NCBI GenBank assembly: GCA_903873705.1
Contig: CAIQPK010000064.1
Location: 1-64,000 of the forward strand
Direction: 5' to 3'
From: an uncultured Acidobacteriota bacterium
GTDB taxonomy: Bacteria > Acidobacteriota > Terriglobia > Terriglobales > Acidobacteriaceae
DNA: 64,000 nt
Shown here: positions 1-64,000 of the stretch, in pieces
Position numbering within the stretch: the stretch's first letter is position 1
Layout of the letters: each line of letters opens with the position of its first letter
Program-made: the position numbers and the translations under genes
Notes under the pieces: generated by a model
What the model saw: the letters and a program-made list of their open reading frames with translations, nothing else
Database searches by the model: none
Told to the model about the DNA's origin: nothing

Positions 1-137
1 AGGGAACCCCCAAATCCTGTCAAGCCCCCCAGCCTCTGCAAAACCCCCAAAAACCGCACCACCACCACTCAAATCCAATCCAGAAACTTGGCGTACTTAT
101 TCCCCCAACTCCCTAAAATAGAAATAGGAGCTAAACC

Positions 138-467
138 ATGAATCTGGCCCGCATCATCCTCTTCACCAATCAGATGGAAAAGATGAGCACCTTCTACGGT
201 GAAGTCCTCGGCCTGAAACAGGTAACCAAAGAAAAGGGCTGGCAGGAGTTCGCCGCCGGCCCGGCCAACATCGCCCTCCACTCCGGCCCACCCAGCCCCG
301 GACGCAAGGGCCCCAAGATTGTCTTCCACGCCGAAGACGTAGCCGCCCATCGCGAAACCCTCAACGCCCGCGGCGCAAAATTCGGCAAACTAAAAGACGC
401 CGGCAACTTCACCCTCACCGACGCCAAAGACCCGGACGGCAACCCGATCCAGCTCTCCAGCCGCTAG
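138..467 (+). CDS. VOC-superfamily (glyoxalase/bleomycin-resistance fold) protein
   Basis: A 109-residue single-module VOC protein. It opens with NLARIILFTNQMEKMSTFYG, the usual first beta strand and helix of the family, has a central LGLKQV strand, and ends in the typical tail (LTDAKDPDGNPIQLSS). The fold usually binds a divalent metal and acts as lyase, dioxygenase or resistance protein; the substrate cannot be told from the sequence. A single module means it probably works as a homodimer. The start is supported by AGGAGC 6-11 bases upstream of the ATG. It stands alone on the plus strand with no gene within 300 bases downstream. Confidence 0.85.
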   Translation: MNLARIILFTNQMEKMSTFYGEVLGLKQVTKEKGWQEFAAGPANIALHSGPPSPGRKGPKIVFHAEDVAAHRETLNARGAKFGKLKDAGNFTLTDAKDPDGNPIQLSSR

Positions 468-477
468 ATTTCACCAG

Positions 478-568
478 CTCAACCGGAATTCAGCCTCAAC
501 CCAAGTCAGCCTTAACACAAGTCAGCCTCAACGGAAGTCAGCCTCAACCCAATTCAGCCTCAACCCAA
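478..568. repeat. 16-bp tandem repeat, about 5.7 copies
   Basis: Six consecutive, slightly diverged copies of CCTCAACCCAAGTCAG lie directly after the VOC gene. Unit boundaries fall near 494, 510, 526, 542 and 558. Changes are at the CC/GG and GT/TT positions. No open frame or regulatory signal uses it. It is the first part of the 337-base stretch between the VOC gene and the next CDS. Confidence 0.85.
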
Positions 569-574
569 CACACT

Positions 575-662
575 TGTCATTCCGCAGCGAAGCGGAGGAA
601 TCTGCTTCTGTCTTTGCCGTTGCCGTTGCTGTTGCCGTCGCGGTTGCCCTTGCCCTTGCTCG
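575..662. repeat. Intergenic element: short palindromic segment followed by a TTGCCG-like hexamer tract
   Basis: From about 575 the sequence has interrupted inverted symmetry (ATTCCGCAGCG / AAGCGGAGGAAT). It is followed at about 613-661 by degenerate six-base repeats of the form TTGCCG/TTGCTG/TTGCCC. I see no credible gene between 468 and 804; the short frames across it are low-complexity. The element looks like a dispersed acidobacterial intergenic repeat, but a genome-wide count would be needed to show that. Confidence 0.5.
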
Positions 663-804
663 AAGGTATCCCCAACCCACAAGCGGGCCTTGGCCCCTGG
701 GGTAGGCCCTCTCTTGAAGCCTGCGATAAGCAGGTTCGGGCAATCGTTCAACCGCACCAGCCACCCGGGTCTGAGATAGTCTCCCCAGACCTCGCCCAAC
801 AGAA

Positions 805-1392
805 TCAGAGACTTTGCAGATCAGGTCTGGGGGGGGGCACCCCCACCTGAACCAGCGGCTCCAGCTCCTTCACATCGCCCATCTCGAAGACATTCAGCGT
901 CATCGCCACCAGCGTGTAATACCCCAGTATCCCCACCAGCTCCACCACACCCTGCGCGCCGAGCACCTCCGTCGCCCGCGCATACAAGCCATCATCCACC
1001 CCATACCGCAGCATCACCGACCGCGAAAACGCATAAACCAGCGCCTCATCATCCGCCGCAAACTCCGGCTCCCGGCCAACCGCAATCGCCGCAATCACAT
1101 CCTCGCCAAGCCCGGCCTTCAACGCGTCCCGCCTGTGCGCAAACCACTCATACTGCGCCGTCCACGTCCGCGCCACAACCAGTATCGCCAGCTCCGACAG
1201 CCGCCCCGCCAGCGTCGTCTGATACCGCGCAAACTCACCCAGCCGCTGCGCCCGGTCAGCCAACTCCGGAGAGTGCAGCCACGCCTGCATCGGCACCGGA
1301 ACCCGCCCACGAGCCCCGGCAACCGCACCCGCCACCACCCGCAACTGCTCCGCACTCATCTGCGCCGGCGGCAGCTCTTCAAACCGCTTCAT
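805..1392 (-). CDS. Carboxymuconolactone decarboxylase (CMD) family protein
   Basis: A 195-residue protein of the CMD/AhpD-like fold. The signature region reads EWFAHRRDALKAGL (Glu-Trp and His of the family active-site helix), followed by a second helix pair ending in VELVGILGYYTLVAMTLNVF. It has no CxxC pair, so it is not an AhpD-type thiol peroxidase. It is longer than classical PcaC (about 130 residues). Its start, ATG at 1392, overlaps the stop of the upstream hydrolase gene (ATGA), so it is the last gene of a three-gene operon with that hydrolase and a dicarboxylate symporter. The context suggests breakdown of an aromatic-derived or lactone-type acid. The exact substrate is unknown. Confidence 0.8.
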   Translation of the reverse strand: MKRFEELPPAQMSAEQLRVVAGAVAGARGRVPVPMQAWLHSPELADRAQRLGEFARYQTTLAGRLSELAILVVARTWTAQYEWFAHRRDALKAGLGEDVIAAIAVGREPEFAADDEALVYAFSRSVMLRYGVDDGLYARATEVLGAQGVVELVGILGYYTLVAMTLNVFEMGDVKELEPLVQVGVPPPRPDLQSL

Positions 1393-2201
1393 CGCTTCGC
1401 CTCGCACTGGTGCACAAACTCGGTGATGAACGCCGCCAGCTCTTCCGGCGCCTGCGTCCCCGGCACATGCGCTGAATCGATCACCGCAAACCGCGCCCCG
1501 GGAATCCGGTCAGCCACCTTGCGTACCTCAGCCTCCGGCCGCAGACCATCATGCTTCCCGGCCAGCACCAGGCAGGGACACTGCACCCTGCTCCCAAGCT
1601 CCAGCACAGCCGAACCCGCAAACGCGCTCGCGTGAGCAAATGCCATATTGATCAGCCCAAAACCCACCGGGTCCTGGGCCATAAAGTTCCCGCGATAGTT
1701 CTCATAAACCGCCACATCGCGCCGCACCACCGCCGGATAAGACCGCGACAGCGTATCCTCCGCGACCGCCCGCATCCCTTCCGCCGCACACAACGCCGCG
1801 CGATCGGCTATGTACTTCTGCCGCTCCGCACTCACACTCAACGCCGGCGAACACAGCACCACGCCCAGCGTGTTCTCCGGGTGCTTCTCCGCATACCGCA
1901 GCGCGATCCCCGCTCCTGCCGCGCACCCGACCACCACATGCGGCCCAGCCTGCTCCGCATCTGCCAGCACGGCTTCCAGGTCGGTCACATGGTCGTCCAT
2001 CGTAAACGGCGCCCGCACCTTCTCCGAGTCGCCCGCGCCCCGCAGGTCATAACGCAGCGCCCGCAGCCCCATCGGCAACCGCTCCACAAACGGCCGCCAG
2101 CTATGCCGGCTTCCACCCATCTCGTGGATCAGGACGAGGCTCGTTCCCTCTCCTTCCACCACATACTTGACACTCACACCCGCACTATCAGACCACCCCA
2201 T
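1389..2201 (-). CDS. Alpha/beta hydrolase, 3-oxoadipate enol-lactonase-like, with Cys nucleophile
   Basis: A 270-residue alpha/beta-hydrolase with the usual order: oxyanion-hole region IHEMGG, nucleophile elbow, acid loop LAGKHDGLRP, and catalytic His in DSAHVPG. The elbow reads VVGCAAGAG, so the nucleophile position (residue 93) is Cys rather than Ser. A Cys-Asp-His triad is known in dienelactone hydrolases but is unusual in enol-lactonase-like proteins. The ATG at 2201 overlaps the TGA of the upstream symporter gene, and the 3' end overlaps the CMD gene start. With the CMD-family partner it resembles a PcaD/PcaC pair of the beta-ketoadipate pathway, but the ring-opening genes are absent, so the pathway assignment is tentative. 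Confidence 0.8.
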   Translation of the reverse strand: MGWSDSAGVSVKYVVEGEGTSLVLIHEMGGSRHSWRPFVERLPMGLRALRYDLRGAGDSEKVRAPFTMDDHVTDLEAVLADAEQAGPHVVVGCAAGAGIALRYAEKHPENTLGVVLCSPALSVSAERQKYIADRAALCAAEGMRAVAEDTLSRSYPAVVRRDVAVYENYRGNFMAQDPVGFGLINMAFAHASAFAGSAVLELGSRVQCPCLVLAGKHDGLRPEAEVRKVADRIPGARFAVIDSAHVPGTQAPEELAAFITEFVHQCEAKR

Positions 2202-3475
2202 CAATGCCCCCCGGGTGGGCTAAGCCTCACGCCCTCCACCAGCGCCAGGTCCAGCTTCGTCTTATCAAAAGCATTTTCCGACTTCGCAATCGCAATCACC
2301 GCAACAGCGTTGCCAATCACATTGGTCATCGCAATCATCGTTGCCATCAGCCGATCCACTCCGAACAGAAACGTCAGCCCATTCAGTGGCAAAGTCCTTA
2401 CTGACTGCAGCGTCGCCGCCAGCTTCACAAACGCTCCACCTGCAACCGTCGTTCCGCCCTTGGACGTCAGCATCAACACCGCAAACACCGCCATCTGCTG
2501 CGTCAGGTTGAACGGCGTATCCGTAGCCTGCGCAATGAAGATCACGGCCAGCGACATGTAGATCGCGGTCCCATTCAGGTTGAAGCTATAAGCCGCCGGA
2601 AGCACAAACCCGACCACAGCCTCATCGCATCCCGCAGCCTTCAGCTTCTGCACCAGCCGAGGAAACACCACTTCACCCGAGGCCGTTCCCAGCACCAGCA
2701 CCATCTCATCCTTCAGCAGCCGCAGCACACGTAATAGCGACGTCCCCGCGTAAGCGCACACCGGCGCCAGCAACGCAACCATGAACACCACGCAACCGAT
2801 ATAGTACAAACCCACCAGCTTGCCCAGGTACAACAGCGTTCCTGAACCGTTCATCGCCACCGCCGAAGCAATAGCGCCAAACGCCCCAATCGGAGCCAGC
2901 CGCATCACGAAGCTCAGCATCATGAACACCACATCCTGCGCTTCACCCACCAGCTTCAGGATCGCCGACCCCGGCTTCATCGTCAGGCTCAGCGCCACGC
3001 CGGCCAGGATCGAGATCAGCAGCACCTGCAGAATGTCGCCCTTGGCAAACGCATCCACCATCGTCGTCGGAATAATGCTCAGGATGAAGTTCACCGCCGT
3101 GAAGTGCGACGCAGCAGCGGTAGCCGCCGTCTCCGCCGCCGAAGCCGCTGCCGGCTGCACCGCATGAAGACCGACACCGGGCTTGAACCAGTTCCCCAGC
3201 AAACACCCGAACGCAATACCCAGCGTCGTCACCACCTCGAAGTAGATCAGTGCCTTGGTCCCCAGCCGCCCCAGCTTGCGCAGGTCGCTGATCCCCGCCA
3301 TGCCGTGCATGATGGTAAGAAAAATGATCGGCGCGAGAAAGATCCTCAGCAGCGCGATAAACCCGTCGCCCAGTGGACGCATCTTCGCGCCCAGCGCCGG
3401 ATCCAGAACTCCCAGTGCGATGCCGGCCACGATGCCCAGCAGAACCTGCACGTACAGCCGCTTCAGAATAGACAA
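2201..3475 (-). CDS. Dicarboxylate/amino-acid:cation symporter (DAACS family, DctA-like)
   Basis: A 424-residue secondary transporter of the DctA/GltP fold. It has about eight hydrophobic segments and the family substrate/cation region: TASGEVVFPRLV resembles the first re-entrant hairpin, FNLNGTAIYMSLA the NxDG-type helix, and MLTSKGGTTVAGGAFV the second hairpin. It most likely imports a C4-dicarboxylate or an aromatic-ring-derived acid with H+ or Na+. The start is probably TTG at 3475 behind AAGGTGAG; no ATG sits at the N-terminus. It is the first gene of the operon with the hydrolase and CMD genes and is divergent from the IclR regulator, so it is probably controlled by it. Confidence 0.88.
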   Translation of the reverse strand: MSILKRLYVQVLLGIVAGIALGVLDPALGAKMRPLGDGFIALLRIFLAPIIFLTIMHGMAGISDLRKLGRLGTKALIYFEVVTTLGIAFGCLLGNWFKPGVGLHAVQPAAASAAETAATAAASHFTAVNFILSIIPTTMVDAFAKGDILQVLLISILAGVALSLTMKPGSAILKLVGEAQDVVFMMLSFVMRLAPIGAFGAIASAVAMNGSGTLLYLGKLVGLYYIGCVVFMVALLAPVCAYAGTSLLRVLRLLKDEMVLVLGTASGEVVFPRLVQKLKAAGCDEAVVGFVLPAAYSFNLNGTAIYMSLAVIFIAQATDTPFNLTQQMAVFAVLMLTSKGGTTVAGGAFVKLAATLQSVRTLPLNGLTFLFGVDRLMATMIAMTNVIGNAVAVIAIAKSENAFDKTKLDLALVEGVRLSPPGGH

Positions 3476-3549
3476 CGCTCACTCACCTTCGCTTCAGGTT
3501 ACGCGCCGTCGAGATTCCGCGCATCGCGAACCACAATCGTGCTATAAAC

Positions 3550-3561
3550 GCACAAGTGTGC
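3550..3561. promoter_or_regulatory. Candidate IclR operator, GCACA-AG-TGTGC
   Basis: A perfect 5-bp inverted repeat with a 2-bp spacer in the 175-base divergent gap between the symporter and the IclR gene. Position and symmetry suit a local regulator site, but the arms are short and only one copy is visible. Confidence 0.35.
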
Positions 3562-3650
3562 ACCAAGCATAATGGGAAGTTAGTGGTTCCCGTTTTCCCT
3601 TGTCAAGGTAATTCGCCCTCCACAACACTCCCGCCTCGCGCGAGCTAAAC

Positions 3651-4466
3651 ATGAAGAGAAAACCTACGCACTCGCTGGTGCTCGCACCGCCGCCTGACTT
3701 CTCCCGCTTCGCCGGAGACCCGGACTTCGTCCTCTCCCTCGCCCGCGGCCTCAAGGTCATCGAAGCCTTCGAGGGCCGCACCGGTGGGGTCACGCCGTCA
3801 CAGATCGCCACACTCACCGGCTTCTCCCGCGCTGCCGTCCGGCGGCTGCTCGTCACGCTCGAAGGCCTCGGTTACGCCCACACTGACGGTCGCAGCTACA
3901 CCCTCAGCACGGGCGTACTCAAGCTCGGCTTCTCATACCTGTCCTCAACGTCACTCACTTCGCTCGCGCAATCGCTGCTCGAGCGCATGATCGACGACAT
4001 ACACGAATCCATATCGGTCAGTGTGCTCGATGGCGACGAGATCGTCTACGTTGCCCGCGCTTCCACGCAGCGCGTTATGTCCATCGCACTGTCCATCGGC
4101 AGCCGCCTGCCCGCCTACTGCACCTCAATGGGCCGCGTCCTGCTCGGCACACTGCCTGACGAGGAACTCATCGCCTACCTCAACCGCGCCAACCTCAAGG
4201 CCAACACACCCAAGACCCTCACCGACAAGGCCCTCCTCCGCGACATCATCCGCCAGGCCGCAGCAGCCGGCTACTCGCTCACCGATGAAGAGCTCGAGCT
4301 GGGCCTCCGCTCCGTCGCTGTCCCCATCCGCGCCCGCAACGGACAGGTCGTCGCCGCCATGAACGTCGGCGTCCCCGCTGCCCGCATCTCGAACGCTGAC
4401 CTGCTCGAAAAGTTTCTGCCGAAACTCCGCCACTATGCTCAGCAATTAGGCGACGTCCTCAGTTAG
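3651..4466 (+). CDS. IclR-family transcriptional regulator (PcaR/PobR-like)
   Basis: A 271-residue IclR-type regulator. Residues about 25-85 form the winged HTH (SLARGLKVIEAFEG, then GVTPSQIATLTGFSRAAVRRLLVTLEG). Residues about 105-265 form the ligand-binding domain, with the conserved YCTSMGRVLLG and a Ser-Leu-rich C-terminus. IclR proteins of this branch sense aromatic catabolites such as protocatechuate or beta-ketoadipate. It is divergent from the symporter-hydrolase-CMD operon and upstream of a tannase-type esterase, so it probably controls uptake and breakdown of a plant phenolic acid. No strong Shine-Dalgarno sequence precedes the ATG. Confidence 0.9.
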   Translation: MKRKPTHSLVLAPPPDFSRFAGDPDFVLSLARGLKVIEAFEGRTGGVTPSQIATLTGFSRAAVRRLLVTLEGLGYAHTDGRSYTLSTGVLKLGFSYLSSTSLTSLAQSLLERMIDDIHESISVSVLDGDEIVYVARASTQRVMSIALSIGSRLPAYCTSMGRVLLGTLPDEELIAYLNRANLKANTPKTLTDKALLRDIIRQAAAAGYSLTDEELELGLRSVAVPIRARNGQVVAAMNVGVPAARISNADLLEKFLPKLRHYAQQLGDVLS

Positions 4467-4542
4467 CCCACAACACCTTTGACAGCACCAAACCACAGGC
4501 GGTGTAATCGGTGCCACTTATCGACGCACCTCTGAGGACAGC

Positions 4543-6102
4543 ATGACTCGTCACCGCACGCTTGCCGCGACCATCGCACTCACCCTCGCCGCTCCTCTCC
4601 TAAACGCTGCGAGTTTCGGAACGCCCTGCAACCGCCTCACGGCCCTCAGCATCGCCAACGTCACGGTTCAACACGCGGTTGAAGTTCCCGCCGGCAGCTT
4701 CAAGCCCAACTCCCGCGACGCCGCCGTCACCACGCCCGCCTTCTGCCGCGTGGAACTGGAAGCTCACCCCGTCGCCGACTCCAGCATCCGCATTGAAATC
4801 TGGATGCCCGCACCCGAAGCCTGGAACGGCAAGTTCCAGGGCATCGGCAACGGCGGCTACTCCGGCAACATGGCCTACGCTGTCATGGCCACAGCGCTCA
4901 AAGCCGGCTATGCCGTCGCCGCGACCAACACCGGGCACGAAGGCGACGACCTCGCCTTCGGCAAGGGCCACCCGGAGAAGCGCATCGACTGGTCGTACCG
5001 TGCGATCCACGTCACCGCCGAAGTCAGCAAGCTCGTCGTCCGCAACCATCTCGGCCGCCAGCCCGAGCACGCGTACTTCGTCGGCTGCTCCACCGGCGGT
5101 CACCAGGCGCTCTCTGAAGCCGAACGCTACCCGCTCGACTACGACGGCATCGTTGCCGGCGACCCCGCCTACGACACCGTCAACCAGGTCGCTGCCTATC
5201 TCTGGTCGTGGAAGGCCACGCACGACGACGCCGGCGCACCACTCTTCACCTCCGGGCATCTCAAGTTCGTCACGCAATCGGTCATCACCGCCTGCGACGC
5301 CCTCGACGGCGTCAAGGATGGCCTCATCACCGATCCCCGCAAGTGCCACTTCGACGTCTCCACCCTCGCCTGCAAAGCCGGTGCCGACCCCAGCAGCAAT
5401 ACCTGCCTCTCACCGCAACAGATCGCAGGCCTCAAGAAGGTCTACTCCGGTACGTATAACCCCCGCACGCGTCAGCAGATTTTCCCCGGCTGGTCACTCG
5501 GCTCTGAAGGCTTCGGCGCAGCCGCAAGCCAGGGCTGGGGCGCCTACATCGTGGATCCGAAGAAGCCCATGCGCATCGACGTCTTCGGCGACTTCGCCTT
5601 CAATGACCCCAGCTGGGACTGGCATACCTTCGATTTCGACCACGACATGTCGTTCGCGCTTCAGCAGGTGGGAGATATGGAAGCCGACAACCCTGACCTC
5701 TCCGCCTTCCGCGCCCGCGGCGGCAAGCTCGTCATGACCACCGGCTGGTCGGATCCCATCGCCGCCCCGCTCGACATCGTGAAGTACTACGAGGCCGCCG
5801 AAGCCAAGAATGGCGGTCCCACGCGCACGCAGGAGTTCTTCCGCTTCTTCATGGCGCCTGGCATGGGACACTGCGGCGGCGGCCCGGGCCCCAATACCTT
5901 CGATTCCCTAGCCGCCCTTGACGCGTGGGTCACGGCCAAGAAGCCGCCCACCCGCCTCATCGCTTCCCATCTGACCGATGGCAAATCCGACCGCACCCGA
6001 CCGCTCTGTGCCTATCCCGCGGCCGCCGTTTACACCGGCAAAGGCAGCACGGACGAAGCAGAAAACTTCGTCTGCTCCACCCAACCAGCGCAGGCCCGTT
6101 AG
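4543..6102 (+). CDS. Secreted tannase/feruloyl-esterase-family hydrolase
   Basis: A 519-residue protein with a cleavable signal peptide (HRTLAATIALTLAAPLLNAA). The family CS-D-HC pattern is visible: nucleophile motif CSTGG with Cys182-Ser183, acid loop TTGWSDPIAAP, and APGMGHCGGG supplying the catalytic His next to the Cys that pairs with the first Cys. An extra DxDG-like calcium region is seen around ACDALDGVKDG. Enzymes of this family cleave gallate, ferulate or related phenolic esters; tannase and feruloyl esterase cannot be told apart here. GAGGACAGC precedes the ATG. It is downstream of and codirectional with the IclR gene, which suits a phenolic-ester uptake unit. Confidence 0.88.
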   Translation: MTRHRTLAATIALTLAAPLLNAASFGTPCNRLTALSIANVTVQHAVEVPAGSFKPNSRDAAVTTPAFCRVELEAHPVADSSIRIEIWMPAPEAWNGKFQGIGNGGYSGNMAYAVMATALKAGYAVAATNTGHEGDDLAFGKGHPEKRIDWSYRAIHVTAEVSKLVVRNHLGRQPEHAYFVGCSTGGHQALSEAERYPLDYDGIVAGDPAYDTVNQVAAYLWSWKATHDDAGAPLFTSGHLKFVTQSVITACDALDGVKDGLITDPRKCHFDVSTLACKAGADPSSNTCLSPQQIAGLKKVYSGTYNPRTRQQIFPGWSLGSEGFGAAASQGWGAYIVDPKKPMRIDVFGDFAFNDPSWDWHTFDFDHDMSFALQQVGDMEADNPDLSAFRARGGKLVMTTGWSDPIAAPLDIVKYYEAAEAKNGGPTRTQEFFRFFMAPGMGHCGGGPGPNTFDSLAALDAWVTAKKPPTRLIASHLTDGKSDRTRPLCAYPAAAVYTGKGSTDEAENFVCSTQPAQAR

Positions 6103-6130
6103 TACCGGGAAATGCAGCCGTCCTCACCCG

Positions 6131-7087
6131 CTAGAGCAGCGGTGGTGCCGTCAACACCGTCCGCCCCGCATCAGGCTGTATCGGTTCTAGCTTCGGCGCC
6201 TCCGGCCCGGGACCCTTTCGCGTGTCCAACGGCGTCGGATGCGGCTCCACCATCCGTATGTAGGCAGCCGCAGCCGTCAGCTTCACCGCCAGCTTGTCAT
6301 CGTTAAACAACGGTAGAAGCAGCTTCGCCGTCTCCGGCCCTGGCCACTGCGACAGGCCTCTGGCCGCTGCCGCGCGCACGGCCACGTCGTGGTCATCGAG
6401 CGCATCCACCAGCGCAGCATGAACCGTTTCGGTATGCCGCTGAGCAAGCAGGTCCACCGCTGCCGCCCTGTCTGGATCGCCGCCATTCTTCTTGATCAGA
6501 AAAATCGCTTTCACACCAAACCCGAACGGCCCCAGGAAGAAGCCCGCGCCCTGCTGAATGCCGATCTTCGCCAGCGCCGCCGGGCTGTGCATCTCCTTTG
6601 CTGCCTTGTGCTTCTCCTTGGCAATGAAGCCCAGCTTGTCCTTCCGATCGCCGCTCACCACAGCGAGCAGCAGGTCTTCCCCCGAGTCATCGTGGAGCTT
6701 CCACAGCGTCGAAGCCGCGGCATAGGCCACCTGAGGCTGTTCATCATCCAGCGCCGCCTGCAGCTTAGGTATCAATGCCGGGTTCTGCGTCTCCGCTGCC
6801 GCCAACACGGCCGCTGTGCGCACATCCATGTCATGGCCGGTGACGGCTTCGCCAATCAGCTTCGCTGCCCTCGCGTCGCTACCCATCGTTCCCAACGCAG
6901 CCAGCGCCTGGATGCGGTCTTCGCTCGACTTGTCGGGGTTTGCGTACTGAGCCAGTAAAGACCATGCACGGTCCACGCCGACTTCCGGCATCAGCGCCGG
7001 CTGTGTTGGCGCCTGCGCAAAGCTCCCAGTACACGCTTGAAAAAGGATGCCAAGCATCAGAGAGTGCCCAAATCGCGGGTTCAACAT
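6131..7087 (-). CDS. Exported HEAT-repeat protein
   Basis: A 318-residue protein with a signal peptide or lipoprotein-like leader (HSLMLGILFQACTGSFAQA) followed by alpha-helical HEAT/PBS-lyase-type repeats. Examples are IQALAALGTMGSDARAAKLI, VRTAAVLAAAETQNPALIPK, VAYAAASTLWKL and VAVRAAAARGLSQWPG. Such repeats are protein-interaction scaffolds. The C-terminus is Pro-rich. The ATG at 7087 has a strong GAGGAGGAG site. It is convergent with the tannase gene and divergent from the GntR gene. Its role is unknown. Confidence 0.85.
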   Translation of the reverse strand: MLNPRFGHSLMLGILFQACTGSFAQAPTQPALMPEVGVDRAWSLLAQYANPDKSSEDRIQALAALGTMGSDARAAKLIGEAVTGHDMDVRTAAVLAAAETQNPALIPKLQAALDDEQPQVAYAAASTLWKLHDDSGEDLLLAVVSGDRKDKLGFIAKEKHKAAKEMHSPAALAKIGIQQGAGFFLGPFGFGVKAIFLIKKNGGDPDRAAAVDLLAQRHTETVHAALVDALDDHDVAVRAAAARGLSQWPGPETAKLLLPLFNDDKLAVKLTAAAAYIRMVEPHPTPLDTRKGPGPEAPKLEPIQPDAGRTVLTAPPLL

Positions 7088-7373
7088 GAACTCCTCCTCA
7101 AAATCTCCTCATGGCCCGCCAGCGTTGCCCTATTCCCCAACGTAAATCTCCACACGTGGGCAATATCGACTCCACTCCGCCGGTTGCTGCTCGAAAATTT
7201 TGATGCCACAATACCTACTCGCGCAGGGTTCATGACAAATGTTTCATCGGCCTCGGCGCCGGTCGGCCATGCATCTGCCGATTCAATGGACCCGGTATAG
7301 CGTCGGCAAAACAACCGAGGCCATCACCGCTTTTTGCCGCGTCAACACAGCCTGATGTGCCGTATCATCAACC

Positions 7374-8198
7374 GTGTCGAACTCGTATAAAATCGCAAGC
7401 GACAACGCCGTGAGTAGAATGCCCCCAGCTAAACGCCCCGCCTCAAAACAGGATTCACCGATTGTCCCCTCAACGCACTCCCACTCGGCTCCGCCTTTGC
7501 GCGGAGAGGTGGAGCATGGCAGCAGCGTTGAAGTCGCTTTCCAACAGGTTCGTGAACTCATCGTGCAGGGCCGCCTCGCCCCCGGCTCCTGGATCATCGA
7601 AACCGAACTCACCCAGAAGCTCGGCATGAGCCGCACGCCCATCCGCGGCGCACTGCAGTGGCTGCAGCGCGAAGGCTATGTCATCGAGCAGAAGGCCAAG
7701 CTCAAGTCGCGCATGATGGTGGCCCCGCTCACCAACGAAGATGCCCGTGAACTCTACGCCATCGTCGGACGCATCGAAGGCCTCGCCGGCCGCCAGACCG
7801 CAGCGCTACCCAAGGCCGCACGCGAGAAGATCGTCGGCCAGATCACCGCCATCAACGGCGAACTGCATGATATCGCCGAAAGCCGCGAACTCTCCGGCCG
7901 CAGCATCTTCGATCTCGACATGCAGTTCCACCGCGTCATCGTCGAAGCTGGTGCCGGCCCTCGGCTGATCAATCTGCACGACGCCATCAAGCCGCAGACC
8001 GAGCGCTACTGGCGCCTCTACGCGAGCAATATCCTTGACCAGCTGCACGTCGCCGTCAACGAACACAACCGCATCATCTCGGCCATCAAAAAGGGCGATG
8101 TCGAGAACGCGGAAAATTCCCTGATCGCCAACTGCATCAACGGTGCCGACCGCATGCAGCGCGTCATCGCACTGCAAGGCGAACGCGGAACCTGGTAG
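7374..8198 (+). CDS. GntR-family (FadR subfamily) transcriptional regulator
   Basis: A 274-residue regulator with an N-terminal winged HTH at about residues 50-115 (VRELIVQGRLAPGSWIIETE, SRTPIRGALQWLQREGYV) and a C-terminal all-helical FCD ligand domain. The FCD metal-type residues are visible: D in FDLDMQFHR, H in the same helix, H in VNEHNRII. FCD regulators bind small carboxylates or sugar acids. The start may be GTG at 7374 or ATG at 7419; neither has a clear Shine-Dalgarno sequence, and both keep the domains intact. It opens a locus for hydroxyproline and peptide use, in which five GTATAC-N6-GTATAC elements recur, and is the obvious candidate to bind them. Confidence 0.88.
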   Translation: MSNSYKIASDNAVSRMPPAKRPASKQDSPIVPSTHSHSAPPLRGEVEHGSSVEVAFQQVRELIVQGRLAPGSWIIETELTQKLGMSRTPIRGALQWLQREGYVIEQKAKLKSRMMVAPLTNEDARELYAIVGRIEGLAGRQTAALPKAAREKIVGQITAINGELHDIAESRELSGRSIFDLDMQFHRVIVEAGAGPRLINLHDAIKPQTERYWRLYASNILDQLHVAVNEHNRIISAIKKGDVENAENSLIANCINGADRMQRVIALQGERGTW

Positions 8199-8210
8199 TC
8201 AGTTTGGCGC

Positions 8211-9731
8211 TTACTTCACCACAGCCGGCGGCCATGGCTTGCTGGCGAACCCTACGAACGAGCTCGACGTCTGCATCATCTTCTCCACATCATCCGGCTC
8301 AATCGGAATCGACTGGCTGACCCAGTCATGCCCGGTCTCCGTTACGATGACGTTGTCCTCCAGCTGCATGTGCACGCCACCGGGCAGCACTACGCCCTGC
8401 TCGATCGCCATGGCCATTCCCGGTAGCATCGGCTTCTCGTAGTCGCCCTCGTCATGCACTTCCATGCCGACGAAGTGACCGATCCCATACTTGTAGTACT
8501 GGTCATAGCCACCCTCGTCATGCAGAATCTTCACGGCGAGGTTATGCAGGTCCCACCACTTTGCTCCCGGCTTGATCGCTTCAATCACACTCTTTTGCAC
8601 CTTCAGCGCCGCCTCGTAAACCTTGCGCTGCTCCGGCGTAAAGTGACCATCAACCGGCGCGATGCGTTGTATGTCGGACGAGTGGTCAAGAAACGAAGCC
8701 CCCGTATCCACATGCATCACGCCACCAGCCACAATCGGCACATCCGCGGAACGCGATACAAACGCAATGTATCCCTCGGGCACCTGTCGAATTACGCGCT
8801 GCGGGGGAATCGGCGTCTCCTGCGCCTCCGTCGGGAAGCCCAGCGTAGCGCCGTGATAGCGATACACGAAGTCCAGCACCTCCATGATCTGCGACTCCGT
8901 CAGCCCTGGCCGCGCCAGTCGCATACCTTCGACAATGCCATCACCAGTAATCTGCACCGCACGCCGCAAACAAGCCAGGTCATAGGCATCATGCAGCTCG
9001 CGTATCGGGTCCATCACCTCAGCAGAGTCCCGCAGCTGCAGCGCAGGCGAGTAATGCTGCAGCGTCGCAAAGAACGCGAACCGCGTCGGCTCCGGCTGCC
9101 CCAGCCGCGGAAACCGCGGATAATTCACATACAGCGCCCGCGCCCCGCTGCTCCATTGCTTAGCCAGCGCCGCCGGCACTGGCCACCGCCGAATCTGCGT
9201 AATGCGCCAGTCGCGATAAGTCGTAATCGCAATGGAGAAATCTTCCTCCATCTTCGCGTACGCCCGTACGTCTTCGATGCCCGTCGCAACCTTGATCGCC
9301 TCCGGATTTCCCGACGTATAAAGCACCACCCGCGGTCCATCTTCAGCCGGAATAATCAACAGCGCCGAATCGTAGCTATCCAGCCCGGCGAGTCCGGTCA
9401 GAAATTCAAAGTCATGATTCTCACTCTGCGGAACCTGGTACTCAAGGTGCCGCGGCTGATTTTCGTCCACCGAAAAAATCAGCATGGCCCCTTCGGGCAT
9501 CGACTCCAGCACACGCTTCCGCCGCGCCGCATAGATCGCCCGCATCTGCACCGGGTCAAGGTGCGATACATCCATCGCCGCGGCCGCTTTGGTCTCCACG
9601 GTGTAGTTGTAGCTAAAGGGTTTCGGAGCGGGTCCGGACGTTTTGGCGCCCTGCGCGCTCGCCACACTAGTGAGCGTGGCCAGAAAAAGAAGGCCGGCAG
9701 CAGGTGTAAATCGGGGAGATAGTCCACGCAT
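8211..9731 (-). CDS. Exported M24-family Xaa-Pro aminopeptidase-like metallopeptidase
   Basis: A 506-residue protein with a signal peptide (AAGLLFLATLTSVASA). It has an N-terminal aminopeptidase-P-type domain (IYAARRKRVLESMPEGAMLI) and a C-terminal pita-bread catalytic domain. All five metal ligands can be read: Asp in HVDTGA, Asp in DHSSDIQR, His in YGIGHFVGMEVHD, Glu in AIEQGV and Glu in QLEDNVIVTETG. The family cleaves N-terminal residues before proline. A periplasmic or secreted copy fits the hydroxyproline and proline-peptide locus that surrounds it. It lies downstream of the TonB-dependent receptor on the same strand but is separated by an intrinsic terminator, so it is probably transcribed on its own. 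Confidence 0.9.
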   Translation of the reverse strand: MRGLSPRFTPAAGLLFLATLTSVASAQGAKTSGPAPKPFSYNYTVETKAAAAMDVSHLDPVQMRAIYAARRKRVLESMPEGAMLIFSVDENQPRHLEYQVPQSENHDFEFLTGLAGLDSYDSALLIIPAEDGPRVVLYTSGNPEAIKVATGIEDVRAYAKMEEDFSIAITTYRDWRITQIRRWPVPAALAKQWSSGARALYVNYPRFPRLGQPEPTRFAFFATLQHYSPALQLRDSAEVMDPIRELHDAYDLACLRRAVQITGDGIVEGMRLARPGLTESQIMEVLDFVYRYHGATLGFPTEAQETPIPPQRVIRQVPEGYIAFVSRSADVPIVAGGVMHVDTGASFLDHSSDIQRIAPVDGHFTPEQRKVYEAALKVQKSVIEAIKPGAKWWDLHNLAVKILHDEGGYDQYYKYGIGHFVGMEVHDEGDYEKPMLPGMAMAIEQGVVLPGGVHMQLEDNVIVTETGHDWVSQSIPIEPDDVEKMMQTSSSFVGFASKPWPPAVVK

Positions 9732-9827
9732 GGATCATCCCTTTCTTGCTGATGCAATGGAAATAGGGAGGTAGCGATAGCTGTCCGAGGGAATCAATAC
9801 GTACTGATCTATGCACCTGAAAAATAA

Positions 9828-9857
9828 CGGGCGGACGCCGGGGAGAGCGTCCGCCCG
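9828..9857 (-). terminator. Intrinsic terminator of the TonB-dependent receptor gene
   Basis: A perfect 11-bp stem, CGGGCGGACGC / GCGTCCGCCCG, with an 8-base loop. Read on the minus strand it is followed by TTATTTTTC. It sits just after the stop of the 9866-13153 gene and ahead of the M24 peptidase gene. Confidence 0.85.
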
Positions 9858-9865
9858 CCGAGGAG

Positions 9866-12800
9866 TTAGAAAAGAATCTTGCCGCTGAACTGCACGTTGA
9901 AGGGCTCACCCGGCCCGATACCGGGGATACCGTTGAAGTTACCGATCGTGCTGGTAACCTTGCCAAGGTTTGCTCCCACCGTGCCCGAGAATGGGGCATA
10001 GTTGTTGCGATTGAACAGGTTGAACATCTCTGCGCGGATCTGCACCTTCACCTTTTCCGTAAGGTGTCCAGTCTTGAAGACACCGAGGTCGATGTCGTTG
10101 TAACCGGGTCCACGAATCTGGTCACGACGCGATGTAGCGAAGGTCCCATTAGGTGCGTTCACGAACGATGCAGGATTGAGCTTGTACAGCGCATACGACG
10201 GCGTGGTCGCAGTACCGTAATTCGTCAGCGTGGTGTTTGCCCCCGCATACGGATCAGCCGATACCTGCACCGCCCGCTGCGCTCCTTCACCCGTACCGGT
10301 GTTATCCGTCGAGCTCTGGATGTTGATCGGCGCACCACCGTACATGGAGAGAACGCCGTGCAACTCAAACCCTCCCGTGAGCCAGTGAGGCGTGTTCTGG
10401 ATTGCAGGAATGTTGTAGTTGACCGTGCCACGGAACGTATTCGTGATGTCATACGTGCTGCTCGCATAGTCAGCCAGAATATTCGTGCTGTCCTGCGGCA
10501 GAGCGCTGCGGTAGTTAGTGCCATCGTCAAGACCATGCGCCCACACGTAGTAGAACGAGGACGACAGGTTATGCCAGTTCTGGGTCTTCAGCGTCATCTG
10601 GAGCGCGTTGTAATTTGAAATACCCACGCTATCCAGCGAGTTGATCGCACCATAACCCGGATACTGCGCGAAGAGCGGCCGGCTGGCCTGCTTTTGCGCC
10701 GTCGTGATAGCGGAGCCCAGCGTGCTGAGCGCGGCCTGGTTGATATCGCGCAGCAGTATCTCCTTGCGGCCGATATTCCCGACGTACCCCACTTGCGCCA
10801 CTACCCCGTGTCCCATCTCCTTCTGAATATTCAGTTGATAGTTCACCGTAACGGCGTTCTTGAAGTTTTGATTCACCGTGTAGAGACCGCAGGGCGTAGT
10901 CGCCGTGCAAATGGTCGAGGGTGAGCCAGCCAGCGGTTCATACAGGGTGCCCGCCGAGACCACCTTGTGTGAACCATTGAGGGTGAACAGCGGCGATGCA
11001 CCGCCCGGATTACCTTGAAGCCCAATCGCACCGCCATTCTTCACGCTTTGCGAGAGGAACACGTTGACGTTCGGGTTATCGAAGTACAGACCGCCGCCGC
11101 CGCGAATGAGTATGTCCTTCAGGAAGGCCGAGTGATAGGTGAAGCCGGCACGGGGGCTGAAGTCAACATACGCAGGCGGATATACCTTGTCGATGTCCGC
11201 GCCCTGGAATTGAAGTCCCTTTGCGGCAGTGAAAATAGAGAGGTCTTTATCTTTGTTATAGAGTGCACCGGTGTAGTCCCAACGGACGCCATAGTTCAAC
11301 GTCAGGTTTGGGGTGGCCTTGTAGGTGTCTTGCAGGAACAGGCCGAGCGAATTCACAAATACTTCGCGAGCCTGGTTGCCACGCGCGATAGAATCCGTCG
11401 CCATGTAGCCCGCCAGGAAATCGGACAGCGCTTTCACATGTGGCGCGATCGCGGTAGGGATTGTCGCATCGTCAGTCCAGCTATTTCCGGCACCGAGCTG
11501 AGTCTTTCCTTCATTGCCGTTGAAGTTGTAAGTACCGAGCGCAGATACCGCGTACTGCTCGTAGATATAGCCACGGCGGAACTCTCCGCCAAACCGCAGG
11601 GTGTGCGCACCCAGCGTCCACGTGAAGTCGTCGGTTACGTGGCCTGTGTACCCGTTGCGATACTCGGGCGGAGTGAGTCCGATAGGATCGAACGTGCCGC
11701 TGAGGAAAGTGATATTCGGCGCTCCCGGGATGCCCGGAACGCCCGTGTTGAAGCCCAGCGCGATCGGGTTGAAGGCGTGGTTGGCATCGCCATAACCCTG
11801 GCGGAAGTAGTCGCCGCCCAGCAGCACCTGGTTGCTGAATCGGCTCGACAGCTGCTGGTTCCATACAAATGCGTAGTTCTGCGCGCGCGTCGGCACCGTG
11901 CTGTAGTACCACCGTAGCTGCGAGCTGCCGGGCGTCGTCTGCGTACCTTCACCCGAGAACCAGTGGAAGGAGAAGCTGTTCTTCGCGTTCATCGCGTAGT
12001 CGAATTTCACCGACCCGTTATAGCTGTGGCCAGTCGTTGGATCCGGGCTCTGGTAGTTCGACGAAACCGCCGGACCAGTGAGCGCCGAAGGCATCCACAG
12101 GTTCGCGAGCAGGGCAGTCGTCACCGGATTCGGCGTCACGTGATACTTCGTGAGCTCAGCCAACGCCAACGTCTGGAACGCCGCCGAGGGCTCCGTTCCG
12201 AGCTGCGTATTGCCCAGCACGTAAGCGCCATACTCAAACGAACCGAAGAAGAACAGCTTGTCCTTGATGATCGGAGCACCCAGCGACGTACCCGCAACAA
12301 AGTTGCGGACCTTCAGCTTCGCCGCCGAAAAGGGATTCTTTTTTCCGAACAGCTCATTGCGGTTGTAGTAGTACTCGCTGCCGTGGAAGGCGTTCGTTCC
12401 CGACCGCAGAGTCACGTTCACCGTGCCCGCGGCACTCCTTCCCGCTTCAGGAAGCGACAGTGTCTGTACCGAAAACGCGTCCATCGTATCGATCGGGAGC
12501 GTCGTGCCAGAAATACCCGCTGCACCGCCTTCGTTGATCGCCGGTTCATTGTGCCAGAAATCGTTGTTGTCCACCCCGTCCAGCTGCCAGTTCACCTGGT
12601 TGCGGCGCGCCCCGTTGAGCGATCCATCAAAGCCCTGACCACCCGAGTAGCCGGAGTAACCCGGCGTCAAGGCGAACATCTGCGTATAGTCACGGCCATT
12701 GATCGGCAGGTCCTGCACCGTCTGCGGAGAAAGCGTCGAGGTCGTTGCCGACGTATCGACGTCCAGGCTCAACTGGTCCGCCTGCACTTCCACAGTCTGG

Positions 12801-13153
12801 TTCTGCGACGCGATCCCGACTTTCACCGGCACGTTAAAAATCTGGCCCGCGCTGACAATAATGCCCGTCGTCTTCGACATCTGGAACCCCGACGCCGTCA
12901 CCGTCACGCTGTACGTACCCGGTGGAAGGTCCTGTAGCACGAATGTTCCTGCACTTGACGTCGTCGTCTCGTGCGCAACGCCGGTATCCACAGCCAGCGC
13001 TGTCACCGGCGCAGACGCCACCGCGGCGCCCGAAGGATCAGTAACGGTGCCGCTGATGCCGCCGCGGAAGGTCTGGGCCATCAGGTGCAGGTTAAGTGCT
13101 GAAAAGCACACCACCAAGAGCGACCAAGTAAGAAACCGGGTGAGATAGCGCAT
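9866..13153 (-). CDS. TonB-dependent receptor, Oar-like, with N-terminal carboxypeptidase-regulatory domain
   Basis: A 1095-residue outer-membrane protein. A signal peptide (WSLLVVCFSALNLHLMAQ) is followed by a CarboxypepD-regulatory beta-sandwich (GGISGTVTDPSGAAVASAPV to GTYSVTVTASGFQ), a plug domain (LPINGRDYTQMFALTPGYSG, WQLDGVDNND), and a large beta-barrel ending in the aromatic C-terminus VQFSGKILF. This is the acidobacterial Oar/TBDT architecture, used for uptake of large nutrients such as peptides or oligosaccharides. The ATG at 13153 has AGGAG eight bases upstream. A -35/-10 pair overlapped by a GTATAC-N6 element lies about 200 bases upstream. Neighbouring peptidases and the hydroxyproline operon suggest peptide or glycopeptide import. 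Confidence 0.92.
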   Translation of the reverse strand: MRYLTRFLTWSLLVVCFSALNLHLMAQTFRGGISGTVTDPSGAAVASAPVTALAVDTGVAHETTTSSAGTFVLQDLPPGTYSVTVTASGFQMSKTTGIIVSAGQIFNVPVKVGIASQNQTVEVQADQLSLDVDTSATTSTLSPQTVQDLPINGRDYTQMFALTPGYSGYSGGQGFDGSLNGARRNQVNWQLDGVDNNDFWHNEPAINEGGAAGISGTTLPIDTMDAFSVQTLSLPEAGRSAAGTVNVTLRSGTNAFHGSEYYYNRNELFGKKNPFSAAKLKVRNFVAGTSLGAPIIKDKLFFFGSFEYGAYVLGNTQLGTEPSAAFQTLALAELTKYHVTPNPVTTALLANLWMPSALTGPAVSSNYQSPDPTTGHSYNGSVKFDYAMNAKNSFSFHWFSGEGTQTTPGSSQLRWYYSTVPTRAQNYAFVWNQQLSSRFSNQVLLGGDYFRQGYGDANHAFNPIALGFNTGVPGIPGAPNITFLSGTFDPIGLTPPEYRNGYTGHVTDDFTWTLGAHTLRFGGEFRRGYIYEQYAVSALGTYNFNGNEGKTQLGAGNSWTDDATIPTAIAPHVKALSDFLAGYMATDSIARGNQAREVFVNSLGLFLQDTYKATPNLTLNYGVRWDYTGALYNKDKDLSIFTAAKGLQFQGADIDKVYPPAYVDFSPRAGFTYHSAFLKDILIRGGGGLYFDNPNVNVFLSQSVKNGGAIGLQGNPGGASPLFTLNGSHKVVSAGTLYEPLAGSPSTICTATTPCGLYTVNQNFKNAVTVNYQLNIQKEMGHGVVAQVGYVGNIGRKEILLRDINQAALSTLGSAITTAQKQASRPLFAQYPGYGAINSLDSVGISNYNALQMTLKTQNWHNLSSSFYYVWAHGLDDGTNYRSALPQDSTNILADYASSTYDITNTFRGTVNYNIPAIQNTPHWLTGGFELHGVLSMYGGAPINIQSSTDNTGTGEGAQRAVQVSADPYAGANTTLTNYGTATTPSYALYKLNPASFVNAPNGTFATSRRDQIRGPGYNDIDLGVFKTGHLTEKVKVQIRAEMFNLFNRNNYAPFSGTVGANLGKVTSTIGNFNGIPGIGPGEPFNVQFSGKILF

Positions 13154-13339
13154 CGCCACTTCTCCTATAAATTGTGAATTCTGAAATCCGAAGACAGAGA
13201 CTTACACCGCGTGAAACCGATCTGTGGCCGGCGGACTTCTGTTCTGTTTTTTGAGGCGATAGAAACAGAGCTACTTTTGAAACACCACTCCCGTTGCAGA
13301 AATAGCGATTCGTTCGCATCCGTTATCGCGACTAGTTAT

Positions 13340-13357
13340 GTATACAATCCAGAATAC
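13340..13357 (-). promoter_or_regulatory. GTATAC-N6-GTATAC operator copy 1, over the receptor promoter
   Basis: Reads GTATAC-AATCCA-GAATAC. On the minus strand TTGACA (13378-13373) and TATTCT (13356-13351), 16 bp apart, form a good promoter for the receptor gene. The operator overlaps its -10 box, which suits repression. Confidence 0.7.
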
Positions 13358-13596
13358 ATCCTCCGGTCACCGTGTCAAGTTGAAACGCCCCTTTTGCCGT
13401 GAAAGGCTCAAAAAAATGCGTATTGCACCGCAAACAGTTCAATTTCGCACCCCTTGAGACGGCTTCGCCTTCGCAGCCCGTAAAAATTGCGGGGCGTCTC
13501 CTGCCTGAACGTTCCGATTGAAAGGTCAGCTGTGTTCACGCATCCTGCGGCCTGTCCTGCTTTCTCGAATAAGTAGGTACTCATCGCGCAGGTAAG

Positions 13597-13614
13597 GTAT
13601 ACAATCTTGTACAC
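13597..13614 (+). promoter_or_regulatory. GTATAC-N6-GTATAC operator copy 2, before the DUF885 gene
   Basis: Reads GTATAC-AATCTT-GTACAC. The whole 18-mer is almost a perfect inverted repeat (GTATACAA / TTGTACAC). It lies 73 bases before the ATG of the secreted peptidase gene. TACAAT inside it could serve as a -10 box. Confidence 0.7.
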
Positions 13615-13686
13615 ACCGCAAACAGGAACTCGACTCCTCCGGGAACCGGCACCGACAGCAACAGCTGACTAGAGAGGTTAGGACTC

Positions 13687-15411
13687 ATGCCCGACACAAC
13701 CGACACATTTAAAAGCGCAGCGACGCCGCGCTTGATGACCCTCGTCATCGCTCTTCTGGTCACCACGGCCGGCCTTCACGCGACGCCCCCAGCCCTCGCT
13801 CCCGCGCCCAATACATTCGACGCCCTCGTCCAGCTCTTCAACGACTGGCGCACCTTCGAACGTCCGGCGATGAAAGCCGGTGTACCCGACTACTCCGCCG
13901 CCGCCATGACGGCCAAGGCGTCCGCGCTCCCAACCTGGCAGAAGCGCCTCGCTGCGATTGACACCACCGGCTGGCCCATCGCGCAGCAGAACGACGCGAA
14001 GCTCATCAAGGCCGAGATGAACGGCCTCGACTTCGACTTCCGCGTCCTCAAACCCTGGTCCCGCGACCCCGCTTTCTACGTCAGCATCTGGCCCAGCCGG
14101 ACAGACGTTCCCTCCCGCGAAGCTCCCGTCTCCTATCCCGAAATCCAGCTCTACGAGTACAAGTGGCCGCTCTCCCCTGCGGCACAAACGGAGCTCACCG
14201 CCAAGATCGGCATGATCCCCGCCTTCCTCGCTGAAGCCAGGGTCAACGTCAAAGACGCCAACGCCCGCGACCTCTGGATCCAGGGCGAGCAGGAGCTCCG
14301 CAACCAGTCCCGCGCGCTCACCACATTGCTCAGCGGCAAGCTCCGCGTGCGCACGCTAGGCGGAGGCCAGCTCGCCGACCTCAGCGGCGCCTCGCCAGAA
14401 CTCCTTGCCGCCATCAGCAACGCGCAGAAGGCCACAGACGACTACGTCGCCTGGCTCGAGAAACTCGCCCCCACCAAGACCGGCCCCTCTGGCGTTGGCA
14501 AGGACAACTACACCTGGTACCAGCAGAACGTGCACTTCGTTCCCTACACCTGGGATGACGAAGTAGCCCTGCTGCACCGTGAGCTTGAGCGCGCCACCGC
14601 TGCGCTCCGAGTGGAGGAGCATAACAACCGCAATCTCCCGCCACTCAACCCGTCACCCGACCCCGCTACCTTCGACAAGACCGCCAAAGCCCAGCTCGAC
14701 AAGTTCATCGACTTCCTCGTCAAGGGCGAGATGATCCCCGACAAGCCTTACCTTCGCGAAGCGCTCACCGGCGAGCTCGCGCGCTTCACGCCCGCGGAGC
14801 GCCTTACTTTCTTCGGCCGCGTCACCATGCGCAACACCATGCCGCTCATGTCGCATGACTATCACTGGATCGATCTCGGCCGCATGCGCGACGAGCCCAA
14901 CCCCGACCCCATCCGCCGCGGCGCCCTGCTCTCCAACATTTGGGACAACCGCGCCGAGGGCTTCGCCACTGCCTGGGAAGAGATCATGATGCGCGCCGGC
15001 CTGTACGACGACGATCCCCGCGCGAAGGAACTCGTCTGGTGCATGCTCGCCAACCGCGCCGCCCGTGGTCTCGCTTCACTCTACGTTCAGTCCAACGACT
15101 TCACCCTGGAACAAGGTGGCCGCTTCCAGGCCGAGTGGACCCCGCGCGGCTGGTCCGTCGCCAAGGATTCACTCACCACCTTCGAGCAGCTGCTCTACGC
15201 CCGTCAGCCCGGTTACGGCACCAGCTACATCACCGGCAAGCTCATGGCCGATCGCCTGATGGCCGAGTATGGCCATCAACAGGAGCGCGCCGGGAAGGCC
15301 TTTGTCATGCGTGAGTTCATGGACAAGTTCAACAGCGAAGGCATGATTCCCGCCTCCGTCATGGAGTCCGAAATGATCACGGACAAAGGCGCCTTGCTGC
15401 CGCCTGAATAG
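13687..15411 (+). CDS. Exported DUF885-family protein (putative metallopeptidase-like)
   Basis: A 574-residue protein with an N-terminal hydrophobic signal segment (LMTLVIALLVTTAGLHA). It has the DUF885 C-terminal signature: AEGFATAWEEIMMRAGLYDDDP (the family EGWA-x-YxE-like helix) and RQPGYGTSYITGKL. Proteins of this family are helical zinc-peptidase-like enzymes, some acting on peptides, so export and cleavage of peptide substrates is likely but not shown. It is preceded by a GTATAC-N6 element and followed by a clear terminator, so it is a single-gene unit inside the proposed hydroxyproline/peptide regulon. Confidence 0.85.
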   Translation: MPDTTDTFKSAATPRLMTLVIALLVTTAGLHATPPALAPAPNTFDALVQLFNDWRTFERPAMKAGVPDYSAAAMTAKASALPTWQKRLAAIDTTGWPIAQQNDAKLIKAEMNGLDFDFRVLKPWSRDPAFYVSIWPSRTDVPSREAPVSYPEIQLYEYKWPLSPAAQTELTAKIGMIPAFLAEARVNVKDANARDLWIQGEQELRNQSRALTTLLSGKLRVRTLGGGQLADLSGASPELLAAISNAQKATDDYVAWLEKLAPTKTGPSGVGKDNYTWYQQNVHFVPYTWDDEVALLHRELERATAALRVEEHNNRNLPPLNPSPDPATFDKTAKAQLDKFIDFLVKGEMIPDKPYLREALTGELARFTPAERLTFFGRVTMRNTMPLMSHDYHWIDLGRMRDEPNPDPIRRGALLSNIWDNRAEGFATAWEEIMMRAGLYDDDPRAKELVWCMLANRAARGLASLYVQSNDFTLEQGGRFQAEWTPRGWSVAKDSLTTFEQLLYARQPGYGTSYITGKLMADRLMAEYGHQQERAGKAFVMREFMDKFNSEGMIPASVMESEMITDKGALLPPE

Positions 15412-15430
15412 ATTTACGCGACCTCTCCAG

Positions 15431-15463
15431 GTGCCCTCACCCACCGGCGAGGGCACTTTTTTT
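15431..15463 (+). terminator. Intrinsic terminator after the DUF885 gene
   Basis: An 8-bp stem, GTGCCCTC / GAGGGCAC, with a 10-base loop followed by seven T. It lies 20 bases after the stop codon. Confidence 0.92.
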
Positions 15464-15551
15464 GCGACTCAACAAGCACCACATTGACACATCGCTTCGG
15501 TGCGCCTAAAAGTTGTAGTCGCACATTTTCGCGTTTTGCCGTGTCTCGAAT

Positions 15552-15569
15552 GTATGCAATATCGTCTAC
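15552..15569 (+). promoter_or_regulatory. GTATAC-N6-GTATAC operator copy 3, before the hydroxyproline operon
   Basis: Reads GTATGC-AATATC-GTCTAC, the most diverged of the five copies. It ends only nine bases before the epimerase ATG and overlaps a possible -10 box TACAAT (15567-15572). Confidence 0.6.
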
Positions 15570-15578
15570 AATAATGTT

Positions 15579-16538
15579 ATGAACTCAGGCCACGCAGCTT
15601 ACAACGCCATCCGGGTTATCGACTCACACACGGCTGGCGAGCCGACGCGGGTCATACTCTCCGGAGGTCCCCAGCTCAAAGGCAAAACGCTCCAGGAATC
15701 GCTCCACTATCTCCGCACGGAAAGCGACTGTTTCCGCCTCAGTGTCATCGGCGAACCCCGCGGATCGGAAGTCATCGTCGGCGCCCTGCTCTGCGACGCA
15801 GTCGACCAAACCGCCGCCACCGGCGTCATCTTCTTCAACGATGTCGGCTACCTCGGCATGTGCGGCCACGGCTCCATCGGCGTAGTCACCACCCTCGCGC
15901 ATCTCGGCCGTATCGGCCCCGGCACACACCACATTGAAACCCCCGTCGGAACGGTTCAAACCACGCTCCATGACGATGGCCGCGTCTCTATCTCGAACGT
16001 GCCCAGCTACCGTTACCGTGCGCACGTCCCTGTTGACGTCCCCGGCTACGGCACCTGCCACGGCGACATCGCGTGGGGCGGCAACTGGTTCTTCCTCATC
16101 GCCGATCACGGCCTTCCGCTTGTCATCGACCACCGCGCCGAACTGATCGCCTACACCACCGCCGTTCGCAAGGCACTCTCCGCCGCCTGCATCACCGGCG
16201 CCAACAACGCCCTCATCGATCACATCGAGCTTGAAGCTCCGCCGGTCTCCAGCGAAAACTCCGCGCGCAACTTCATGCTCTGCCCCGGCGCGTCGTTCGA
16301 TCGCTCCCCCTGCGGTACCGGCACCAGCGCCAGGCTCGCGTGCCTCTATGCTGAAGGCCGCCTAAAGCCCGGCGACACGTGGTACCAGGAGGGCATCCTC
16401 GGCACCGTCTTCCAAGGCACCATAGCACTCCACGGGGACTGCATTCTCCCCACCATCACCGGACGCGCCTGGATCACTGGCGAAGCCACTCTCCTGTACG
16501 ATCCCGACGATCCGTTTCGTTCAGGCATCAAGTTTTAG
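15579..16538 (+). CDS. 4-hydroxyproline 2-epimerase / proline racemase family
   Basis: A 319-residue enzyme of the proline racemase fold. Both catalytic cysteines are present: Cys95 in LGMCGHGSIGV and Cys245 in DRSPCGTGTSA. Two Cys indicate an epimerase or racemase rather than the trans-3-hydroxyproline dehydratase branch, which has Thr at the second site. The product is expected to convert trans-4-hydroxy-L-proline into cis-4-hydroxy-D-proline in the cytosol. It is the first gene of a five-gene operon with the dehydrogenase and deaminase of the same pathway. No Shine-Dalgarno is visible, and a possible -10 box sits so close to the ATG that the message may be leaderless. Confidence 0.92.
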   Translation: MNSGHAAYNAIRVIDSHTAGEPTRVILSGGPQLKGKTLQESLHYLRTESDCFRLSVIGEPRGSEVIVGALLCDAVDQTAATGVIFFNDVGYLGMCGHGSIGVVTTLAHLGRIGPGTHHIETPVGTVQTTLHDDGRVSISNVPSYRYRAHVPVDVPGYGTCHGDIAWGGNWFFLIADHGLPLVIDHRAELIAYTTAVRKALSAACITGANNALIDHIELEAPPVSSENSARNFMLCPGASFDRSPCGTGTSARLACLYAEGRLKPGDTWYQEGILGTVFQGTIALHGDCILPTITGRAWITGEATLLYDPDDPFRSGIKF

Positions 16539-16541
16539 TCC

Positions 16542-17657
16542 ATGCATTACGACGTCATCATCATCGGAGCCGGCATTGTGGGTTGCGCCTGCGCGCGAGA
16601 GTGCGCCACCGCTGGCCTCAAGGTTGCCATCATCGAGCACCACATTCCCGCCGCGGCCACCACTGCCGCCGGCATGGGACACATCGTCACCATGGACGAT
16701 TCCCCCGCGCAACTCGCCCTCACCGCCTACTCTCGCGGCCTCTGGCAGCAGCTCGCACCCCAGCTCCCCGCATCCGCCGAATACGAAGCCTGTGGCACCC
16801 TCTGGGTCGCCGCAGACGACGAAGAGATGGCCGGCGTTTCCGCCAAACAATCCGTCTACACCGCGGCCGGAATCGCCTCATCAACACTCAGCCCTGACGT
16901 ACTCGCCAGTGCGGAGCCCGCCCTCCGCAGAGGCCTGTCCGGCGGCTTCCTCGTCCCCGATGACGCCGTTGTCTACCCGCCTGCCTCCGCGCAGTACTTC
17001 CTGCAACAGGCCCAGGCCAGCGGAACCGTCCTCTTGCAAGCTCGCGTCATCCGCGCCGCGAACCACAGCGTCCAACTGGCTGACGCCACTATCCTCCACA
17101 CGGGCAAAATCATCATCGCCACCGGCGCCGACATCAGCCTTACCCCCACACTCCCGATACAGAAGCGCAAGGGCCACCTGCTCATTACCGACCGCTATCC
17201 CGGCCTCATCCATCACCAGATCGTCGAGCTCGGCTACCTCAAGAGCGCCCACAAACTCACCGCCGATTCCGTTGCGTTCAACGTGCAACCGCGCCAGACC
17301 GGCCAGATCCTCATCGGCTCTTCGCGCCAGTACGGCAACGACGACCCCGGGCTCGACCAGCGCATCCTCGCGGCCATGCTCGAACGCGCCATCAGCTACA
17401 TCCCCGCACTCGCTCGCGTCTCCGGCATTCGCGCCTGGACCGGCTTCCGCGCCGCCACGCCCGACAAGCTCCCCCTCATCGGCCCCACCGAAGACCACTC
17501 CGTCTTCCTCGCCATGGGCTTCGAAGGCCTCGGCATCACCAACGCCACCGGCGCCGCCCGCTTGCTCGCCGACCATCTCCTCCTACGGCCCTCAGCCATT
17601 CCCCTCACGCCCTACTTGCCCGAGCGCATCAAGCAGGAGGCCTATGCCCACGCCTGA
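16542..17657 (+). CDS. FAD-dependent D-hydroxyproline dehydrogenase subunit (DAO fold)
   Basis: A 371-residue D-amino-acid-oxidase-type flavoprotein. The N-terminal dinucleotide fold reads IIIGAGIVGCACARECATAG with a terminal Glu-His at the end of the second strand. The C-terminal FAD-closing motif is GFEGLGITNATGAARLLADH. It is expected to oxidise cis-4-hydroxy-D-proline to 1-pyrroline-4-hydroxy-2-carboxylate, passing electrons to partner subunits. It starts three bases after the epimerase stop and overlaps the next small gene by 14 bases. The trio with a 2Fe-2S protein and a second flavoprotein matches the multicomponent hydroxyproline dehydrogenases known in proteobacteria. Confidence 0.9.
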   Translation: MHYDVIIIGAGIVGCACARECATAGLKVAIIEHHIPAAATTAAGMGHIVTMDDSPAQLALTAYSRGLWQQLAPQLPASAEYEACGTLWVAADDEEMAGVSAKQSVYTAAGIASSTLSPDVLASAEPALRRGLSGGFLVPDDAVVYPPASAQYFLQQAQASGTVLLQARVIRAANHSVQLADATILHTGKIIIATGADISLTPTLPIQKRKGHLLITDRYPGLIHHQIVELGYLKSAHKLTADSVAFNVQPRQTGQILIGSSRQYGNDDPGLDQRILAAMLERAISYIPALARVSGIRAWTGFRAATPDKLPLIGPTEDHSVFLAMGFEGLGITNATGAARLLADHLLLRPSAIPLTPYLPERIKQEAYAHA

Positions 17658-17895
17658 TGCCATCACCGTCGCCGTGAACGGCCAGCCGCTGCAAGTCGCA
17701 CGTGGCACCACCGCCGCCGCGGCTTTCGCGCTCGCGAGTGCCCCCTGCCGCCTGTCCACCACCGGCGATCCCCGCTCCGGGGTCTGCGGCATGGGCATCT
17801 GCTTCGAGTGCCGCGCCATCGTCGACGGCGTCCGCCACGTCCGCACCTGCCAGCTCCCTTGTTATGACGGCATGAAGCTGGAGACGCAGCAATGA
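17644..17895 (+). CDS. Small (2Fe-2S)-binding dehydrogenase subunit
   Basis: An 83-residue ferredoxin-like subunit (MPTPDAITVAVNGQPLQVAR...). It carries the plant-type ferredoxin cluster ligands in GVCGMGICFECRA plus the downstream RTCQLPC. It begins inside the end of the DAO-type gene and its stop overlaps the start of the next flavoprotein (ATGA). Such small subunits bridge electron flow between the two flavoproteins in opine/octopine-oxidase-type and hydroxyproline dehydrogenase complexes. It is easily missed because it shares a long open frame with antisense-looking upstream sequence; the ATG at 17644 is the natural start. Confidence 0.9.
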   Translation: MPTPDAITVAVNGQPLQVARGTTAAAAFALASAPCRLSTTGDPRSGVCGMGICFECRAIVDGVRHVRTCQLPCYDGMKLETQQ

Positions 17896-19181
17896 CCCAC
17901 GCCGAAGTCCTCATCGTCGGCGCCGGCCCCGCGGGCATCGCTGCCGCCACCGCTGCAGCACGCACCTCTCGCAGCGTCCTGCTGCTCGACGACAATCACG
18001 CCCCCGGCGGCCAGATCTGGCGCACAGATAGCCTCGCCCCCAACCCACGCGATCGCCATCGCGACGCCGCGCTCACTAGCCTCCAGCAATCCGGCGCACA
18101 GCTCCTCTTCAACACCCGCGTCTGCGACGCCCCCGCACCCGGCATCCTAACCACCCTCTCTGGCGAGGCCATCACGCACATCGAGTACGACAAGCTCATC
18201 CTCGCCACGGGCGCACGCGAGCGCCTCCTCCCCTTTCCCGGCTGGACCCTTCCCGGCGTCTCCGGCGCAGGCGGCCTGCAGGCCCTCACCAAAGGCGGCT
18301 TCCCCATAGCCGGCAAACGCGTCGTTGTCGCCGGCACTGGCCCGCTGCTCATCGCCGTCGCCGCACATCTCGCCGCCGCACACGCCAACATAGTCTGCGT
18401 CGCCGAACAAGCCACCCTCACCCAGATGGCCGCCTTCGCCTCCGCCATCGCATCCAGCCCCGCAAAAATCTGGCAGGGCATAAAATTTCGCGCGCAACTC
18501 CGCGGCGCTCCGTACCACACCAGCACCTGGCCCATCGCCGCGCTGGGCGACACGCACCTCACCTCCGTCCGCCTCACCGACGGCTCACGCACCTGGGAAG
18601 AACCCTGCGACTATCTCGCCTGCGGCTTCCACCTCGTGCCCAACACCGAACTCGCCAGCCTCCTCGGTTGCACTTTCAACGGAGACTTCGTCGCTGTCGA
18701 CGTCCTCCAGCGCACCTCCATCGGCAACATCTACTGTGCCGGCGAACCAGTCGCCATCGGTGGCCTCGACGCCGCACTCATCCAGGGCGAAATCGCCGGC
18801 CTCGCCGCCACCGATCAACTCCAGCAGGCCCAGGCTCTACACCAGCGCCACGCCACATCGTTGCAGCGTTTCGTCACACGCCTCGAAGCCGCCTTCCGCC
18901 TCCGTCCCGAACTCCTCACTCTCGCCCACCCCGAAGACATCGTCTGCCGCTGCGAAGACGTGCGCTTCGAGCAGCTGGTCCCCTACACCTCATGGACCGC
19001 CGCCAAGCTTCAAACGCGCTGCGGCATGGGCCCCTGCCAGGGACGCATCTGCGGTCCCGCCACGCAATCACTTTTCGGATGGAAGCCAACCTCGGTCCGC
19101 GCCCCACTCTCGCCGGTCCCGGTCTCCGCCTTCATCCAATTCGACCTACGCACCCCAACCGCACCACAGGAGATCCCATGA
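17892..19181 (+). CDS. NAD(P)/FAD-type flavoprotein subunit of the hydroxyproline dehydrogenase complex
   Basis: A 429-residue pyridine-nucleotide-disulfide-type flavoprotein. It has two dinucleotide folds (IVGAGPAGIAAATAAARTSR and VVVAGTGPLLIAVAAHLAAA) with the linking ATGARERLLPFPGW segment. A C-terminal Cys-rich BFD-like cluster reads CRCEDV then CGMGPCQGRICG. This matches the alpha subunit of octopine/nopaline oxidases and the LhpE-type subunit of D-hydroxyproline dehydrogenase. It overlaps both neighbours by four bases. The three-subunit assembly probably delivers electrons to the respiratory chain. Confidence 0.9.
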   Translation: MTHAEVLIVGAGPAGIAAATAAARTSRSVLLLDDNHAPGGQIWRTDSLAPNPRDRHRDAALTSLQQSGAQLLFNTRVCDAPAPGILTTLSGEAITHIEYDKLILATGARERLLPFPGWTLPGVSGAGGLQALTKGGFPIAGKRVVVAGTGPLLIAVAAHLAAAHANIVCVAEQATLTQMAAFASAIASSPAKIWQGIKFRAQLRGAPYHTSTWPIAALGDTHLTSVRLTDGSRTWEEPCDYLACGFHLVPNTELASLLGCTFNGDFVAVDVLQRTSIGNIYCAGEPVAIGGLDAALIQGEIAGLAATDQLQQAQALHQRHATSLQRFVTRLEAAFRLRPELLTLAHPEDIVCRCEDVRFEQLVPYTSWTAAKLQTRCGMGPCQGRICGPATQSLFGWKPTSVRAPLSPVPVSAFIQFDLRTPTAPQEIP

Positions 19182-20110
19182 ACTGGTTCGGCGTCATGCC
19201 CGCCATCACCACGCCCTTCGACACCCGCATGGCTGTCGACCACGACTTCCTCGCCCAGCACGCCGCCTGGCTGCTCGATAACGGCTGCACCGGCCTCGTC
19301 ATGCTCGGTTCACTCGGCGAAGGCGCTACGCTCTCGGTCGCCGAGAAAATCGCCATCCTCAAAACGGCCGTCAGCGCCGCCGCCGGCCGCGGCCCGGTGG
19401 TCGCCTCCATCTCCGCGCTCTCCACTGCCGATGCCGTCGCACTCGCCCAGGCCGCCGAAGCCGCCGGCTGCTCCGGCCTCATGGTCCTTCCCCCCTACGT
19501 CTACACCTCCGACTGGCGCGAAATGAAGGCCCACGTCGCTTCCATCATCGCCGCCACATCGCTCCCCTGCATGCTCTACAACAACCCCGTCGCTTACAAA
19601 ACCGACTTCACCCCCACCCAGATCGCCGAGCTCGCCGCCGAGCACCCCAACCTCGAAGCCGTCAAGGAATCCAGCACCGATGTCCGCCGCGTCTCTGCCA
19701 TCCGCGCCGTCCTCGGCGACCGCCTCCAGATCATGGTCGGCGTAGACGATGTCCTCGTCGAAGGTGTAGCCGCCGGCGCCCGAGGCTGGGTAGCCGGCCT
19801 CGTCAACGCTTTCCCCGCAGAGTCGGTCGCTCTCTTCGACTACGCCATCGCCCAGAAGCACGCAGAAGCCGCCGAGCTCTACGCCTGGTTCCTTCCGCTC
19901 CTCCGCATGGACACCGTACCGAAGTTCGTGCAGCTCATCAAGTGGGTGCAGGAGCAGGTAGGCGTCGGCTCAGAACGCGTCCGCGCCCCCCGCCTCATCA
20001 TCGAAGGCGACGAGCTCGCCGAAGCCCAGGCCACACTCCACACCGCCCTCCGCAACCGCCCCACAGTCACCAGCACCCCGTTCCCCGTGCTCGCCGGCAC
20101 CGAAGCCTAA
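19178..20110 (+). CDS. DHDPS-family 1-pyrroline-4-hydroxy-2-carboxylate deaminase
   Basis: A 310-residue class I aldolase-fold protein of the dihydrodipicolinate synthase family. It has MLGSLGEGATLS (GxxGE region), the Tyr of CMLYNNPVAYK and the Schiff-base Lys of LEAVKESSTD. In hydroxyproline operons this protein converts 1-pyrroline-4-hydroxy-2-carboxylate into 2-oxoglutarate semialdehyde and ammonia. The ATG at 19178 overlaps the preceding stop and has CAGGAGATCCC just upstream. It is the last gene of the operon. The expected next enzyme, 2-oxoglutarate-semialdehyde dehydrogenase, is not in the window. Confidence 0.9.
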   Translation: MNWFGVMPAITTPFDTRMAVDHDFLAQHAAWLLDNGCTGLVMLGSLGEGATLSVAEKIAILKTAVSAAAGRGPVVASISALSTADAVALAQAAEAAGCSGLMVLPPYVYTSDWREMKAHVASIIAATSLPCMLYNNPVAYKTDFTPTQIAELAAEHPNLEAVKESSTDVRRVSAIRAVLGDRLQIMVGVDDVLVEGVAAGARGWVAGLVNAFPAESVALFDYAIAQKHAEAAELYAWFLPLLRMDTVPKFVQLIKWVQEQVGVGSERVRAPRLIIEGDELAEAQATLHTALRNRPTVTSTPFPVLAGTEA

Positions 20111-20128
20111 CCACGGCTCAGACAGAAA

Positions 20129-20164
20129 CGCCGCCCAAACCAGGGCGGCGATTTCTATTCTCTT
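20129..20164 (+). terminator. Intrinsic terminator of the hydroxyproline operon
   Basis: A perfect 8-bp stem, CGCCGCCC / GGGCGGCG, with a 6-base loop, followed by ATTTCTATTCTCTTT. It lies 18 bases after the deaminase stop. Confidence 0.85.
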
Positions 20165-20307
20165 TCCGACTCAAGCTCAGACCCCTCGCTCCTTACCCCT
20201 CCCACCCTCATCCCTCTCCATCACAAGCTCTCCCTTCTCTGAGCTCAATACCTCTAAGCTCAGAGCTCTTTACCTGCAACGTGGATCAACGACGTCAGGC
20301 AATCAGG

Positions 20308-22671
20308 CTAGAACGCCCGTATAGCCCGCACATGTCGCGGATAATCCTTGTCGTCGTAATGCCCGCGCAAACCATCATCCGCAAAGTCCCGATGCTTCGC
20401 CATATCCGTCGTAGCCTGCGAAGACGACCAGTAACTCCAGTTATCCGGAATATTCGCGGGAATATCCATCCGCCCCGGAACCTTCAGGTTCACGTACATC
20501 TCCGCCAACTCGCCATCCGACGGCAGAAACCAATCCTTGAACCCATTAAGGCTGTAGCTCGTGCAGAGGTCAGCCGCAATCCCCGGCGTCGAGCATCCCG
20601 CCTTGATGTCCAGCGTATTCTGACGGCCCGTGCCAATCGCCGTTCCATAAGCCCCCGCGATCGGCACTCTGAAGCTACCCCACTTGGCACCCGAGCTCTG
20701 GTCACGGGGCGCCGCCTCCAGATATCGCCAGCCATCCGCCGCATAATTCTTATTCACGTGAAAAATAATTCCACCCGCCGGTCCCACATCGCCCACGGCA
20801 TACTCCTCCGCAGACACCCAGACCGCCATTTCGCCCGGGCCGCGGTTTGCCCATAGGTGATAAGGAATCAGCTTCACCGGCGCCGACTCCGCCCGCGGCA
20901 TGCTGATGTTCTGCGCCTGCGTTGCCAGCGTCGCCGCTCCACCGAAAAACTCCGGTTCAAACGTCGCCTTCACCTCAGCCTTAGGATCGAACAACGCCGT
21001 CAACACCTTGCCGCCCTTGTCCTCCGGCCACTCCGCACAGAACACAATCGGCCCGCGCTCAAAAGCCACGCGCCCTCGATTGTCGACGACCTTGGCATGC
21101 GCACCCACGCGCCGCACGTCCATCGCAAACTCCACCTGAATCGTGTCACCCTGTTTCCACAATCGGTCCAAACTCACATACCCAAGCTTGTCCGCGACTG
21201 CAGGCACACTCTTTCCATTCACCAAGATCCCGGCCTTCGGTGTCATCGTGTCCGAATAGACGTAAAGGTCACTCGGTACCGGCTGATTACAGGCCCACCC
21301 CGGTATACGCAACTTGAGCGCGCCCTGCACCGGCTCCGCCGCTTCAATCTTGATCGTCGACTTTCCACCCCACGGCATCTCGCTCGTCACTCCGAGCCCC
21401 AGCTTCTTTCCCTTCACCTCAAACTGCGCACGGCTTGAAACATAAAGGTTGACGTAAATCTCCGCATCCTTCTGCGCATAAACATACTGCGGCATCGACG
21501 CCATAAACCGCACGAGGTTCGGCGGGCAGCACTCCAGCGAAGCCCGGTCCCACCGCACGTCTCGCCCGTCCCCCGCACTGGCCAGCCGGTTCACATAGAA
21601 AAAGTGATCGCCCGACATCGTCACGCCATCCACAACGTTGTTGTACATCGCGCGCTCCATCACGTCGATATACTTTGCGTCGCCCGTCGCCAGGAACAGC
21701 TTGTGGTTGAACGTCGTAAACATCAGCCCGGCGCACGTCTCCGCATACGCCGAAAGATTCGGCAGCGCATACGGCTGCCCAAACCCCTCATTCCCCGTAG
21801 ACCCCACACCACCCGTCACATACATTTTCGTACCCACCACATCGTTCCAGATCGTCTTCGCTGTCTCCGAGTACGGAGCCAGCCCCGTCAGCGTCCCCAC
21901 CTCCACCAGCGACACCATCAGCGACACAGCGTTCACCGCATGACCCACCGCCTCCGTCTGCTCCAGCACCGGCCTATACGTCTGATTGTGCCGGCTCGGC
22001 TGCACCGCATTCGGCAACCCGCGAATATCCAGGTAGTGCTTAGCCATATCCAGGTGCCGCTTGTCATGCGTCGCGTTATACAGGGCAATGCAGTTGATCG
22101 CATCACGCTCACCACCAGAGAACGGCGGATTTTCCGTCTGGAAATTCTGATAGATCGCATCGGCCGACTTCACCGCAACATCCAGCAACTCCTTCTTCCC
22201 CGTGCACCGGTAGTAAGTCGAAGCCACTTCAAACATCTCGTTGCGAGGAACCCCGCGGCCTGTCCCCCGCTCGACCAACAGGGCTTTTACGCCCTCATCC
22301 ACCTTCGCCTGCACCTTCGCATCCGGATACGTTTGCAGCGAATAAATCGCCGCCTCCAGCACATTAGAACTGATCGGCCGTTCGCGCTCTTCAAACTTCT
22401 GTATCTCGAACGGAATGGTCACCTCCGCATTCCGTTTCATCCGCGGCCGCCAGAACGTGTCCGTCAGCGTCACTTCGTTGAACGCCTTCGCCTGTATTTG
22501 ATACCCAGCCGGAAGATAAGCCGCATCAGAGATCATCGGCGCAGCAGCAGGAGTAGGCGCTTCTTCACCCACCGCCGGCAGACTCGCTGCCGACCCATAA
22601 GCCAGCGTTCCAACAGCAGCCGAAACCGTCTTTAGAAAATTCCTGCGATCAACCTGCGTCTTCATCTTCAT
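20308..22671 (-). CDS. Tat-exported GH127-type beta-L-arabinofuranosidase with C-terminal DUF1566-like domain
   Basis: A 787-residue protein starting with a Tat signal (DRRNFLKTVSAAVGTLA). The central part is a GH127 (DUF1680) alpha/alpha barrel: TDTFWRPRMKRN, the Glu-x-Cys of YAETCAGLMFTTFN, and the paired cysteines of SLECCPPNLVRF, which together form the zinc-thiolate/acid site of this family. Residues from about 640 (VGDVGPAGGIIFHVN to WFLPSDGELAEMY and YWSSSQ) form a DUF1566/FGE-like lectin-type domain, an unusual attachment. Characterised GH127 enzymes remove beta-L-arabinofuranose from hydroxyproline-linked arabino-oligosaccharides of extensins. It is 82 bases downstream of, and probably co-transcribed with, the two beta-propeller genes. 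An AAAGGA site supports the ATG at 22671. Confidence 0.88.
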   Translation of the reverse strand: MKMKTQVDRRNFLKTVSAAVGTLAYGSAASLPAVGEEAPTPAAAPMISDAAYLPAGYQIQAKAFNEVTLTDTFWRPRMKRNAEVTIPFEIQKFEERERPISSNVLEAAIYSLQTYPDAKVQAKVDEGVKALLVERGTGRGVPRNEMFEVASTYYRCTGKKELLDVAVKSADAIYQNFQTENPPFSGGERDAINCIALYNATHDKRHLDMAKHYLDIRGLPNAVQPSRHNQTYRPVLEQTEAVGHAVNAVSLMVSLVEVGTLTGLAPYSETAKTIWNDVVGTKMYVTGGVGSTGNEGFGQPYALPNLSAYAETCAGLMFTTFNHKLFLATGDAKYIDVMERAMYNNVVDGVTMSGDHFFYVNRLASAGDGRDVRWDRASLECCPPNLVRFMASMPQYVYAQKDAEIYVNLYVSSRAQFEVKGKKLGLGVTSEMPWGGKSTIKIEAAEPVQGALKLRIPGWACNQPVPSDLYVYSDTMTPKAGILVNGKSVPAVADKLGYVSLDRLWKQGDTIQVEFAMDVRRVGAHAKVVDNRGRVAFERGPIVFCAEWPEDKGGKVLTALFDPKAEVKATFEPEFFGGAATLATQAQNISMPRAESAPVKLIPYHLWANRGPGEMAVWVSAEEYAVGDVGPAGGIIFHVNKNYAADGWRYLEAAPRDQSSGAKWGSFRVPIAGAYGTAIGTGRQNTLDIKAGCSTPGIAADLCTSYSLNGFKDWFLPSDGELAEMYVNLKVPGRMDIPANIPDNWSYWSSSQATTDMAKHRDFADDGLRGHYDDKDYPRHVRAIRAF

Positions 22672-22753
22672 CACGCGTCCTTTTCATCACATCGAGACGT
22701 TCGGCGAGTGGGGCAGCTTCTAGCGAGCCGCTCCCACTCACCGCACACTCTCG

Positions 22754-25700
22754 TCAGCGCGTCATCAGGTAATCCACCTGCTCCTGGATCTCCGAGATCG
22801 CCACCGGCGTCACATTCGCGGCCTGAAGATGCTGGTTCAACGTCGCCAGTTCATTGGCCTTCAACTTCGCCCACTCAGCCTCTTTCGCAGCGGCCACGTC
22901 CTTGGAAGCTTTGTAGACCTCCATCGCCTGCGCCGGCGGCGTACGCTCGCCTTCTTCCACCACGCTCAAGGCCGACGATAAGCCCGCATTAGCCGATACC
23001 AGGCTCCAGGTCTTCGGATAAAATCCCTGGTCCTCTCGCGCGGCAATCTTCCCAAGCGCCGCTTCCACGGCTGCAACCTCCGCACTCAACGCAGCATTGC
23101 TCGCAGGTACATTCCGCCGCGCTGCCGCCAGTTGCTCCTGTACCGAGTTGATCTCCGCCAAGGCCTTACGGCTCTGCAGTGAATCGATAAAGATCATCTG
23201 CGCCGTCTGCATCTGCGTGGTCAGCGAAGCCGGCGTATGTGCACTGCGCGGATCCATCGTCACCTTCAGCGGCACCGTCAGCGTCTTGCCGTCCACGATC
23301 AATCGCACCTCATAGGTCCCCGGCACCACCTTCGGCCCGTGCGGCACGCGCTCGTCATCGTCATCGTCGCTGCCGTTGGTGCCAGTCCCAGCCCACGTCA
23401 TGTTCCAGATGAACCGATGCATCCCTGCAGCCACATCCAGCACTTGCGGCGCCGGAAACCACCGTTCCGCAATGGGCAGCGGCCGCCGCACATGCGGCGG
23501 CAGCACCGCCGAGCTGAATTTCCGCATCAGCTTGTGCGATGGGTCATAAATTTCCAGACCAACTTCCTTCGTCGCAGCAGGCAGATAGTAGTCAATGATT
23601 GCCCCGCTCGGCGGATTCTTCCCGGTCGGCTCCTCCGGCGGAAGCGGTGTCCCGATAAAGCTATCGTTGTCGATACGCACCGCTGTTGGCGGATGGAACA
23701 GGTAGGCACCTTCAGCCTTGCTCGCCGCCACCGCTTCACGCAGTGCACTGATGTTGTCCATAATCCAGAACGACCGCCCATGCGTCGCGGCCACCAGGTC
23801 ATCGCCATGAATCACCAGGTCGCGCACCGAAACCGTCGGCAAATTCGACTTCAGCGCCTGCCAGTGTTCCCCGCGATCGAACGACACATAAACACCCAGC
23901 TCCGTCGACGCAAACAGCAACTCCTTCACCTTCGGATCTTCACGCACCGCCCACACAAACTCGTTGCTGGGAATACCATCAGCAATCAGCTTCCACGTCG
24001 CTCCAAAATCATCGGTGCGATAGATGTACGGTTTCTGATCGTCAATCTCATGCTTATCGACCGTCAGGTAAGCCGTGCCCTGCGCAAAATGCGAAGCCTC
24101 AATGATCTCCACCTTGCTCCACGCACCAAACTCTTTCGGCGTCACATTCTTCCACGTCTTGCCCGCGTCCCGCGTAAGGTAGACCAGCCCCGAGTCCGAG
24201 CCCGTCCACAGCACCGAAGCCGACAGCGGCGACGCTCCCATCGCATTGATCAGCCCATACCCCTGCTTCACCGCATCTTCATTCGACACGTGGTCCTGGT
24301 CCGGAATCGCCTTCCTCTCCGACGCTACTTCGCCCGTCAGGTCTGGGCTGATCGTCTCCCAGTGCAGCCCCCCATCCATCGTCTTCATCACGAACTGCGA
24401 AGCGTAGTACAGCGTCTTGTGGTCCACCGGCGAAAAGAACAGCACCGGCGTCCATGGGTCGCGATACTTCACCTGCGACACATCGATCCCAAACGCCCGC
24501 ATCGGCCACGGTGTAATCGTCTGCGACAACTCCGTCTTCAAATTCACGCGAAACGTCGTGCCGTTCGTACTCGACATGTAAAGAATGTTCGGATCATTCG
24601 GGTCCGGAGCCATGTACCCGCTCTCGCTATTGCCCGGCAGCGTAAAGTCGCGAGACGTAATCTGCGCATGGTCGGTCCGACTAGGCACCATGTACGCGCC
24701 GCTATCCTGCTGCGCTCCAAACAACCGATACGGAAACTCGTTGTCCGTAATGACGTGATACATCTGCGCCGTCGGCTGGTTGTACCACGTCGACCACGTC
24801 GCGCCCTTGTCGAGGCTGATCGTCGTTCCCTGGTCCACACCCAGCAGCAGCCGTGCCGAATCCTTCGGGTCCACCCACAACTGGTGATAGTCATCGCCAC
24901 CCGGCGCGCCACGCAAAATCGTGATCGTCTTCCCGCCATCGGACGACGTATACAGCGCCACGTTCGGCATATAAATCACATCGCGATTCTGTGGATCGAC
25001 CGTGATGCCCTCGAAGTACCACGCTCGACTCGTAATCCGCGGATCGCTGCTCATCATCGTCCACGTATCGCCGCCGTCGTCTGACCGATACAGCCCGCCC
25101 TGCTTCGCTTCAATCAGCGCATACACCCGCTGCCCATCCGACGACACCGCCACGCCAATACGCCCCAGGTCATCCTTCGGCATAGAAGGCGGTCTCACCA
25201 GCGTCCACGTCGCACCGGAATCCACCGAGCGATAAATATTGCTCCCCGGCCCGTTCAGCGGACCATAGATGCTCCACGGCGGACGATGCGCATTCCACAT
25301 CGCGGCAAACAAAATATTCGGATGATCCTGCGATATCGCCAGGTCCGCCACGCCGATGCTTGGCCCCTTGTACAGCACCTGCGTCCACGTCGTCCCGCCA
25401 TCGGTCGACTTGTAAACGCCACGCTCCGGATTCGGCCCGTACGCATGGCCCAGCGCGCCCACGTAAACCGTGTTCGGGTCCTTCGGATCGATCACGATTC
25501 GGCTGATCTGCCGCGTGTCCTTCAGACCCACGTTCTTCCACGTCGCGCCCGCGTCGGTCGACTTGTAGACCCCATCGCCCGACCCCAGGTTCAGTCGGAT
25601 ATCGGACTCCCCCGTCCCCGCGTAAATCACGTTCGGATCAGATGGCGCCACGGCCAGCGCACCAATCGACGCAATCTTCTGCGCATCGAAGATCGGCTTC

Positions 25701-25942
25701 CACACGGTCCCCGCATCGGTCGTTTTCCAGATACCGCCGCCCACGCCGCCAAAGTAGAACGTCGTCGAGCTTCCCGGAACCCCGGCCACCGCCGCCACGC
25801 GCCCCGCGCGGAACGGCCCGACTAGCCGCCACTCCAACCCTTTGTAAACCTGGTCCGGCACCGCCTGAGCCAACATCGCAGGCATCGCCAGGCAAGCCAT
25901 CGCCGTCACAACCGAAGCAGCACGCAAACGCAGAGCGAACAT
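22754..25942 (-). CDS. Exported sortilin/BNR-repeat beta-propeller protein (glycosidase-like)
   Basis: A 1062-residue protein with a signal peptide (SVVTAMACLAMPAMLAQA). Two beta-propellers carry many Asp-box repeats of the S-x-D-x-G-x-T-W type (STDAGATWKN, STDGGTTWTQ, SVDSGATWTL, SDDGGDTWTM, TRDAGKTWKN). A C-terminal beta-sandwich (FIWNMTWAG, GTYEVRLIVDGK) and a helical tail follow. Proteins of this type are usually labelled glycosyl hydrolase or VPS10/sortilin-like; a catalytic activity is not established. The ATG at 25942 has GAGGAAAA directly after the stop of the upstream paralogue, so the two are translationally adjacent. It probably acts in the periplasm or at the cell surface on peptides or glycans. 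Confidence 0.85.
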   Translation of the reverse strand: MFALRLRAASVVTAMACLAMPAMLAQAVPDQVYKGLEWRLVGPFRAGRVAAVAGVPGSSTTFYFGGVGGGIWKTTDAGTVWKPIFDAQKIASIGALAVAPSDPNVIYAGTGESDIRLNLGSGDGVYKSTDAGATWKNVGLKDTRQISRIVIDPKDPNTVYVGALGHAYGPNPERGVYKSTDGGTTWTQVLYKGPSIGVADLAISQDHPNILFAAMWNAHRPPWSIYGPLNGPGSNIYRSVDSGATWTLVRPPSMPKDDLGRIGVAVSSDGQRVYALIEAKQGGLYRSDDGGDTWTMMSSDPRITSRAWYFEGITVDPQNRDVIYMPNVALYTSSDGGKTITILRGAPGGDDYHQLWVDPKDSARLLLGVDQGTTISLDKGATWSTWYNQPTAQMYHVITDNEFPYRLFGAQQDSGAYMVPSRTDHAQITSRDFTLPGNSESGYMAPDPNDPNILYMSSTNGTTFRVNLKTELSQTITPWPMRAFGIDVSQVKYRDPWTPVLFFSPVDHKTLYYASQFVMKTMDGGLHWETISPDLTGEVASERKAIPDQDHVSNEDAVKQGYGLINAMGASPLSASVLWTGSDSGLVYLTRDAGKTWKNVTPKEFGAWSKVEIIEASHFAQGTAYLTVDKHEIDDQKPYIYRTDDFGATWKLIADGIPSNEFVWAVREDPKVKELLFASTELGVYVSFDRGEHWQALKSNLPTVSVRDLVIHGDDLVAATHGRSFWIMDNISALREAVAASKAEGAYLFHPPTAVRIDNDSFIGTPLPPEEPTGKNPPSGAIIDYYLPAATKEVGLEIYDPSHKLMRKFSSAVLPPHVRRPLPIAERWFPAPQVLDVAAGMHRFIWNMTWAGTGTNGSDDDDDERVPHGPKVVPGTYEVRLIVDGKTLTVPLKVTMDPRSAHTPASLTTQMQTAQMIFIDSLQSRKALAEINSVQEQLAAARRNVPASNAALSAEVAAVEAALGKIAAREDQGFYPKTWSLVSANAGLSSALSVVEEGERTPPAQAMEVYKASKDVAAAKEAEWAKLKANELATLNQHLQAANVTPVAISEIQEQVDYLMTR

Positions 25943-25958
25943 AATTTTCCTCGACAAC

Positions 25959-28859
25959 TTAAGAACGGTTGTTGGTTCCTTCATTGGCGCGGTCAACACC
26001 TTCACCACGCGGGTCTGGCTTCACCGTTACATGCTGCGTATAGCTTTCGCCGTCAACAGTGAGCTTCACGTCATACTCTCCCGGCGCCCGCCGCTGCTGA
26101 CCACGTCCGCCACCCTGTGCTCCACGCGCCGCGGGAGCAGGCGGTGTCGCTGGCGTGCACGCATCCTTCACAACCGGCACGGGCGCTCCTCGCGCCGCCC
26201 CGCCATTCGGCCGTGCCGGCACATCCAGCGCCATGCGATGCATCCCTGCCATCGCCGAAGGTGGCGGCGGCGGCTCCTGCCATACCGCCTGCACCACAAT
26301 CTGCTCGGTATCCACCGGACGCATCGGCGTATCGCTCGCCGAGCAAGAAACCGCAACGCCCTTGCTGTTGATCAGTTCCAGCTTCACCGGCGTCTTCGGC
26401 GCATCCTTCAGCCAGTAGTAAGCCACCACACCCGACGGCGGATTCTGTTCCTGCGGTTCTTCATGCGGCAACGGCGTCCCGTTGTAGCCACCCAGGCGTG
26501 CCGAAATCGTCTCCCCCGGCTTGAAAAGGTAGACCTTCTGCGTCGCAATCTGATCGCCCTTGGCCGCGATCTCCCGCAGCGCCGTCATCTGGTCCATCAC
26601 CCAGAAGCCGCGCCCATGCGTCGCCACATCCAGGTCATCACCATGCACCAGGATGTCGCGCACTGACGTCACCGGCATGTTGTTCTGCAGCGGTTGCCAC
26701 ATCGCTCCATCGTTGAACGAAACGTAAACCCGCAGCTCCGTCGCCGCATACAGCAGCCCCTTAGCCTTCGGGTCTTCCTTCACCGAGTTCACGAACGCTC
26801 CCTCAGGAATCCCTGCCACCACGTTCTGCCACGTCTTGCCGCCATCATGCGTGCGGTAGATGTACGGCTTCATGTCCGTCAACCGATGCCGGTCCACCGA
26901 CGCATACGCCGTATTCACATCGAAGTGCCCCGCCTCCACCTGCGACACCTTGCTCCACGCCGTCATCACCGGCGGCGTCACGTTCACCCACGTCTTGCCG
27001 TCGTCCCGAGTCACATGAATCAGCCCATCATCCGTCCCCACCCACACCGTCGTCGCGCTCAGCGGCGAAGGCGAGATCGTATACACCACACCGAACCGAT
27101 CAGTCATCGGCTCGTCGATATCCTTTGCCGTCACCGCATCAATGTTGGCCGGCACCTCCGGCTTCATCCGCGTCAGGTCGCCGCTGATCTTCTCCCACGA
27201 CTTCCCACGGTCTCGCGTCCGGAACACAAATTGATTCGAGTAATACAACGCCTCATCCGCCAGCGAGAACACTTCCGGTAGCGACCACGTCTTACGGTTC
27301 GGATCTGCCGGGTCCGGCGGCGGCAGCGCTCCGCCCAGCGACGCCGGCGAATTCAACGTCTGATCGCACCGCCCCGCACCCGAGCCATAAAGAATGTGCC
27401 CCAGCTTCGGATCAGGGTCAGGCACCACCGTGTTGCTCTCGCCCGCCAGGCACGTCGGCTCCCAGTTGCGGAAGTTCAGCGTCCCCTCGCGACTCATCGT
27501 GCTCACACCTACGCCACCCGAGTCCTGCTGCGCGCCCACCAGCCAGTACGGAAACCGGTTGTCCGCCGCAATGTGATAAATCTCCGCAGTCGGCTGGTTG
27601 TACCAGGTCGTCCAGGTGTTCGCGCCATCCACGCTCACCACCGTCCCCTGATCGCTGCTCAAGACCATCCGCTTCGCATCATTCGGATTCACCCAAAGCT
27701 GGTGATAATCATCACCACCCGGCGACCCCTTCACCGGCGCAAACGTCTTGCCCAGGTCCGTCGTCACATAAGCCGCCGTATTGATCACATACGCGCTGTC
27801 TGGATTCACCGGATCCACCGTCACCTGTTCGAAGTACCACCCACGCCCCCACAACCGCACCTCCGCATTCACCAGCCGCCACGTAGCCCCGGCGTCGTCC
27901 GACACATACACACCACCACTGGCCTTCGGCTCCGCCGCACCCGCTGCCAGCGCCGCTGCAGCCGCGGGATTGTTCGGCGGCGCAGCCACAGCACCCAGAT
28001 CATCAACCACCGCCCACAGCCGCTTCGGATTACTCGGCGAAACCGCAATCCCGATCTTGCCCACATACGCATCGCTCGGCAGCCCGCCGCCCAGCTGCTT
28101 CCACGTGTCGCCGCCATCGGTCGACTTGAACAACCCACTCCCCGGCATGTACGAAGGCGCATACACCGACCACGGCGGTCGCCGCGTCGCCCACAGCGAC
28201 GCATAAAGCACCTTCGGATTCTTCGGATCGATCGCAATATCAATCGCGCCAACATTCTCCGGATCGTTCTGCCGGAACAGCACCTTCTTCCAGTGCGCGC
28301 CGCCATCGGTTGTCCGATATACACCACGATCCGGATTCGCTCCATACGCACTGCCCAGCGCCGCCACATACACGCGGTTCGGATCAGCCGGATCGATCAC
28401 CACCTTGCCGATATGCTCCGTCTTCTCCAGCCCAATATGCGTCCACGTCTTACCCTCGTCCGCCGACTTGTACATACCGATGCCATACGAGTGCTGACTC
28501 CGAATATCCGGCTCGCCCGTGCCCACATAAACCACCGACGGGTTCGATAGCGCCACCGCTACCGCTCCAATCGACCCAATCGGAATCCCCTCATCCGATA
28601 TCGGAAACCACGTCCGCCCCGCGTTCTCCGTCTTCCAAACACCGCCGCCCACCGATCCGAAATAAAACGTGTTCGGCTTGCTCGGCACGCCAGCCACGCC
28701 ATACGACCGCCCCCCGCGCATCGGTCCCACATCCCGCCAGTGCAGCCCCGCCGTCAACCCCACCGGATACTGCTGTGCCCGCAACACACCGCCCGGCATC
28801 AGGGCCAAACCAAAGCTCAATACAGCGGCAGAAATCGACAGCGAATCACGCAGACGCAT
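25959..28859 (-). CDS. Exported sortilin/BNR-repeat beta-propeller protein, paralogue of the downstream gene
   Basis: A 966-residue protein, clearly homologous over most of its length to the next gene (shared GLHWRDVGPMRGGR, YFGSVGGGVWKTENAG, SADEGKTWTHIG, GDDYHQLWVNP, YNQPTAEIYHI). It has an N-terminal signal peptide (ISAAVLSFGLALMPGGVLRA). The C-terminus has an Ala/Pro/Gly-rich linker before the last beta strands (APAARGAQGGGRGQQRRA). The ATG at 28859 has GAGGGAGAAC upstream; an open frame to 29030 exists but would read through the promoter. It is the first gene of the operon with its paralogue and the GH127 gene, behind operator copy 4. Confidence 0.85.
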   Translation of the reverse strand: MRLRDSLSISAAVLSFGLALMPGGVLRAQQYPVGLTAGLHWRDVGPMRGGRSYGVAGVPSKPNTFYFGSVGGGVWKTENAGRTWFPISDEGIPIGSIGAVAVALSNPSVVYVGTGEPDIRSQHSYGIGMYKSADEGKTWTHIGLEKTEHIGKVVIDPADPNRVYVAALGSAYGANPDRGVYRTTDGGAHWKKVLFRQNDPENVGAIDIAIDPKNPKVLYASLWATRRPPWSVYAPSYMPGSGLFKSTDGGDTWKQLGGGLPSDAYVGKIGIAVSPSNPKRLWAVVDDLGAVAAPPNNPAAAAALAAGAAEPKASGGVYVSDDAGATWRLVNAEVRLWGRGWYFEQVTVDPVNPDSAYVINTAAYVTTDLGKTFAPVKGSPGGDDYHQLWVNPNDAKRMVLSSDQGTVVSVDGANTWTTWYNQPTAEIYHIAADNRFPYWLVGAQQDSGGVGVSTMSREGTLNFRNWEPTCLAGESNTVVPDPDPKLGHILYGSGAGRCDQTLNSPASLGGALPPPDPADPNRKTWSLPEVFSLADEALYYSNQFVFRTRDRGKSWEKISGDLTRMKPEVPANIDAVTAKDIDEPMTDRFGVVYTISPSPLSATTVWVGTDDGLIHVTRDDGKTWVNVTPPVMTAWSKVSQVEAGHFDVNTAYASVDRHRLTDMKPYIYRTHDGGKTWQNVVAGIPEGAFVNSVKEDPKAKGLLYAATELRVYVSFNDGAMWQPLQNNMPVTSVRDILVHGDDLDVATHGRGFWVMDQMTALREIAAKGDQIATQKVYLFKPGETISARLGGYNGTPLPHEEPQEQNPPSGVVAYYWLKDAPKTPVKLELINSKGVAVSCSASDTPMRPVDTEQIVVQAVWQEPPPPPSAMAGMHRMALDVPARPNGGAARGAPVPVVKDACTPATPPAPAARGAQGGGRGQQRRAPGEYDVKLTVDGESYTQHVTVKPDPRGEGVDRANEGTNNRS

Positions 28860-29008
28860 AGTGTTCTCCCTCAAGAGCACATCATCGAAACGGAAGGCGG
28901 AGCTCCCCGGCGCAGCATCGCTATCAGCAGGCTGGGATGCGGTGTCGCACGTCGCAACCAGCAGCCGCAACGTTTGAACACCAGTAATGATTTGATCTTC
29001 AATCTTGA

Positions 29009-29037
29009 TGTATACGTTTCCGTATACCAAGTGTCAA
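29009..29037 (-). promoter_or_regulatory. Promoter with embedded GTATAC-N6-GTATAC operator copy 4
   Basis: On the minus strand TTGACA (29037-29032) and TATACA (29014-29009) are exactly 17 bp apart, a near-consensus housekeeping promoter. The perfect element GTATAC-GTTTCC-GTATAC (29010-29027) fills the spacer and the -10 box. Binding there would block RNA polymerase. It drives the propeller/GH127 operon. Confidence 0.82.
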
Positions 29038-29094
29038 GAAAATCCAGTCGCGATCTTTCCGTTCGCCGCTAACTCTCTCAATCTTCAGGCCGCG

Positions 29095-31938
29095 TCAGAA
29101 ACCCACCAACCGCGCCGTAAACTGCAGCGCGCGCGCCCCGCCCAACCGCGTCGCATCCGGGGCAAACAGTGCCATCCCCCGCGAAGCCACCGGCAGGGCA
29201 CTCGTCCCGAACACACTCACCCCATCCGGCCCAAAGTTGCGGTTCGACGTTCCCGCCACATTGAACACATCCATAAACAAGTCCAGGTGATGCCCCACAC
29301 CCGGCAGCGTAAAGTCCTTCACAATCCGAAGATCAAGATTCACAAAAGCCGGTTGCCGCATGGAATCTCGCCCAGCCACCACGCCCGCAACCACCGCGCG
29401 ATCGTTCCAGTCATTCGCATCACGCTGTTGATCAAACCCCACCAGCGGCGTATACGGCCTCCCCGACCGCGCCAGCAGCAGCGGATTGCACTTGAACCCC
29501 AGCGGCAGATCAAAGATCGCGCTCAGGTTGAACACCTGCCGCACATCCAGCGCTGAGTACGCTCGTTCCGCCCTCATATCAAACGGATTCAGCGCCGCAT
29601 CAATACCGAACGGCCCCGCACCCGAATCATCATCATGCGTCTGCGACAGCGTGTAATTCGCCAGCAGCGTCGACCGCCGCGTCACCTGCGCGGTAGCCGA
29701 AAGCAACATCCCGTTGTAATCCGAGTGCCCCTCCGACTGGTTCACCAGCAGCCGCCCCACCGCCGCATTCGGCCGCGCAGCCGGAAACACCGGCAACCCA
29801 TTCGCTCCCATCGTCGGCGCACCCAGGTTCATATCCACGCGCCGCCGCAGTCGCCACGTGCTCTCATGCACCACGCCCGCTGACACCGCATACTTCGCCG
29901 AAATCTCCTGCTCCACACTCCCCGCCACCTGAGCTGATCGCGGATTCCGAAACCGGGCATCCATCCCCACCACCAACGCCGCCGGCGTCGTCAAACCCGC
30001 CGGCATCACCGTCAACCCATTCGCCCCGGCCAGCGCCAGCACCTGCGGATCGAAGTAGCTATCCGCCACCACCGTATTCAACCCATTGTCCGTACTCACG
30101 CGGTGGAACACCGTCGCCGGCGTAGGCGCCGCATACATCCCCGCCGATACCCGCACCGTCGTCTTCGCCGCAGCCGCCCACGCCATCCCCACTCGCGGCT
30201 GCCACTGCATCAGGTCATCCGGAACCACTCTCGTCTGTGCAATCGCCGCATTCGCCCGTGCCGGCTGCGGATTCCATTGCCCATCCCATCGCAGCCCCGC
30301 CGTCATCGTCACGCTTTTCCCGAGCGGCATCTTGCCATTTACAAACAATCCCAGCGCCCGTACCGTCCCCCGATACCGAGCATCTCCCGTCACAAACGTC
30401 TGCTGATACCGCCGCGCCGTGCCCGCCACATAATCCGCCAGCGAGTTGTAATCGAACCGCCCATACCGGTTCGCCTCCTGCTCCTCATACGCGGGCGAAC
30501 TCCCAAACCATCCACCCACATCCACAGCCACCCTGCCCCGGCTCACCGAAACCGTGTCACTCACCTGCGCCTGGTCCGACGCGTACACATGTGGCCCCAG
30601 CCCATCCCCACCCAGCATCCCAAACCCGTTGATCACCCGCTCCGGCACCCGCGTATTCGGAGAAAAATTTCGGTGGTCCCCCGTCCACGACACCGTCCCC
30701 ACATTCACACTGCGCTCATTTAGCAGAGTCGTCAGCCCGCCCTTCACCCACACACTCTGCCCACTCAACCCATCCGCATGCATCACGGGTGCAATCGCGC
30801 GTGTCGATCCATCACCAACATTCCCACTCCGCAGCCGATTCCCCGCCACCACAAAATTCAGCGTATTCGCCTTCCCCATCCGCGCATCACCGCGAAAGAA
30901 CAGCGCCGTAGGCGTATTGTTCTGCGCCACCTCGCCTTCCATCCCGGCCAGCGTCGACGGCACCGTCACGCCTGCAGCCTGGGGTTCCAACTGCACGAAG
31001 TAAGGCGCATGCAGAAAGTTCTGTTCAAACCCCGCATAGAAGAAAACGCGGTCCTTCCTGAACGCCCCACCCTCCGACGCGCCAAACACATTCTGCTGAC
31101 TCTGCACCTTGTGCCCAAACGCATCCGCCGAAGCCGCCCACGCCGGTCGCACCGTGTAGAACGACTCACCATGCAGCCGGTTAGACCCCTCCTTCGTCGC
31201 CACGTTGATCAATCCCGCATTCGTCCCGCCCACATCCGCGGCCACACCGGATCGCACAATCTGAAACTCCCGCACCACCGTCTGCGGCAAAAAGAACGTC
31301 CCGTCACGCGCCCCGCGCCGCCCACCCTGCAGCGCATCGTTGAAGCTCACCCCATCCACCTGGGTGATGATCGCATCCGTGCGCTGCCCGGCAACGACCA
31401 CGCCATCGCCCTGCGCATCCTCCGTCATTCCCCCGCCAAGCTGTCCAAACTGCGTAAAGTCCCGGTCCCGATTCGGCAGATACGTCACCGTCTGCCCGGC
31501 AAAAAAATTACTCACATACGCCTCGTCCTTATTCACCGGAGGCGCCACGGTGTTGCCCTCCAGCGTAGGCCGCCGTCCCGACACTGTCGTCTTCGTCTCC
31601 ACGCGCGGCACAGCCAGTTCCAACGACACCCTCACCGTACTCCCCAGCCCCAGCGTGACACGCGCCGCCCGCCGCGTCGCCATCCCACCGCCCTTCGCCT
31701 CGACGGTCAGCGCCCCCGGAACCAGCCCGTCAACCCGAAAGTCCCCCCGCTCATCGCTCACAGTCGACCGCTCCGCCCCCAGGTCCGTGTTCACCACCCG
31801 CACGGCGGCGCCAGCCACAGCCTGCCCAGCCGGGTCACTCACATGCCCGGCGATAGACCCCGTATTCGACTGCGCCCGCGCCACACCCACCAACACTCCG
31901 GCCAGCAGCAACAGCCGCGCTCCCATCCTCAAAACCAC
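29095..31938 (-). CDS. TonB-dependent receptor-like outer-membrane protein with carboxypeptidase-regulatory domain
   Basis: A 947-residue protein. A signal peptide (LLLLAGVLVGVARAQ) precedes a CarboxypepD-regulatory domain (GSIAGHVSDPAGQAVAGAAV), a plug (ITQVDGVSFNDALQGGRRG) and a beta-barrel ending in ARALQFTARLVGF. The start is GTG at 31938 behind GGAGGCTGG. It follows the next receptor gene after 17 bases, so the two are co-transcribed. It lacks the long insertions of the 9866-13153 receptor, and its plug sequence is distinct, so the ligand probably differs. Confidence 0.88.
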   Translation of the reverse strand: MVLRMGARLLLLAGVLVGVARAQSNTGSIAGHVSDPAGQAVAGAAVRVVNTDLGAERSTVSDERGDFRVDGLVPGALTVEAKGGGMATRRAARVTLGLGSTVRVSLELAVPRVETKTTVSGRRPTLEGNTVAPPVNKDEAYVSNFFAGQTVTYLPNRDRDFTQFGQLGGGMTEDAQGDGVVVAGQRTDAIITQVDGVSFNDALQGGRRGARDGTFFLPQTVVREFQIVRSGVAADVGGTNAGLINVATKEGSNRLHGESFYTVRPAWAASADAFGHKVQSQQNVFGASEGGAFRKDRVFFYAGFEQNFLHAPYFVQLEPQAAGVTVPSTLAGMEGEVAQNNTPTALFFRGDARMGKANTLNFVVAGNRLRSGNVGDGSTRAIAPVMHADGLSGQSVWVKGGLTTLLNERSVNVGTVSWTGDHRNFSPNTRVPERVINGFGMLGGDGLGPHVYASDQAQVSDTVSVSRGRVAVDVGGWFGSSPAYEEQEANRYGRFDYNSLADYVAGTARRYQQTFVTGDARYRGTVRALGLFVNGKMPLGKSVTMTAGLRWDGQWNPQPARANAAIAQTRVVPDDLMQWQPRVGMAWAAAAKTTVRVSAGMYAAPTPATVFHRVSTDNGLNTVVADSYFDPQVLALAGANGLTVMPAGLTTPAALVVGMDARFRNPRSAQVAGSVEQEISAKYAVSAGVVHESTWRLRRRVDMNLGAPTMGANGLPVFPAARPNAAVGRLLVNQSEGHSDYNGMLLSATAQVTRRSTLLANYTLSQTHDDDSGAGPFGIDAALNPFDMRAERAYSALDVRQVFNLSAIFDLPLGFKCNPLLLARSGRPYTPLVGFDQQRDANDWNDRAVVAGVVAGRDSMRQPAFVNLDLRIVKDFTLPGVGHHLDLFMDVFNVAGTSNRNFGPDGVSVFGTSALPVASRGMALFAPDATRLGGARALQFTARLVGF

Positions 31939-31955
31939 CCAGCCTCCATCCCGCC

Positions 31956-34889
31956 TCAGAACGTAACCTTCGCCCCAAACTGCAGCGACCGTGCCGGCAA
32001 CTGCGCCGCCACACCCGGATTCGGCGCACCCAGAGTAGCCGGAGCCGCCGCCGCATTCCCGTACGTCCCGTTGAACGCCACAAAATTCGCATGGTTCAGC
32101 GCATTGAACGCCTCGACGCGAAGATCCAGCTTCACGCGCTCTTTGAATAGCGGAAACGCCCGCGCAATGAACGGGTCCACGTCATAAATCGGCGTTCCCC
32201 GTCCCGTATTGCGTCCCACCACAACCCCATTGATCACCGGCCGATCGGTCGTCGCTCCCGTATCCCCGCTGTTGTTGGTCCCCGTCACCAGGTTGTAAGG
32301 CAGCCCGCTCGCCATCGTCGCCACGCCGCCCATCCTAATCTTCAGCGGCGCCATCACCATCCCACTCACCACCAGCCGATGCCGCTGGTCATAGATCGCA
32401 TTCCCATACTCCTGCAGGCCCGTAAAGTTCGCATCGTTCGGATTCTGTCCCGTCGTGTCCGGGTCCACATTGTCCTGCGTGTGCGACCACGTATAGCTCA
32501 GCAGCGCTTCAAACCGATGCGAAAAATCATGCCGCACATTCACATCCAGCGCGTTGTAGTGCAATATCCCATCGTTCACATCAGACTGAATCACGCTGTA
32601 AGGCGGCAGCGTTCCTGCCCCACTCGTGCTGCACGTCCCGCCATTGTGCGCATAGAAGTAAACCCAGTAAGGCCGCGTGCAGTTCGCCGCATTAGCCGTC
32701 CGCGTCTGGTTCTGTGCTGTCCGGATGAACGGGGTCGGCGCATCCACATCCAGCGGCCGAATGTTGCGCAGCTGATATGTCCCCACGTAATCCACGCTGC
32801 CAATCCACCCCATCCCCACCCGCTGCTCCACGCTCAGCGTGTACTGCTCGGAGTAGGGATTCAGCAGCTTGTCCGGATAACCCACCAGCGAAGATGTCGG
32901 GAAAAACTGGTCATAGTACTTCGCATTTCCCGGCCGCAGATACAGTGTCCGCAGCGGTACAATCCCACCCGTCGGAAAGCTCGCAATCGGCGCCGCCGCC
33001 ACGCTCGTCGGAAACCCAACCTGCCCCGGCGTCGCCGTAAACGTAAACACCCCCGTAGGCCCGGTCAGCGAGTAGTTCGCCTGCGCATTGTCCACTACCT
33101 GCGAGTAGTAAATCCCAAACCCGCCCCGCACCGCCGTCCGTCCGCGCCCACCCACGTCATACACAAACCCCATCCGCGGGCCAAAATTCGTCGTCGCATC
33201 GGTGAACGTTTGCCGCTCGTAACGCAAACCCGCATTCAGCGTCACTTGCTTGCTCACCCGGAAATCATCCTGCACAAACAGCGACCAGATCGTGTCCGTC
33301 ACGGTGTAAGACGCATTCCCAAAACTTTGCTGATAATTCGCCACCTTCGAAATGTCGTTCAGATATGTCGGCCCCTCGCACACCGACGCCGCCAGCGAGC
33401 ACGTGTTGTACGTAAACTTCCCCAGGTAAACCGGCCCGCCAAACTCCTTGCCGTTCCCCCCGGTATGCGCCACAATCGCGCTCCCGCCAAACTTCAGCTG
33501 ATGCCGCCCCGCCATCACCGACACCATGTCGCTCACCTGGTACTGCCGGTTCATCAGCACCGCCGACTGCGATGTCCCGCTCGTAAACGTCGTCAGCCCC
33601 GCAATCGGCACCACATACTGCGTGCCATAAACCACTGGATCGAACTCCGTAATCGGCGAAGCCAACTGAAACTGCACCCGCGCATGATTGACGACCTTCG
33701 CGCTCAACACTGCCGTATCGCCCAGTTCACCCGAGTACGTCCGCCTCCGGAAGATCCTCGCCACCGACGCCAGCGAATTCCCGCCCACAATCCCGTTCGG
33801 ATTCGTGTCGAAGTAAGCATCCGAGTTCCCGCGAAAGAACGCATTGTTCTTCTCGCTGAACTGGTGGTCCAACCGCACAAAGCCCATCCAGTCGTGATAA
33901 ACCCCCGTGTAGCTCCCCGGCGCCAGCACCGACGTAATCGGCGACGCCTTGTCCTCGTCGCTATGCTCCGCCGCGACAAAGAAGCGCGTCTTCGGGCTGA
34001 ACCCCAGCGGCCCGCCAATCGCAAACGACTGCTGCACCAGCCGGTCGTTCGTCACATCATTCCCAATCGCCGCAGTCGTTGCCGTAAATCCCGACAGCGC
34101 CGCCTCCGGCCCAGTCGGCCGCCACAGCGCATCCACTTCGCCGTGATACTGCGCGCCCCCGCTCTTCGTCACAATATTCACCACGCTGCCGGTGCTCGCG
34201 CCATACTCGGTAGAAAAGCTGTTCGTCAGCACCGTCATCTCGTGCACTGCGGACACCGGAATATTCGTGAAAATCGTCTGCCGCCCCCAGCTGTCATTAC
34301 CCGTCTCGCCATCCACTTCAAACCACGCCTGCCGCCGCCCCGCACCGTTGGTCGTAAACAGGCTTTGGTCCATAAAGATGTCGCCCTGGTTGATCGCCGG
34401 CCGGTTCGCCGCATTCAGCAGCGGCAGGTAAGTAATCCGCTCATTCATCAGCGGAGTAGCCCCAATCTTCTCCGCATCCAGCACGTTCCCCAGCTGCGGC
34501 TCGTCGATCCGCACATCCCCGGCCGCCCCCGTCACCGTCACCTCGGTCTTGCCCGCGGCCACGCTCATATCCAGCACCACGATCGCCGTGCTCCCACCCG
34601 CCAGCTTCACATCCGACTGCGCCGTCGCAAATCCCACCTTCGCTGCCGTCACCGCGTACGTGCCGGCCACCGGCAGCCCCGCAATCACAAACCCACCCCG
34701 CCCGTCCGACACCACCGACCGATCCAGCCCCGTCATCCGGTTCACCACCCGAACTTTCGCTCCCACCACCAGCGCGTGGCTCGCATCGAACACCGTCCCC
34801 AGGATTGTCGCCGTATCCGGCGTTTGCCCAGAAGCCATGGGGAGCGAAGCAATGATCAAGACCAGCAGGGCGAGGCAGCGTTTCGACAT
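31956..34889 (-). CDS. TonB-dependent receptor, Oar-like
   Basis: A 977-residue outer-membrane receptor. A signal peptide (LALLVLIIASLPMASG) is followed by a regulatory beta-sandwich (ATILGTVFDASHALVVGAKV), a plug (ERITYLPLLNAANRPAINQG, WFEVDGETGNDSWGR) and a beta-barrel with the C-terminal LQFGAKVTF. The ATG at 34889 has GGAGGAT nearby; the longer open frame upstream is not needed. It lies 37 bases after a heme-membrane-protein gene and 17 before a second receptor, forming a three-gene minus-strand operon behind operator copy 5. Confidence 0.9.
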   Translation of the reverse strand: MSKRCLALLVLIIASLPMASGQTPDTATILGTVFDASHALVVGAKVRVVNRMTGLDRSVVSDGRGGFVIAGLPVAGTYAVTAAKVGFATAQSDVKLAGGSTAIVVLDMSVAAGKTEVTVTGAAGDVRIDEPQLGNVLDAEKIGATPLMNERITYLPLLNAANRPAINQGDIFMDQSLFTTNGAGRRQAWFEVDGETGNDSWGRQTIFTNIPVSAVHEMTVLTNSFSTEYGASTGSVVNIVTKSGGAQYHGEVDALWRPTGPEAALSGFTATTAAIGNDVTNDRLVQQSFAIGGPLGFSPKTRFFVAAEHSDEDKASPITSVLAPGSYTGVYHDWMGFVRLDHQFSEKNNAFFRGNSDAYFDTNPNGIVGGNSLASVARIFRRRTYSGELGDTAVLSAKVVNHARVQFQLASPITEFDPVVYGTQYVVPIAGLTTFTSGTSQSAVLMNRQYQVSDMVSVMAGRHQLKFGGSAIVAHTGGNGKEFGGPVYLGKFTYNTCSLAASVCEGPTYLNDISKVANYQQSFGNASYTVTDTIWSLFVQDDFRVSKQVTLNAGLRYERQTFTDATTNFGPRMGFVYDVGGRGRTAVRGGFGIYYSQVVDNAQANYSLTGPTGVFTFTATPGQVGFPTSVAAAPIASFPTGGIVPLRTLYLRPGNAKYYDQFFPTSSLVGYPDKLLNPYSEQYTLSVEQRVGMGWIGSVDYVGTYQLRNIRPLDVDAPTPFIRTAQNQTRTANAANCTRPYWVYFYAHNGGTCSTSGAGTLPPYSVIQSDVNDGILHYNALDVNVRHDFSHRFEALLSYTWSHTQDNVDPDTTGQNPNDANFTGLQEYGNAIYDQRHRLVVSGMVMAPLKIRMGGVATMASGLPYNLVTGTNNSGDTGATTDRPVINGVVVGRNTGRGTPIYDVDPFIARAFPLFKERVKLDLRVEAFNALNHANFVAFNGTYGNAAAAPATLGAPNPGVAAQLPARSLQFGAKVTF

Positions 34890-34926
34890 AATCCTCCAAA
34901 GTGTGGCGAAGCGAAAATTCTGAAAC

Positions 34927-35526
34927 CTACAGAGCACGTGTTCCAGCCGGCCGCTGCTGCACCGCACGAAAACCCACGCCCCGAAACCAGTACCGAACCC
35001 CGGTAGCGACAACGCTCACCAGCGTGCATCCCTCAACAAAAACCTTGCCTCCATCCAGCAGGTCCGGATGGCCGTCCTTCAACAGAGGGTCGGTTAGCAC
35101 GCTATGCAGAAGCAACAACACCGCCGCCGGATAAACCAGGTAATGCAACTTCCGCCAGACCGGTCGCCCCAACCTGCTCCGCAACAGCGATGTCACCAAC
35201 ACCAGCACCACCAGGTACAACGCTCCCGCCCCCGCCATGTTGATCCACGGCTGCAGCGGCGAGTGAAGCGGCCAAACAATATCCACTACCCGAAACCGCG
35301 GCTCCTTTACCCACAGCAGCACCACCGGATGCGCCAGCGTTAACACCACCGCCAGGTACGCCGTCCATTGATGCAGCGTAAACAGATCCATCTGCTTTAT
35401 CCGCCGATGCGGCCAGTTCCGCACCGGGCTATATCGCAGCGAAATCAGCATCCCGCACAACAGGTTCAACGCCACCAGGCCCGTCGCTCCCAGTCCCAGG
35501 TAAGCGCACAGATCCAGCATCGTCAT
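34927..35526 (-). CDS. Ferric-reductase-like / YedZ-like heme membrane protein
   Basis: A 199-residue protein with about six hydrophobic segments. Two His pairs sit in facing helices (FTLHQWTAYLAVVLTLAHP and RKLHYLVYPAAVLLLLHS), the bis-heme pattern of the ferric-reductase-like transmembrane domain (YedZ/MsrQ, NOX, FRE). No flavin domain is attached. MsrQ-type proteins pass quinol electrons to periplasmic partners. It is the first gene of an operon with two TonB-dependent receptors, an unusual pairing that could mean reduction of an imported metal or repair of periplasmic proteins. The start at 35526 (MTMLDLC) removes a hydrophilic N-terminal extension that would overlap the promoter region. 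Confidence 0.75.
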   Translation of the reverse strand: MTMLDLCAYLGLGATGLVALNLLCGMLISLRYSPVRNWPHRRIKQMDLFTLHQWTAYLAVVLTLAHPVVLLWVKEPRFRVVDIVWPLHSPLQPWINMAGAGALYLVVLVLVTSLLRSRLGRPVWRKLHYLVYPAAVLLLLHSVLTDPLLKDGHPDLLDGGKVFVEGCTLVSVVATGVRYWFRGVGFRAVQQRPAGTRAL

Positions 35527-35663
35527 CCAGCCCCCGCACTTCTCGCTAAGCGGCCGTGCCGCGCGCCGATTTCGGTCAGGTTCATGAGCGGACCTTAGGC
35601 TACGGGGAAACCAGACAGCCAACCCACCCCAACAGGGTCAGAGGTGGTTGGACTAAAATTAAT

Positions 35664-35681
35664 GTATACGCAGTTGTATAC
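35664..35681 (-). promoter_or_regulatory. GTATAC-N6-GTATAC operator copy 5 inside a promoter
   Basis: Reads GTATAC-GCAGTT-GTATAC with both half-sites perfect. On the minus strand TTGGTA and TAATTT, 17 bp apart, flank it, so the element sits in the spacer between -35 and -10, pointing at the heme-protein/receptor operon. Confidence 0.75.
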
Positions 35682-35758
35682 CAATAAGGCTACATTCCGC
35701 CAGCGAATCTGACAGAATGTTCAGCTTGACCCTCGTCGCCCCAGCAACGCCGCCCGTT

Positions 35759-36742
35759 TCAGTGCGCCACGCCACTCCCACCCGGCCCGTTCAACACGCG
35801 CACAGGCTTACCCTCAAACCAGCTGATCAGGTCTTGCACCATCTCTCCATAGAAGATCCGATACCCGCCCTCATTCACAAACCCCACGTGCGGCGTCACC
35901 AGCAGCCTCTCCGTATTCCGCAGCGGACTATCCAGTGGCAGCGGCTCCGTCTCAAACACATCCACCCCCGCCCCGGCTATCTGCTTCCGCTCCAGCGCAG
36001 CCAGCAGCGCCTCCATATCCAGCAGCCCCGCACGAGAAGTATTCACCACGTAGGCCGTCGGCTTCATCAGCGCCAGCTCCGCCGCACCCACCAGCCCCTT
36101 CGTCCGCTCACTCAACACCATGTGGATCGTCACCAGGTCGGCCTCGCGAAACAGCTGCTCCTTCGTCACCAGCCGCGCACCTTCTTTCTCCGCGGCCTCC
36201 GCCGTCAGGTTCTGGCTCCAGGCAATCACGTCCATCCCAAACGCCTTCCCCACCTGCGCCACCTTAGCCCCGATTCTGCCCAATCCCACCACGCCCAGCG
36301 TGCGGCCCTCCAAATCTCCCCCCACCGCCAGCTGCCACTTCCCGGCCTTCATCCCCGCCGTCTCTTCCGGCAGATGCTTCACCAACGCCAACATCAGCGC
36401 CCACGCCAGCTCCACCGTCCCATTCGCCGCGGACCGCGTCCCCAGCACCGGTATCCCGCGCTCCGCAGCCGCCGCCATATCCAGCGACGCATTCCGCATC
36501 CCTGTCGTCACCATCAACTTCAAGTTCGGAAGCTGTTCCAGCATTGCCCGCGTCACCGGCGTCCGTTCTCGCATCAGGCACACCACATCGAACGCCTGCA
36601 ACCGCGCCACCACATCATTCGCCTCAAAAAGGTGATCACGAAACACCGTCACCTCCGCCCGTTCCATCACCCCCGACCAATCGGCCAGTTCGAGCGCCAC
36701 ACCCTGGTAGTCATCCAGCACAGCAATCCGCAATAAGCTCAT
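35759..36742 (-). CDS. D-2-hydroxyacid dehydrogenase family protein
   Basis: A 327-residue NAD-dependent dehydrogenase. The nucleotide fold reads LGVVGLGRIGAKVAQVGKAF. The catalytic Arg is in VVNTSRAGLLD, Glu in GVDVFETEPLP, and His in VTPHVGFVNEG. The substrate is an alpha-hydroxy or alpha-keto acid; phosphoglycerate is possible but the protein lacks the ACT domain of SerA. The ATG at 36742 was chosen because the longer frame adds an Arg-rich, unrelated N-terminus. It lies 34 bases after the MFS symporter gene on the same strand and may use the imported acid. Confidence 0.88.
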   Translation of the reverse strand: MSLLRIAVLDDYQGVALELADWSGVMERAEVTVFRDHLFEANDVVARLQAFDVVCLMRERTPVTRAMLEQLPNLKLMVTTGMRNASLDMAAAAERGIPVLGTRSAANGTVELAWALMLALVKHLPEETAGMKAGKWQLAVGGDLEGRTLGVVGLGRIGAKVAQVGKAFGMDVIAWSQNLTAEAAEKEGARLVTKEQLFREADLVTIHMVLSERTKGLVGAAELALMKPTAYVVNTSRAGLLDMEALLAALERKQIAGAGVDVFETEPLPLDSPLRNTERLLVTPHVGFVNEGGYRIFYGEMVQDLISWFEGKPVRVLNGPGGSGVAH

Positions 36743-36776
36743 GCGTTCATTATGCCCATCCCGCGCATGCAGTCGA

Positions 36777-38057
36777 CTAGCCCCAGCCCTCACTAGCCTG
36801 CCCATCCTTCTTCGCGATCCCCACCAGGCAAGCCCCGAGCGCCAGTGCCGCCGCAACCGAAAGCCACACCCCCGGCATCGCCTTGTTCCCCGTCGCATGA
36901 ATCAACGCCGTGCTGATCGCCGGCGTAAACCCGCCAAACAACGCCGTCGCCAGGCTGTACGCCAGCGAGAAGCCCACCGTTCTCACCCGCACCGGCATCA
37001 TCTCCGTCAGGTAAACGATGAACGCTCCGTTGTAGGTCGAGTACACGATCGAGAACAATATCTCCGTCGCCAGCAGCCGCCCAAAGCTCGGCGCCTGCAC
37101 CAGCATGTGCATCACCGGATACCCCACCAGGATCGCCACCACCGTCGATCCAATCAACAAAGGCAGTCGCCCCACACGGTCCGACACCGCGCCCATTACC
37201 GGCAAGAAGATGAAGTTGCAAAGCCCCACACACACGGTCACAAACAAGCTGTCGCGCGATGAGAACGACAGCACCTTGCTGCCGTACGTAGGTGTATACG
37301 CCGTAATCATGTAGAAGAACACCGTCGTCATCACGGCCATCAGCGCGCCGCGCAGCACCACGCCCCAGCTCGCCGCCGTCGTACGCAACACTTCGCCGAT
37401 CTCCGGCCGCTCCGGCCGCGCCTTGAATACCGGCGTCTCTTCAATATGCTGCCGAATCACGAACAGGAACGGCACCAGCAGGCATCCGACGATGAACGGC
37501 ACCCGCCAGCCCCACTGCGTCATCCGCGCCTCACCCAGGTAAAACGCCGTCACCAGCCCGATCAGCGCCGCAAACATCACCGCCGCCTGCTGGCTCGCCG
37601 ACTGCCACGACGCAAAGAACCCACGTTTGCCAGCCGGGGCAATCTCAGCCAGGTAAACCGAAACTCCACCCAGCTCAACACCCGCAGAAAGCCCTTGCAC
37701 CAGTCGCCCCAGCAGCACCAGCAATGGCGCAGCCAGCCCGATCTTCGCATACGTCGGCGTCGCCGCAATCGCAATCGTGCCCACCGCCATCAGCCCCAGC
37801 GTCAGCAGCAACCCCTTGCGCCTCCCATGTTTGTCCATGTAAGCGCCCAGCACCAGCGCGCCAACGGGCCGCATCAGGAACCCTGCACCAAACGTCATCA
37901 GCGTCAGCATCAGCGACGCAAACTCGCTGCCTGCGGGAAAGAACGCCTTGGAAATCGAAGGAGCGTAGTACCCGAACACCATGAAGTCGTACATCTCGAG
38001 AAAATTCCCGCTCGAAACGATAAAGATCGACTTCAAATATGACATTTTCGTGGGCAT
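36777..38057 (-). CDS. MFS metabolite:H+ symporter (citrate/tricarballylate type)
   Basis: A 426-residue, 12-segment transporter of the metabolite:H+ symporter branch. The conserved start is SSGNFLEMYDFMVFGYYAPSI. The loop motif is RPVGALVLGAYMDKHGRRKG, and LVQGLSAGVELGGVSVYLAE follows. This branch includes citrate, tricarballylate, alpha-ketoglutarate and shikimate carriers; the N-terminus looks most like the citrate/tricarballylate group. The neighbours (a ModA-like binding protein upstream and a hydroxyacid dehydrogenase downstream) suggest uptake of an organic acid. Confidence 0.85.
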   Translation of the reverse strand: MPTKMSYLKSIFIVSSGNFLEMYDFMVFGYYAPSISKAFFPAGSEFASLMLTLMTFGAGFLMRPVGALVLGAYMDKHGRRKGLLLTLGLMAVGTIAIAATPTYAKIGLAAPLLVLLGRLVQGLSAGVELGGVSVYLAEIAPAGKRGFFASWQSASQQAAVMFAALIGLVTAFYLGEARMTQWGWRVPFIVGCLLVPFLFVIRQHIEETPVFKARPERPEIGEVLRTTAASWGVVLRGALMAVMTTVFFYMITAYTPTYGSKVLSFSSRDSLFVTVCVGLCNFIFLPVMGAVSDRVGRLPLLIGSTVVAILVGYPVMHMLVQAPSFGRLLATEILFSIVYSTYNGAFIVYLTEMMPVRVRTVGFSLAYSLATALFGGFTPAISTALIHATGNKAMPGVWLSVAAALALGACLVGIAKKDGQASEGWG

Positions 38058-38064
38058 CGGCTAT

Positions 38065-38886
38065 CTACTTCTTCCCTGCCGCATGCGCCGGCTCCATCCC
38101 GCTCGCCCGGATCGCCGCATAGCTCGCATCCGACGCCAAAAACCGCACCAGCGCCAGCGCCTCATCCGGATGCGCAGACGTCGTCACCACCCCCGCCGAA
38201 AACGTCGTCACCTTCTGCACATCCTCCGGCAGCAGCCCCACAATGTGGATGCCCTTCACCGGTTTCAGCTCACTTACCTGCTGAAACCCAATTTCTTCCT
38301 CGCCCCGAGCAATATTCTCACCCACCGGCGTTCCCGGAATCATGTGCGACTTCGCCGCCACCTGCTCCGAAATCCCCAGCTTCTTGAACAGCACCGTCGA
38401 CAGGTAAACCCCGCTCGAGCTGTCCGAGTAAGCAATCGACTTCGCCTTCAGTAGCGTCTCCCGCAACGCCTCATCCGTGCTAATGTCCGGCAGCGGAGCG
38501 CCCTCGCGGACAGCCATGGCAATCTTCGATAGCCCCAGGTCCGTCTCGCTGTCCGCGATCACCTGCCCCTTGGCCGCCAGCTTGTCCAGCGCATCCCGCG
38601 CCATAATCGCCACATCCGCCGGCTCCTTGCGCTCCAGCCGCATCGGAATCGCCGTCGGCGTGGTTCCCATCGACGCCCCGGGCGCCATCACCAGGTGGTT
38701 CCCACTCTCTTTTTCGTAGCGCGGAGAAATCTCCTGGTAAGCCGCCGTAAAGGCTCCCGAAATCAGCACGTGTAACTCCACCGGCTCCCACCGCCGTGCG
38801 CCCATGGCGCAAACTCCCACCACCACAAGCCCAACCGCCGTCCACGTCCTTTTCTTTGCAGGGATGATAAATGTGCGAATGGGCAT
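38065..38886 (-). CDS. Periplasmic ModA-like substrate-binding protein
   Basis: A 273-residue binding protein with an N-terminal signal anchor (TWTAVGLVVVGVCAMGA). The two-lobe fold is of the molybdate-binding type (LHVLISGAFTAAYQEISPRY, KEPADVAIMARDALDKL, IAYSDSSSGVYLSTVLFKKL, VGENIARGEEEIGFQQVSEL). No ABC permease or ATPase is nearby, so it is unlikely to work as a normal ModA. Such orphan proteins next to MFS carriers may bind an organic acid. AAGGAGAGCT precedes the ATG at 38886, and the gene is seven bases from the MFS gene. Confidence 0.78.
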   Translation of the reverse strand: MPIRTFIIPAKKRTWTAVGLVVVGVCAMGARRWEPVELHVLISGAFTAAYQEISPRYEKESGNHLVMAPGASMGTTPTAIPMRLERKEPADVAIMARDALDKLAAKGQVIADSETDLGLSKIAMAVREGAPLPDISTDEALRETLLKAKSIAYSDSSSGVYLSTVLFKKLGISEQVAAKSHMIPGTPVGENIARGEEEIGFQQVSELKPVKGIHIVGLLPEDVQKVTTFSAGVVTTSAHPDEALALVRFLASDASYAAIRASGMEPAHAAGKK

Positions 38887-38976
38887 AGCTCTCCTTGTTG
38901 AGAAACCGTTGTGCGGCTCGTGAAATAGCGTTCTCATGATGGCGTGTTTCATCGCAATCCGCAACCGCACGCCGGC

Positions 38977-39414
38977 TCACCCGCGATAGATCACCACCAT
39001 CACTCCCACCGATACCAGCGCCACCACCGCCGCAACCAGGTTCATATCCACTCGGACAACCCGTCCTCCCAGCCTCAGCAGCGCCGGTTGAATGCCGTTC
39101 GCATCCGATAGCTTTCCCCCAAACATCCTCCGTACCATCACCGTCACGAGGAACGCTACCGGAGATAGGCTCGCAAGCAGTGCCGCCAGGTAGAACCCGC
39201 CATCGCCACCAAACCATCCACCAAATATCAGCGCCATCTCAACAGCAGAAAGCAGCACCACCCCGAACGTCTGCCACACCACGTGAAACCGCGCATGCCT
39301 TGGCCACTCCGGATTCGTCGCGTGAGTTCGATTCAAATCGAGCAAAGGCGTAGCCAGGCCCTGCACTACGCAAACGCCCGCCAACGCCCATTTCGCAACC
39401 GCCTGGTGATCCAC
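38977..39414 (-). CDS. Uncharacterised four-TM membrane protein
   Basis: A 145-residue protein with four hydrophobic segments (ALAGVCVVQGLATPLL, FGVVLLSAVEMALIFGGW, FYLAALLASLSPVAFLVTVM, LVAAVVALVSVGVMVVIY). The start is GTG at 39414 behind GGAGGGGG. I do not recognise the family. It is the first gene of a minus-strand run leading to the binding protein, MFS symporter and dehydrogenase, and is divergent from the isoprenoid/cytochrome operon. Confidence 0.7.
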   Translation of the reverse strand: MDHQAVAKWALAGVCVVQGLATPLLDLNRTHATNPEWPRHARFHVVWQTFGVVLLSAVEMALIFGGWFGGDGGFYLAALLASLSPVAFLVTVMVRRMFGGKLSDANGIQPALLRLGGRVVRVDMNLVAAVVALVSVGVMVVIYRG

Positions 39415-39656
39415 TGTCCCCCTCCGCCCCCTGCCTCTCAGATGCTCTTCCTTCCCTCATCTGCTGGCAAGCCGGTAATCGCTCCCAATCAGATCTACGA
39501 GTGACGGCGGCCAGAACATGAACACATCGTCATGGCCCAATGCTCTACTAAATTTACGAATCCTCGTCTAACAGCAGTGACGTTGTGATCGAGAGAGACG
39601 CGATCGATCAAAGCTCTGCCCCCCTCGCGCATCCTGGAATCATCGAGAAAGTAAAC

Positions 39657-40598
39657 ATGTCACTGGGACCAGATGGTAATGACGCAGACATCACGCGCCT
39701 GAAGGCACTCTTCGTGGCTCGATTGCCGGTGTCGCAGAATATCGGCTCGCATCTCGCGGCTGCATTGCAACACGTTCTGAGCACCCCGGGCAGCCTCTCA
39801 CGCCCCCGCGTGGTTCTTCGCGTCGCCACCGCCTACGGCCTCAGCACCCCCACCGCCGACGACCTCGCCATGGCCCTCGAATACTTCCACACCGCTTCTC
39901 TCATCTTCGACGATCTCCCCAGCATGGACAACGCCACCGAGCGCCGCGGCATCGCCTGCGCCCACGTCGCCTTCGGCGAAGCCGAAGCCATCCTCGCCGC
40001 CCTTGCTCTTGTCAATCGCGCCTACGCGCTCATCTGGCGCACCGTCGCGCAATGCCCGCATGACAACCAGCCCGCCGCAATCGACTACATCGAACTCAAC
40101 CTCGGCACCGAAGGCCTTCTCAACGGCCAGAGCCTCGACCTGCAATACGCCTCCCTCCCCCACGACCGTCACACCACCGAGCGCATCGCCTTCGGCAAAA
40201 CCGTTTCGCTCATCCGCCTCGCCCTCGTCCTGCCCGCCATTCTCGCCGGCGCCCCTCCCTCAGAGCTCCTCCTCCTCGAACGCATCGCAAAATACTGGGG
40301 CTTCAGCTACCAAATCATCGACGACCTCAAAGACGTCCTGCACTCCTCCACCGACATCGGCAAGACCACCGCCCGCGACAGCCTCCTCGACCGTCCCAAC
40401 GTCTCCATCATCATGGGCACCGCCGCCGCTATCGAGCGCCTTCACCGCCTCATCCGCATCGGCGACACCGCCCTCCAGCGCCTCGTCGTCGCGCGGCCAC
40501 CTCTGGCCTTCCTCGAAGCCCTCCGCAACGACCTGCGGAAGCAGGCCGGCCTCGCCTCCGAAGCAGCGTCGCAACCCGTCACCCTGGTGACGCCATGA
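39657..40598 (+). CDS. Trans-isoprenyl (polyprenyl) diphosphate synthase
   Basis: A 313-residue enzyme of the FPP/GGPP synthase family. The first Asp-rich motif is DDLPSMDN (DDxxxxD form) and the second is DDLKD in FSYQIIDDLKDV. The Lys-rich GGKR-x-RP segment before the first motif is replaced by GSLSRPRVVLRVA, so IPP binding may differ or be weakened. Chain length cannot be read safely; the residues before DDLPSMD (YFHTASLIF) suggest a medium-chain product. ATG at 39657 has GAGAAAG upstream; a GTG at 39585 is also in frame. It opens a seven-gene operon in which every junction overlaps, and its 3' end shares ATGA with the ABC permease gene. Confidence 0.85.
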   Translation: MSLGPDGNDADITRLKALFVARLPVSQNIGSHLAAALQHVLSTPGSLSRPRVVLRVATAYGLSTPTADDLAMALEYFHTASLIFDDLPSMDNATERRGIACAHVAFGEAEAILAALALVNRAYALIWRTVAQCPHDNQPAAIDYIELNLGTEGLLNGQSLDLQYASLPHDRHTTERIAFGKTVSLIRLALVLPAILAGAPPSELLLLERIAKYWGFSYQIIDDLKDVLHSSTDIGKTTARDSLLDRPNVSIIMGTAAAIERLHRLIRIGDTALQRLVVARPPLAFLEALRNDLRKQAGLASEAASQPVTLVTP

Positions 40599-41707
40599 TC
40601 TTCCTCAAGCTCATCCTCACCAACCTCCTGCGCCACCGTATCCGTTCCTTCATCAGCATCGCCGGCATCGCCTTCAGCGTCGCGGCCATGCTCACCATCG
40701 TCACCATCCTGCAAGGCGCCGTCGGCATGTTCTCCGGCCTGCTCTCCAGCGACAGTGAAATCATCGTCTTCGAGCGCAACGTCTCCGACCTCTTCTTCAG
40801 CAACGTCCCCGCAGACGCCGTGCAGCAGATCGGCGCCTGGCAGATCGTCCAGCATGCCGACCCCGTCCTCTTCGGCATCGTATCCAGCCTCGACCACCCC
40901 ATCATCACCTGCTTCGGCATCACCCCCAACGACGCTCGCCTCCGCAACGCCACCTGGCAGCAGGGCACCCGCGCCAGCTTCGGCCAGCATGACGACGACG
41001 TCGTCCTCGGCGAGCGCGCCGCCGAATTCCTCTCCGCTCACCTCGGCGACCACGTCGCCATCGGACACGGTACCTTCCACGTCATCGGCATCATCAAGAC
41101 CGCCAACGGCTTTGAAGACGGCGGCGTCTTCATGCCGCTCGCCTCAGCGCAAGCCTTCTTCCATAAAGAAAATTCTTCCTCCGTCATCACCGTCAAGCTC
41201 CGCAACAAGGACGACACCGCCGCCTTCAAAACTATGGTCAAGGGCAAATTCAAAACCCTTATCGCGCTGGAAGACGAAGAGTTCACCCGCTCCTACTCCC
41301 AGTTCAAAATCCTCAAGGCCACCGCGTGGGCCGTCGGAGGATGCGGTCTCCTGCTCGGCGGCCTCGGCGTCGCGAACACCATGATCATGTCCGTTTTCAC
41401 CCGCATCCGCGAGATCGCCATCCTCCGCGTCAGCGGCTTCTCCAACGCCCAGATCGCCCGCCTCATCTTCGGCGAGTCCGCCGTCGTCTCCCTGCTCGGC
41501 GCCGTCGTCGGCCTGTTAATAGGCACAGCCTTTCTCTTCGTCCTGAAGTCCGTCCCCGCGCTGCACGGCTATGTCGACGTCTCTATCCAGCCGCTCATCG
41601 TGCTCATCGTTATCGTCCTGTCCTTCCTCACCGGCGTCGCCGGCGCACTCTACCCGGCCTTCTACGCCATGCGCATCCGAGCGGTGGAGGCGCTGCGTTT
41701 CGAATAA
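40595..41707 (+). CDS. MacB/LolC-type ABC transporter permease (FtsX domain)
   Basis: A 370-residue permease with one N-terminal membrane helix (RIRSFISIAGIAFSVAAMLT), a periplasmic MacB-PCD-like domain (about residues 50-235; FGITPNDARLRNATW, VVLGERAAEFL) and a three-helix FtsX domain ending in ALYPAFYAMRIRAVEALRFE. Permeases of this type do not transport through a pore but work mechanically on periplasmic substrates, including lipoproteins and antimicrobial lipids. No MacA-like adaptor is present. It is the second gene of the isoprenoid/cytochrome operon, overlapping neighbours by 4 and 1 bases, which suggests extraction or export of an isoprenoid product or of a lipid-anchored protein. Confidence 0.88.
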   Translation: MIFLKLILTNLLRHRIRSFISIAGIAFSVAAMLTIVTILQGAVGMFSGLLSSDSEIIVFERNVSDLFFSNVPADAVQQIGAWQIVQHADPVLFGIVSSLDHPIITCFGITPNDARLRNATWQQGTRASFGQHDDDVVLGERAAEFLSAHLGDHVAIGHGTFHVIGIIKTANGFEDGGVFMPLASAQAFFHKENSSSVITVKLRNKDDTAAFKTMVKGKFKTLIALEDEEFTRSYSQFKILKATAWAVGGCGLLLGGLGVANTMIMSVFTRIREIAILRVSGFSNAQIARLIFGESAVVSLLGAVVGLLIGTAFLFVLKSVPALHGYVDVSIQPLIVLIVIVLSFLTGVAGALYPAFYAMRIRAVEALRFE

Positions 41708-42405
41708 TGAGCACCCCCACCCCATCATCGCCACGCATCGTCCTCCAGGCCCGCAACATTCATAAGAGCTACGACGACGGCGCCATCAAGGTCCTCCGCG
41801 GCGTCGACTTCGAAGCCATCGAAGGCAACACCGTCGCCCTCTGCGGCCCCTCCGGCTGCGGCAAGAGCACGCTCCTCCATCTCCTCGGCGGCCTCGATCA
41901 GCCTGACTCCGGCGACATCGCCGTCAACGGAGTGGAGATCAATCGCCGCAGCAATCTACTGCATCTCCTTCGCCACGAGATCGGTTTCGTCTTCCAGCTC
42001 CACAACCTCATCCCCGACCTCACCCTCGCAGAAAACTGCCTCATCCCCACCGTCGCCGCCGGCATCGATCGCCAGGTCGCCCGCGACCGTCTCCACCAGC
42101 TCACCCAGCGCACCGGCCTCAGCCATCGCCTGAACCACCGTATCCAAAAGCTCTCCGGCGGAGAACGCCAGCGCACCGCTCTCTGCCGCGCGCTCATGAA
42201 CAAACCCAAAATTCTGCTCGCCGACGAACCCACCGGCTCGCTCGACGAAAAAACCAGCGCCGCCGTTTTCGAGCTCCTACTCGAACTTGCCGCAACCGAG
42301 GGCATCACGCTCGTCATGGCCACTCATGACCGCGGCCTGGCCCAGCGCTGCGACCGCCTTGTTGAAATGCACGATGGGAGGATTCGTGGCATCGGCGCCT
42401 TCTAG
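41707..42405 (+). CDS. ABC transporter ATP-binding protein (LolD/MacB type)
   Basis: A 232-residue ATPase. Walker A is GPSGCGKST, the Q-loop is GFVFQLHNLIPDLT, the signature is LSGGERQRTALCRA, Walker B is ILLADEPTGSLDE and the switch His is in MATHDRG. Its ATG uses the last base of the permease stop codon (TAATG), so it is the cognate ATPase. The next gene begins inside its final codons. Confidence 0.92.
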   Translation: MSTPTPSSPRIVLQARNIHKSYDDGAIKVLRGVDFEAIEGNTVALCGPSGCGKSTLLHLLGGLDQPDSGDIAVNGVEINRRSNLLHLLRHEIGFVFQLHNLIPDLTLAENCLIPTVAAGIDRQVARDRLHQLTQRTGLSHRLNHRIQKLSGGERQRTALCRALMNKPKILLADEPTGSLDEKTSAAVFELLLELAATEGITLVMATHDRGLAQRCDRLVEMHDGRIRGIGAF

Positions 42406-43756
42406 CGGAACCGCCATACTCTACGACGCTCCGCCGAGCGCCCGGCCTTCCCTCGCTCTCCCCACCGCCGTCATCGCGCAAGCCGTCTGGCACAGCCTCG
42501 CCTGGCTCGTCTTCGCCAACGCCGTCGGCGTCCTCATCGCGGTTCTGCTCCTCGCACCCCGCCTCAACAACATCCTCATCCCCTGGACCTACGGCCGCTG
42601 GATGCCCGTCCACATCAACATCCAGCTCTACGGCTGGTGCAGCCTCCCGCTCGTCGCCTTCCTGCTCAAGGTCTACGGCGCCGACCGCGAGCCCATTGCC
42701 GCCTGGTCGCGCCCCGTCCTATGGGTATGGTCAGCGGCCCTTGCCATCGGCTCCATCCACTGGCTCACCGGACACTCCAGCGGCAAGCTCTTCCTAGACT
42801 GGACTGGCTACCCCCGCATCCTGTTCCCGCTCGCCCTGCTTACCCTCTGGGCGCTCCTCACCGCCGCACTCCGCCAGAACTGGCCCGCCGCCACCAACGC
42901 CAAACCCACCGTCCGCGCAGGCAAAGTCGTCGGCCTCGCGCTCCTCTTCGTCATCCCGTTCTTGATCTATATCGCAGCCGACCCCGGCATCTACCCACCC
43001 ATCAACCCCGACACCGGCGGCCCCACCGGCGCCAGCCAGCTCGAGTCCACCCTCGTCATCATCGCCATCCTCTTGCTTCTGCCCTTCGGCCTGACCAAAC
43101 GCAAAATCCCGCGCTCCTGGAAGATCACGCTCCCCTGGTTCATCTTCGCCGCGGAGTCCGTCCTCTGCCTCGGCCTCGGCCGCGCCGACGTCAGCCACCA
43201 TCGTCCCACCCAATACATCAGCCTGGGCAGCCTGCTCCTCTGGCTCCCCCTCACACCCCTCTACTACAACGCGTTCGCCTGGAACCCCAACACGCGCCGT
43301 TGGCGCATCGCTTTCCTCGCCTGGTGGTCCGTGCTCATCCCCACCGGCTGGTGCCTCTTTCTCCCCGGCGTCCTCGACCGCTTCAAATTCACCGACGGCC
43401 TCGTAGGTCACTCGCTCCTCGCCATGGCCGGCTTCACCTCCAGCCTGCTCATCTTCGTCATGGTGCAACTCCTCGGCGACGACGGCTGGATCTTCAACGC
43501 CACCTGGTCTTTTTACGTCTGGAACATCAGCGTCCTCGCTTACGTGATCGTCATGTTCATTGCCGGCTGGCACGAAGGCCCCAACCCCGCCTTCAACATG
43601 CTCCCCGGCATCGCACGCAACACCCTCTACGCCATTCGTCTCATCCTCGGCATCCTTCTCTTCATTGCCTCCGCGGACTGGTTCCTCGACGCCACGCATC
43701 TCCTCCGCAAGAAGCACGCTACCCTCTTCCCCGCCCTACCGGAGCCCATAAGATGA
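42386..43756 (+). CDS. Heme-copper-oxidase subunit-I-like membrane protein, possibly degenerate
   Basis: A 456-residue, roughly 12-segment membrane protein. Segments resemble CcoN/NorB-type oxidase subunit I: WMPVHINIQLYGW (second-helix heme-His region), TGHSSGKLFLDW, RADVSHHRPTQYISLGSLLLW and KFTDGLVGHSLLAMAGF. In the last one, the place of the usual His-x-His pair reads His-Ser-Leu, and I could not find a clear copper-site His set, so it may carry fewer cofactors than an active oxidase. GTG at 42386 is chosen because GGGAGG lies five bases upstream; an ATG at 42374 is also possible. It overlaps the ABC ATPase gene by 20 bases and is followed by a 4-TM protein and a CcoO-type cytochrome fusion. 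Confidence 0.7.
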   Translation: MASAPSSGTAILYDAPPSARPSLALPTAVIAQAVWHSLAWLVFANAVGVLIAVLLLAPRLNNILIPWTYGRWMPVHINIQLYGWCSLPLVAFLLKVYGADREPIAAWSRPVLWVWSAALAIGSIHWLTGHSSGKLFLDWTGYPRILFPLALLTLWALLTAALRQNWPAATNAKPTVRAGKVVGLALLFVIPFLIYIAADPGIYPPINPDTGGPTGASQLESTLVIIAILLLLPFGLTKRKIPRSWKITLPWFIFAAESVLCLGLGRADVSHHRPTQYISLGSLLLWLPLTPLYYNAFAWNPNTRRWRIAFLAWWSVLIPTGWCLFLPGVLDRFKFTDGLVGHSLLAMAGFTSSLLIFVMVQLLGDDGWIFNATWSFYVWNISVLAYVIVMFIAGWHEGPNPAFNMLPGIARNTLYAIRLILGILLFIASADWFLDATHLLRKKHATLFPALPEPIR

Positions 43757-44163
43757 AGCGCCCACTCCTCATCACCTATCAACTTCTCGTCGGCCTATCC
43801 GATACCTCCACCGGCCTCCTCCTCATCGTCGCCCCCTCCCTCACGCTCCACATGATGAAGCTCCCCGTCCTCGCCAACACGCCGCCATTCCTCTCCTTCA
43901 TCGGCGCTTTCGTCCTCTCCGTTGGCCTCGCCTGCTTCTACGGCGCACTTCTCGCCACCCGCCCAGTATCGACACCGAAGCTCGAAACCGTCTGGCTCCT
44001 CACCGCCATCACCCGCGCCTCAGTCGCCCTCGTTCTCTGCGCAAAAATCTTCACCGGCGATCTCGCATCCGGCTGGGCCACCGTCGCCATCTCCGACGGT
44101 GCCATCGCCCTCCTCCAACTCATCGGCCTCTCCCGAGGATGGCTAACCCATGCCGCCGACTAG
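43753..44163 (+). CDS. Small four-TM membrane protein of the cytochrome operon
   Basis: A 136-residue protein with four hydrophobic segments (YQLLVGLSDTSTGLLLIVAP, FLSFIGAFVLSVGLACFYGA, VWLLTAITRASVALVLCA, AISDGAIALLQLIGL). It starts with ATGA overlapping the preceding stop and overlaps the next gene by 14 bases. No heme or metal ligand pattern is evident. I do not recognise the family; it may be an accessory subunit of the neighbouring oxidase-like protein. It is read in a different frame from longer open frames in the region, so it is easily missed. Confidence 0.8.
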   Translation: MKRPLLITYQLLVGLSDTSTGLLLIVAPSLTLHMMKLPVLANTPPFLSFIGAFVLSVGLACFYGALLATRPVSTPKLETVWLLTAITRASVALVLCAKIFTGDLASGWATVAISDGAIALLQLIGLSRGWLTHAAD

Positions 44164-46045
44164 CTCCACCCGCGCGGGCTGGCGAGGCGTCTGCCTCGTC
44201 GCGATCACCTATATCTATTTCCTGATCTTCGCCCAGTTCGCCTTCCTCAAGCGCCTCACTCAACTCAACATCGCCGATGCCCATCTCAAAGCCGTCATGG
44301 CCGCCATGGCTTTCGGCGGCATCCTCTTAAGCCTCCTCACTCCCCGCATCAGCGCAATCCCATCTCCCGCGCGCCGCCTCCAACTCGCCTTCTTCCTCTG
44401 CGGATCCACCGCCGCCCTGACGCTCTTCCCCATCAACCTCACCGCCAGCATCGCCATTGCCTTCCTGATCGGCAGCGGCCTCGGCCTCCTCACCGTCACC
44501 CTCGTCACCCACCTCCGCCTATGGATTGGCGAAAGCAACGCACTCCTCAAAGTCGGCCTCGGAACCGGCATCGGCTACTTCGTCTGCAACCTTCCACCCC
44601 TCTTCGCAACCTCCCCCACCACCCAGTCCCTAACCGCCGCAAGCCTGTGCCTCATCGGCATCCTCATCGCCTCAGGCCAAACCGCAGAGCCTCATCCTCC
44701 CACTCCTCCCGCCCCAGCCACCACCGTCTCCTTCCCTCGCGTCCTGCTCGGCTTCACCGCCCTCGTCTGGCTCGACTCCGCCGCCTTCTTCATCATCCAG
44801 AACACGCCCGCCCTCAAAGCCGGCACGTGGCAGGGCTCTGCCCACCTCTGGATCAACGGCGTCCTCCACCTGCTCGCCGCCATCCTCAGCGCCCTTCTCC
44901 TGCGCCGCCGCGGACTCGCCTTCGTCCTCGCCGCCGCACTCCTCGCTCTCGCCTCCGCCTGCCTCCTGCTCCTCGACCCCAGCCGAGCTCTCCTCGCCTC
45001 CGCCTTCTACCCCATCGGCGTCTCGCTCTACTCGGTCGCGCTCGTAGCCTACCCCTCGCTCCTCGCCACCGCAGCCTCTACGCAGGACCGCGCCCGCAAG
45101 ACCGGTTGGATCTACGCCACAGCCGGCTGGTTCGGTTCAGCAATGGGCATCGGCATGGGCCAGAACCTTGGCCACGTCCCACCCGCCTTCGTCGCTCTCG
45201 CCGCTGCCGCCGTCCTCACCATCCCGCTCGTCAATCTCTTCCGCCAGCGCCGCCGCGAACTCATCGCCACCGGAGCCATTCTCACCCTCGCCTTCCTTAC
45301 TGACCGCGCCATCCCAACTCAACCCACCACACCCTCACCCATCGACCGCGGCCACCAGGTCTACATCGCCGAGGGCTGCATTAACTGCCACTCCCAGTAC
45401 GTCCGCCCCAACTCACCCGACGTCACCCTCTGGGGCCCGGCGCAAACCCTCGACGAGCTCCGCAGCCAGCGCCCTCCCCTCATCGGCAACCGCCGCCAGG
45501 GTCCCGACCTCGCCGAAGTAGGCAACCGCCGCTCACCCCTCTGGCTAAAGGCGCACTTCGTCGACCCGCGAGCCATCAGCCCCGCCTCCTTCATGCCCTC
45601 CTACGCTCACCTCTTCACCAGCACCCGGGGCGACGACCTCATCGACTACCTCCAGAGCCTGCAAGGCCCCTCAACCCCGCAACACCAACGCGCCGAGCAA
45701 ACCTGGCAGCCCTCACCCTCAGCCATCGCCATCCCCACCGACGGCGCCGCCCTCTTCACCACCTACTGCGCCACCTGCCACACCCCGACCGGCCCCACCC
45801 GCACAGCATGGCAGCAAAGCTTTCGCCGCCTTCCACCCATCTTCACCATGGGCCCCTTCCAGCATCTCCCTCCCACCGACACCCCCACCCAGCGCCGCCA
45901 GCGTCTCGCGCGAATCATCAAGTTCGGCATCCCCGCATCCGACATGGCCGGCCACGAATATCTCCCCGACCACGACATCGCCTCCCTCAGCCTTTACGTA
46001 GACCAACTCATCCCCCCACCCACTCATCCAGGAGAAGCTCCATGA
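44150..46045 (+). CDS. Fusion of a polytopic (MFS-like) membrane domain with CcoO-type and second c-type cytochrome domains
   Basis: A 631-residue protein. Residues about 12-390 contain roughly 12 hydrophobic segments and look MFS-like. A c-type cytochrome domain follows with Cys410-Ile-Asn-Cys413-His414 in YIAEGCINCHSQYVRP, then RQGPDLAEVGNRRSPLW and DPRAISPASFMPSY; this is the pattern of CcoO, the monoheme subunit of cbb3 oxidases. A second c-heme site Cys540-Ala-Thr-Cys543-His544 follows, with a likely axial Met in SDMAGHEYLP. CcoO normally has a single N-terminal membrane anchor, so the large membrane domain is exceptional. The gene sits between an oxidase-subunit-I-like pair and a YceI protein, overlapping both sides. 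Electron transfer from the membrane to periplasmic hemes is likely; transport by the N-domain is conjecture. Confidence 0.85.
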   Translation: MPPTSSTRAGWRGVCLVAITYIYFLIFAQFAFLKRLTQLNIADAHLKAVMAAMAFGGILLSLLTPRISAIPSPARRLQLAFFLCGSTAALTLFPINLTASIAIAFLIGSGLGLLTVTLVTHLRLWIGESNALLKVGLGTGIGYFVCNLPPLFATSPTTQSLTAASLCLIGILIASGQTAEPHPPTPPAPATTVSFPRVLLGFTALVWLDSAAFFIIQNTPALKAGTWQGSAHLWINGVLHLLAAILSALLLRRRGLAFVLAAALLALASACLLLLDPSRALLASAFYPIGVSLYSVALVAYPSLLATAASTQDRARKTGWIYATAGWFGSAMGIGMGQNLGHVPPAFVALAAAAVLTIPLVNLFRQRRRELIATGAILTLAFLTDRAIPTQPTTPSPIDRGHQVYIAEGCINCHSQYVRPNSPDVTLWGPAQTLDELRSQRPPLIGNRRQGPDLAEVGNRRSPLWLKAHFVDPRAISPASFMPSYAHLFTSTRGDDLIDYLQSLQGPSTPQHQRAEQTWQPSPSAIAIPTDGAALFTTYCATCHTPTGPTRTAWQQSFRRLPPIFTMGPFQHLPPTDTPTQRRQRLARIIKFGIPASDMAGHEYLPDHDIASLSLYVDQLIPPPTHPGEAP

Positions 46046-46623
46046 CGATCCAACGCTCTTCCCTCCTCGCCATCCTCCCGCTCGTCCTCGCCATACCGGC
46101 CCACGCCCAGCGCGAAACCCTGAAAATCAACCCCGACACAAGCGAAGTCAAATTCACCCTCGGCGCCGTCGACCATGGCACCCGTGGCTCCTTCCACGTC
46201 GAGCGCGGCGCCATCAACTTCGAAACCACCTCCCCGAAGATGTCTGGCGAAGTGCTCGTCGCCGCCGGTAGCGGCAACTCCGGCAACAATGGCCGCGACA
46301 AGAAGATGACCAACGACGTCCTCGACGCCCCTCACTTCGCCGAAGTCTCCTTCGTGCCAACCAGCTACCAGGGCACGCTCTCACCCACGGGCGACTCCAC
46401 CATCCAGGTGACCGGCACCTTCACCCTCCACGGAACGCCCCACGAGCTCACCGTCCCCATGCAGGTCCACATCGACGGCGCCACCTGCACCGCCAAAACT
46501 CACTTCGTCGTCCCCTACGTCAAATGGGGCCTCAAGGACCCCAGCGTCTTCATCCTCAAAGTGGCGAAAGAAGTCGACATCGACCTCTCCCTCGCCGGCT
46601 CGCTCTCCCCCACCGACAAATAA
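46042..46623 (+). CDS. YceI-family periplasmic lipocalin-like protein
   Basis: A 193-residue protein with a signal peptide (SLLAILPLVLAIPAHA) and the YceI beta-barrel (INPDTSEVKFTLGAVDHGT, KKMTNDVLDAPHFAEVSF, TGTFTLHGTPHELTVPM). YceI proteins bind polyisoprenoids, including polyprenyl pyrophosphate and ubiquinone-like lipids, in the barrel. It is the last gene of the operon that begins with a polyprenyl diphosphate synthase, so the two ends of the operon make and bind isoprenoids. ATGA overlap with the cytochrome fusion and a CAGGAGAAG site support the start. In other bacteria yceI is often next to a cytochrome b561; here the partner is a c-type cytochrome. Confidence 0.9.
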   Translation: MTIQRSSLLAILPLVLAIPAHAQRETLKINPDTSEVKFTLGAVDHGTRGSFHVERGAINFETTSPKMSGEVLVAAGSGNSGNNGRDKKMTNDVLDAPHFAEVSFVPTSYQGTLSPTGDSTIQVTGTFTLHGTPHELTVPMQVHIDGATCTAKTHFVVPYVKWGLKDPSVFILKVAKEVDIDLSLAGSLSPTDK

Positions 46624-46627
46624 CGCG

Positions 46628-46666
46628 CAGGGCTCAAGTGGCCATCGCACCGCCACTTCAGCCCTG
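46628..46666. terminator. Hairpin between convergent genes, probable bidirectional terminator
   Basis: A stem CAGGGCT-C-AAGTGGC / GCCACTT-C-AGCCCTG (14 pairs with one internal mismatch) and a nine-base loop in the 71-base gap between the YceI gene and the convergent aldolase gene. No T-run follows on either strand, so termination is inferred from the position. Confidence 0.5.
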
Positions 46667-46694
46667 AGCACTTCCGTCCATCGAAATCGACCAG

Positions 46695-47516
46695 TTACGC
46701 CCGCTGCACCCTGCGCTTCCATGCCTGCCACGCGCGGCTATATCCCTCTTTGGCAAACTCGGCTTCGCGCAACCGTGCCTCTTCGTTATCCAGGTAGTTG
46801 ATCTTCGTTCCCATCGCCATCGCTTCACGCTGAATACGCGCGTTGATCTGTAGATAAACGCTCCGCCCCACCACGTGGGAAACGTTCAGTCCCGTGATCA
46901 CTCCGCCATGCCCGCGCATCAGCACCGCCGGATGGCTCCCCAGCGTCCGCGCCAGCGCCGCCCCCGACTTTGGGTTGGTTACCAGCATGTCCGTCGGACC
47001 CACCGCTTCGCGTATGTCGAAAACCGGAACACCCAGCCCCACAAACGACGCCACATGACAGGCCGGTTTCAACTCCGCACCCTCCACAATCCCAAAAGTA
47101 ATCAACTCGAAAGAGTGGCAATGCACAATCGCCTGCACATCGGGCCGCGCCTTGTAGATCTCGCCATGGATAAAAATCTCCAAATAAGGCTTCCGGCTCT
47201 TCGGATCGATGGGGTTGCTATCGAGATCAAGCTCCATGATGCTCTCCGCCGTCACCAGGTCGGGCGGCTGGGACTGCGAAATCAAATAGCGGTTTGGATT
47301 TTTGTCATGCCGAACGCTCGCGTGCCCATAGGCATCCAGTACGCCTTCATTGGCCAGGATGTGACTGGCCGTAACCAGGTCTTCAATCAGCTGGCTAGAC
47401 GCCGCACCCGACGCGCTCACCTGCGGTACCGCCGCTCCTGCCGCCGGAGCGCCAACCTGCGCAGCCACCAGAAATCCCGCACTCGAAGCCACAAAATCCC
47501 GACGCGAAATTCCCAT
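46695..47516 (-). CDS. Tat-exported class II aldolase/adducin-family protein
   Basis: A 273-residue protein with a Tat signal (MGISRRDFVASSAGFLVAAQ), rare for a family that is normally cytosolic. The class II aldolase core is present: the acidic/zinc region HGEIYKARPDVQAIVHCHSFELI, and HPAVLMRGHGGVITG supplying further His ligands. Family members are fuculose- or ribulose-phosphate aldolases and related enzymes, but a periplasmic site rules out phosphorylated cytosolic substrates as the likely ones. The ATG at 47516 has GAGGGG upstream. It is convergent with the YceI gene. The substrate is unknown. Confidence 0.85.
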   Translation of the reverse strand: MGISRRDFVASSAGFLVAAQVGAPAAGAAVPQVSASGAASSQLIEDLVTASHILANEGVLDAYGHASVRHDKNPNRYLISQSQPPDLVTAESIMELDLDSNPIDPKSRKPYLEIFIHGEIYKARPDVQAIVHCHSFELITFGIVEGAELKPACHVASFVGLGVPVFDIREAVGPTDMLVTNPKSGAALARTLGSHPAVLMRGHGGVITGLNVSHVVGRSVYLQINARIQREAMAMGTKINYLDNEEARLREAEFAKEGYSRAWQAWKRRVQRA

Positions 47517-47844
47517 GCAAGTTCCCCTCATGCCGGGCCTCAGCCGAGGCCAGGGCGGCAGGTTCTCAAATCACCAGCCATGCTAGCATTCCGCCAGCGC
47601 GACAGGGAGCGAAGTCGGGATGGGCGACTGCGCGTTGGTATGCCATATCACTGTCCCCCTTTGTTCAACCAAGAGGTCACGCCAGTCACAGCTAACCGCC
47701 ATGCCGGTCTCGCTTCGATTTCAGTTACATGTCGCTTGCCGTGATCAATCTGCACCCGCCATACGGCCCTGACGGCTTTCCCGGTTCTCCTGCTATCCCT
47801 TTAAACCGTTAGAGTAGTACCGTTTATAGGAAGGAGACCATTAG
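47517..47844. promoter_or_regulatory. Divergent gap with candidate ECF-type element
   Basis: About 328 bases between the aldolase and kinase genes with no credible gene. TTTAAACCGTTAGAGTAGTA at 47800-47819 matches 16 of 20 positions with TTTACACCGAAAGAGTAGCA at 51046-51065 beside the ECF sigma gene. A GGAAGGAGA site then precedes the kinase GTG start. Confidence 0.45.
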
Positions 47845-50451
47845 GTGGCCATCGATAACTGGCAAAAGGTACGCCTCCTCGTGGAAGCCGCGGCGCTCTT
47901 GCCACCTGACCAGCGCGAGAGCTTTCTTTCGGACGAAATCACCGACCCCCAGCTCCGTGCCGAAGTCGCCGAGTTGCTCAGCTTCATGGGTGAATCAACC
48001 AACGTCTTCCCCCTCCAGGCCTGGGCTGAAGGAGCTCTCGCGCCGCCCGCCGAAGCCGACCTTGCGGGCCTCTCCATCGGCAACTATCGGCTCTTGAAAG
48101 AGCTCGGCCGCGGAGGCATGGGGGCCGTCTACCTCGCCGAGCGCGCCGACGGCTCCTACGAGCACCGCGTCGCTCTCAAGGTATTGCAGGAAGGTCTCGC
48201 CACCCCGCGCCTCATTGAGCGTTTCCGCGAGGAGCGCCAAATCCTCGCCCGCCTCTCCCATCCCAGCATCGCCCGTCTCCTCGATGGCGGCATCACCGCC
48301 GATGGCCGTCCCTACCTCGTGCTCGAATACGTCGACGGACAAACCATCGACCAGTATTGCGAAACTGCCAACCTCACGCTGCAAGACAAGCTGAAGCTCT
48401 TCATAAAAGTAGCGGAGGCCGTCCAATCTGCCCACCAGCAGCTCGTGCTGCATCTCGACATCAAGCCCGCCAATATTCTCGTCACCGCAGACGGTGAGCC
48501 CCGCCTGCTGGACTTCGGCATCTCCAAGATCCTCAACGACGAGCTCACCCGCCAGCACGGAACCGACGCCACCCTCCGCCTCATGACACCGCGCTACGCC
48601 AGCCCCGAGCAGGCCGAAGGCGCTCCCCTCGGCGTCGCCAGCGATATCTTCTCCCTCGCCACGCTCCTCTATCGCATCCTCACCGGCCGCCTCCCCTATC
48701 CCGTCGAGGACGCCTCCCCGCTCGAAGCCGCGCGCCTCATCCGCGAAACCCCGCCGACGCCGCCCAGCGAGGCCGCGCCTCCCGAACTCAAATCCGCCCT
48801 CCGCGGCGATCTCGACACCATCCTCCTCCAGGCTCTTCGCAAGGAGCCCGAACGCCGCTACCCCAACGTCGCCGCCTTCGCCGCCGACGTCCAGCTCCAC
48901 CTCGACTCCAAGCCCGTCCAGGCCCACGCCGACAGCCTCCTCTACCGCGCCCAGAAGTTCCTCGGCCGCAACCGCATCGCCGCCCCGCTCACCGCGGTCG
49001 GCCTGCTCCTGCTGGCCATCAGCGTCGCCGTCTCCGTCCGCTCCGCCATCAAGGCCCGCCGAGCCGAGGCCACCGCCGAGCGCCGCCTCCTCCAGGCCCG
49101 AGGCCTCGCCCACTCCTACGTCTTCGATCTCGACACCATGCTCCAGGACATTCCCGGAACCATCAGCGTCCGCCACTTCGTCCTGGAAAACGCCCAGAAG
49201 TATCTCGAAGCCATGTCCACCGAATCAGCCGGCGACGAAGACCTCGCCCACGAAATGGCCGAAGGCTACGTCGAAATCGGTCGCGTTCAAGCCACCCCAG
49301 GCATCCCCAGCATGAGCGACTGGAAGGCCGGCGCCATCTCCAAAGCCAAAGCCGTCGCCATCGAACGGCGTCTCCTCGAAAAGCATCCATCCGACCTCAA
49401 GCAGCGTGGCCTGCTCCTTCGCGAGCTCATCAACCAGGCCAGCATTCCCGATTTTCTCGGCGACATCGACGGCCGCGAAAAAATCTACAACGAAACCTGG
49501 CAGACCGGACAGCCCCTCCTCGCCGCCGGCCCCGTCACCAAGCGCTACCTCAACATGTCCGTCGTCGCCTGGACCATCGCCTTGCTCCACGCCGGTAACG
49601 GCGACGACTGGAGTCTTGCCGACCCCATCGGCGCCGTCCCCTGGCTCGACCGCAGCGAGAGTATCGCCAACACCTACCAGGCCGCCCACCCCGAACTGCC
49701 CCACGACGCCGCCACCCGCGGCATGATCCAGCGGGTCACCATCAACCGCGCCTCTATCCTCGTCCAGACCGGCCATCCGCTGCAGGCCAAGGCCGTCTAC
49801 CAGAAGGCCATCAGCCTCTGCCTCCCGGTCGGCCAGGACGCCCTGGAAGACCAGGTCCGCAAGCAACTGCTCGGCCTCTATGCCGCCTACCTTCTCGGCA
49901 TCAATGACGTCGCCGGTGCCGAAGCCAGCGCGCCCGCCCCCCAGGCAAGCTCGGTCCACGAAAAGGAACACGACCGCCAGCTCACCGCCGATGAGGCCGA
50001 CGAACTCATCCTGCTCGCCCGCATCGACTTCCGCCGCGGACGCATCGCCGCCGGAAAACAGAAAATGCAACAGGGCCTCAACACCCTCGAAAAGCTCCAC
50101 CAGACACTTCCAGAAGACGCCAATCTCTCCTCGCAACTAGCCTGGGACAGCCTCTTCCTCGCCGACGAACCCAATCTCGATCCCGCCACTCGCAAGCTGC
50201 GCTACGCCCGCGCCATCGAACTCGCGCAATGGTTCGCCGCCCAGCAACCCCGCGCCCTCAAAACGTCCATGCTCATCGGCAAAAGCGAACTCGGCCTCGC
50301 CAGGCTCGCTCAAGCCGAACATCGCCTTCCCGAACAGCAGGGCCACGCCGCCACAGCCGCCACCCACTTCTCCAAAGTGCTCGCCGCCTACCCCATCCAA
50401 CCCGAAGCCAGCACCCTGCTCACCCAGGCAAAGACCCTCACCGCAGCCTGA
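47845..50451 (+). CDS. Membrane-anchored Ser/Thr protein kinase
   Basis: An 868-residue kinase. Residues about 75-350 form the catalytic domain: glycine loop LGRGGMGAVYLAE, ATP Lys in VALKVLQE, catalytic loop LHLDIKPANILV, LLDFGIS and YASPEQ. The catalytic loop has Leu where the common HRD motif has Arg, but the Asp and Asn are intact. One membrane helix (APLTAVGLLLLAISVAVSV) is followed by a C-terminal region of about 450 mainly helical residues, likely TPR-like. The start is GTG at 47845 behind AAGGAGA. It is convergent with an ECF sigma gene of the type often found with acidobacterial and planctomycete kinases, so kinase and sigma factor probably form a signalling pair. Confidence 0.9.
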   Translation: MAIDNWQKVRLLVEAAALLPPDQRESFLSDEITDPQLRAEVAELLSFMGESTNVFPLQAWAEGALAPPAEADLAGLSIGNYRLLKELGRGGMGAVYLAERADGSYEHRVALKVLQEGLATPRLIERFREERQILARLSHPSIARLLDGGITADGRPYLVLEYVDGQTIDQYCETANLTLQDKLKLFIKVAEAVQSAHQQLVLHLDIKPANILVTADGEPRLLDFGISKILNDELTRQHGTDATLRLMTPRYASPEQAEGAPLGVASDIFSLATLLYRILTGRLPYPVEDASPLEAARLIRETPPTPPSEAAPPELKSALRGDLDTILLQALRKEPERRYPNVAAFAADVQLHLDSKPVQAHADSLLYRAQKFLGRNRIAAPLTAVGLLLLAISVAVSVRSAIKARRAEATAERRLLQARGLAHSYVFDLDTMLQDIPGTISVRHFVLENAQKYLEAMSTESAGDEDLAHEMAEGYVEIGRVQATPGIPSMSDWKAGAISKAKAVAIERRLLEKHPSDLKQRGLLLRELINQASIPDFLGDIDGREKIYNETWQTGQPLLAAGPVTKRYLNMSVVAWTIALLHAGNGDDWSLADPIGAVPWLDRSESIANTYQAAHPELPHDAATRGMIQRVTINRASILVQTGHPLQAKAVYQKAISLCLPVGQDALEDQVRKQLLGLYAAYLLGINDVAGAEASAPAPQASSVHEKEHDRQLTADEADELILLARIDFRRGRIAAGKQKMQQGLNTLEKLHQTLPEDANLSSQLAWDSLFLADEPNLDPATRKLRYARAIELAQWFAAQQPRALKTSMLIGKSELGLARLAQAEHRLPEQQGHAATAATHFSKVLAAYPIQPEASTLLTQAKTLTAA

Positions 50452-50470
50452 CCTTCTTGCAGCCAGCAAT

Positions 50471-51034
50471 TCACGCCGGCGACGGTGTACGCACCCGCGT
50501 CAATTCACGCAGCAGCCACAGCCTTCCCGACATCCAGTCGCGCTGCACGGTCGCCGGCGACACCTTCAGATAGTCCGCAATCTCGTCGCCGGTCATCCCC
50601 CCGAAAATCTTCAGCTCCGCCACCTGCGACTGACGCGCATCCATCTTCTCCAGTCGGCAAAGCACCTCATCCACCTCGCTGAACACGTGCGGCTGCACCC
50701 CCGCCACCGAATCCACTCCCTCGGTCAGGCAGACGATCGTGAACTCCCCGCCCCGCTTGTTCGCCCTCCGTGTCTCTTCGTGAGTCAGCAGAATCCGCCG
50801 CATCATCTTCGCCGCCACACCCAGCACCTGCGCACGGTTACTGAAGTCAACGCTATGCTGCGACAGCAACCTCAGGTAGGTTTCGTTTACCAGCGCCGTG
50901 GGGTTGAGCGTATGCCCCTCACGCTCCCGGCGCATATAGGAGCCAGCGAGCCGGCGCAGTTCCTCGTACATCTGAGGAATAACTGCATCGAGAGAACGCT
51001 GCTCACCACTGGCCGATTGGTTCTGTAAATCCAT
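50471..51034 (-). CDS. ECF-type RNA polymerase sigma factor
   Basis: A 187-residue sigma-70 family factor. Region 2 is IPQMYEELRRLAGSYMRRERE with HTLNPTALVNETYLRLL. Region 4 is AELKIFGGMTGDEIADYLKVSPATVQRDWMSGRLWL. This is the TIGR02999-like ECF group typical of acidobacteria and planctomycetes, often linked to Ser/Thr kinases instead of anti-sigma factors; a large kinase gene is convergent with it. It is divergent from the giant repeat protein and may control it. Confidence 0.9.
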   Translation of the reverse strand: MDLQNQSASGEQRSLDAVIPQMYEELRRLAGSYMRREREGHTLNPTALVNETYLRLLSQHSVDFSNRAQVLGVAAKMMRRILLTHEETRRANKRGGEFTIVCLTEGVDSVAGVQPHVFSEVDEVLCRLEKMDARQSQVAELKIFGGMTGDEIADYLKVSPATVQRDWMSGRLWLLRELTRVRTPSPA

Positions 51035-51045
51035 AAGGGTCTACA

Positions 51046-51065
51046 TTTACACCGAAAGAGTAGCA
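51046..51065. promoter_or_regulatory. Second copy of the TTTAnACCGnnAGAGTAG element
   Basis: It matches 16 of 20 positions with the element at 47800, just outside the sigma gene start and in the gap to the repeat-protein gene. It could be a promoter for the linked ECF factor. The orientation is the same on the plus strand in both copies. Confidence 0.4.
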
Positions 51066-51271
51066 GTCCGCCGCCAGCCCGTGCAATTGCCGTGACTAAA
51101 ACCGCTCTCGCTTTCAGCGTTACTGGTAGGACTCCTTTCCCTCGTCCGCGAACACCCCACCAAAGCCTCTTCTCCCTGCCCCGGCCAGCCCTGGTCCCGG
51201 CGGGGCGGCCCCGGTATCGTTTTCGCGACCAAGGATTGGCGTCCTTTGGAACTTTTCCCAGGAGACCCTTC

Positions 51272-54200
51272 ATGACCGCTCGCCGCCTGCTGCTCCCACT
51301 TTTCTTCCTGATTTCCTGCATTGCCGCCGGTGCCCAGGTCTCGCGCCAGACCACCGTCAGCACCCGCGCCGGCAGCGGAACGGCAGGCTACAACGTCAGT
51401 CAGGATGGCGCCGCAGCAACCGCCGCGCAGCTCAACACCCCCCAGGGCGTCGTCACCGACGTCATCGGCAACATCTACATCGCCGACACCGCCAACAACC
51501 GTGTCCGCAAGATCGACGGCCGCACCGGCATCATCACCACCATCGCGGGCAACGGCACCGCCGGCTATCGCACCGCCGACGAGAACGTCGTCGCCACCTT
51601 CGGCGAACTCAACGCCCCACAGGACCTCGCCCTCGACGGCCTCGGCAACCTCTACATCGCCGACACCGGCAACCACCGCGTCCGCAAGGTTGTCCTCAGC
51701 ACCAACATCATGACCACCGCCGCAGGCAACGGCGCCACCACCTACAACCAGCAGGAGCTCGGCAACCCATACGACATGGCCATCAGCAAGCCCACCGGCA
51801 TCGCCGTCGACCCCTTCAACAACCTCTACATCGTAGACGCCGCCCTAAACCGCGTCTTCTACGCCGGCCTGAACATCGCCAACAACGGCGTTCAGCAAGG
51901 CAAGATCCGCACCTACGCCGGCAACGGCACCGCCGCCTACACCAATGCCGCCGGCGAAGAGAACGTCACCGCGACCATCGCCCACCTCTCCGCCCCGCAA
52001 AGCATCGCCGTAGACCGCTACCAGGTCGTGTACATCGCCGACTCCGGCAACGGCCGCATCCGAAAGGTAGACACCAGCAACAAGATCACCACCATCGCCG
52101 GCGACGGCACCGCCTACTCCGCCGCCACCGAAGGCGCACTCGCCACCGCCGCCGGCATCGGCGCCGTCACCTCCATCCGCACCGACATCGTCAAAAACCT
52201 CTACCTCTCCCTCGGCTCCGGCAACCGCATCCTCAAACTCTCCGTCGTCACCGGCAAGCTCTCCACCTACGCCGGCACTGGCACGACAGACTTCATCGAC
52301 CGCACCATCCCCACCGCCGCCGCATTCAACGCGCCCGCAGGCATCGCCGTCGACGCCGCCGGCACCCTCTACATCGCCGACTCTGGCAACCATCGCCTCC
52401 GCTCCATCCCCGTCGCCACTGGAAACCTCCTCTTCCCCCGCACCGCCGTCGGCAGCAGCGACACCTCGCTCTCCTTCATCATCTCCGCCGACTCCGCCAC
52501 AACCTTCACCAGCGCCACCGTCATCACGCCCTCCGGCAACACCCCCGAGTTCACCCTCGGCACACCCACCTGCTCCACCGGATCGTCAATCGCCACCGGC
52601 GCCACCTGCAGCATCCCCGTCACCTTCACCCCCTTGAAGCCCGGCCGCCGCATGGCCCCCATCGAAATCGTCACCGCCGCCGGAACCCAGCGCTTCGGCC
52701 TCAGCGGAGTAGGCGGTGGCCCGCTCGTCATCTACTCGCCCAACGTCTCCACCCCCTTCGCCGGTTCCACCACCGGCTCTTACACCGCTGGTGAAGACAA
52801 CGGCCCCGCCATCGCCGGCCACTTCCTTACCCTCTCGTACCTCGAAGTCGACGCCGCCGACAACATCCTCATTGCCGACGCCCGCGGCTCCCGCATCCGC
52901 AGCATCTCTCCCTCCGGCATCGTCACCACCCTCGCCGGCAACGGTCTGCAAGCCTGGGTCGCCGCAGATGAGGGCGCACTCGCCACCAACGTCGGCCTCG
53001 CATTCCCCTCCGACGCCGTAGCCGACGCCGCCGGCAACATCTACATCGGCGACGCCAGCAATGGACGCATCCGCAAAATCGACGCCGTTACCAAAAGAAT
53101 CACCACCTACGCCGGCAACGGTAACACCAGCGGCAACGGCAGCGACGGCATCCTCGCCACCGCAGGCCCCGTAGGCGGCACCTTCCCTCTCTTCATCGAC
53201 CAGCAGGGCGACCTCTACTTCACTGACAATCGCTTCGGCACCCGCCGCATCGACGCCGCCACCGGCTACGTCAACGCCGTCGTCTCCAACATCGCCAACC
53301 TCACCGGCGCTCTCAACTGCGGCTCCTGCCAGGGCCGCCCCGTAGTCGACGACTTCGGCACCCTCTACATGGCTGGCACCGCTCTCTACCGCGTCAACCA
53401 GATGGTCGGTACCATCGGCGTTGTAGGCGCCGCCACCAGCCCCGCCACCGCCGTCTACGCCGCCTCGGTCTCGCCCAACGGCGACCTCCTCTTCTACCTC
53501 GGCAACAGCAACGTCACCCAGTACAGCGTCACCGCCGAAGCCTTCTCCACCGTCGCCACCTACCCCAGTCCCTCCACCGGCTTCGTCCTCGACTCCACCG
53601 GCAACGCCGTCTTCCAGACCGTCGCCGGCTACCAGCTCGTCAGGACCGCCTCGCAGACCGCCAAGCTCGCCTTTACCCCCACCACCGTCGTTGGTGCCAC
53701 CAGCACCGACAGCCCCAAGACCCTCACCCTCTTCAACATCGGCAACGCGCCTTTCACCCTTCAGGTCCCCAATAACGGCCTGAACCCCTCCGTCACCTCC
53801 GACTTCCAGCTCACCAGCAGCAGCACCTGCCCCCAGCTCTCCACCGTCTCCTCGCCGAATGGCCTCAACCCTGCCACCGGCTGCAAGTACGGCGTCAACT
53901 TCATCCCCGTGGCCCCCGGCCCCGTCGTCGGACAAGCTCTCTTCACCGATAACCAGTTCGGCTCCGCCACCCCGGTCACCCAGAGCGTCTCGCTCACCGG
54001 CACCGCTTCCGGCACGGCCGTTACCACCTCCCTCGGCATGACCGGCCTCGGCAACACCATCGCGGGCACCGCGCAGACCATCACCGTCACCGCCTACTCC
54101 GGCGTCGACCAGACCCATATCGCCACCAACTACACCGGCACCGTCACCTTCACCACCAACGACACCAACACCGGCGTCATCCCCGCCGCGTACACCTTCA

Positions 54201-57200
54201 CTTCCGCCGACGCCGGCGTCCACACCTTCACCGTCACCCTCAAGCTCGCCAACGACCGTGCCCGCGTCGCCGTCACCGACAACAGCAACGCCGCACTCAC
54301 GGCCTCAACCACCGTCAACGTGACACCCGCCAAAGCCGTCACCATCACCGCGCTCTCTGGAACCCCGCAGAGTGTAGCCACCAACGCCATCTTCACCACC
54401 AGCCTCACCGCCGTGGTCAAAGACACCTACGGCAACCCCGTCCCGGGCGTTTCCGTCACGTTTGCCTTCCCCTCCACCGGAGCCAGCGCCACCGTCACGT
54501 CCACCACGCAGACCACCGACGGCCTCGGCCAGGCGCACGTCCTCCCCACCGCCAACGCCACCACCGGTGGCTACAATGTGTCCGCAACCGCAGTCGGCGT
54601 CAGTTCCTCGGCCTTCTTCCAGATCACCAACACCGCCCCTGTCTACGCCTTCACCATCCTGGCCAACGTCACCTCCCTCCCCTACGGTCCTGATGTCCGC
54701 CTCTCCGCCCACATCAGCCCCAACTCCTCCAACGGACACGACCCCTCCGGCACCGTCACCATCTACGAAGGCGCAACCGTCCTCGCCACCGGCCCCGTTC
54801 CCGCCGGCCACGCTGACTTCACCTTCCTCGTCCCCGCCCCCTCGGTAGGCGTCCACACCTACAGCGCCTCCTACACCGGCGACAGCGTCTACCCCGCCGC
54901 CACCCAGGCCAACACCACCATCGTCGTTACCGTCGCCAAGGGCGAGTCTTCGATCCAGATACCCTTCACGACGACGATTCAGCGTCCCGGCTCCTTTGCC
55001 GTCACGGTGGAAAATCTCAACGGAGCAGACAGCTCGACCAAGGCCTACATCCGTCCCTCGGGAGTGGTCACCTACACCATCACCGCGGCCTGCGGTTCCG
55101 GAGCCGTCCTCACCGGCAGCCTCACCCTGGTGAACGGCGCAACGACGTTCCCCATTCCCGCCGACTGCGCCGCCCGCACCTACGGCATCGACTACGCTTA
55201 CGCCGGCGACAGCATTTACAACGCCACCACCATCCCGCGCCACACGGACCTCACCGTCACCGCTCCGGTAGCCACCATCAGCATCACCAACCTCGACCAG
55301 AACTACGACGGCACACCCAAGCCCGTCACCGTCACCACCACCCCCGCCGGACTCGCTTACAGCGTCAGCTACTCCGGCTCCAACGGCGTTCCCACGCTCG
55401 CCGGCATCTACTCCGTCACCGTCACCATCACTGACCCCAACTACACCGCCAGCGCCACGGCCACCCTCACCGTCCACGCCGGTCCCACCCAGATCTTCTG
55501 GCCGAACCTCAATTCCATCGTCTACGGCACGCCCCTCAGCACCACGCAGCTCAGCGCGACCACCACCATCCCCGGCGTCTTCTCCTACAACCCCGTAGCC
55601 GGGACCATCCTCACCCCCGGCAACTACGTCCTCAGCGTCACCTTCACGCCGAACGACAGCCCCAACACCCCCACGACCGCCACCCAGGCTCTCACCGTCA
55701 CCAAGGCCGGCCTCACCATCAAGGCCGTAGACGCCGGTCGCATCTACGGCGCCGCTAACCCCGTCTTCACCGCGAACGTCACCGGCGCGGTCAACGGCGA
55801 CACCTTCACCACCAGCGGCACCACCACCGCCACCACCACCAGCCCCGTTGGCACCTACCCCATCGCCCCGTCCGTAACCGGCGCCAACCTCGCCTACTAC
55901 ACCGTCACCAGCGTCAACGGCACGCTTACCGTCTCAGGAGCCCCCGCGACCGTCACCCTCTCCAACCTCAACCAGGTATCCGACGGCTCGCCGAAACCCG
56001 CCACCGTCACCACCACCCCCGCCGGTCTCGCCACCACCGTCACCTACAACGGCAGCACCACCGCTCCCTCCACACCCGGCAGCTACTCGGTCGTCGCCAC
56101 CATCACTGACGCCAACTACACCGGCACCGCCAACGGCGTCCTCGTCATCACCGCCGGCGCCGCCACCGTCACCTGGAACAGCCCCGCCGCCATCGCCTAC
56201 GGCACCGCGCTCAGCGCAACCCAGCTGAACGCCACCGCCTCCGCTGCCGGCGCCTTCGTCTACACCCCCGCTGCCGGAACCGTCCTCTCCCCCGGCACCC
56301 AGACCCTCAACGTCGTCTTCACCCCCACCGCGGGCGGTCCCACCACCTCAGCTAACGTCACCCTCGTCGTCAACAAAGGCACCCTCACCGTCACCGCAGC
56401 CAACGCTTCGCGTCTCTTCGGAGCAGCTAATCCCCCGCTCACCGCCACCATCACAGGCGCGGTCAACGGTGACATCCTCACCGCCACAGCCACCACCTCC
56501 GCCACCACCGCCAGCGCCATCGGCACCTATCCCATCATCCCCTCCGTCACCGGAACCAACGTCGCGGCCTACAACGTCACGCTGATCAACGGAACCCTCT
56601 CAGTCCTCTCCGGCACGCCGACCGTCACCCTCACCTCCAACAAGCCCTCGACCTTCGTCGGTGACACCGTCACCTTCACCGCCACGCTCTCCGGCGCAGG
56701 AGCCACACCCACCGGCACCGTCGAGTTCTTCAACGGCTCCACCTCCCTCGGCGTCAAGACCCTCGCCGCCGGCGTAGCCACCGTCTCCACCAGCACCCTC
56801 ACCGCCGGCGTCTACAACATCACCGCCGTCTACTCCGGCGACACCGCCTACAGCACCGCCACCTCGGCCATCGTCGTCCAGACCATCTTTACCTCCGACT
56901 ACAGCATCGTCGTCAACCCCACCGTCCTCACCATCATCCGCGGTGGCAGCGGCACGGCCACCTTTACCGTCACGCCCATCGGCAACTTCCACGACACCAT
57001 CACCTTTGCCTGCAACTCGCTTCCCACCTACGCCACCTGCACCTTCGCCCCGCCCACGCTGACACCTAACGGCGGCCCCGTCTCCACCACCCTCACCATC
57101 AAAACCTCGGCAGCCACCACCGCGCACCTCGATACCACCGCACCCTGGCAGCGCACCGGCTCCGGCGTCGCTCTCGCAACCATGATTGGCCTGCTCTTCA

Positions 57201-57400
57201 CCTTCCGCCGTCGCCGTTCGCTGCCGAAGCTGCTCCTCCTGCTTCTGCTCAGCCTCAGCGCACTCACCGCCATCACCGGCTGCGGCGGCTCACCCACCAC
57301 CACACCTGTTGGCAGTTACCCCATCACCGTCTCCGCCGGCGTCTCCACCGGAGGCAGCGGTTCCCACTCCGTGAACCTCACCGTCAACATCGTCAACTAG
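51272..57400 (+). CDS. Giant secreted NHL-propeller / Ig-like (MBG) repeat protein
   Basis: A 2042-residue surface protein. A signal peptide (LLLPLFFLISCIAAGAQ) precedes NHL-type propeller repeats (DVIGNIYIADTANNRVRKID and at least eight similar units). Two choice-of-anchor/ASPM-like Ig domains (LLFPRTAVGSSDTSLSFI and LAFTPTTVVGATSTDSPKTL) lie around and after a second set of NHL repeats. Big/MBG-type Ig repeats follow (QNYDGTPKPVTVTTTPAGL, QVSDGSPKPATVTTTPAGL, RIYGAANPVFTANVTGAVN, RLFGAANPPLTATITGAVN). Near the C-terminus, LATMIGLLFTFRRRRS and LLLLLLSLSALTAITGCGG form two hydrophobic segments. It is probably a cell-surface adhesin or scaffold. ATG at 51272 has GGAGACCC upstream. It is divergent from the ECF sigma gene. 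Confidence 0.85.
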   Translation: MTARRLLLPLFFLISCIAAGAQVSRQTTVSTRAGSGTAGYNVSQDGAAATAAQLNTPQGVVTDVIGNIYIADTANNRVRKIDGRTGIITTIAGNGTAGYRTADENVVATFGELNAPQDLALDGLGNLYIADTGNHRVRKVVLSTNIMTTAAGNGATTYNQQELGNPYDMAISKPTGIAVDPFNNLYIVDAALNRVFYAGLNIANNGVQQGKIRTYAGNGTAAYTNAAGEENVTATIAHLSAPQSIAVDRYQVVYIADSGNGRIRKVDTSNKITTIAGDGTAYSAATEGALATAAGIGAVTSIRTDIVKNLYLSLGSGNRILKLSVVTGKLSTYAGTGTTDFIDRTIPTAAAFNAPAGIAVDAAGTLYIADSGNHRLRSIPVATGNLLFPRTAVGSSDTSLSFIISADSATTFTSATVITPSGNTPEFTLGTPTCSTGSSIATGATCSIPVTFTPLKPGRRMAPIEIVTAAGTQRFGLSGVGGGPLVIYSPNVSTPFAGSTTGSYTAGEDNGPAIAGHFLTLSYLEVDAADNILIADARGSRIRSISPSGIVTTLAGNGLQAWVAADEGALATNVGLAFPSDAVADAAGNIYIGDASNGRIRKIDAVTKRITTYAGNGNTSGNGSDGILATAGPVGGTFPLFIDQQGDLYFTDNRFGTRRIDAATGYVNAVVSNIANLTGALNCGSCQGRPVVDDFGTLYMAGTALYRVNQMVGTIGVVGAATSPATAVYAASVSPNGDLLFYLGNSNVTQYSVTAEAFSTVATYPSPSTGFVLDSTGNAVFQTVAGYQLVRTASQTAKLAFTPTTVVGATSTDSPKTLTLFNIGNAPFTLQVPNNGLNPSVTSDFQLTSSSTCPQLSTVSSPNGLNPATGCKYGVNFIPVAPGPVVGQALFTDNQFGSATPVTQSVSLTGTASGTAVTTSLGMTGLGNTIAGTAQTITVTAYSGVDQTHIATNYTGTVTFTTNDTNTGVIPAAYTFTSADAGVHTFTVTLKLANDRARVAVTDNSNAALTASTTVNVTPAKAVTITALSGTPQSVATNAIFTTSLTAVVKDTYGNPVPGVSVTFAFPSTGASATVTSTTQTTDGLGQAHVLPTANATTGGYNVSATAVGVSSSAFFQITNTAPVYAFTILANVTSLPYGPDVRLSAHISPNSSNGHDPSGTVTIYEGATVLATGPVPAGHADFTFLVPAPSVGVHTYSASYTGDSVYPAATQANTTIVVTVAKGESSIQIPFTTTIQRPGSFAVTVENLNGADSSTKAYIRPSGVVTYTITAACGSGAVLTGSLTLVNGATTFPIPADCAARTYGIDYAYAGDSIYNATTIPRHTDLTVTAPVATISITNLDQNYDGTPKPVTVTTTPAGLAYSVSYSGSNGVPTLAGIYSVTVTITDPNYTASATATLTVHAGPTQIFWPNLNSIVYGTPLSTTQLSATTTIPGVFSYNPVAGTILTPGNYVLSVTFTPNDSPNTPTTATQALTVTKAGLTIKAVDAGRIYGAANPVFTANVTGAVNGDTFTTSGTTTATTTSPVGTYPIAPSVTGANLAYYTVTSVNGTLTVSGAPATVTLSNLNQVSDGSPKPATVTTTPAGLATTVTYNGSTTAPSTPGSYSVVATITDANYTGTANGVLVITAGAATVTWNSPAAIAYGTALSATQLNATASAAGAFVYTPAAGTVLSPGTQTLNVVFTPTAGGPTTSANVTLVVNKGTLTVTAANASRLFGAANPPLTATITGAVNGDILTATATTSATTASAIGTYPIIPSVTGTNVAAYNVTLINGTLSVLSGTPTVTLTSNKPSTFVGDTVTFTATLSGAGATPTGTVEFFNGSTSLGVKTLAAGVATVSTSTLTAGVYNITAVYSGDTAYSTATSAIVVQTIFTSDYSIVVNPTVLTIIRGGSGTATFTVTPIGNFHDTITFACNSLPTYATCTFAPPTLTPNGGPVSTTLTIKTSAATTAHLDTTAPWQRTGSGVALATMIGLLFTFRRRRSLPKLLLLLLLSLSALTAITGCGGSPTTTPVGSYPITVSAGVSTGGSGSHSVNLTVNIVN

Positions 57401-57865
57401 CAAGCGCTGGCGTTATGACCCACCCAACCATGGCGCCACCAAAATCTCACTTCCAAGCCCCGTAACACGCCCTTACTCGCATCACCGAAGAACCACTCCT
57501 CATCGCCTCTCGGTTCGCGCCTTGTCTCCAGACGCCGATCGAGAGGCGATGATCATGCCGCAGATACACCGCTTTTCCAGCGGGAAAGACGACAGCGTAA
57601 CCTCACCGTCAATCCAACGAATGGTTATAAGGAAGTGGTGGCCAGAGACGGGATCGAACCGCCGACGCCGGCCTTTTCAGGGCCGCGCGAACGAATCTTT
57701 GCAACAACTTAGAGCAGACCCGTCAACGCGGAAACACGCCGAAGCACGTGGAGGCGTTCTAATCGCGGGCGAGGAAGACGGGGCCCACGCGGGACAGGAG
57801 GTGCTGGTCAAAAGAGGCGACTCCTAGAAGTAGCTACGTCTCCAGACTTTCTCGTAGAGATACCT
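57401..57865. other. Host/island boundary region without a gene
   Basis: This 465-base stretch follows the host repeat-protein gene and holds the tRNA-Phe remnant. The 101-codon open frame across it reads through the tRNA antisense and is not credible. To the right of the remnant the base composition becomes more balanced than in the host part. Confidence 0.65.
57636..57685 (-). pseudogene. 3' remnant of tRNA-Phe(GAA); probable attachment site of an integrated element
   Basis: Read on the minus strand this 50-base piece has an anticodon arm CGGCC-CTGAAAA-GGCCG (anticodon GAA), a five-base variable loop, a T arm GGCGG-TTCGATC-CCGTC, the 3' acceptor strand TCTGGCC, discriminator A and CCA. The D arm and 5' acceptor strand are missing: the sequence beyond 57685 does not continue the tRNA. 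This is the usual footprint of an element integrated into a tRNA 3' end, with the intact gene expected at the other end of the island, to the right of the window. Confidence 0.88.
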
Positions 57866-58123
57866 ATGCCCTCAATGACCAACCACCCGGAATCGTCTCT
57901 ACAGATACATAACCCAAACTCGAGCAGCTTGGAGCGATTTGTCGACGCCACAACAGCGGCCGACTTCCTCTGCATTCGACCTCGTCATCTGCTCGAGCAG
58001 GCCCGGGCGCGCAGACTTCCAGCACACCCCATTGGAACAGGGAGTCGCTTTATTTGGCGGTTCAGGCTGTCCGAGCTTTCAGATGCCGTAACCCAATCGT
58101 TGCCTCGCGAGCCGACACGCTAA
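57866..58123 (+). CDS. Excisionase-like HTH DNA-binding protein
   Basis: An 85-residue protein with a short MerR/excisionase-type HTH: FVDATTAADFLCIRPRHLLEQARARRLPAHPIG then SRFIWRFRLSELSDAV. The conserved opening (D-x-x-x-A-A-x-x-L) and the RF-x-x-x-L tail are typical of the HTH_17 family. It is placed between the attachment site and the recombinase gene, where recombination directionality factors are found. It could equally be a regulator of the recombinase gene. Confidence 0.75.
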   Translation: MPSMTNHPESSLQIHNPNSSSLERFVDATTAADFLCIRPRHLLEQARARRLPAHPIGTGSRFIWRFRLSELSDAVTQSLPREPTR

Positions 58124-58206
58124 TGGTGCTCCAAGACAGAATAATTCCGACACGACCAGATCAGTGCAAAGAGTGTTAGCATTGCAGCCCTGACGGCCAC
58201 CCTCGT

Positions 58207-59793
58207 TTGGCGCAGTGCTCACGTGCCTTATCGTCCAGATACCTGTCGGGAAATCAGGCGCGCTTGCCGTCAGCCATTCGTGTTGCTCAATACGTCCGTA
58301 TGTCCACGGAGCATCAGCAGTATTCCACTGAGAATCAGGCTTCAGCCATCTTGGAATATGCGAAGTGCCACGAGATGGATATTGTTAAGACGTATGCTGA
58401 CCATGGCAAGAGCGGTCTCAATCTAGCGGGCCGCATCAGCCTCAGAGGTCTCTTGCAGGATGTCCAAGCCAATCAAGCTGACTTCGAGGCGCTGCTTGTT
58501 TATGACGTGAGCCGTTGGGGCCGATTTCAAGACGCTGACGAAAGCGCCTATTACGAATATGTCCTCAAGCAGGCTGGGATCAAGGTTCACTACTGTGCAG
58601 AGCCGTTTGAAAACGACGGCAGTCTCCCCTCGGCACTGATAAAGACGCTAAAACGCACAATGGCCGGCGAATACAGCAGGGAATTATCTGTGAAAGTGTT
58701 TGCTGGGCAATGCCGCCTGATTGAGCTCGGCTTTCGCCAAGGCGGACCGGCGGGGTTTGGCTTACGGCGTCACCTCGTGGATCAGGATCGCCATTTTAAG
58801 CAGATCCTTCAAGATGGAGAGCGCAAAAGTCTACAAACAGATCGTGTTGTCCTCGCAGCCGGACCCGCCGAGGAAGTGGACACGGTGCGATGGATCTTTG
58901 ACCGGTTTACCGAAGTTGGTGAGACCGAACGCCAAATCGCAGAGACGCTGAACTCAAATGGTGTCTCGACGGACCAGAGCCGCCCCTGGAACTCAGCCGG
59001 CATCCGTCAAATTCTTACCAATCCTAAGTACATCGGCAGCAATGTCTACAACCGGCGCTCCTACAAGCTGAAACGTAAGCGCGTCAAAAATCCTCCGGAG
59101 ATGTGGATTCTAAAGCCGGGAGCATTCGAGGCGATTGTGGAGCCGGAGGTGTTCGACAAAGCGCTGCACATCATTGAGAACCGCAATCGCTCTTATACGG
59201 ATGACCAGCTTCTGGAGCGACTTCGCGCGCTTTTGAAGAAGGTGGGAAAGTTGTCGGGCTTCATCATCAATCAAGCTGAGGATATGCCGTCAACCTGTGT
59301 CTACGTGTCTCGTTTCGGCACCTTACCGCGCGCCTACTCTCTCATTGATTGGAATCCGCATCGCGATTACAGTTTCGTGGAAATCAACCGGACTATTCGG
59401 GCTCAACATAAACCGTTGGTGGACTCCATCGTAGCGGAACTCAGGGGTAATCAGACGCTGGTTGATAGACAAGTAAAAACGGATCTTCTCACGATCAACG
59501 CTGAATACACCGCGGCATTGGTCTTGGCGCGTTGTTACACGACGCCGGGCGGCGCTCAACGTTGGATTGTCCGATTCGATGCTCCGTTACAACCGGACAT
59601 CACCATAGCAGCGCGGCTACTACCGGGAAATCGGGGGGTGCTGGACTACTACATCATTCCGCGAATCGCTGAGATCGGGTCTTCGATGAGGTTAGCTACG
59701 CACAATCCGATGTCCCTGGAAGTCTTTCGGTTTGATGACCTGTCATTTTTCTCTGCGCTTGGACGACGCGTAGCAGTTGAGGAGGCAGCATGA
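58207..59793 (+). CDS. Serine recombinase (resolvase/large serine integrase family)
   Basis: Up to 528 residues. The N-terminal resolvase catalytic domain reads VAQYVRMSTEHQQYSTENQ with the nucleophile Ser33 and conserved Arg/Gln neighbours, then YADHGKSGLNLAGR and LLVYDVSRWGRFQD. A recombinase domain follows (GFGLRRHLVD, TVRWIFDRFTEVGETERQIA, WNSAGIRQILTNPKYIGSNVYNRR). The zinc-ribbon Cys cluster of large serine integrases is not visible, and the C-terminal 200 residues are divergent. The start is uncertain: TTG at 58207 or TTG at 58264, none with a good ribosome site. It overlaps the next ParB-like gene by four bases and probably moves the element. Confidence 0.88.
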   Translation: MAQCSRALSSRYLSGNQARLPSAIRVAQYVRMSTEHQQYSTENQASAILEYAKCHEMDIVKTYADHGKSGLNLAGRISLRGLLQDVQANQADFEALLVYDVSRWGRFQDADESAYYEYVLKQAGIKVHYCAEPFENDGSLPSALIKTLKRTMAGEYSRELSVKVFAGQCRLIELGFRQGGPAGFGLRRHLVDQDRHFKQILQDGERKSLQTDRVVLAAGPAEEVDTVRWIFDRFTEVGETERQIAETLNSNGVSTDQSRPWNSAGIRQILTNPKYIGSNVYNRRSYKLKRKRVKNPPEMWILKPGAFEAIVEPEVFDKALHIIENRNRSYTDDQLLERLRALLKKVGKLSGFIINQAEDMPSTCVYVSRFGTLPRAYSLIDWNPHRDYSFVEINRTIRAQHKPLVDSIVAELRGNQTLVDRQVKTDLLTINAEYTAALVLARCYTTPGGAQRWIVRFDAPLQPDITIAARLLPGNRGVLDYYIIPRIAEIGSSMRLATHNPMSLEVFRFDDLSFFSALGRRVAVEEAA

Positions 59794-60650
59794 GCTCAGA
59801 AGTCATTGAACAAATTCCCGTGCATCTGATTCGAGTGGTAAATCCGCGAACGCGCAATAGAATCAAATGGCTTGCCATCGTTGCGAGTATCAAGGCCGTC
59901 GGCTTGAAGAAACCGATCAGTGTGTCTCGGCGGGATACCCCGGATGAGGACGGTAAGTTATACGACCTCGTTTGCGGCCAAGGCCGACTTGAGGCATTCG
60001 TTGAACTTGAACAGCCAACCATCGACGCGGCCCTCGTCAGCGCGTCAGAGGTTGACCGCCACTTAATGAGCCTCGTTGAGAACATCGCACGACGTCCCGC
60101 ATCCAACAGGACTATATATTTCGAAGTTCGAAGTCTGCTCGAACGAGGTAACGATTCACCCACGATTGCCCGAAAGCTGGGCCTTGATCGTGCCTATGTT
60201 CACGGCATTGTCCGCCTGGTCGAGCGAGGAGAAGCGCGTCTGATCGAGCAAGTTGAATCAGGAAAGTTGCCAATCTCGGTTGCGGTAGAGATATCGAATG
60301 GCGACGACGAGAATGTTCAAAAGGCGATGTTGGAGGCTTATGCAAGTGGATTACTTCGGGGATCTAAACTTCTCGCCATCCGCAAATTGATCAAGGAACA
60401 GAAAGCAAAACGTGAGGGTAAAGCCGCCCTCCCAGACAAGCCTCTAACCGGCGCTGCGCTGACAAATCTGTATAAGCAACGTGTGAGGGAGCAGCAACGC
60501 TTAGTCGTCAAGGCAGATCAGGCAAAGGAGAAGCTTCTGATAATCGTCGCTGTGATGCGTGAACTATTGGTCGACGAAGACCTTCTCACCATGCTCAGGG
60601 CTGAAAAGCTATCGGACATGCCAGAGCAATTGGCTCTCCGGGTACGTTAG
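59790..60650 (+). CDS. ParB/Spo0J-family protein of the mobile element
   Basis: A 286-residue ParB-type protein. The N-terminal ParB/sulfiredoxin-like domain (IPVHLIRVVNPRTRN, IKAVGLKKPISVSRR) carries VCGQGRLEAFVEL in place of the G-x-R-R CTP-binding box, and MSLVENIARR follows. The central HTH (SPTIARKLGLDRAYVHGIVRL) and a basic, coiled C-terminus follow. It overlaps the recombinase gene with a GAGGAGGCAGC site. No ParA is visible, so it may act as a recombination or replication accessory rather than in segregation. Confidence 0.87.
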   Translation: MSSEVIEQIPVHLIRVVNPRTRNRIKWLAIVASIKAVGLKKPISVSRRDTPDEDGKLYDLVCGQGRLEAFVELEQPTIDAALVSASEVDRHLMSLVENIARRPASNRTIYFEVRSLLERGNDSPTIARKLGLDRAYVHGIVRLVERGEARLIEQVESGKLPISVAVEISNGDDENVQKAMLEAYASGLLRGSKLLAIRKLIKEQKAKREGKAALPDKPLTGAALTNLYKQRVREQQRLVVKADQAKEKLLIIVAVMRELLVDEDLLTMLRAEKLSDMPEQLALRVR

Positions 60651-60657
60651 GAGAAAT

Positions 60658-61533
60658 ATGACAAAACTTCCCAAGGCTTTCGGACGCTTCATCGTCTCCA
60701 TTCCACTTGATCATCTGATCCCGCAAACAAGCATCTCCAAAGAGACAAGAACAGGCGTTGCATTTCGGCAGATTGCGGCCTCAGTGAAGGAGATCGGGCT
60801 AATTGAGCCGCTCGTTGTCTTTGAACGTTCGAAGACAGAATTTTTGATACTGGACGGCCACATTCGCGTAGACATTTTGAAGGGCAACGGCGTGAAAGAA
60901 GCCAAGTGCATACTCGCTGCAGACGACGAGTCTTATACCTACAATCGCAGAGTAAATTCGATTCCGCCGATTGCTCAACATCTAATGCTCCTCGAAGCGC
61001 TGCGAACGGGCCTCAGTGAGGAACGTATCGCGAAGTCACTCAACGTTGACATTTCCGTGATCCGACAGAAGCGCGACATGCTCAACGGCATTTGTCCCGA
61101 AGTAGTCGAAATGCTCCGAGATTTCAAACTGAATGCAAATATCTTCTCGTTGATGAAGAAGATGAAACCCTTGCGTCAGATAGAAGTCTCTGAACACATG
61201 ATTGCGAACTCAGCGTTCAGTCTCACTTTTATGCAGGCTCTCCTATTCGGCACTAAGCCAGAGATGTTGCTTGTGAAGCCTCGGCTCCGCGACGAAAAAT
61301 CGTCTGGAGAAGCGGCCACCGCGCGTTTTTCCGAAGAGAGCGACTCGCTGTTGAAGGATCTGCGCGGCCTTGAAGACTCTTTCGGCAAGGACGCACTCAC
61401 GTTAACAATTTGTCAGGGTTATATAGAGCGTCTCCTCAAGAACACTAGGGTGCTTCGGTATCTGGAGCGCAGGCATGACCGCTCTCTCGGTGCGCTCCAA
61501 CTCTGGTTGGAAAGGCGTCAGCTCGCAGGGTGA
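60658..61533 (+). CDS. Second ParB-like protein with RepB-type C-terminal domain
   Basis: A 291-residue protein. ParB-like N-domain: LDHLIPQTSISKETRTGVAF, VKEIGLIEPLVVF and ILDGHIRVDILKGNGV (DGH-x-R box). HTH: LSEERIAKSLNVDISVIRQK. The C-terminal part (FKLNANIFSLMKKMKPLRQI, EVSEHMIANSAFS) resembles the RepB C-terminal domain of plasmid partition proteins. The start ATG at 60658 is seven bases after the preceding stop, with TAGGAGAAAT upstream. It completes a three-gene recombinase-ParB-RepB unit. Confidence 0.83.
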   Translation: MTKLPKAFGRFIVSIPLDHLIPQTSISKETRTGVAFRQIAASVKEIGLIEPLVVFERSKTEFLILDGHIRVDILKGNGVKEAKCILAADDESYTYNRRVNSIPPIAQHLMLLEALRTGLSEERIAKSLNVDISVIRQKRDMLNGICPEVVEMLRDFKLNANIFSLMKKMKPLRQIEVSEHMIANSAFSLTFMQALLFGTKPEMLLVKPRLRDEKSSGEAATARFSEESDSLLKDLRGLEDSFGKDALTLTICQGYIERLLKNTRVLRYLERRHDRSLGALQLWLERRQLAG

Positions 61534-61616
61534 GAAGCGCAGAGACATGCCCTCTAAGTTTCTATTCTCATGTGTCGTTGCTGCCACGCGCGGCCAATGT
61601 CGGCGTCACTCTAACG

Positions 61617-62822
61617 TCAGCTACGCCCCGCGACTGATCGTAGCTTGCCGGCTCCTGAGTCGTATACAAATTCTGTGATCGACTCATCTTGAATACGTTC
61701 CATGACCTCGTTTATAACGGGAAGAGGCACAACGAACCACTCTCTCGGCTCGACCGGTATACCAAAGCGGTCGGGAAGGCGAAGCTGGAGTTGCGCTGAT
61801 GCGAATATGCGATGGATCGTCTGCTCAAACTTAAAGCGTCGGATGTTCGCAAGCTTCCATGTGGCGACGACCTCAACCGGTGCAAGCAGGTATGTGGCGT
61901 CCTTCTCCGCGTTGCATATGCGATCCTCCACGCGACCGCCGGTGACGCCGATTTTGTGGAGCACGTCGCGTATAGCGGCAATCTCGGGCTGTGGAGAAAG
62001 ACTGCGGAGGACGTAAATAGTGCCACTAGGGATGTCGTCCGGCTCCATGGTGTCGGTGAAAAGCGGGCCGAGGTCGGGCCTCGTGAGGCGGCGACCGTTC
62101 TCGTCTTTGTATAGGCCGCGTTGAAGAGAGCGGAGCAGCAGATTGCTTTCCGTTCCATTGCTGTAGATGACTCGAAGTCGAGCGTCAGTAGCACCATTGG
62201 ACTCGCGCCGCCAGGATTCGCCGACGTTATCGACGTACAGCAGCTGGCCGTTGTAGATGAAGAAGTCACCCGCTTCTATGCTCGCATCCTTCACGAACCG
62301 CTTGGCTTCGCGGAGGCCGGAGGTGAGTTCGCCTTGAGCTTGATCGAACAGGGGTTTGAATTTGTCGAAGTCTTTGCAGGGGAACCGGTCGGCAATCTGT
62401 TCGGCGGCTACAACGTCCCCGCGTTCTTCGAGAGGCTTTACGTGGCGGAGGACGCTGATGTCGGTGTCATTGGAGTCGTTGAGTTCGGCGAGAAGGTCGT
62501 CATCTTCCAGAGTGTCCACCGGCGATGTAGCCTCGGAACCGGCTAGGAGACGGTGAGGGTCCATCGGGAGCAGAATGGAGAGATCCTCGGCCGGAAGTTT
62601 GCGTAGCTGGTCAAGCCGGACAGCGTAGATGCGCTCAAAGATATCCCCGTCGTGGCTGTGTCGGGGGGGATGACCGTTTGTTTCATAAAAACGTAGGATG
62701 TCTTCAAAGCCGGCGATGATGCGCTCCTGCCGGGCAGTGTATCCGCCAGTTTGCTCCTCGGCGATTTCGACACCGAGTTCGTCGAGCAGTTCATCGCCTG
62801 TGAGATTCTTAACCTCTTTCAT
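61617..62822 (-). CDS. GIY-YIG (T5orf172-type) nuclease-domain protein
   Basis: A 401-residue protein. Residues about 266-340 form a GIY-YIG domain: IYVL (269-272), HKIG (289-292), conserved Arg301 and the metal-binding Glu333 in KFEQTIHRIF. The N-terminal 250 residues are acidic and unassigned, with a region QERIIAGFEDILRFYETNGHPP that recurs in such helicase-linked nucleases. The gene overlaps the upstream helicase gene by four bases (ATGA), so the two are expressed together and probably act as a pair, as in phage-defence or DNA-processing modules. It is convergent with the ParB/RepB unit. Confidence 0.82.
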   Translation of the reverse strand: MKEVKNLTGDELLDELGVEIAEEQTGGYTARQERIIAGFEDILRFYETNGHPPRHSHDGDIFERIYAVRLDQLRKLPAEDLSILLPMDPHRLLAGSEATSPVDTLEDDDLLAELNDSNDTDISVLRHVKPLEERGDVVAAEQIADRFPCKDFDKFKPLFDQAQGELTSGLREAKRFVKDASIEAGDFFIYNGQLLYVDNVGESWRRESNGATDARLRVIYSNGTESNLLLRSLQRGLYKDENGRRLTRPDLGPLFTDTMEPDDIPSGTIYVLRSLSPQPEIAAIRDVLHKIGVTGGRVEDRICNAEKDATYLLAPVEVVATWKLANIRRFKFEQTIHRIFASAQLQLRLPDRFGIPVEPREWFVVPLPVINEVMERIQDESITEFVYDSGAGKLRSVAGRS

Positions 62823-64000
62823 ACTTCTTCCTTCGCGGCCGCAGCCTTAGCTCTGCGGACGTATTCGGTATAGGCAGCGACACCTTCCGCAAGTTTTTTC
62901 TCCCAAGGGTCATTGGAGGATAGCGAGGGTGGTCTACTGCGCTCCCGTTTGAAGACGACGGCGCGCTTCGTGAAATCTCGCGCTTCTTCTTCGCTCATAG
63001 TCACACGTCGAGCTGCGATTTTCTCCTGCATTTGCCGAAGCGTCTCTGCATTCATGCTTCGAGCGAGCACGGAATAAGCCTCGCCAAATGGGTTGATGGC
63101 ATCGATGAGGTCGACGCTCAGCTCACGGACATGCAGGACAAATTTCTTGATCCCCTGGAGCAGGCCGAGGTTGGCATGGATCTTGTCTTCCTGCTTCTGT
63201 GCACTTTGCACCAAGGTGAGGGCTGCAACGGCACGCTGGCGGACGGCTTCCACATCGTCTTCGCTGAGTTCAGGGTAACGTTCACGGACGATCTTTGCGA
63301 CTCGAACCTGTGTGGTCTCTTGCGGAAGCGTATTCTCATTGTCGAAGAGCCCCTTGCTGATGGTTTCCTTATCCTGCACAACGGCGGCGATTACATCGTT
63401 CAGATCTTCGCGGCAGATTCTGGCCGCTTCCGGACTGATCTCTTTCAGACCGGTAATCTCGATGTTGATTCGTCCGTTCGTTTCATCGACCCCGACGTTG
63501 GTTCGGCCTTCCTGATAGCCCTCTTGGCCGTAATCGAAGCCGTCCTGCGGGCCTGCATTCTTGGGGCTGAAGTCGAACTTTGGCGCGAGGACCTGCTCCA
63601 TCAGCAGACTCGCGGCGATGGCCTTCAAGGTGTCGTTCACGGCTTCGACAACATCGGACTGTGCAGCCATCGGCTCGGCGATCAGATTGGTAAAGCGCGC
63701 ACTTGCCTTGCCGGGAGCATCGCGTGTCACGCGCCCAATGATCTGGACGATCTCGGTCAGGCTGTTACGGTATCCGACTGTCAGCGCGTGTTCGCACCAA
63801 ATCCAATCAAAGCCTTCTTTGGCCATACCGAGCGCGATGATGACGTCGACATGGTCGCGGTCATTTCGGTGCGCGGGATCTCGTAGGGCGCCAAGTATGC
63901 GGCTGCGCCGGTTGCCGTCTGTGTCATCCACAAGATCGGCGACTTTCAAGATGCGCCCCGTCTCTTTGTGCCTCACGAGATGGAAGTCAGTCTTCGGGTC
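62819..64000 (-). CDS. Superfamily 2 DEAD/DEAH-type helicase, C-terminal part (cut by the window edge)
   Basis: At least 394 residues, open to the right edge without a start. The visible part contains the second RecA-like domain: VIIALGMAKEGFDWIWCEHALTV and motif VI in LTEIVQIIGRVTRDAPGKAS. The long C-terminal region that follows has coiled or helical character (EAVRQRAVAALTLVQSAQKQ) and a basic tail. Motifs I-III lie outside the window. This is the type-III-restriction/RecG-like helicase style found with nucleases in defence islands; here its partner is the overlapping GIY-YIG gene. Confidence 0.85.
   Translation of the reverse strand, partial: DPKTDFHLVRHKETGRILKVADLVDDTDGNRRSRILGALRDPAHRNDRDHVDVIIALGMAKEGFDWIWCEHALTVGYRNSLTEIVQIIGRVTRDAPGKASARFTNLIAEPMAAQSDVVEAVNDTLKAIAASLLMEQVLAPKFDFSPKNAGPQDGFDYGQEGYQEGRTNVGVDETNGRINIEITGLKEISPEAARICREDLNDVIAAVVQDKETISKGLFDNENTLPQETTQVRVAKIVRERYPELSEDDVEAVRQRAVAALTLVQSAQKQEDKIHANLGLLQGIKKFVLHVRELSVDLIDAINPFGEAYSVLARSMNAETLRQMQEKIAARRVTMSEEEARDFTKRAVVFKRERSRPPSLSSNDPWEKKLAEGVAAYTEYVRRAKAAAAKEEV

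What the first reader, a model, noticed from the sequence alone, without database searches (positions are those of the whole stretch)
57636..64000. Left edge of an integrative element in tRNA-Phe(GAA)
A 50-base 3' piece of the tRNA gene is followed by lower-GC DNA with excisionase, recombinase, ParB and RepB-like genes. The orientation predicts the intact tRNA gene at the far right end of the island.
Basis: partly seen in the sequence, partly recalled or inferred. Interest (0 to 1): 0.6.

Follow-up and report, generated by a model that had tools for sequence, protein, structure and literature searches.

The report
Genomic island in a tRNA-Phe gene
A 26.5-kilobase piece of foreign DNA, carrying probable anti-virus genes, has inserted itself into the end of a bacterium's only detected phenylalanine tRNA gene, leaving a working copy of that gene at one end and a broken copy at the other, which is a common way for such islands to enter genomes.

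Summary
The 3' piece of tRNA-Phe(GAA) is at 57635-57688 (54 bp). An identical direct repeat lies 26,516 bp to the right on the same contig, inside the intact tRNA-Phe gene (contig 84152-84226, minus strand), beyond the window. The DNA between is 54.9% G+C, against about 63% on both sides. It is an ordinary tRNA-borne genomic island. The likely integrase is not the serine recombinase at its left edge but a tyrosine integrase at contig 76204-77400. Of 29 fetched relatives of that integrase, 22 sit beside a tRNA-Phe 3' end, and homologues of the window's 'excisionase' gene lie just upstream of the integrase in 19. An arm-like motif stands beside both cores. The cargo looks defensive: a GIY-YIG/helicase/MmeI-like cluster and a complete GAP1-N1 double-GTPase conflict system, which separates the integrase from its attachment site. 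The serine recombinase-ParB-RepB trio is probably a passenger: its gene order is conserved across several phyla, it occurs in islands at other tRNAs, and it lacks the zinc-ribbon cysteines of typical serine integrases. I saw no description of the trio in the listings of five paper searches. Excision was not tested, and no empty site was found.

The parts
57635..57688 (-). attL: 3' piece of tRNA-Phe(GAA), 54-bp direct repeat of contig 84151-84204 (the intact gene lies at contig 84152-84226, outside the window)
57702..57712 (+). arm-like motif CAACAACTTAG beside the core; its inverted partner (1 mismatch) lies just left of the right-hand core
57866..58123 (+). small HTH protein, excisionase-like; homologues lie directly upstream of related tyrosine integrases in 19 of 29 loci
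58264..59793 (+). large serine recombinase (resolvase plus Recombinase domains) without zinc-ribbon cysteine pairs; the ORF opens at 58207, probable start TTG 58264 from the alignment
59790..60650 (+). ParB-like protein (ParB_N plus RepB), second gene of the trio
60658..61533 (+). RepB-like protein, third gene of the trio
61617..62822 (-). GIY-YIG (T5orf172/MUG113) protein of a restriction-like cluster
62819..64000 (-). DEAD-box helicase; runs out of the window to contig 64885; followed at contig 64882-67671 by an MmeI-like type IIG enzyme

Best explanation
The region is the left end of a 26.5-kb integrative island in the 3' end of tRNA-Phe(GAA) (contig 57635-84204). A tyrosine integrase (contig 76204-77400), probably helped by small HTH excisionase-like proteins, is inferred to recombine the 54-bp tRNA 3' end of a circular form with the chromosomal tRNA gene. 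The element brings its own copy of the tRNA 3' end, so the gene at the right end stays whole while the displaced 3' end marks the left. The cargo is probably defensive. The serine recombinase-ParB-RepB trio at the left is a passenger module or accessory, not the integrase. Shown: repeat, intact tRNA, composition, gene content, linkage of the integrase family to tRNA-Phe, arm-like motif at both ends. Inferred: recombination, excision, mobility, defence.
For: Perfect 54-bp repeat and intact tRNA-Phe. G+C step at both ends. Tyrosine integrase, PF00589 90.1 bits against a cut-off of 27.1. Relatives of it occur in 231 of 300 family genomes; of the 29 best loci fetched, 22 have a tRNA-Phe 3' end shortly after the integrase stop on the opposite strand (21 by the script at 20-244 bp, L063 by eye), 4 lie beside tRNA-Val or -Asp and 3 beside no tRNA seen. 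The own element has the same orientation. HTH homologues precede the integrase in 19 of 29, and a second such HTH precedes the own integrase. The arm-like motif has 0 and 1 mismatch beside the two own cores, 0 of 200 base shuffles as good; the motif was taken from the own left end, so only the right arm is a test. It is within 3 mismatches beside 7 of 11 other readable broken ends. Serine recombinases 62% and 52% identical occur in islands at alanine-type tRNAs, so they do not seem to set the target.
Against: The own integrase is 6.75 kb from the intact tRNA, while relatives are within 244 bp; the GTPase operon lies between. No empty site was found: in 40 relatives no match of the left flank 57150-57660 reaches more than 18 bp beyond the tRNA. 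The right-arm motif is poor (3-5 mismatches) in 20 of 22 integrase relatives. Excision and integrase activity are untested. The recombinase gene nearest attL is the serine recombinase.
Confidence: 0.9

Rival explanations
1. The large serine recombinase of the trio integrated the island into tRNA-Phe; the tyrosine integrase is cargo.
For: It lies 0.6 kb from the broken tRNA end. tRNA 3' halves (by a sequence pattern) occur within 5 kb upstream of the recombinase in 11 of 86 genome-derived loci, the own included, and in 11 of 80 viral-collection loci, against 5 and 2 hits downstream (flank lengths not equalised; rows partly related; a shuffle control was run only, 0.2 hits on average).
Against: A 54-bp identical repeat is typical of tyrosine integrases (recalled knowledge). 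Trios with recombinases 52-62% identical are in islands at different tRNAs. In 72 of 80 trio loci ARAGORN finds no tRNA. Five of the viral-collection cases share one tRNA-fMet neighbourhood and so are not independent. The tyrosine integrase family is itself tied to tRNA-Phe.
Confidence: 0.07
2. The island is a fusion of two tRNA-Phe elements that once lay in tandem: one ending with the integrase at contig 77400, one carrying the GTPase operon, with the middle attachment site lost.
For: Only 14 bp separate the integrase stop from the GAP1 stop, and 6.75 kb separate the integrase from the tRNA. Tandem insertion at tRNA-Phe seems common: 8 of 29 relatives have a chimeric tRNA end beside the integrase. 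There are two HTH copies.
Against: No third match to the 54-bp core longer than 10 bp lies inside the island. A simple insertion of the GTPase operon beside the integrase would look the same.
Confidence: 0.3
3. The repeat is an assembly artefact or an old tRNA duplication unrelated to integration.
For: The genome is a draft of 94 contigs.
Against: Both copies lie on one 163,992-bp contig with different flanks; G+C steps coincide with the repeat; broken second tRNA-Phe pieces occur in relatives.
Confidence: 0.02

Closest known systems
tRNA-borne genomic islands with tyrosine integrases, such as the pheV island of E. coli (PMC11537424, search listing and start of abstract only; details recalled)
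   Same: Insertion at a tRNA-Phe gene, direct repeat of the tRNA 3' end, intact tRNA at one end, integrase of the Phage_integrase family, variable cargo
   Different: Different host phylum and integrase clade; the integrase is not next to the attachment site; the cargo is predicted defence, not pathogenicity
GAP1-N1 double-GTPase conflict systems of Kaur et al. 2020 (PMC7159879, 12 passages read)
   Same: GAP1-N1, a DO-GTPase pair, GASH and an effector joined to a GAAD domain, in neighbouring genes
   Different: The effector here is a calcineurin-like phosphoesterase; the gene set lies inside a tRNA-Phe island; the word Acidobacteria does not occur in that paper's main text
Large serine recombinases: SPbeta YokA, PhiC31, TnpX, Ccr of SCCmec
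   Same: Resolvase and Recombinase domains; weak profile matches
   Different: No paired zinc-ribbon cysteines in any of 35 sequences; followed by two ParB-like genes

Membership tests
tRNA-targeted tyrosine-integrase island | direct repeat of the tRNA 3' end at both ends | tested here: met
   54/54 identical
tRNA-targeted tyrosine-integrase island | intact tRNA at one end, 3' piece at the other | tested here: met
tRNA-targeted tyrosine-integrase island | encodes a tyrosine integrase of a clade tied to that tRNA | tested here: met
   22 of 29 relatives beside tRNA-Phe
tRNA-targeted tyrosine-integrase island | integrase gene next to the attachment site | tested here: not met
   6.75 kb away, GTPase genes between; usual but, from recalled knowledge, not universal, so I do not take it to exclude membership
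tRNA-targeted tyrosine-integrase island | empty site in relatives | tested here: inconclusive
   left flank has no counterpart beside tRNA-Phe in 40 relatives
tRNA-targeted tyrosine-integrase island | excision as a circle | not testable with these tools
   needs DNA
integrative conjugative element | relaxase and type IV secretion genes | tested here: not met
   none in Pfam scans of 24 island ORFs; not every small ORF was scanned
canonical large serine integrase | resolvase plus Recombinase domains | tested here: met
canonical large serine integrase | zinc-ribbon domain with cysteine pairs | tested here: not met
   0 of 35 sequences; structure model only moderately confident
GAP1-N1 double-GTPase conflict system | GAP1-N1, DO-GTPases, GASH and a GAAD-effector in neighbouring genes | tested here: met
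   all five genes adjacent on one strand, each named domain above its Pfam cut-off
GAP1-N1 double-GTPase conflict system | defence function | not testable with these tools
   predicted in the source paper; needs phage assays

The most novel reading that the evidence does not exclude
The serine recombinase-ParB-RepB trio is a distinct, widely spread and undescribed recombination or maintenance module. In it, two ParB-like proteins (the first with invariant CGxGRxxA and ENxARR stretches, which I recall as ParB CTP-binding motifs) control an unusual large serine recombinase lacking the zinc ribbon. It travels between tRNA islands, plasmids and provirus-like regions, at times next to defence genes.
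Probability: 0.35. Interest if true: 0.6.

Novelty: new member of a known kind. Interest (0 to 1): 0.33.

Why it matters
The island shows tRNA-Phe as a recurrent landing site in this bacterial family, with tandem insertions, and gives an integrase, a core and arm-like sites that can be tested directly. It also places an uncommon GTPase conflict system (DO-GTPase1 relatives in 8 of 300 family genomes, the own included), for which I saw no experimental test in a two-paper listing, on a probable mobile element. The associated trio is a widespread gene set with no description seen in the paper listings searched.

Tried and rejected
Serine recombinase as the integrase: considered because it lies at the edge; put down for the reasons given in the rivals. 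Trio as a stand-alone transposon: close pairs share about 3.9 kb (divergent small HTH, trio, short basic ORF) with differing flanks, but I saw no terminal repeats. A search of 60 genomes with the trio region of G370 showed no clear empty site; in one genome (G703) DNA from the trio's upstream side abuts the tRNA-end side directly, so the stretch between varies. A conserved sequence after RepB was found in 24 of 86 loci, mostly alphaproteobacterial, and not in the window's trio. Empty-site search by the left flank failed. The last 420 residues of the left-neighbour protein have no match within 1.5 kb of tRNA-Phe in 19 relatives' loci. Paper searches for the trio (7, 265, 6, 7 and 1 papers, of which 7, 20, 6, 7 and 1 were listed) and for acidobacterial tRNA-Phe islands (66 papers, 12 listed) showed nothing that describes them in titles or abstract starts; I opened only PMC7159879, by passages.

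Full report
Setting. The window is bases 1-64000 of a 163,992-bp contig (C64) of a 4.18-Mb draft genome, handle G000, with 94 contigs. Its relatives are unnamed; the named records with the closest relatives of its serine recombinase are mostly Acidobacteriaceae, so I take the host to be an acidobacterium.

The observation. The 3' piece of tRNA-Phe(GAA) is at 57635-57688. The search of the own genome found the same 54 bases at one other place, C64:84151-84204, on the same strand. There ARAGORN finds the intact gene at 84152-84226, minus strand, and Rfam a tRNA at 84155-84226 (67.6 bits, cut-off 29). ARAGORN finds no tRNA in the window. The distance between the copies is 26,516 bp. The island has 54.9% G+C against 62.6% left and 63.5% right.

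Gene content, contig coordinates. Left to right: HTH 57866-58123; serine recombinase 58264-59793; ParB-like 59790-60650; RepB-like 60658-61533. On the minus strand: GIY-YIG protein 61617-62822; DEAD helicase 62819-64885; MmeI-like type IIG enzyme 64882-67671 (PADLOC REase_MTase_IIG, 910 bits; the GIY-YIG protein and the helicase have only weak PADLOC matches, E above 5e-4); HNH 67761-68468; DnaJ 68615-69664; calcineurin-like phosphoesterase 70119-70799 (PADLOC candidate PDC-S10, 216 bits); weak alpha/beta hydrolase 70835-71410; small serine resolvase 71503-72021. Then unknown ORFs, a DUF1376 protein 74783-75850 and a second HTH at about 75936-76115, 57-60% identical in pieces to the first. Then the tyrosine integrase 76204-77400 on the plus strand. 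Finally, on the minus strand, GAP1-N1 77415-79433, DO-GTPase1 79441-80334, DO-GTPase2 80285-81214, GASH 81230-82291 and a phosphoesterase with a GAAD domain 82291-83580. No relaxase, type IV secretion or phage structural domain appeared among the 24 island ORFs scanned with Pfam; not every small ORF was scanned.

Which recombinase? A search of 300 genomes of the family found relatives of the tyrosine integrase in 231. I examined the 29 non-self loci that were fetched, the best-scoring ones, one per genome, not a random sample. In 22 a tRNA-Phe 3' end follows the integrase stop on the opposite strand: 13 intact genes, 8 chimeric ends as expected of tandem elements, 1 cut by the contig end. The script measured 20-244 bp in 21; L063 was added by eye. 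Four lie beside tRNA-Val or tRNA-Asp, and three beside no tRNA seen. Homologues of the window's HTH gene lie directly upstream of the integrase in 19 of 29. This ties the left-edge HTH to the tyrosine integrase and not to the serine recombinase: among the 80 named trio loci it has one hit, far from the recombinase.

Attachment site. To the right of the left core stands CAACAACTTAG (57702-57712). To the left of the right core stands its inverted form with one mismatch; none of 200 base shuffles matched as well. As the motif came from the left end, only the right-end match is a test. In the same scan the right arms of 20 of 22 integrase relatives have 3-5 mismatches; two same-genus tRNA-Phe genes (L026, L033) have one. 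Of 12 distinct broken ends with readable sequence, 8 including the own are within 3 mismatches, and the other 4 share a different motif by eye. I take these as arm-type sites; that is an inference.

What is unusual. In relatives the integrase is next to the tRNA. Here the GTPase genes lie between, and only 14 bp separate the two stops. Either the gene set was inserted there or two tandem elements fused. tRNA-Phe is a recurrent target: by my reading, up to 10 of 60 other genomes have a further tRNA-Phe-like piece. Three of them (G404, G415, G414) are confirmed as broken 3' ends by pattern; others are short, lie about 110 bp from the intact gene, or cover most of the tRNA, and may not mark islands. 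Only 6 candidates per genome were scored.

The trio. In 396 genomes of the phylum, 10 have a serine recombinase related at E 1e-20 or better, the own included. A profile scan of named genomes gave 573 relatives (limit reached), of which the best 80 were kept. ParB follows in 79 and RepB in 72; six of the eight without RepB end near the contig end, L095 and L157 do not. The rows are not all independent (for example L110 and L112 are identical over 15,483 bp) and many are metagenome bins. In 72 of 80 loci ARAGORN finds no tRNA. In PLSDB plasmids 61 of 72,556 records match at E 1e-60, in phage records 1 of 50,697 at E 1e-20; 103 stretches of the viral collection encode relatives, 80 kept; there ParB is present in 63 of 70 loci with room and RepB in 60 of 66. 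In Acidobacteria the trio lies in other tRNA islands. In G106 it is between an intact tRNA-Ala(CGC) and a perfect 46-bp 3' piece 29.5 kb away, where my integrase profile found no tyrosine integrase. In G370 it is within an array of 3' pieces of an alanine-type tRNA (83% identical to that tRNA-Ala; anticodon GGC by eye) spanning 116 kb, in an element with an HTH and an integrase of the window's clade beside one piece. L081 and L082 have the same tRNA piece 3.5-4.8 kb upstream. In G166 an intact tRNA-Ser lies near the trio but no nearby repeat of its 3' end was found. So similar trios are associated with different tRNA targets. The recombinase resembles large serine recombinases in its first 300 residues, but no sequence of 35 has paired zinc-ribbon cysteines. 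The model is of moderate confidence (pLDDT 78.7, pTM 0.61). The first ParB-like protein is a ParB/Noc relative by profile, with CGxGRxxA and ENxARR invariant in 33 sequences. In three sphingomonads, which share this DNA and so count as about one case, homologues of the same GIY-YIG, helicase and IIG genes lie beside the trio in another arrangement: 3 of 80 loci.

Against my reading. tRNA 3' halves lie within 5 kb upstream of the serine recombinase in 11 of 86 genome-derived loci and 11 of 80 viral-collection loci, more often than downstream (5 and 2 hits). Five of the latter share one neighbourhood, tRNA-fMet beside what I recognise from recall as gene-transfer-agent tail genes, with varying genes in between. 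I therefore keep the serine recombinase as a minor rival.

Known or new. The island is a new member of a known kind. The GTPase genes meet the definition of the GAP1-N1 systems (passages of PMC7159879; Pfam); a term search found only that paper and one other holding one of the terms (listing). The trio is the most novel part; its function is not known from any call.

Noticed in passing
L037, L173, L174 (G370:C1 about 3318933-3435208): An intact alanine-type tRNA followed by three further 3' pieces over 116 kb: a probable tandem array of islands.
   Followed up: partly
L171-L172 (G106:C1:893631-923246): A 29.5-kb island at tRNA-Ala(CGC) with the trio but no tyrosine integrase of the window's clade; its integrase is unknown.
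   Followed up: partly
L189, L192, L194, L195, L196: The trio lies between tRNA-fMet and tail genes that look like a gene transfer agent (recall), with varying genes (Fic-like, AbiE-like by recall) in the gap.
   Followed up: partly
L089, L091, L099, L110, L128 and others, just after RepB: A short, conserved basic ORF (MGTRTxxKRGDRGRRRTVGRIK...) after the trio, mostly in alphaproteobacteria; a second copy in L156 at 18375-18478.
   Followed up: partly
L045 (G401:C1:1722429-1735468): A 53-bp and a 27-bp tRNA-Phe 3' piece 13 kb apart lie about 1.35 Mb from the intact gene of the same single-contig genome.
   Followed up: no
L047 (G000:C54:54874-55134): A fragment of a second serine recombinase of the same family (56% identical over 87 residues), without ParB or RepB matches nearby.
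   Followed up: no
L037 5348-6195: The ParB gene of the G370 trio matches in two overlapping frames, so it may be frameshifted.
   Followed up: no
L004 9536-9624 (C64:85535-85623): An 8-bp tandem repeat array to the right of the tRNA.
   Followed up: no
window 51092-57400: A 2102-residue protein with NHL- and Ig-like repeats (by eye) is the left neighbour of the island; its C-terminal part has no match beside tRNA-Phe in 19 relatives' loci.
   Followed up: partly
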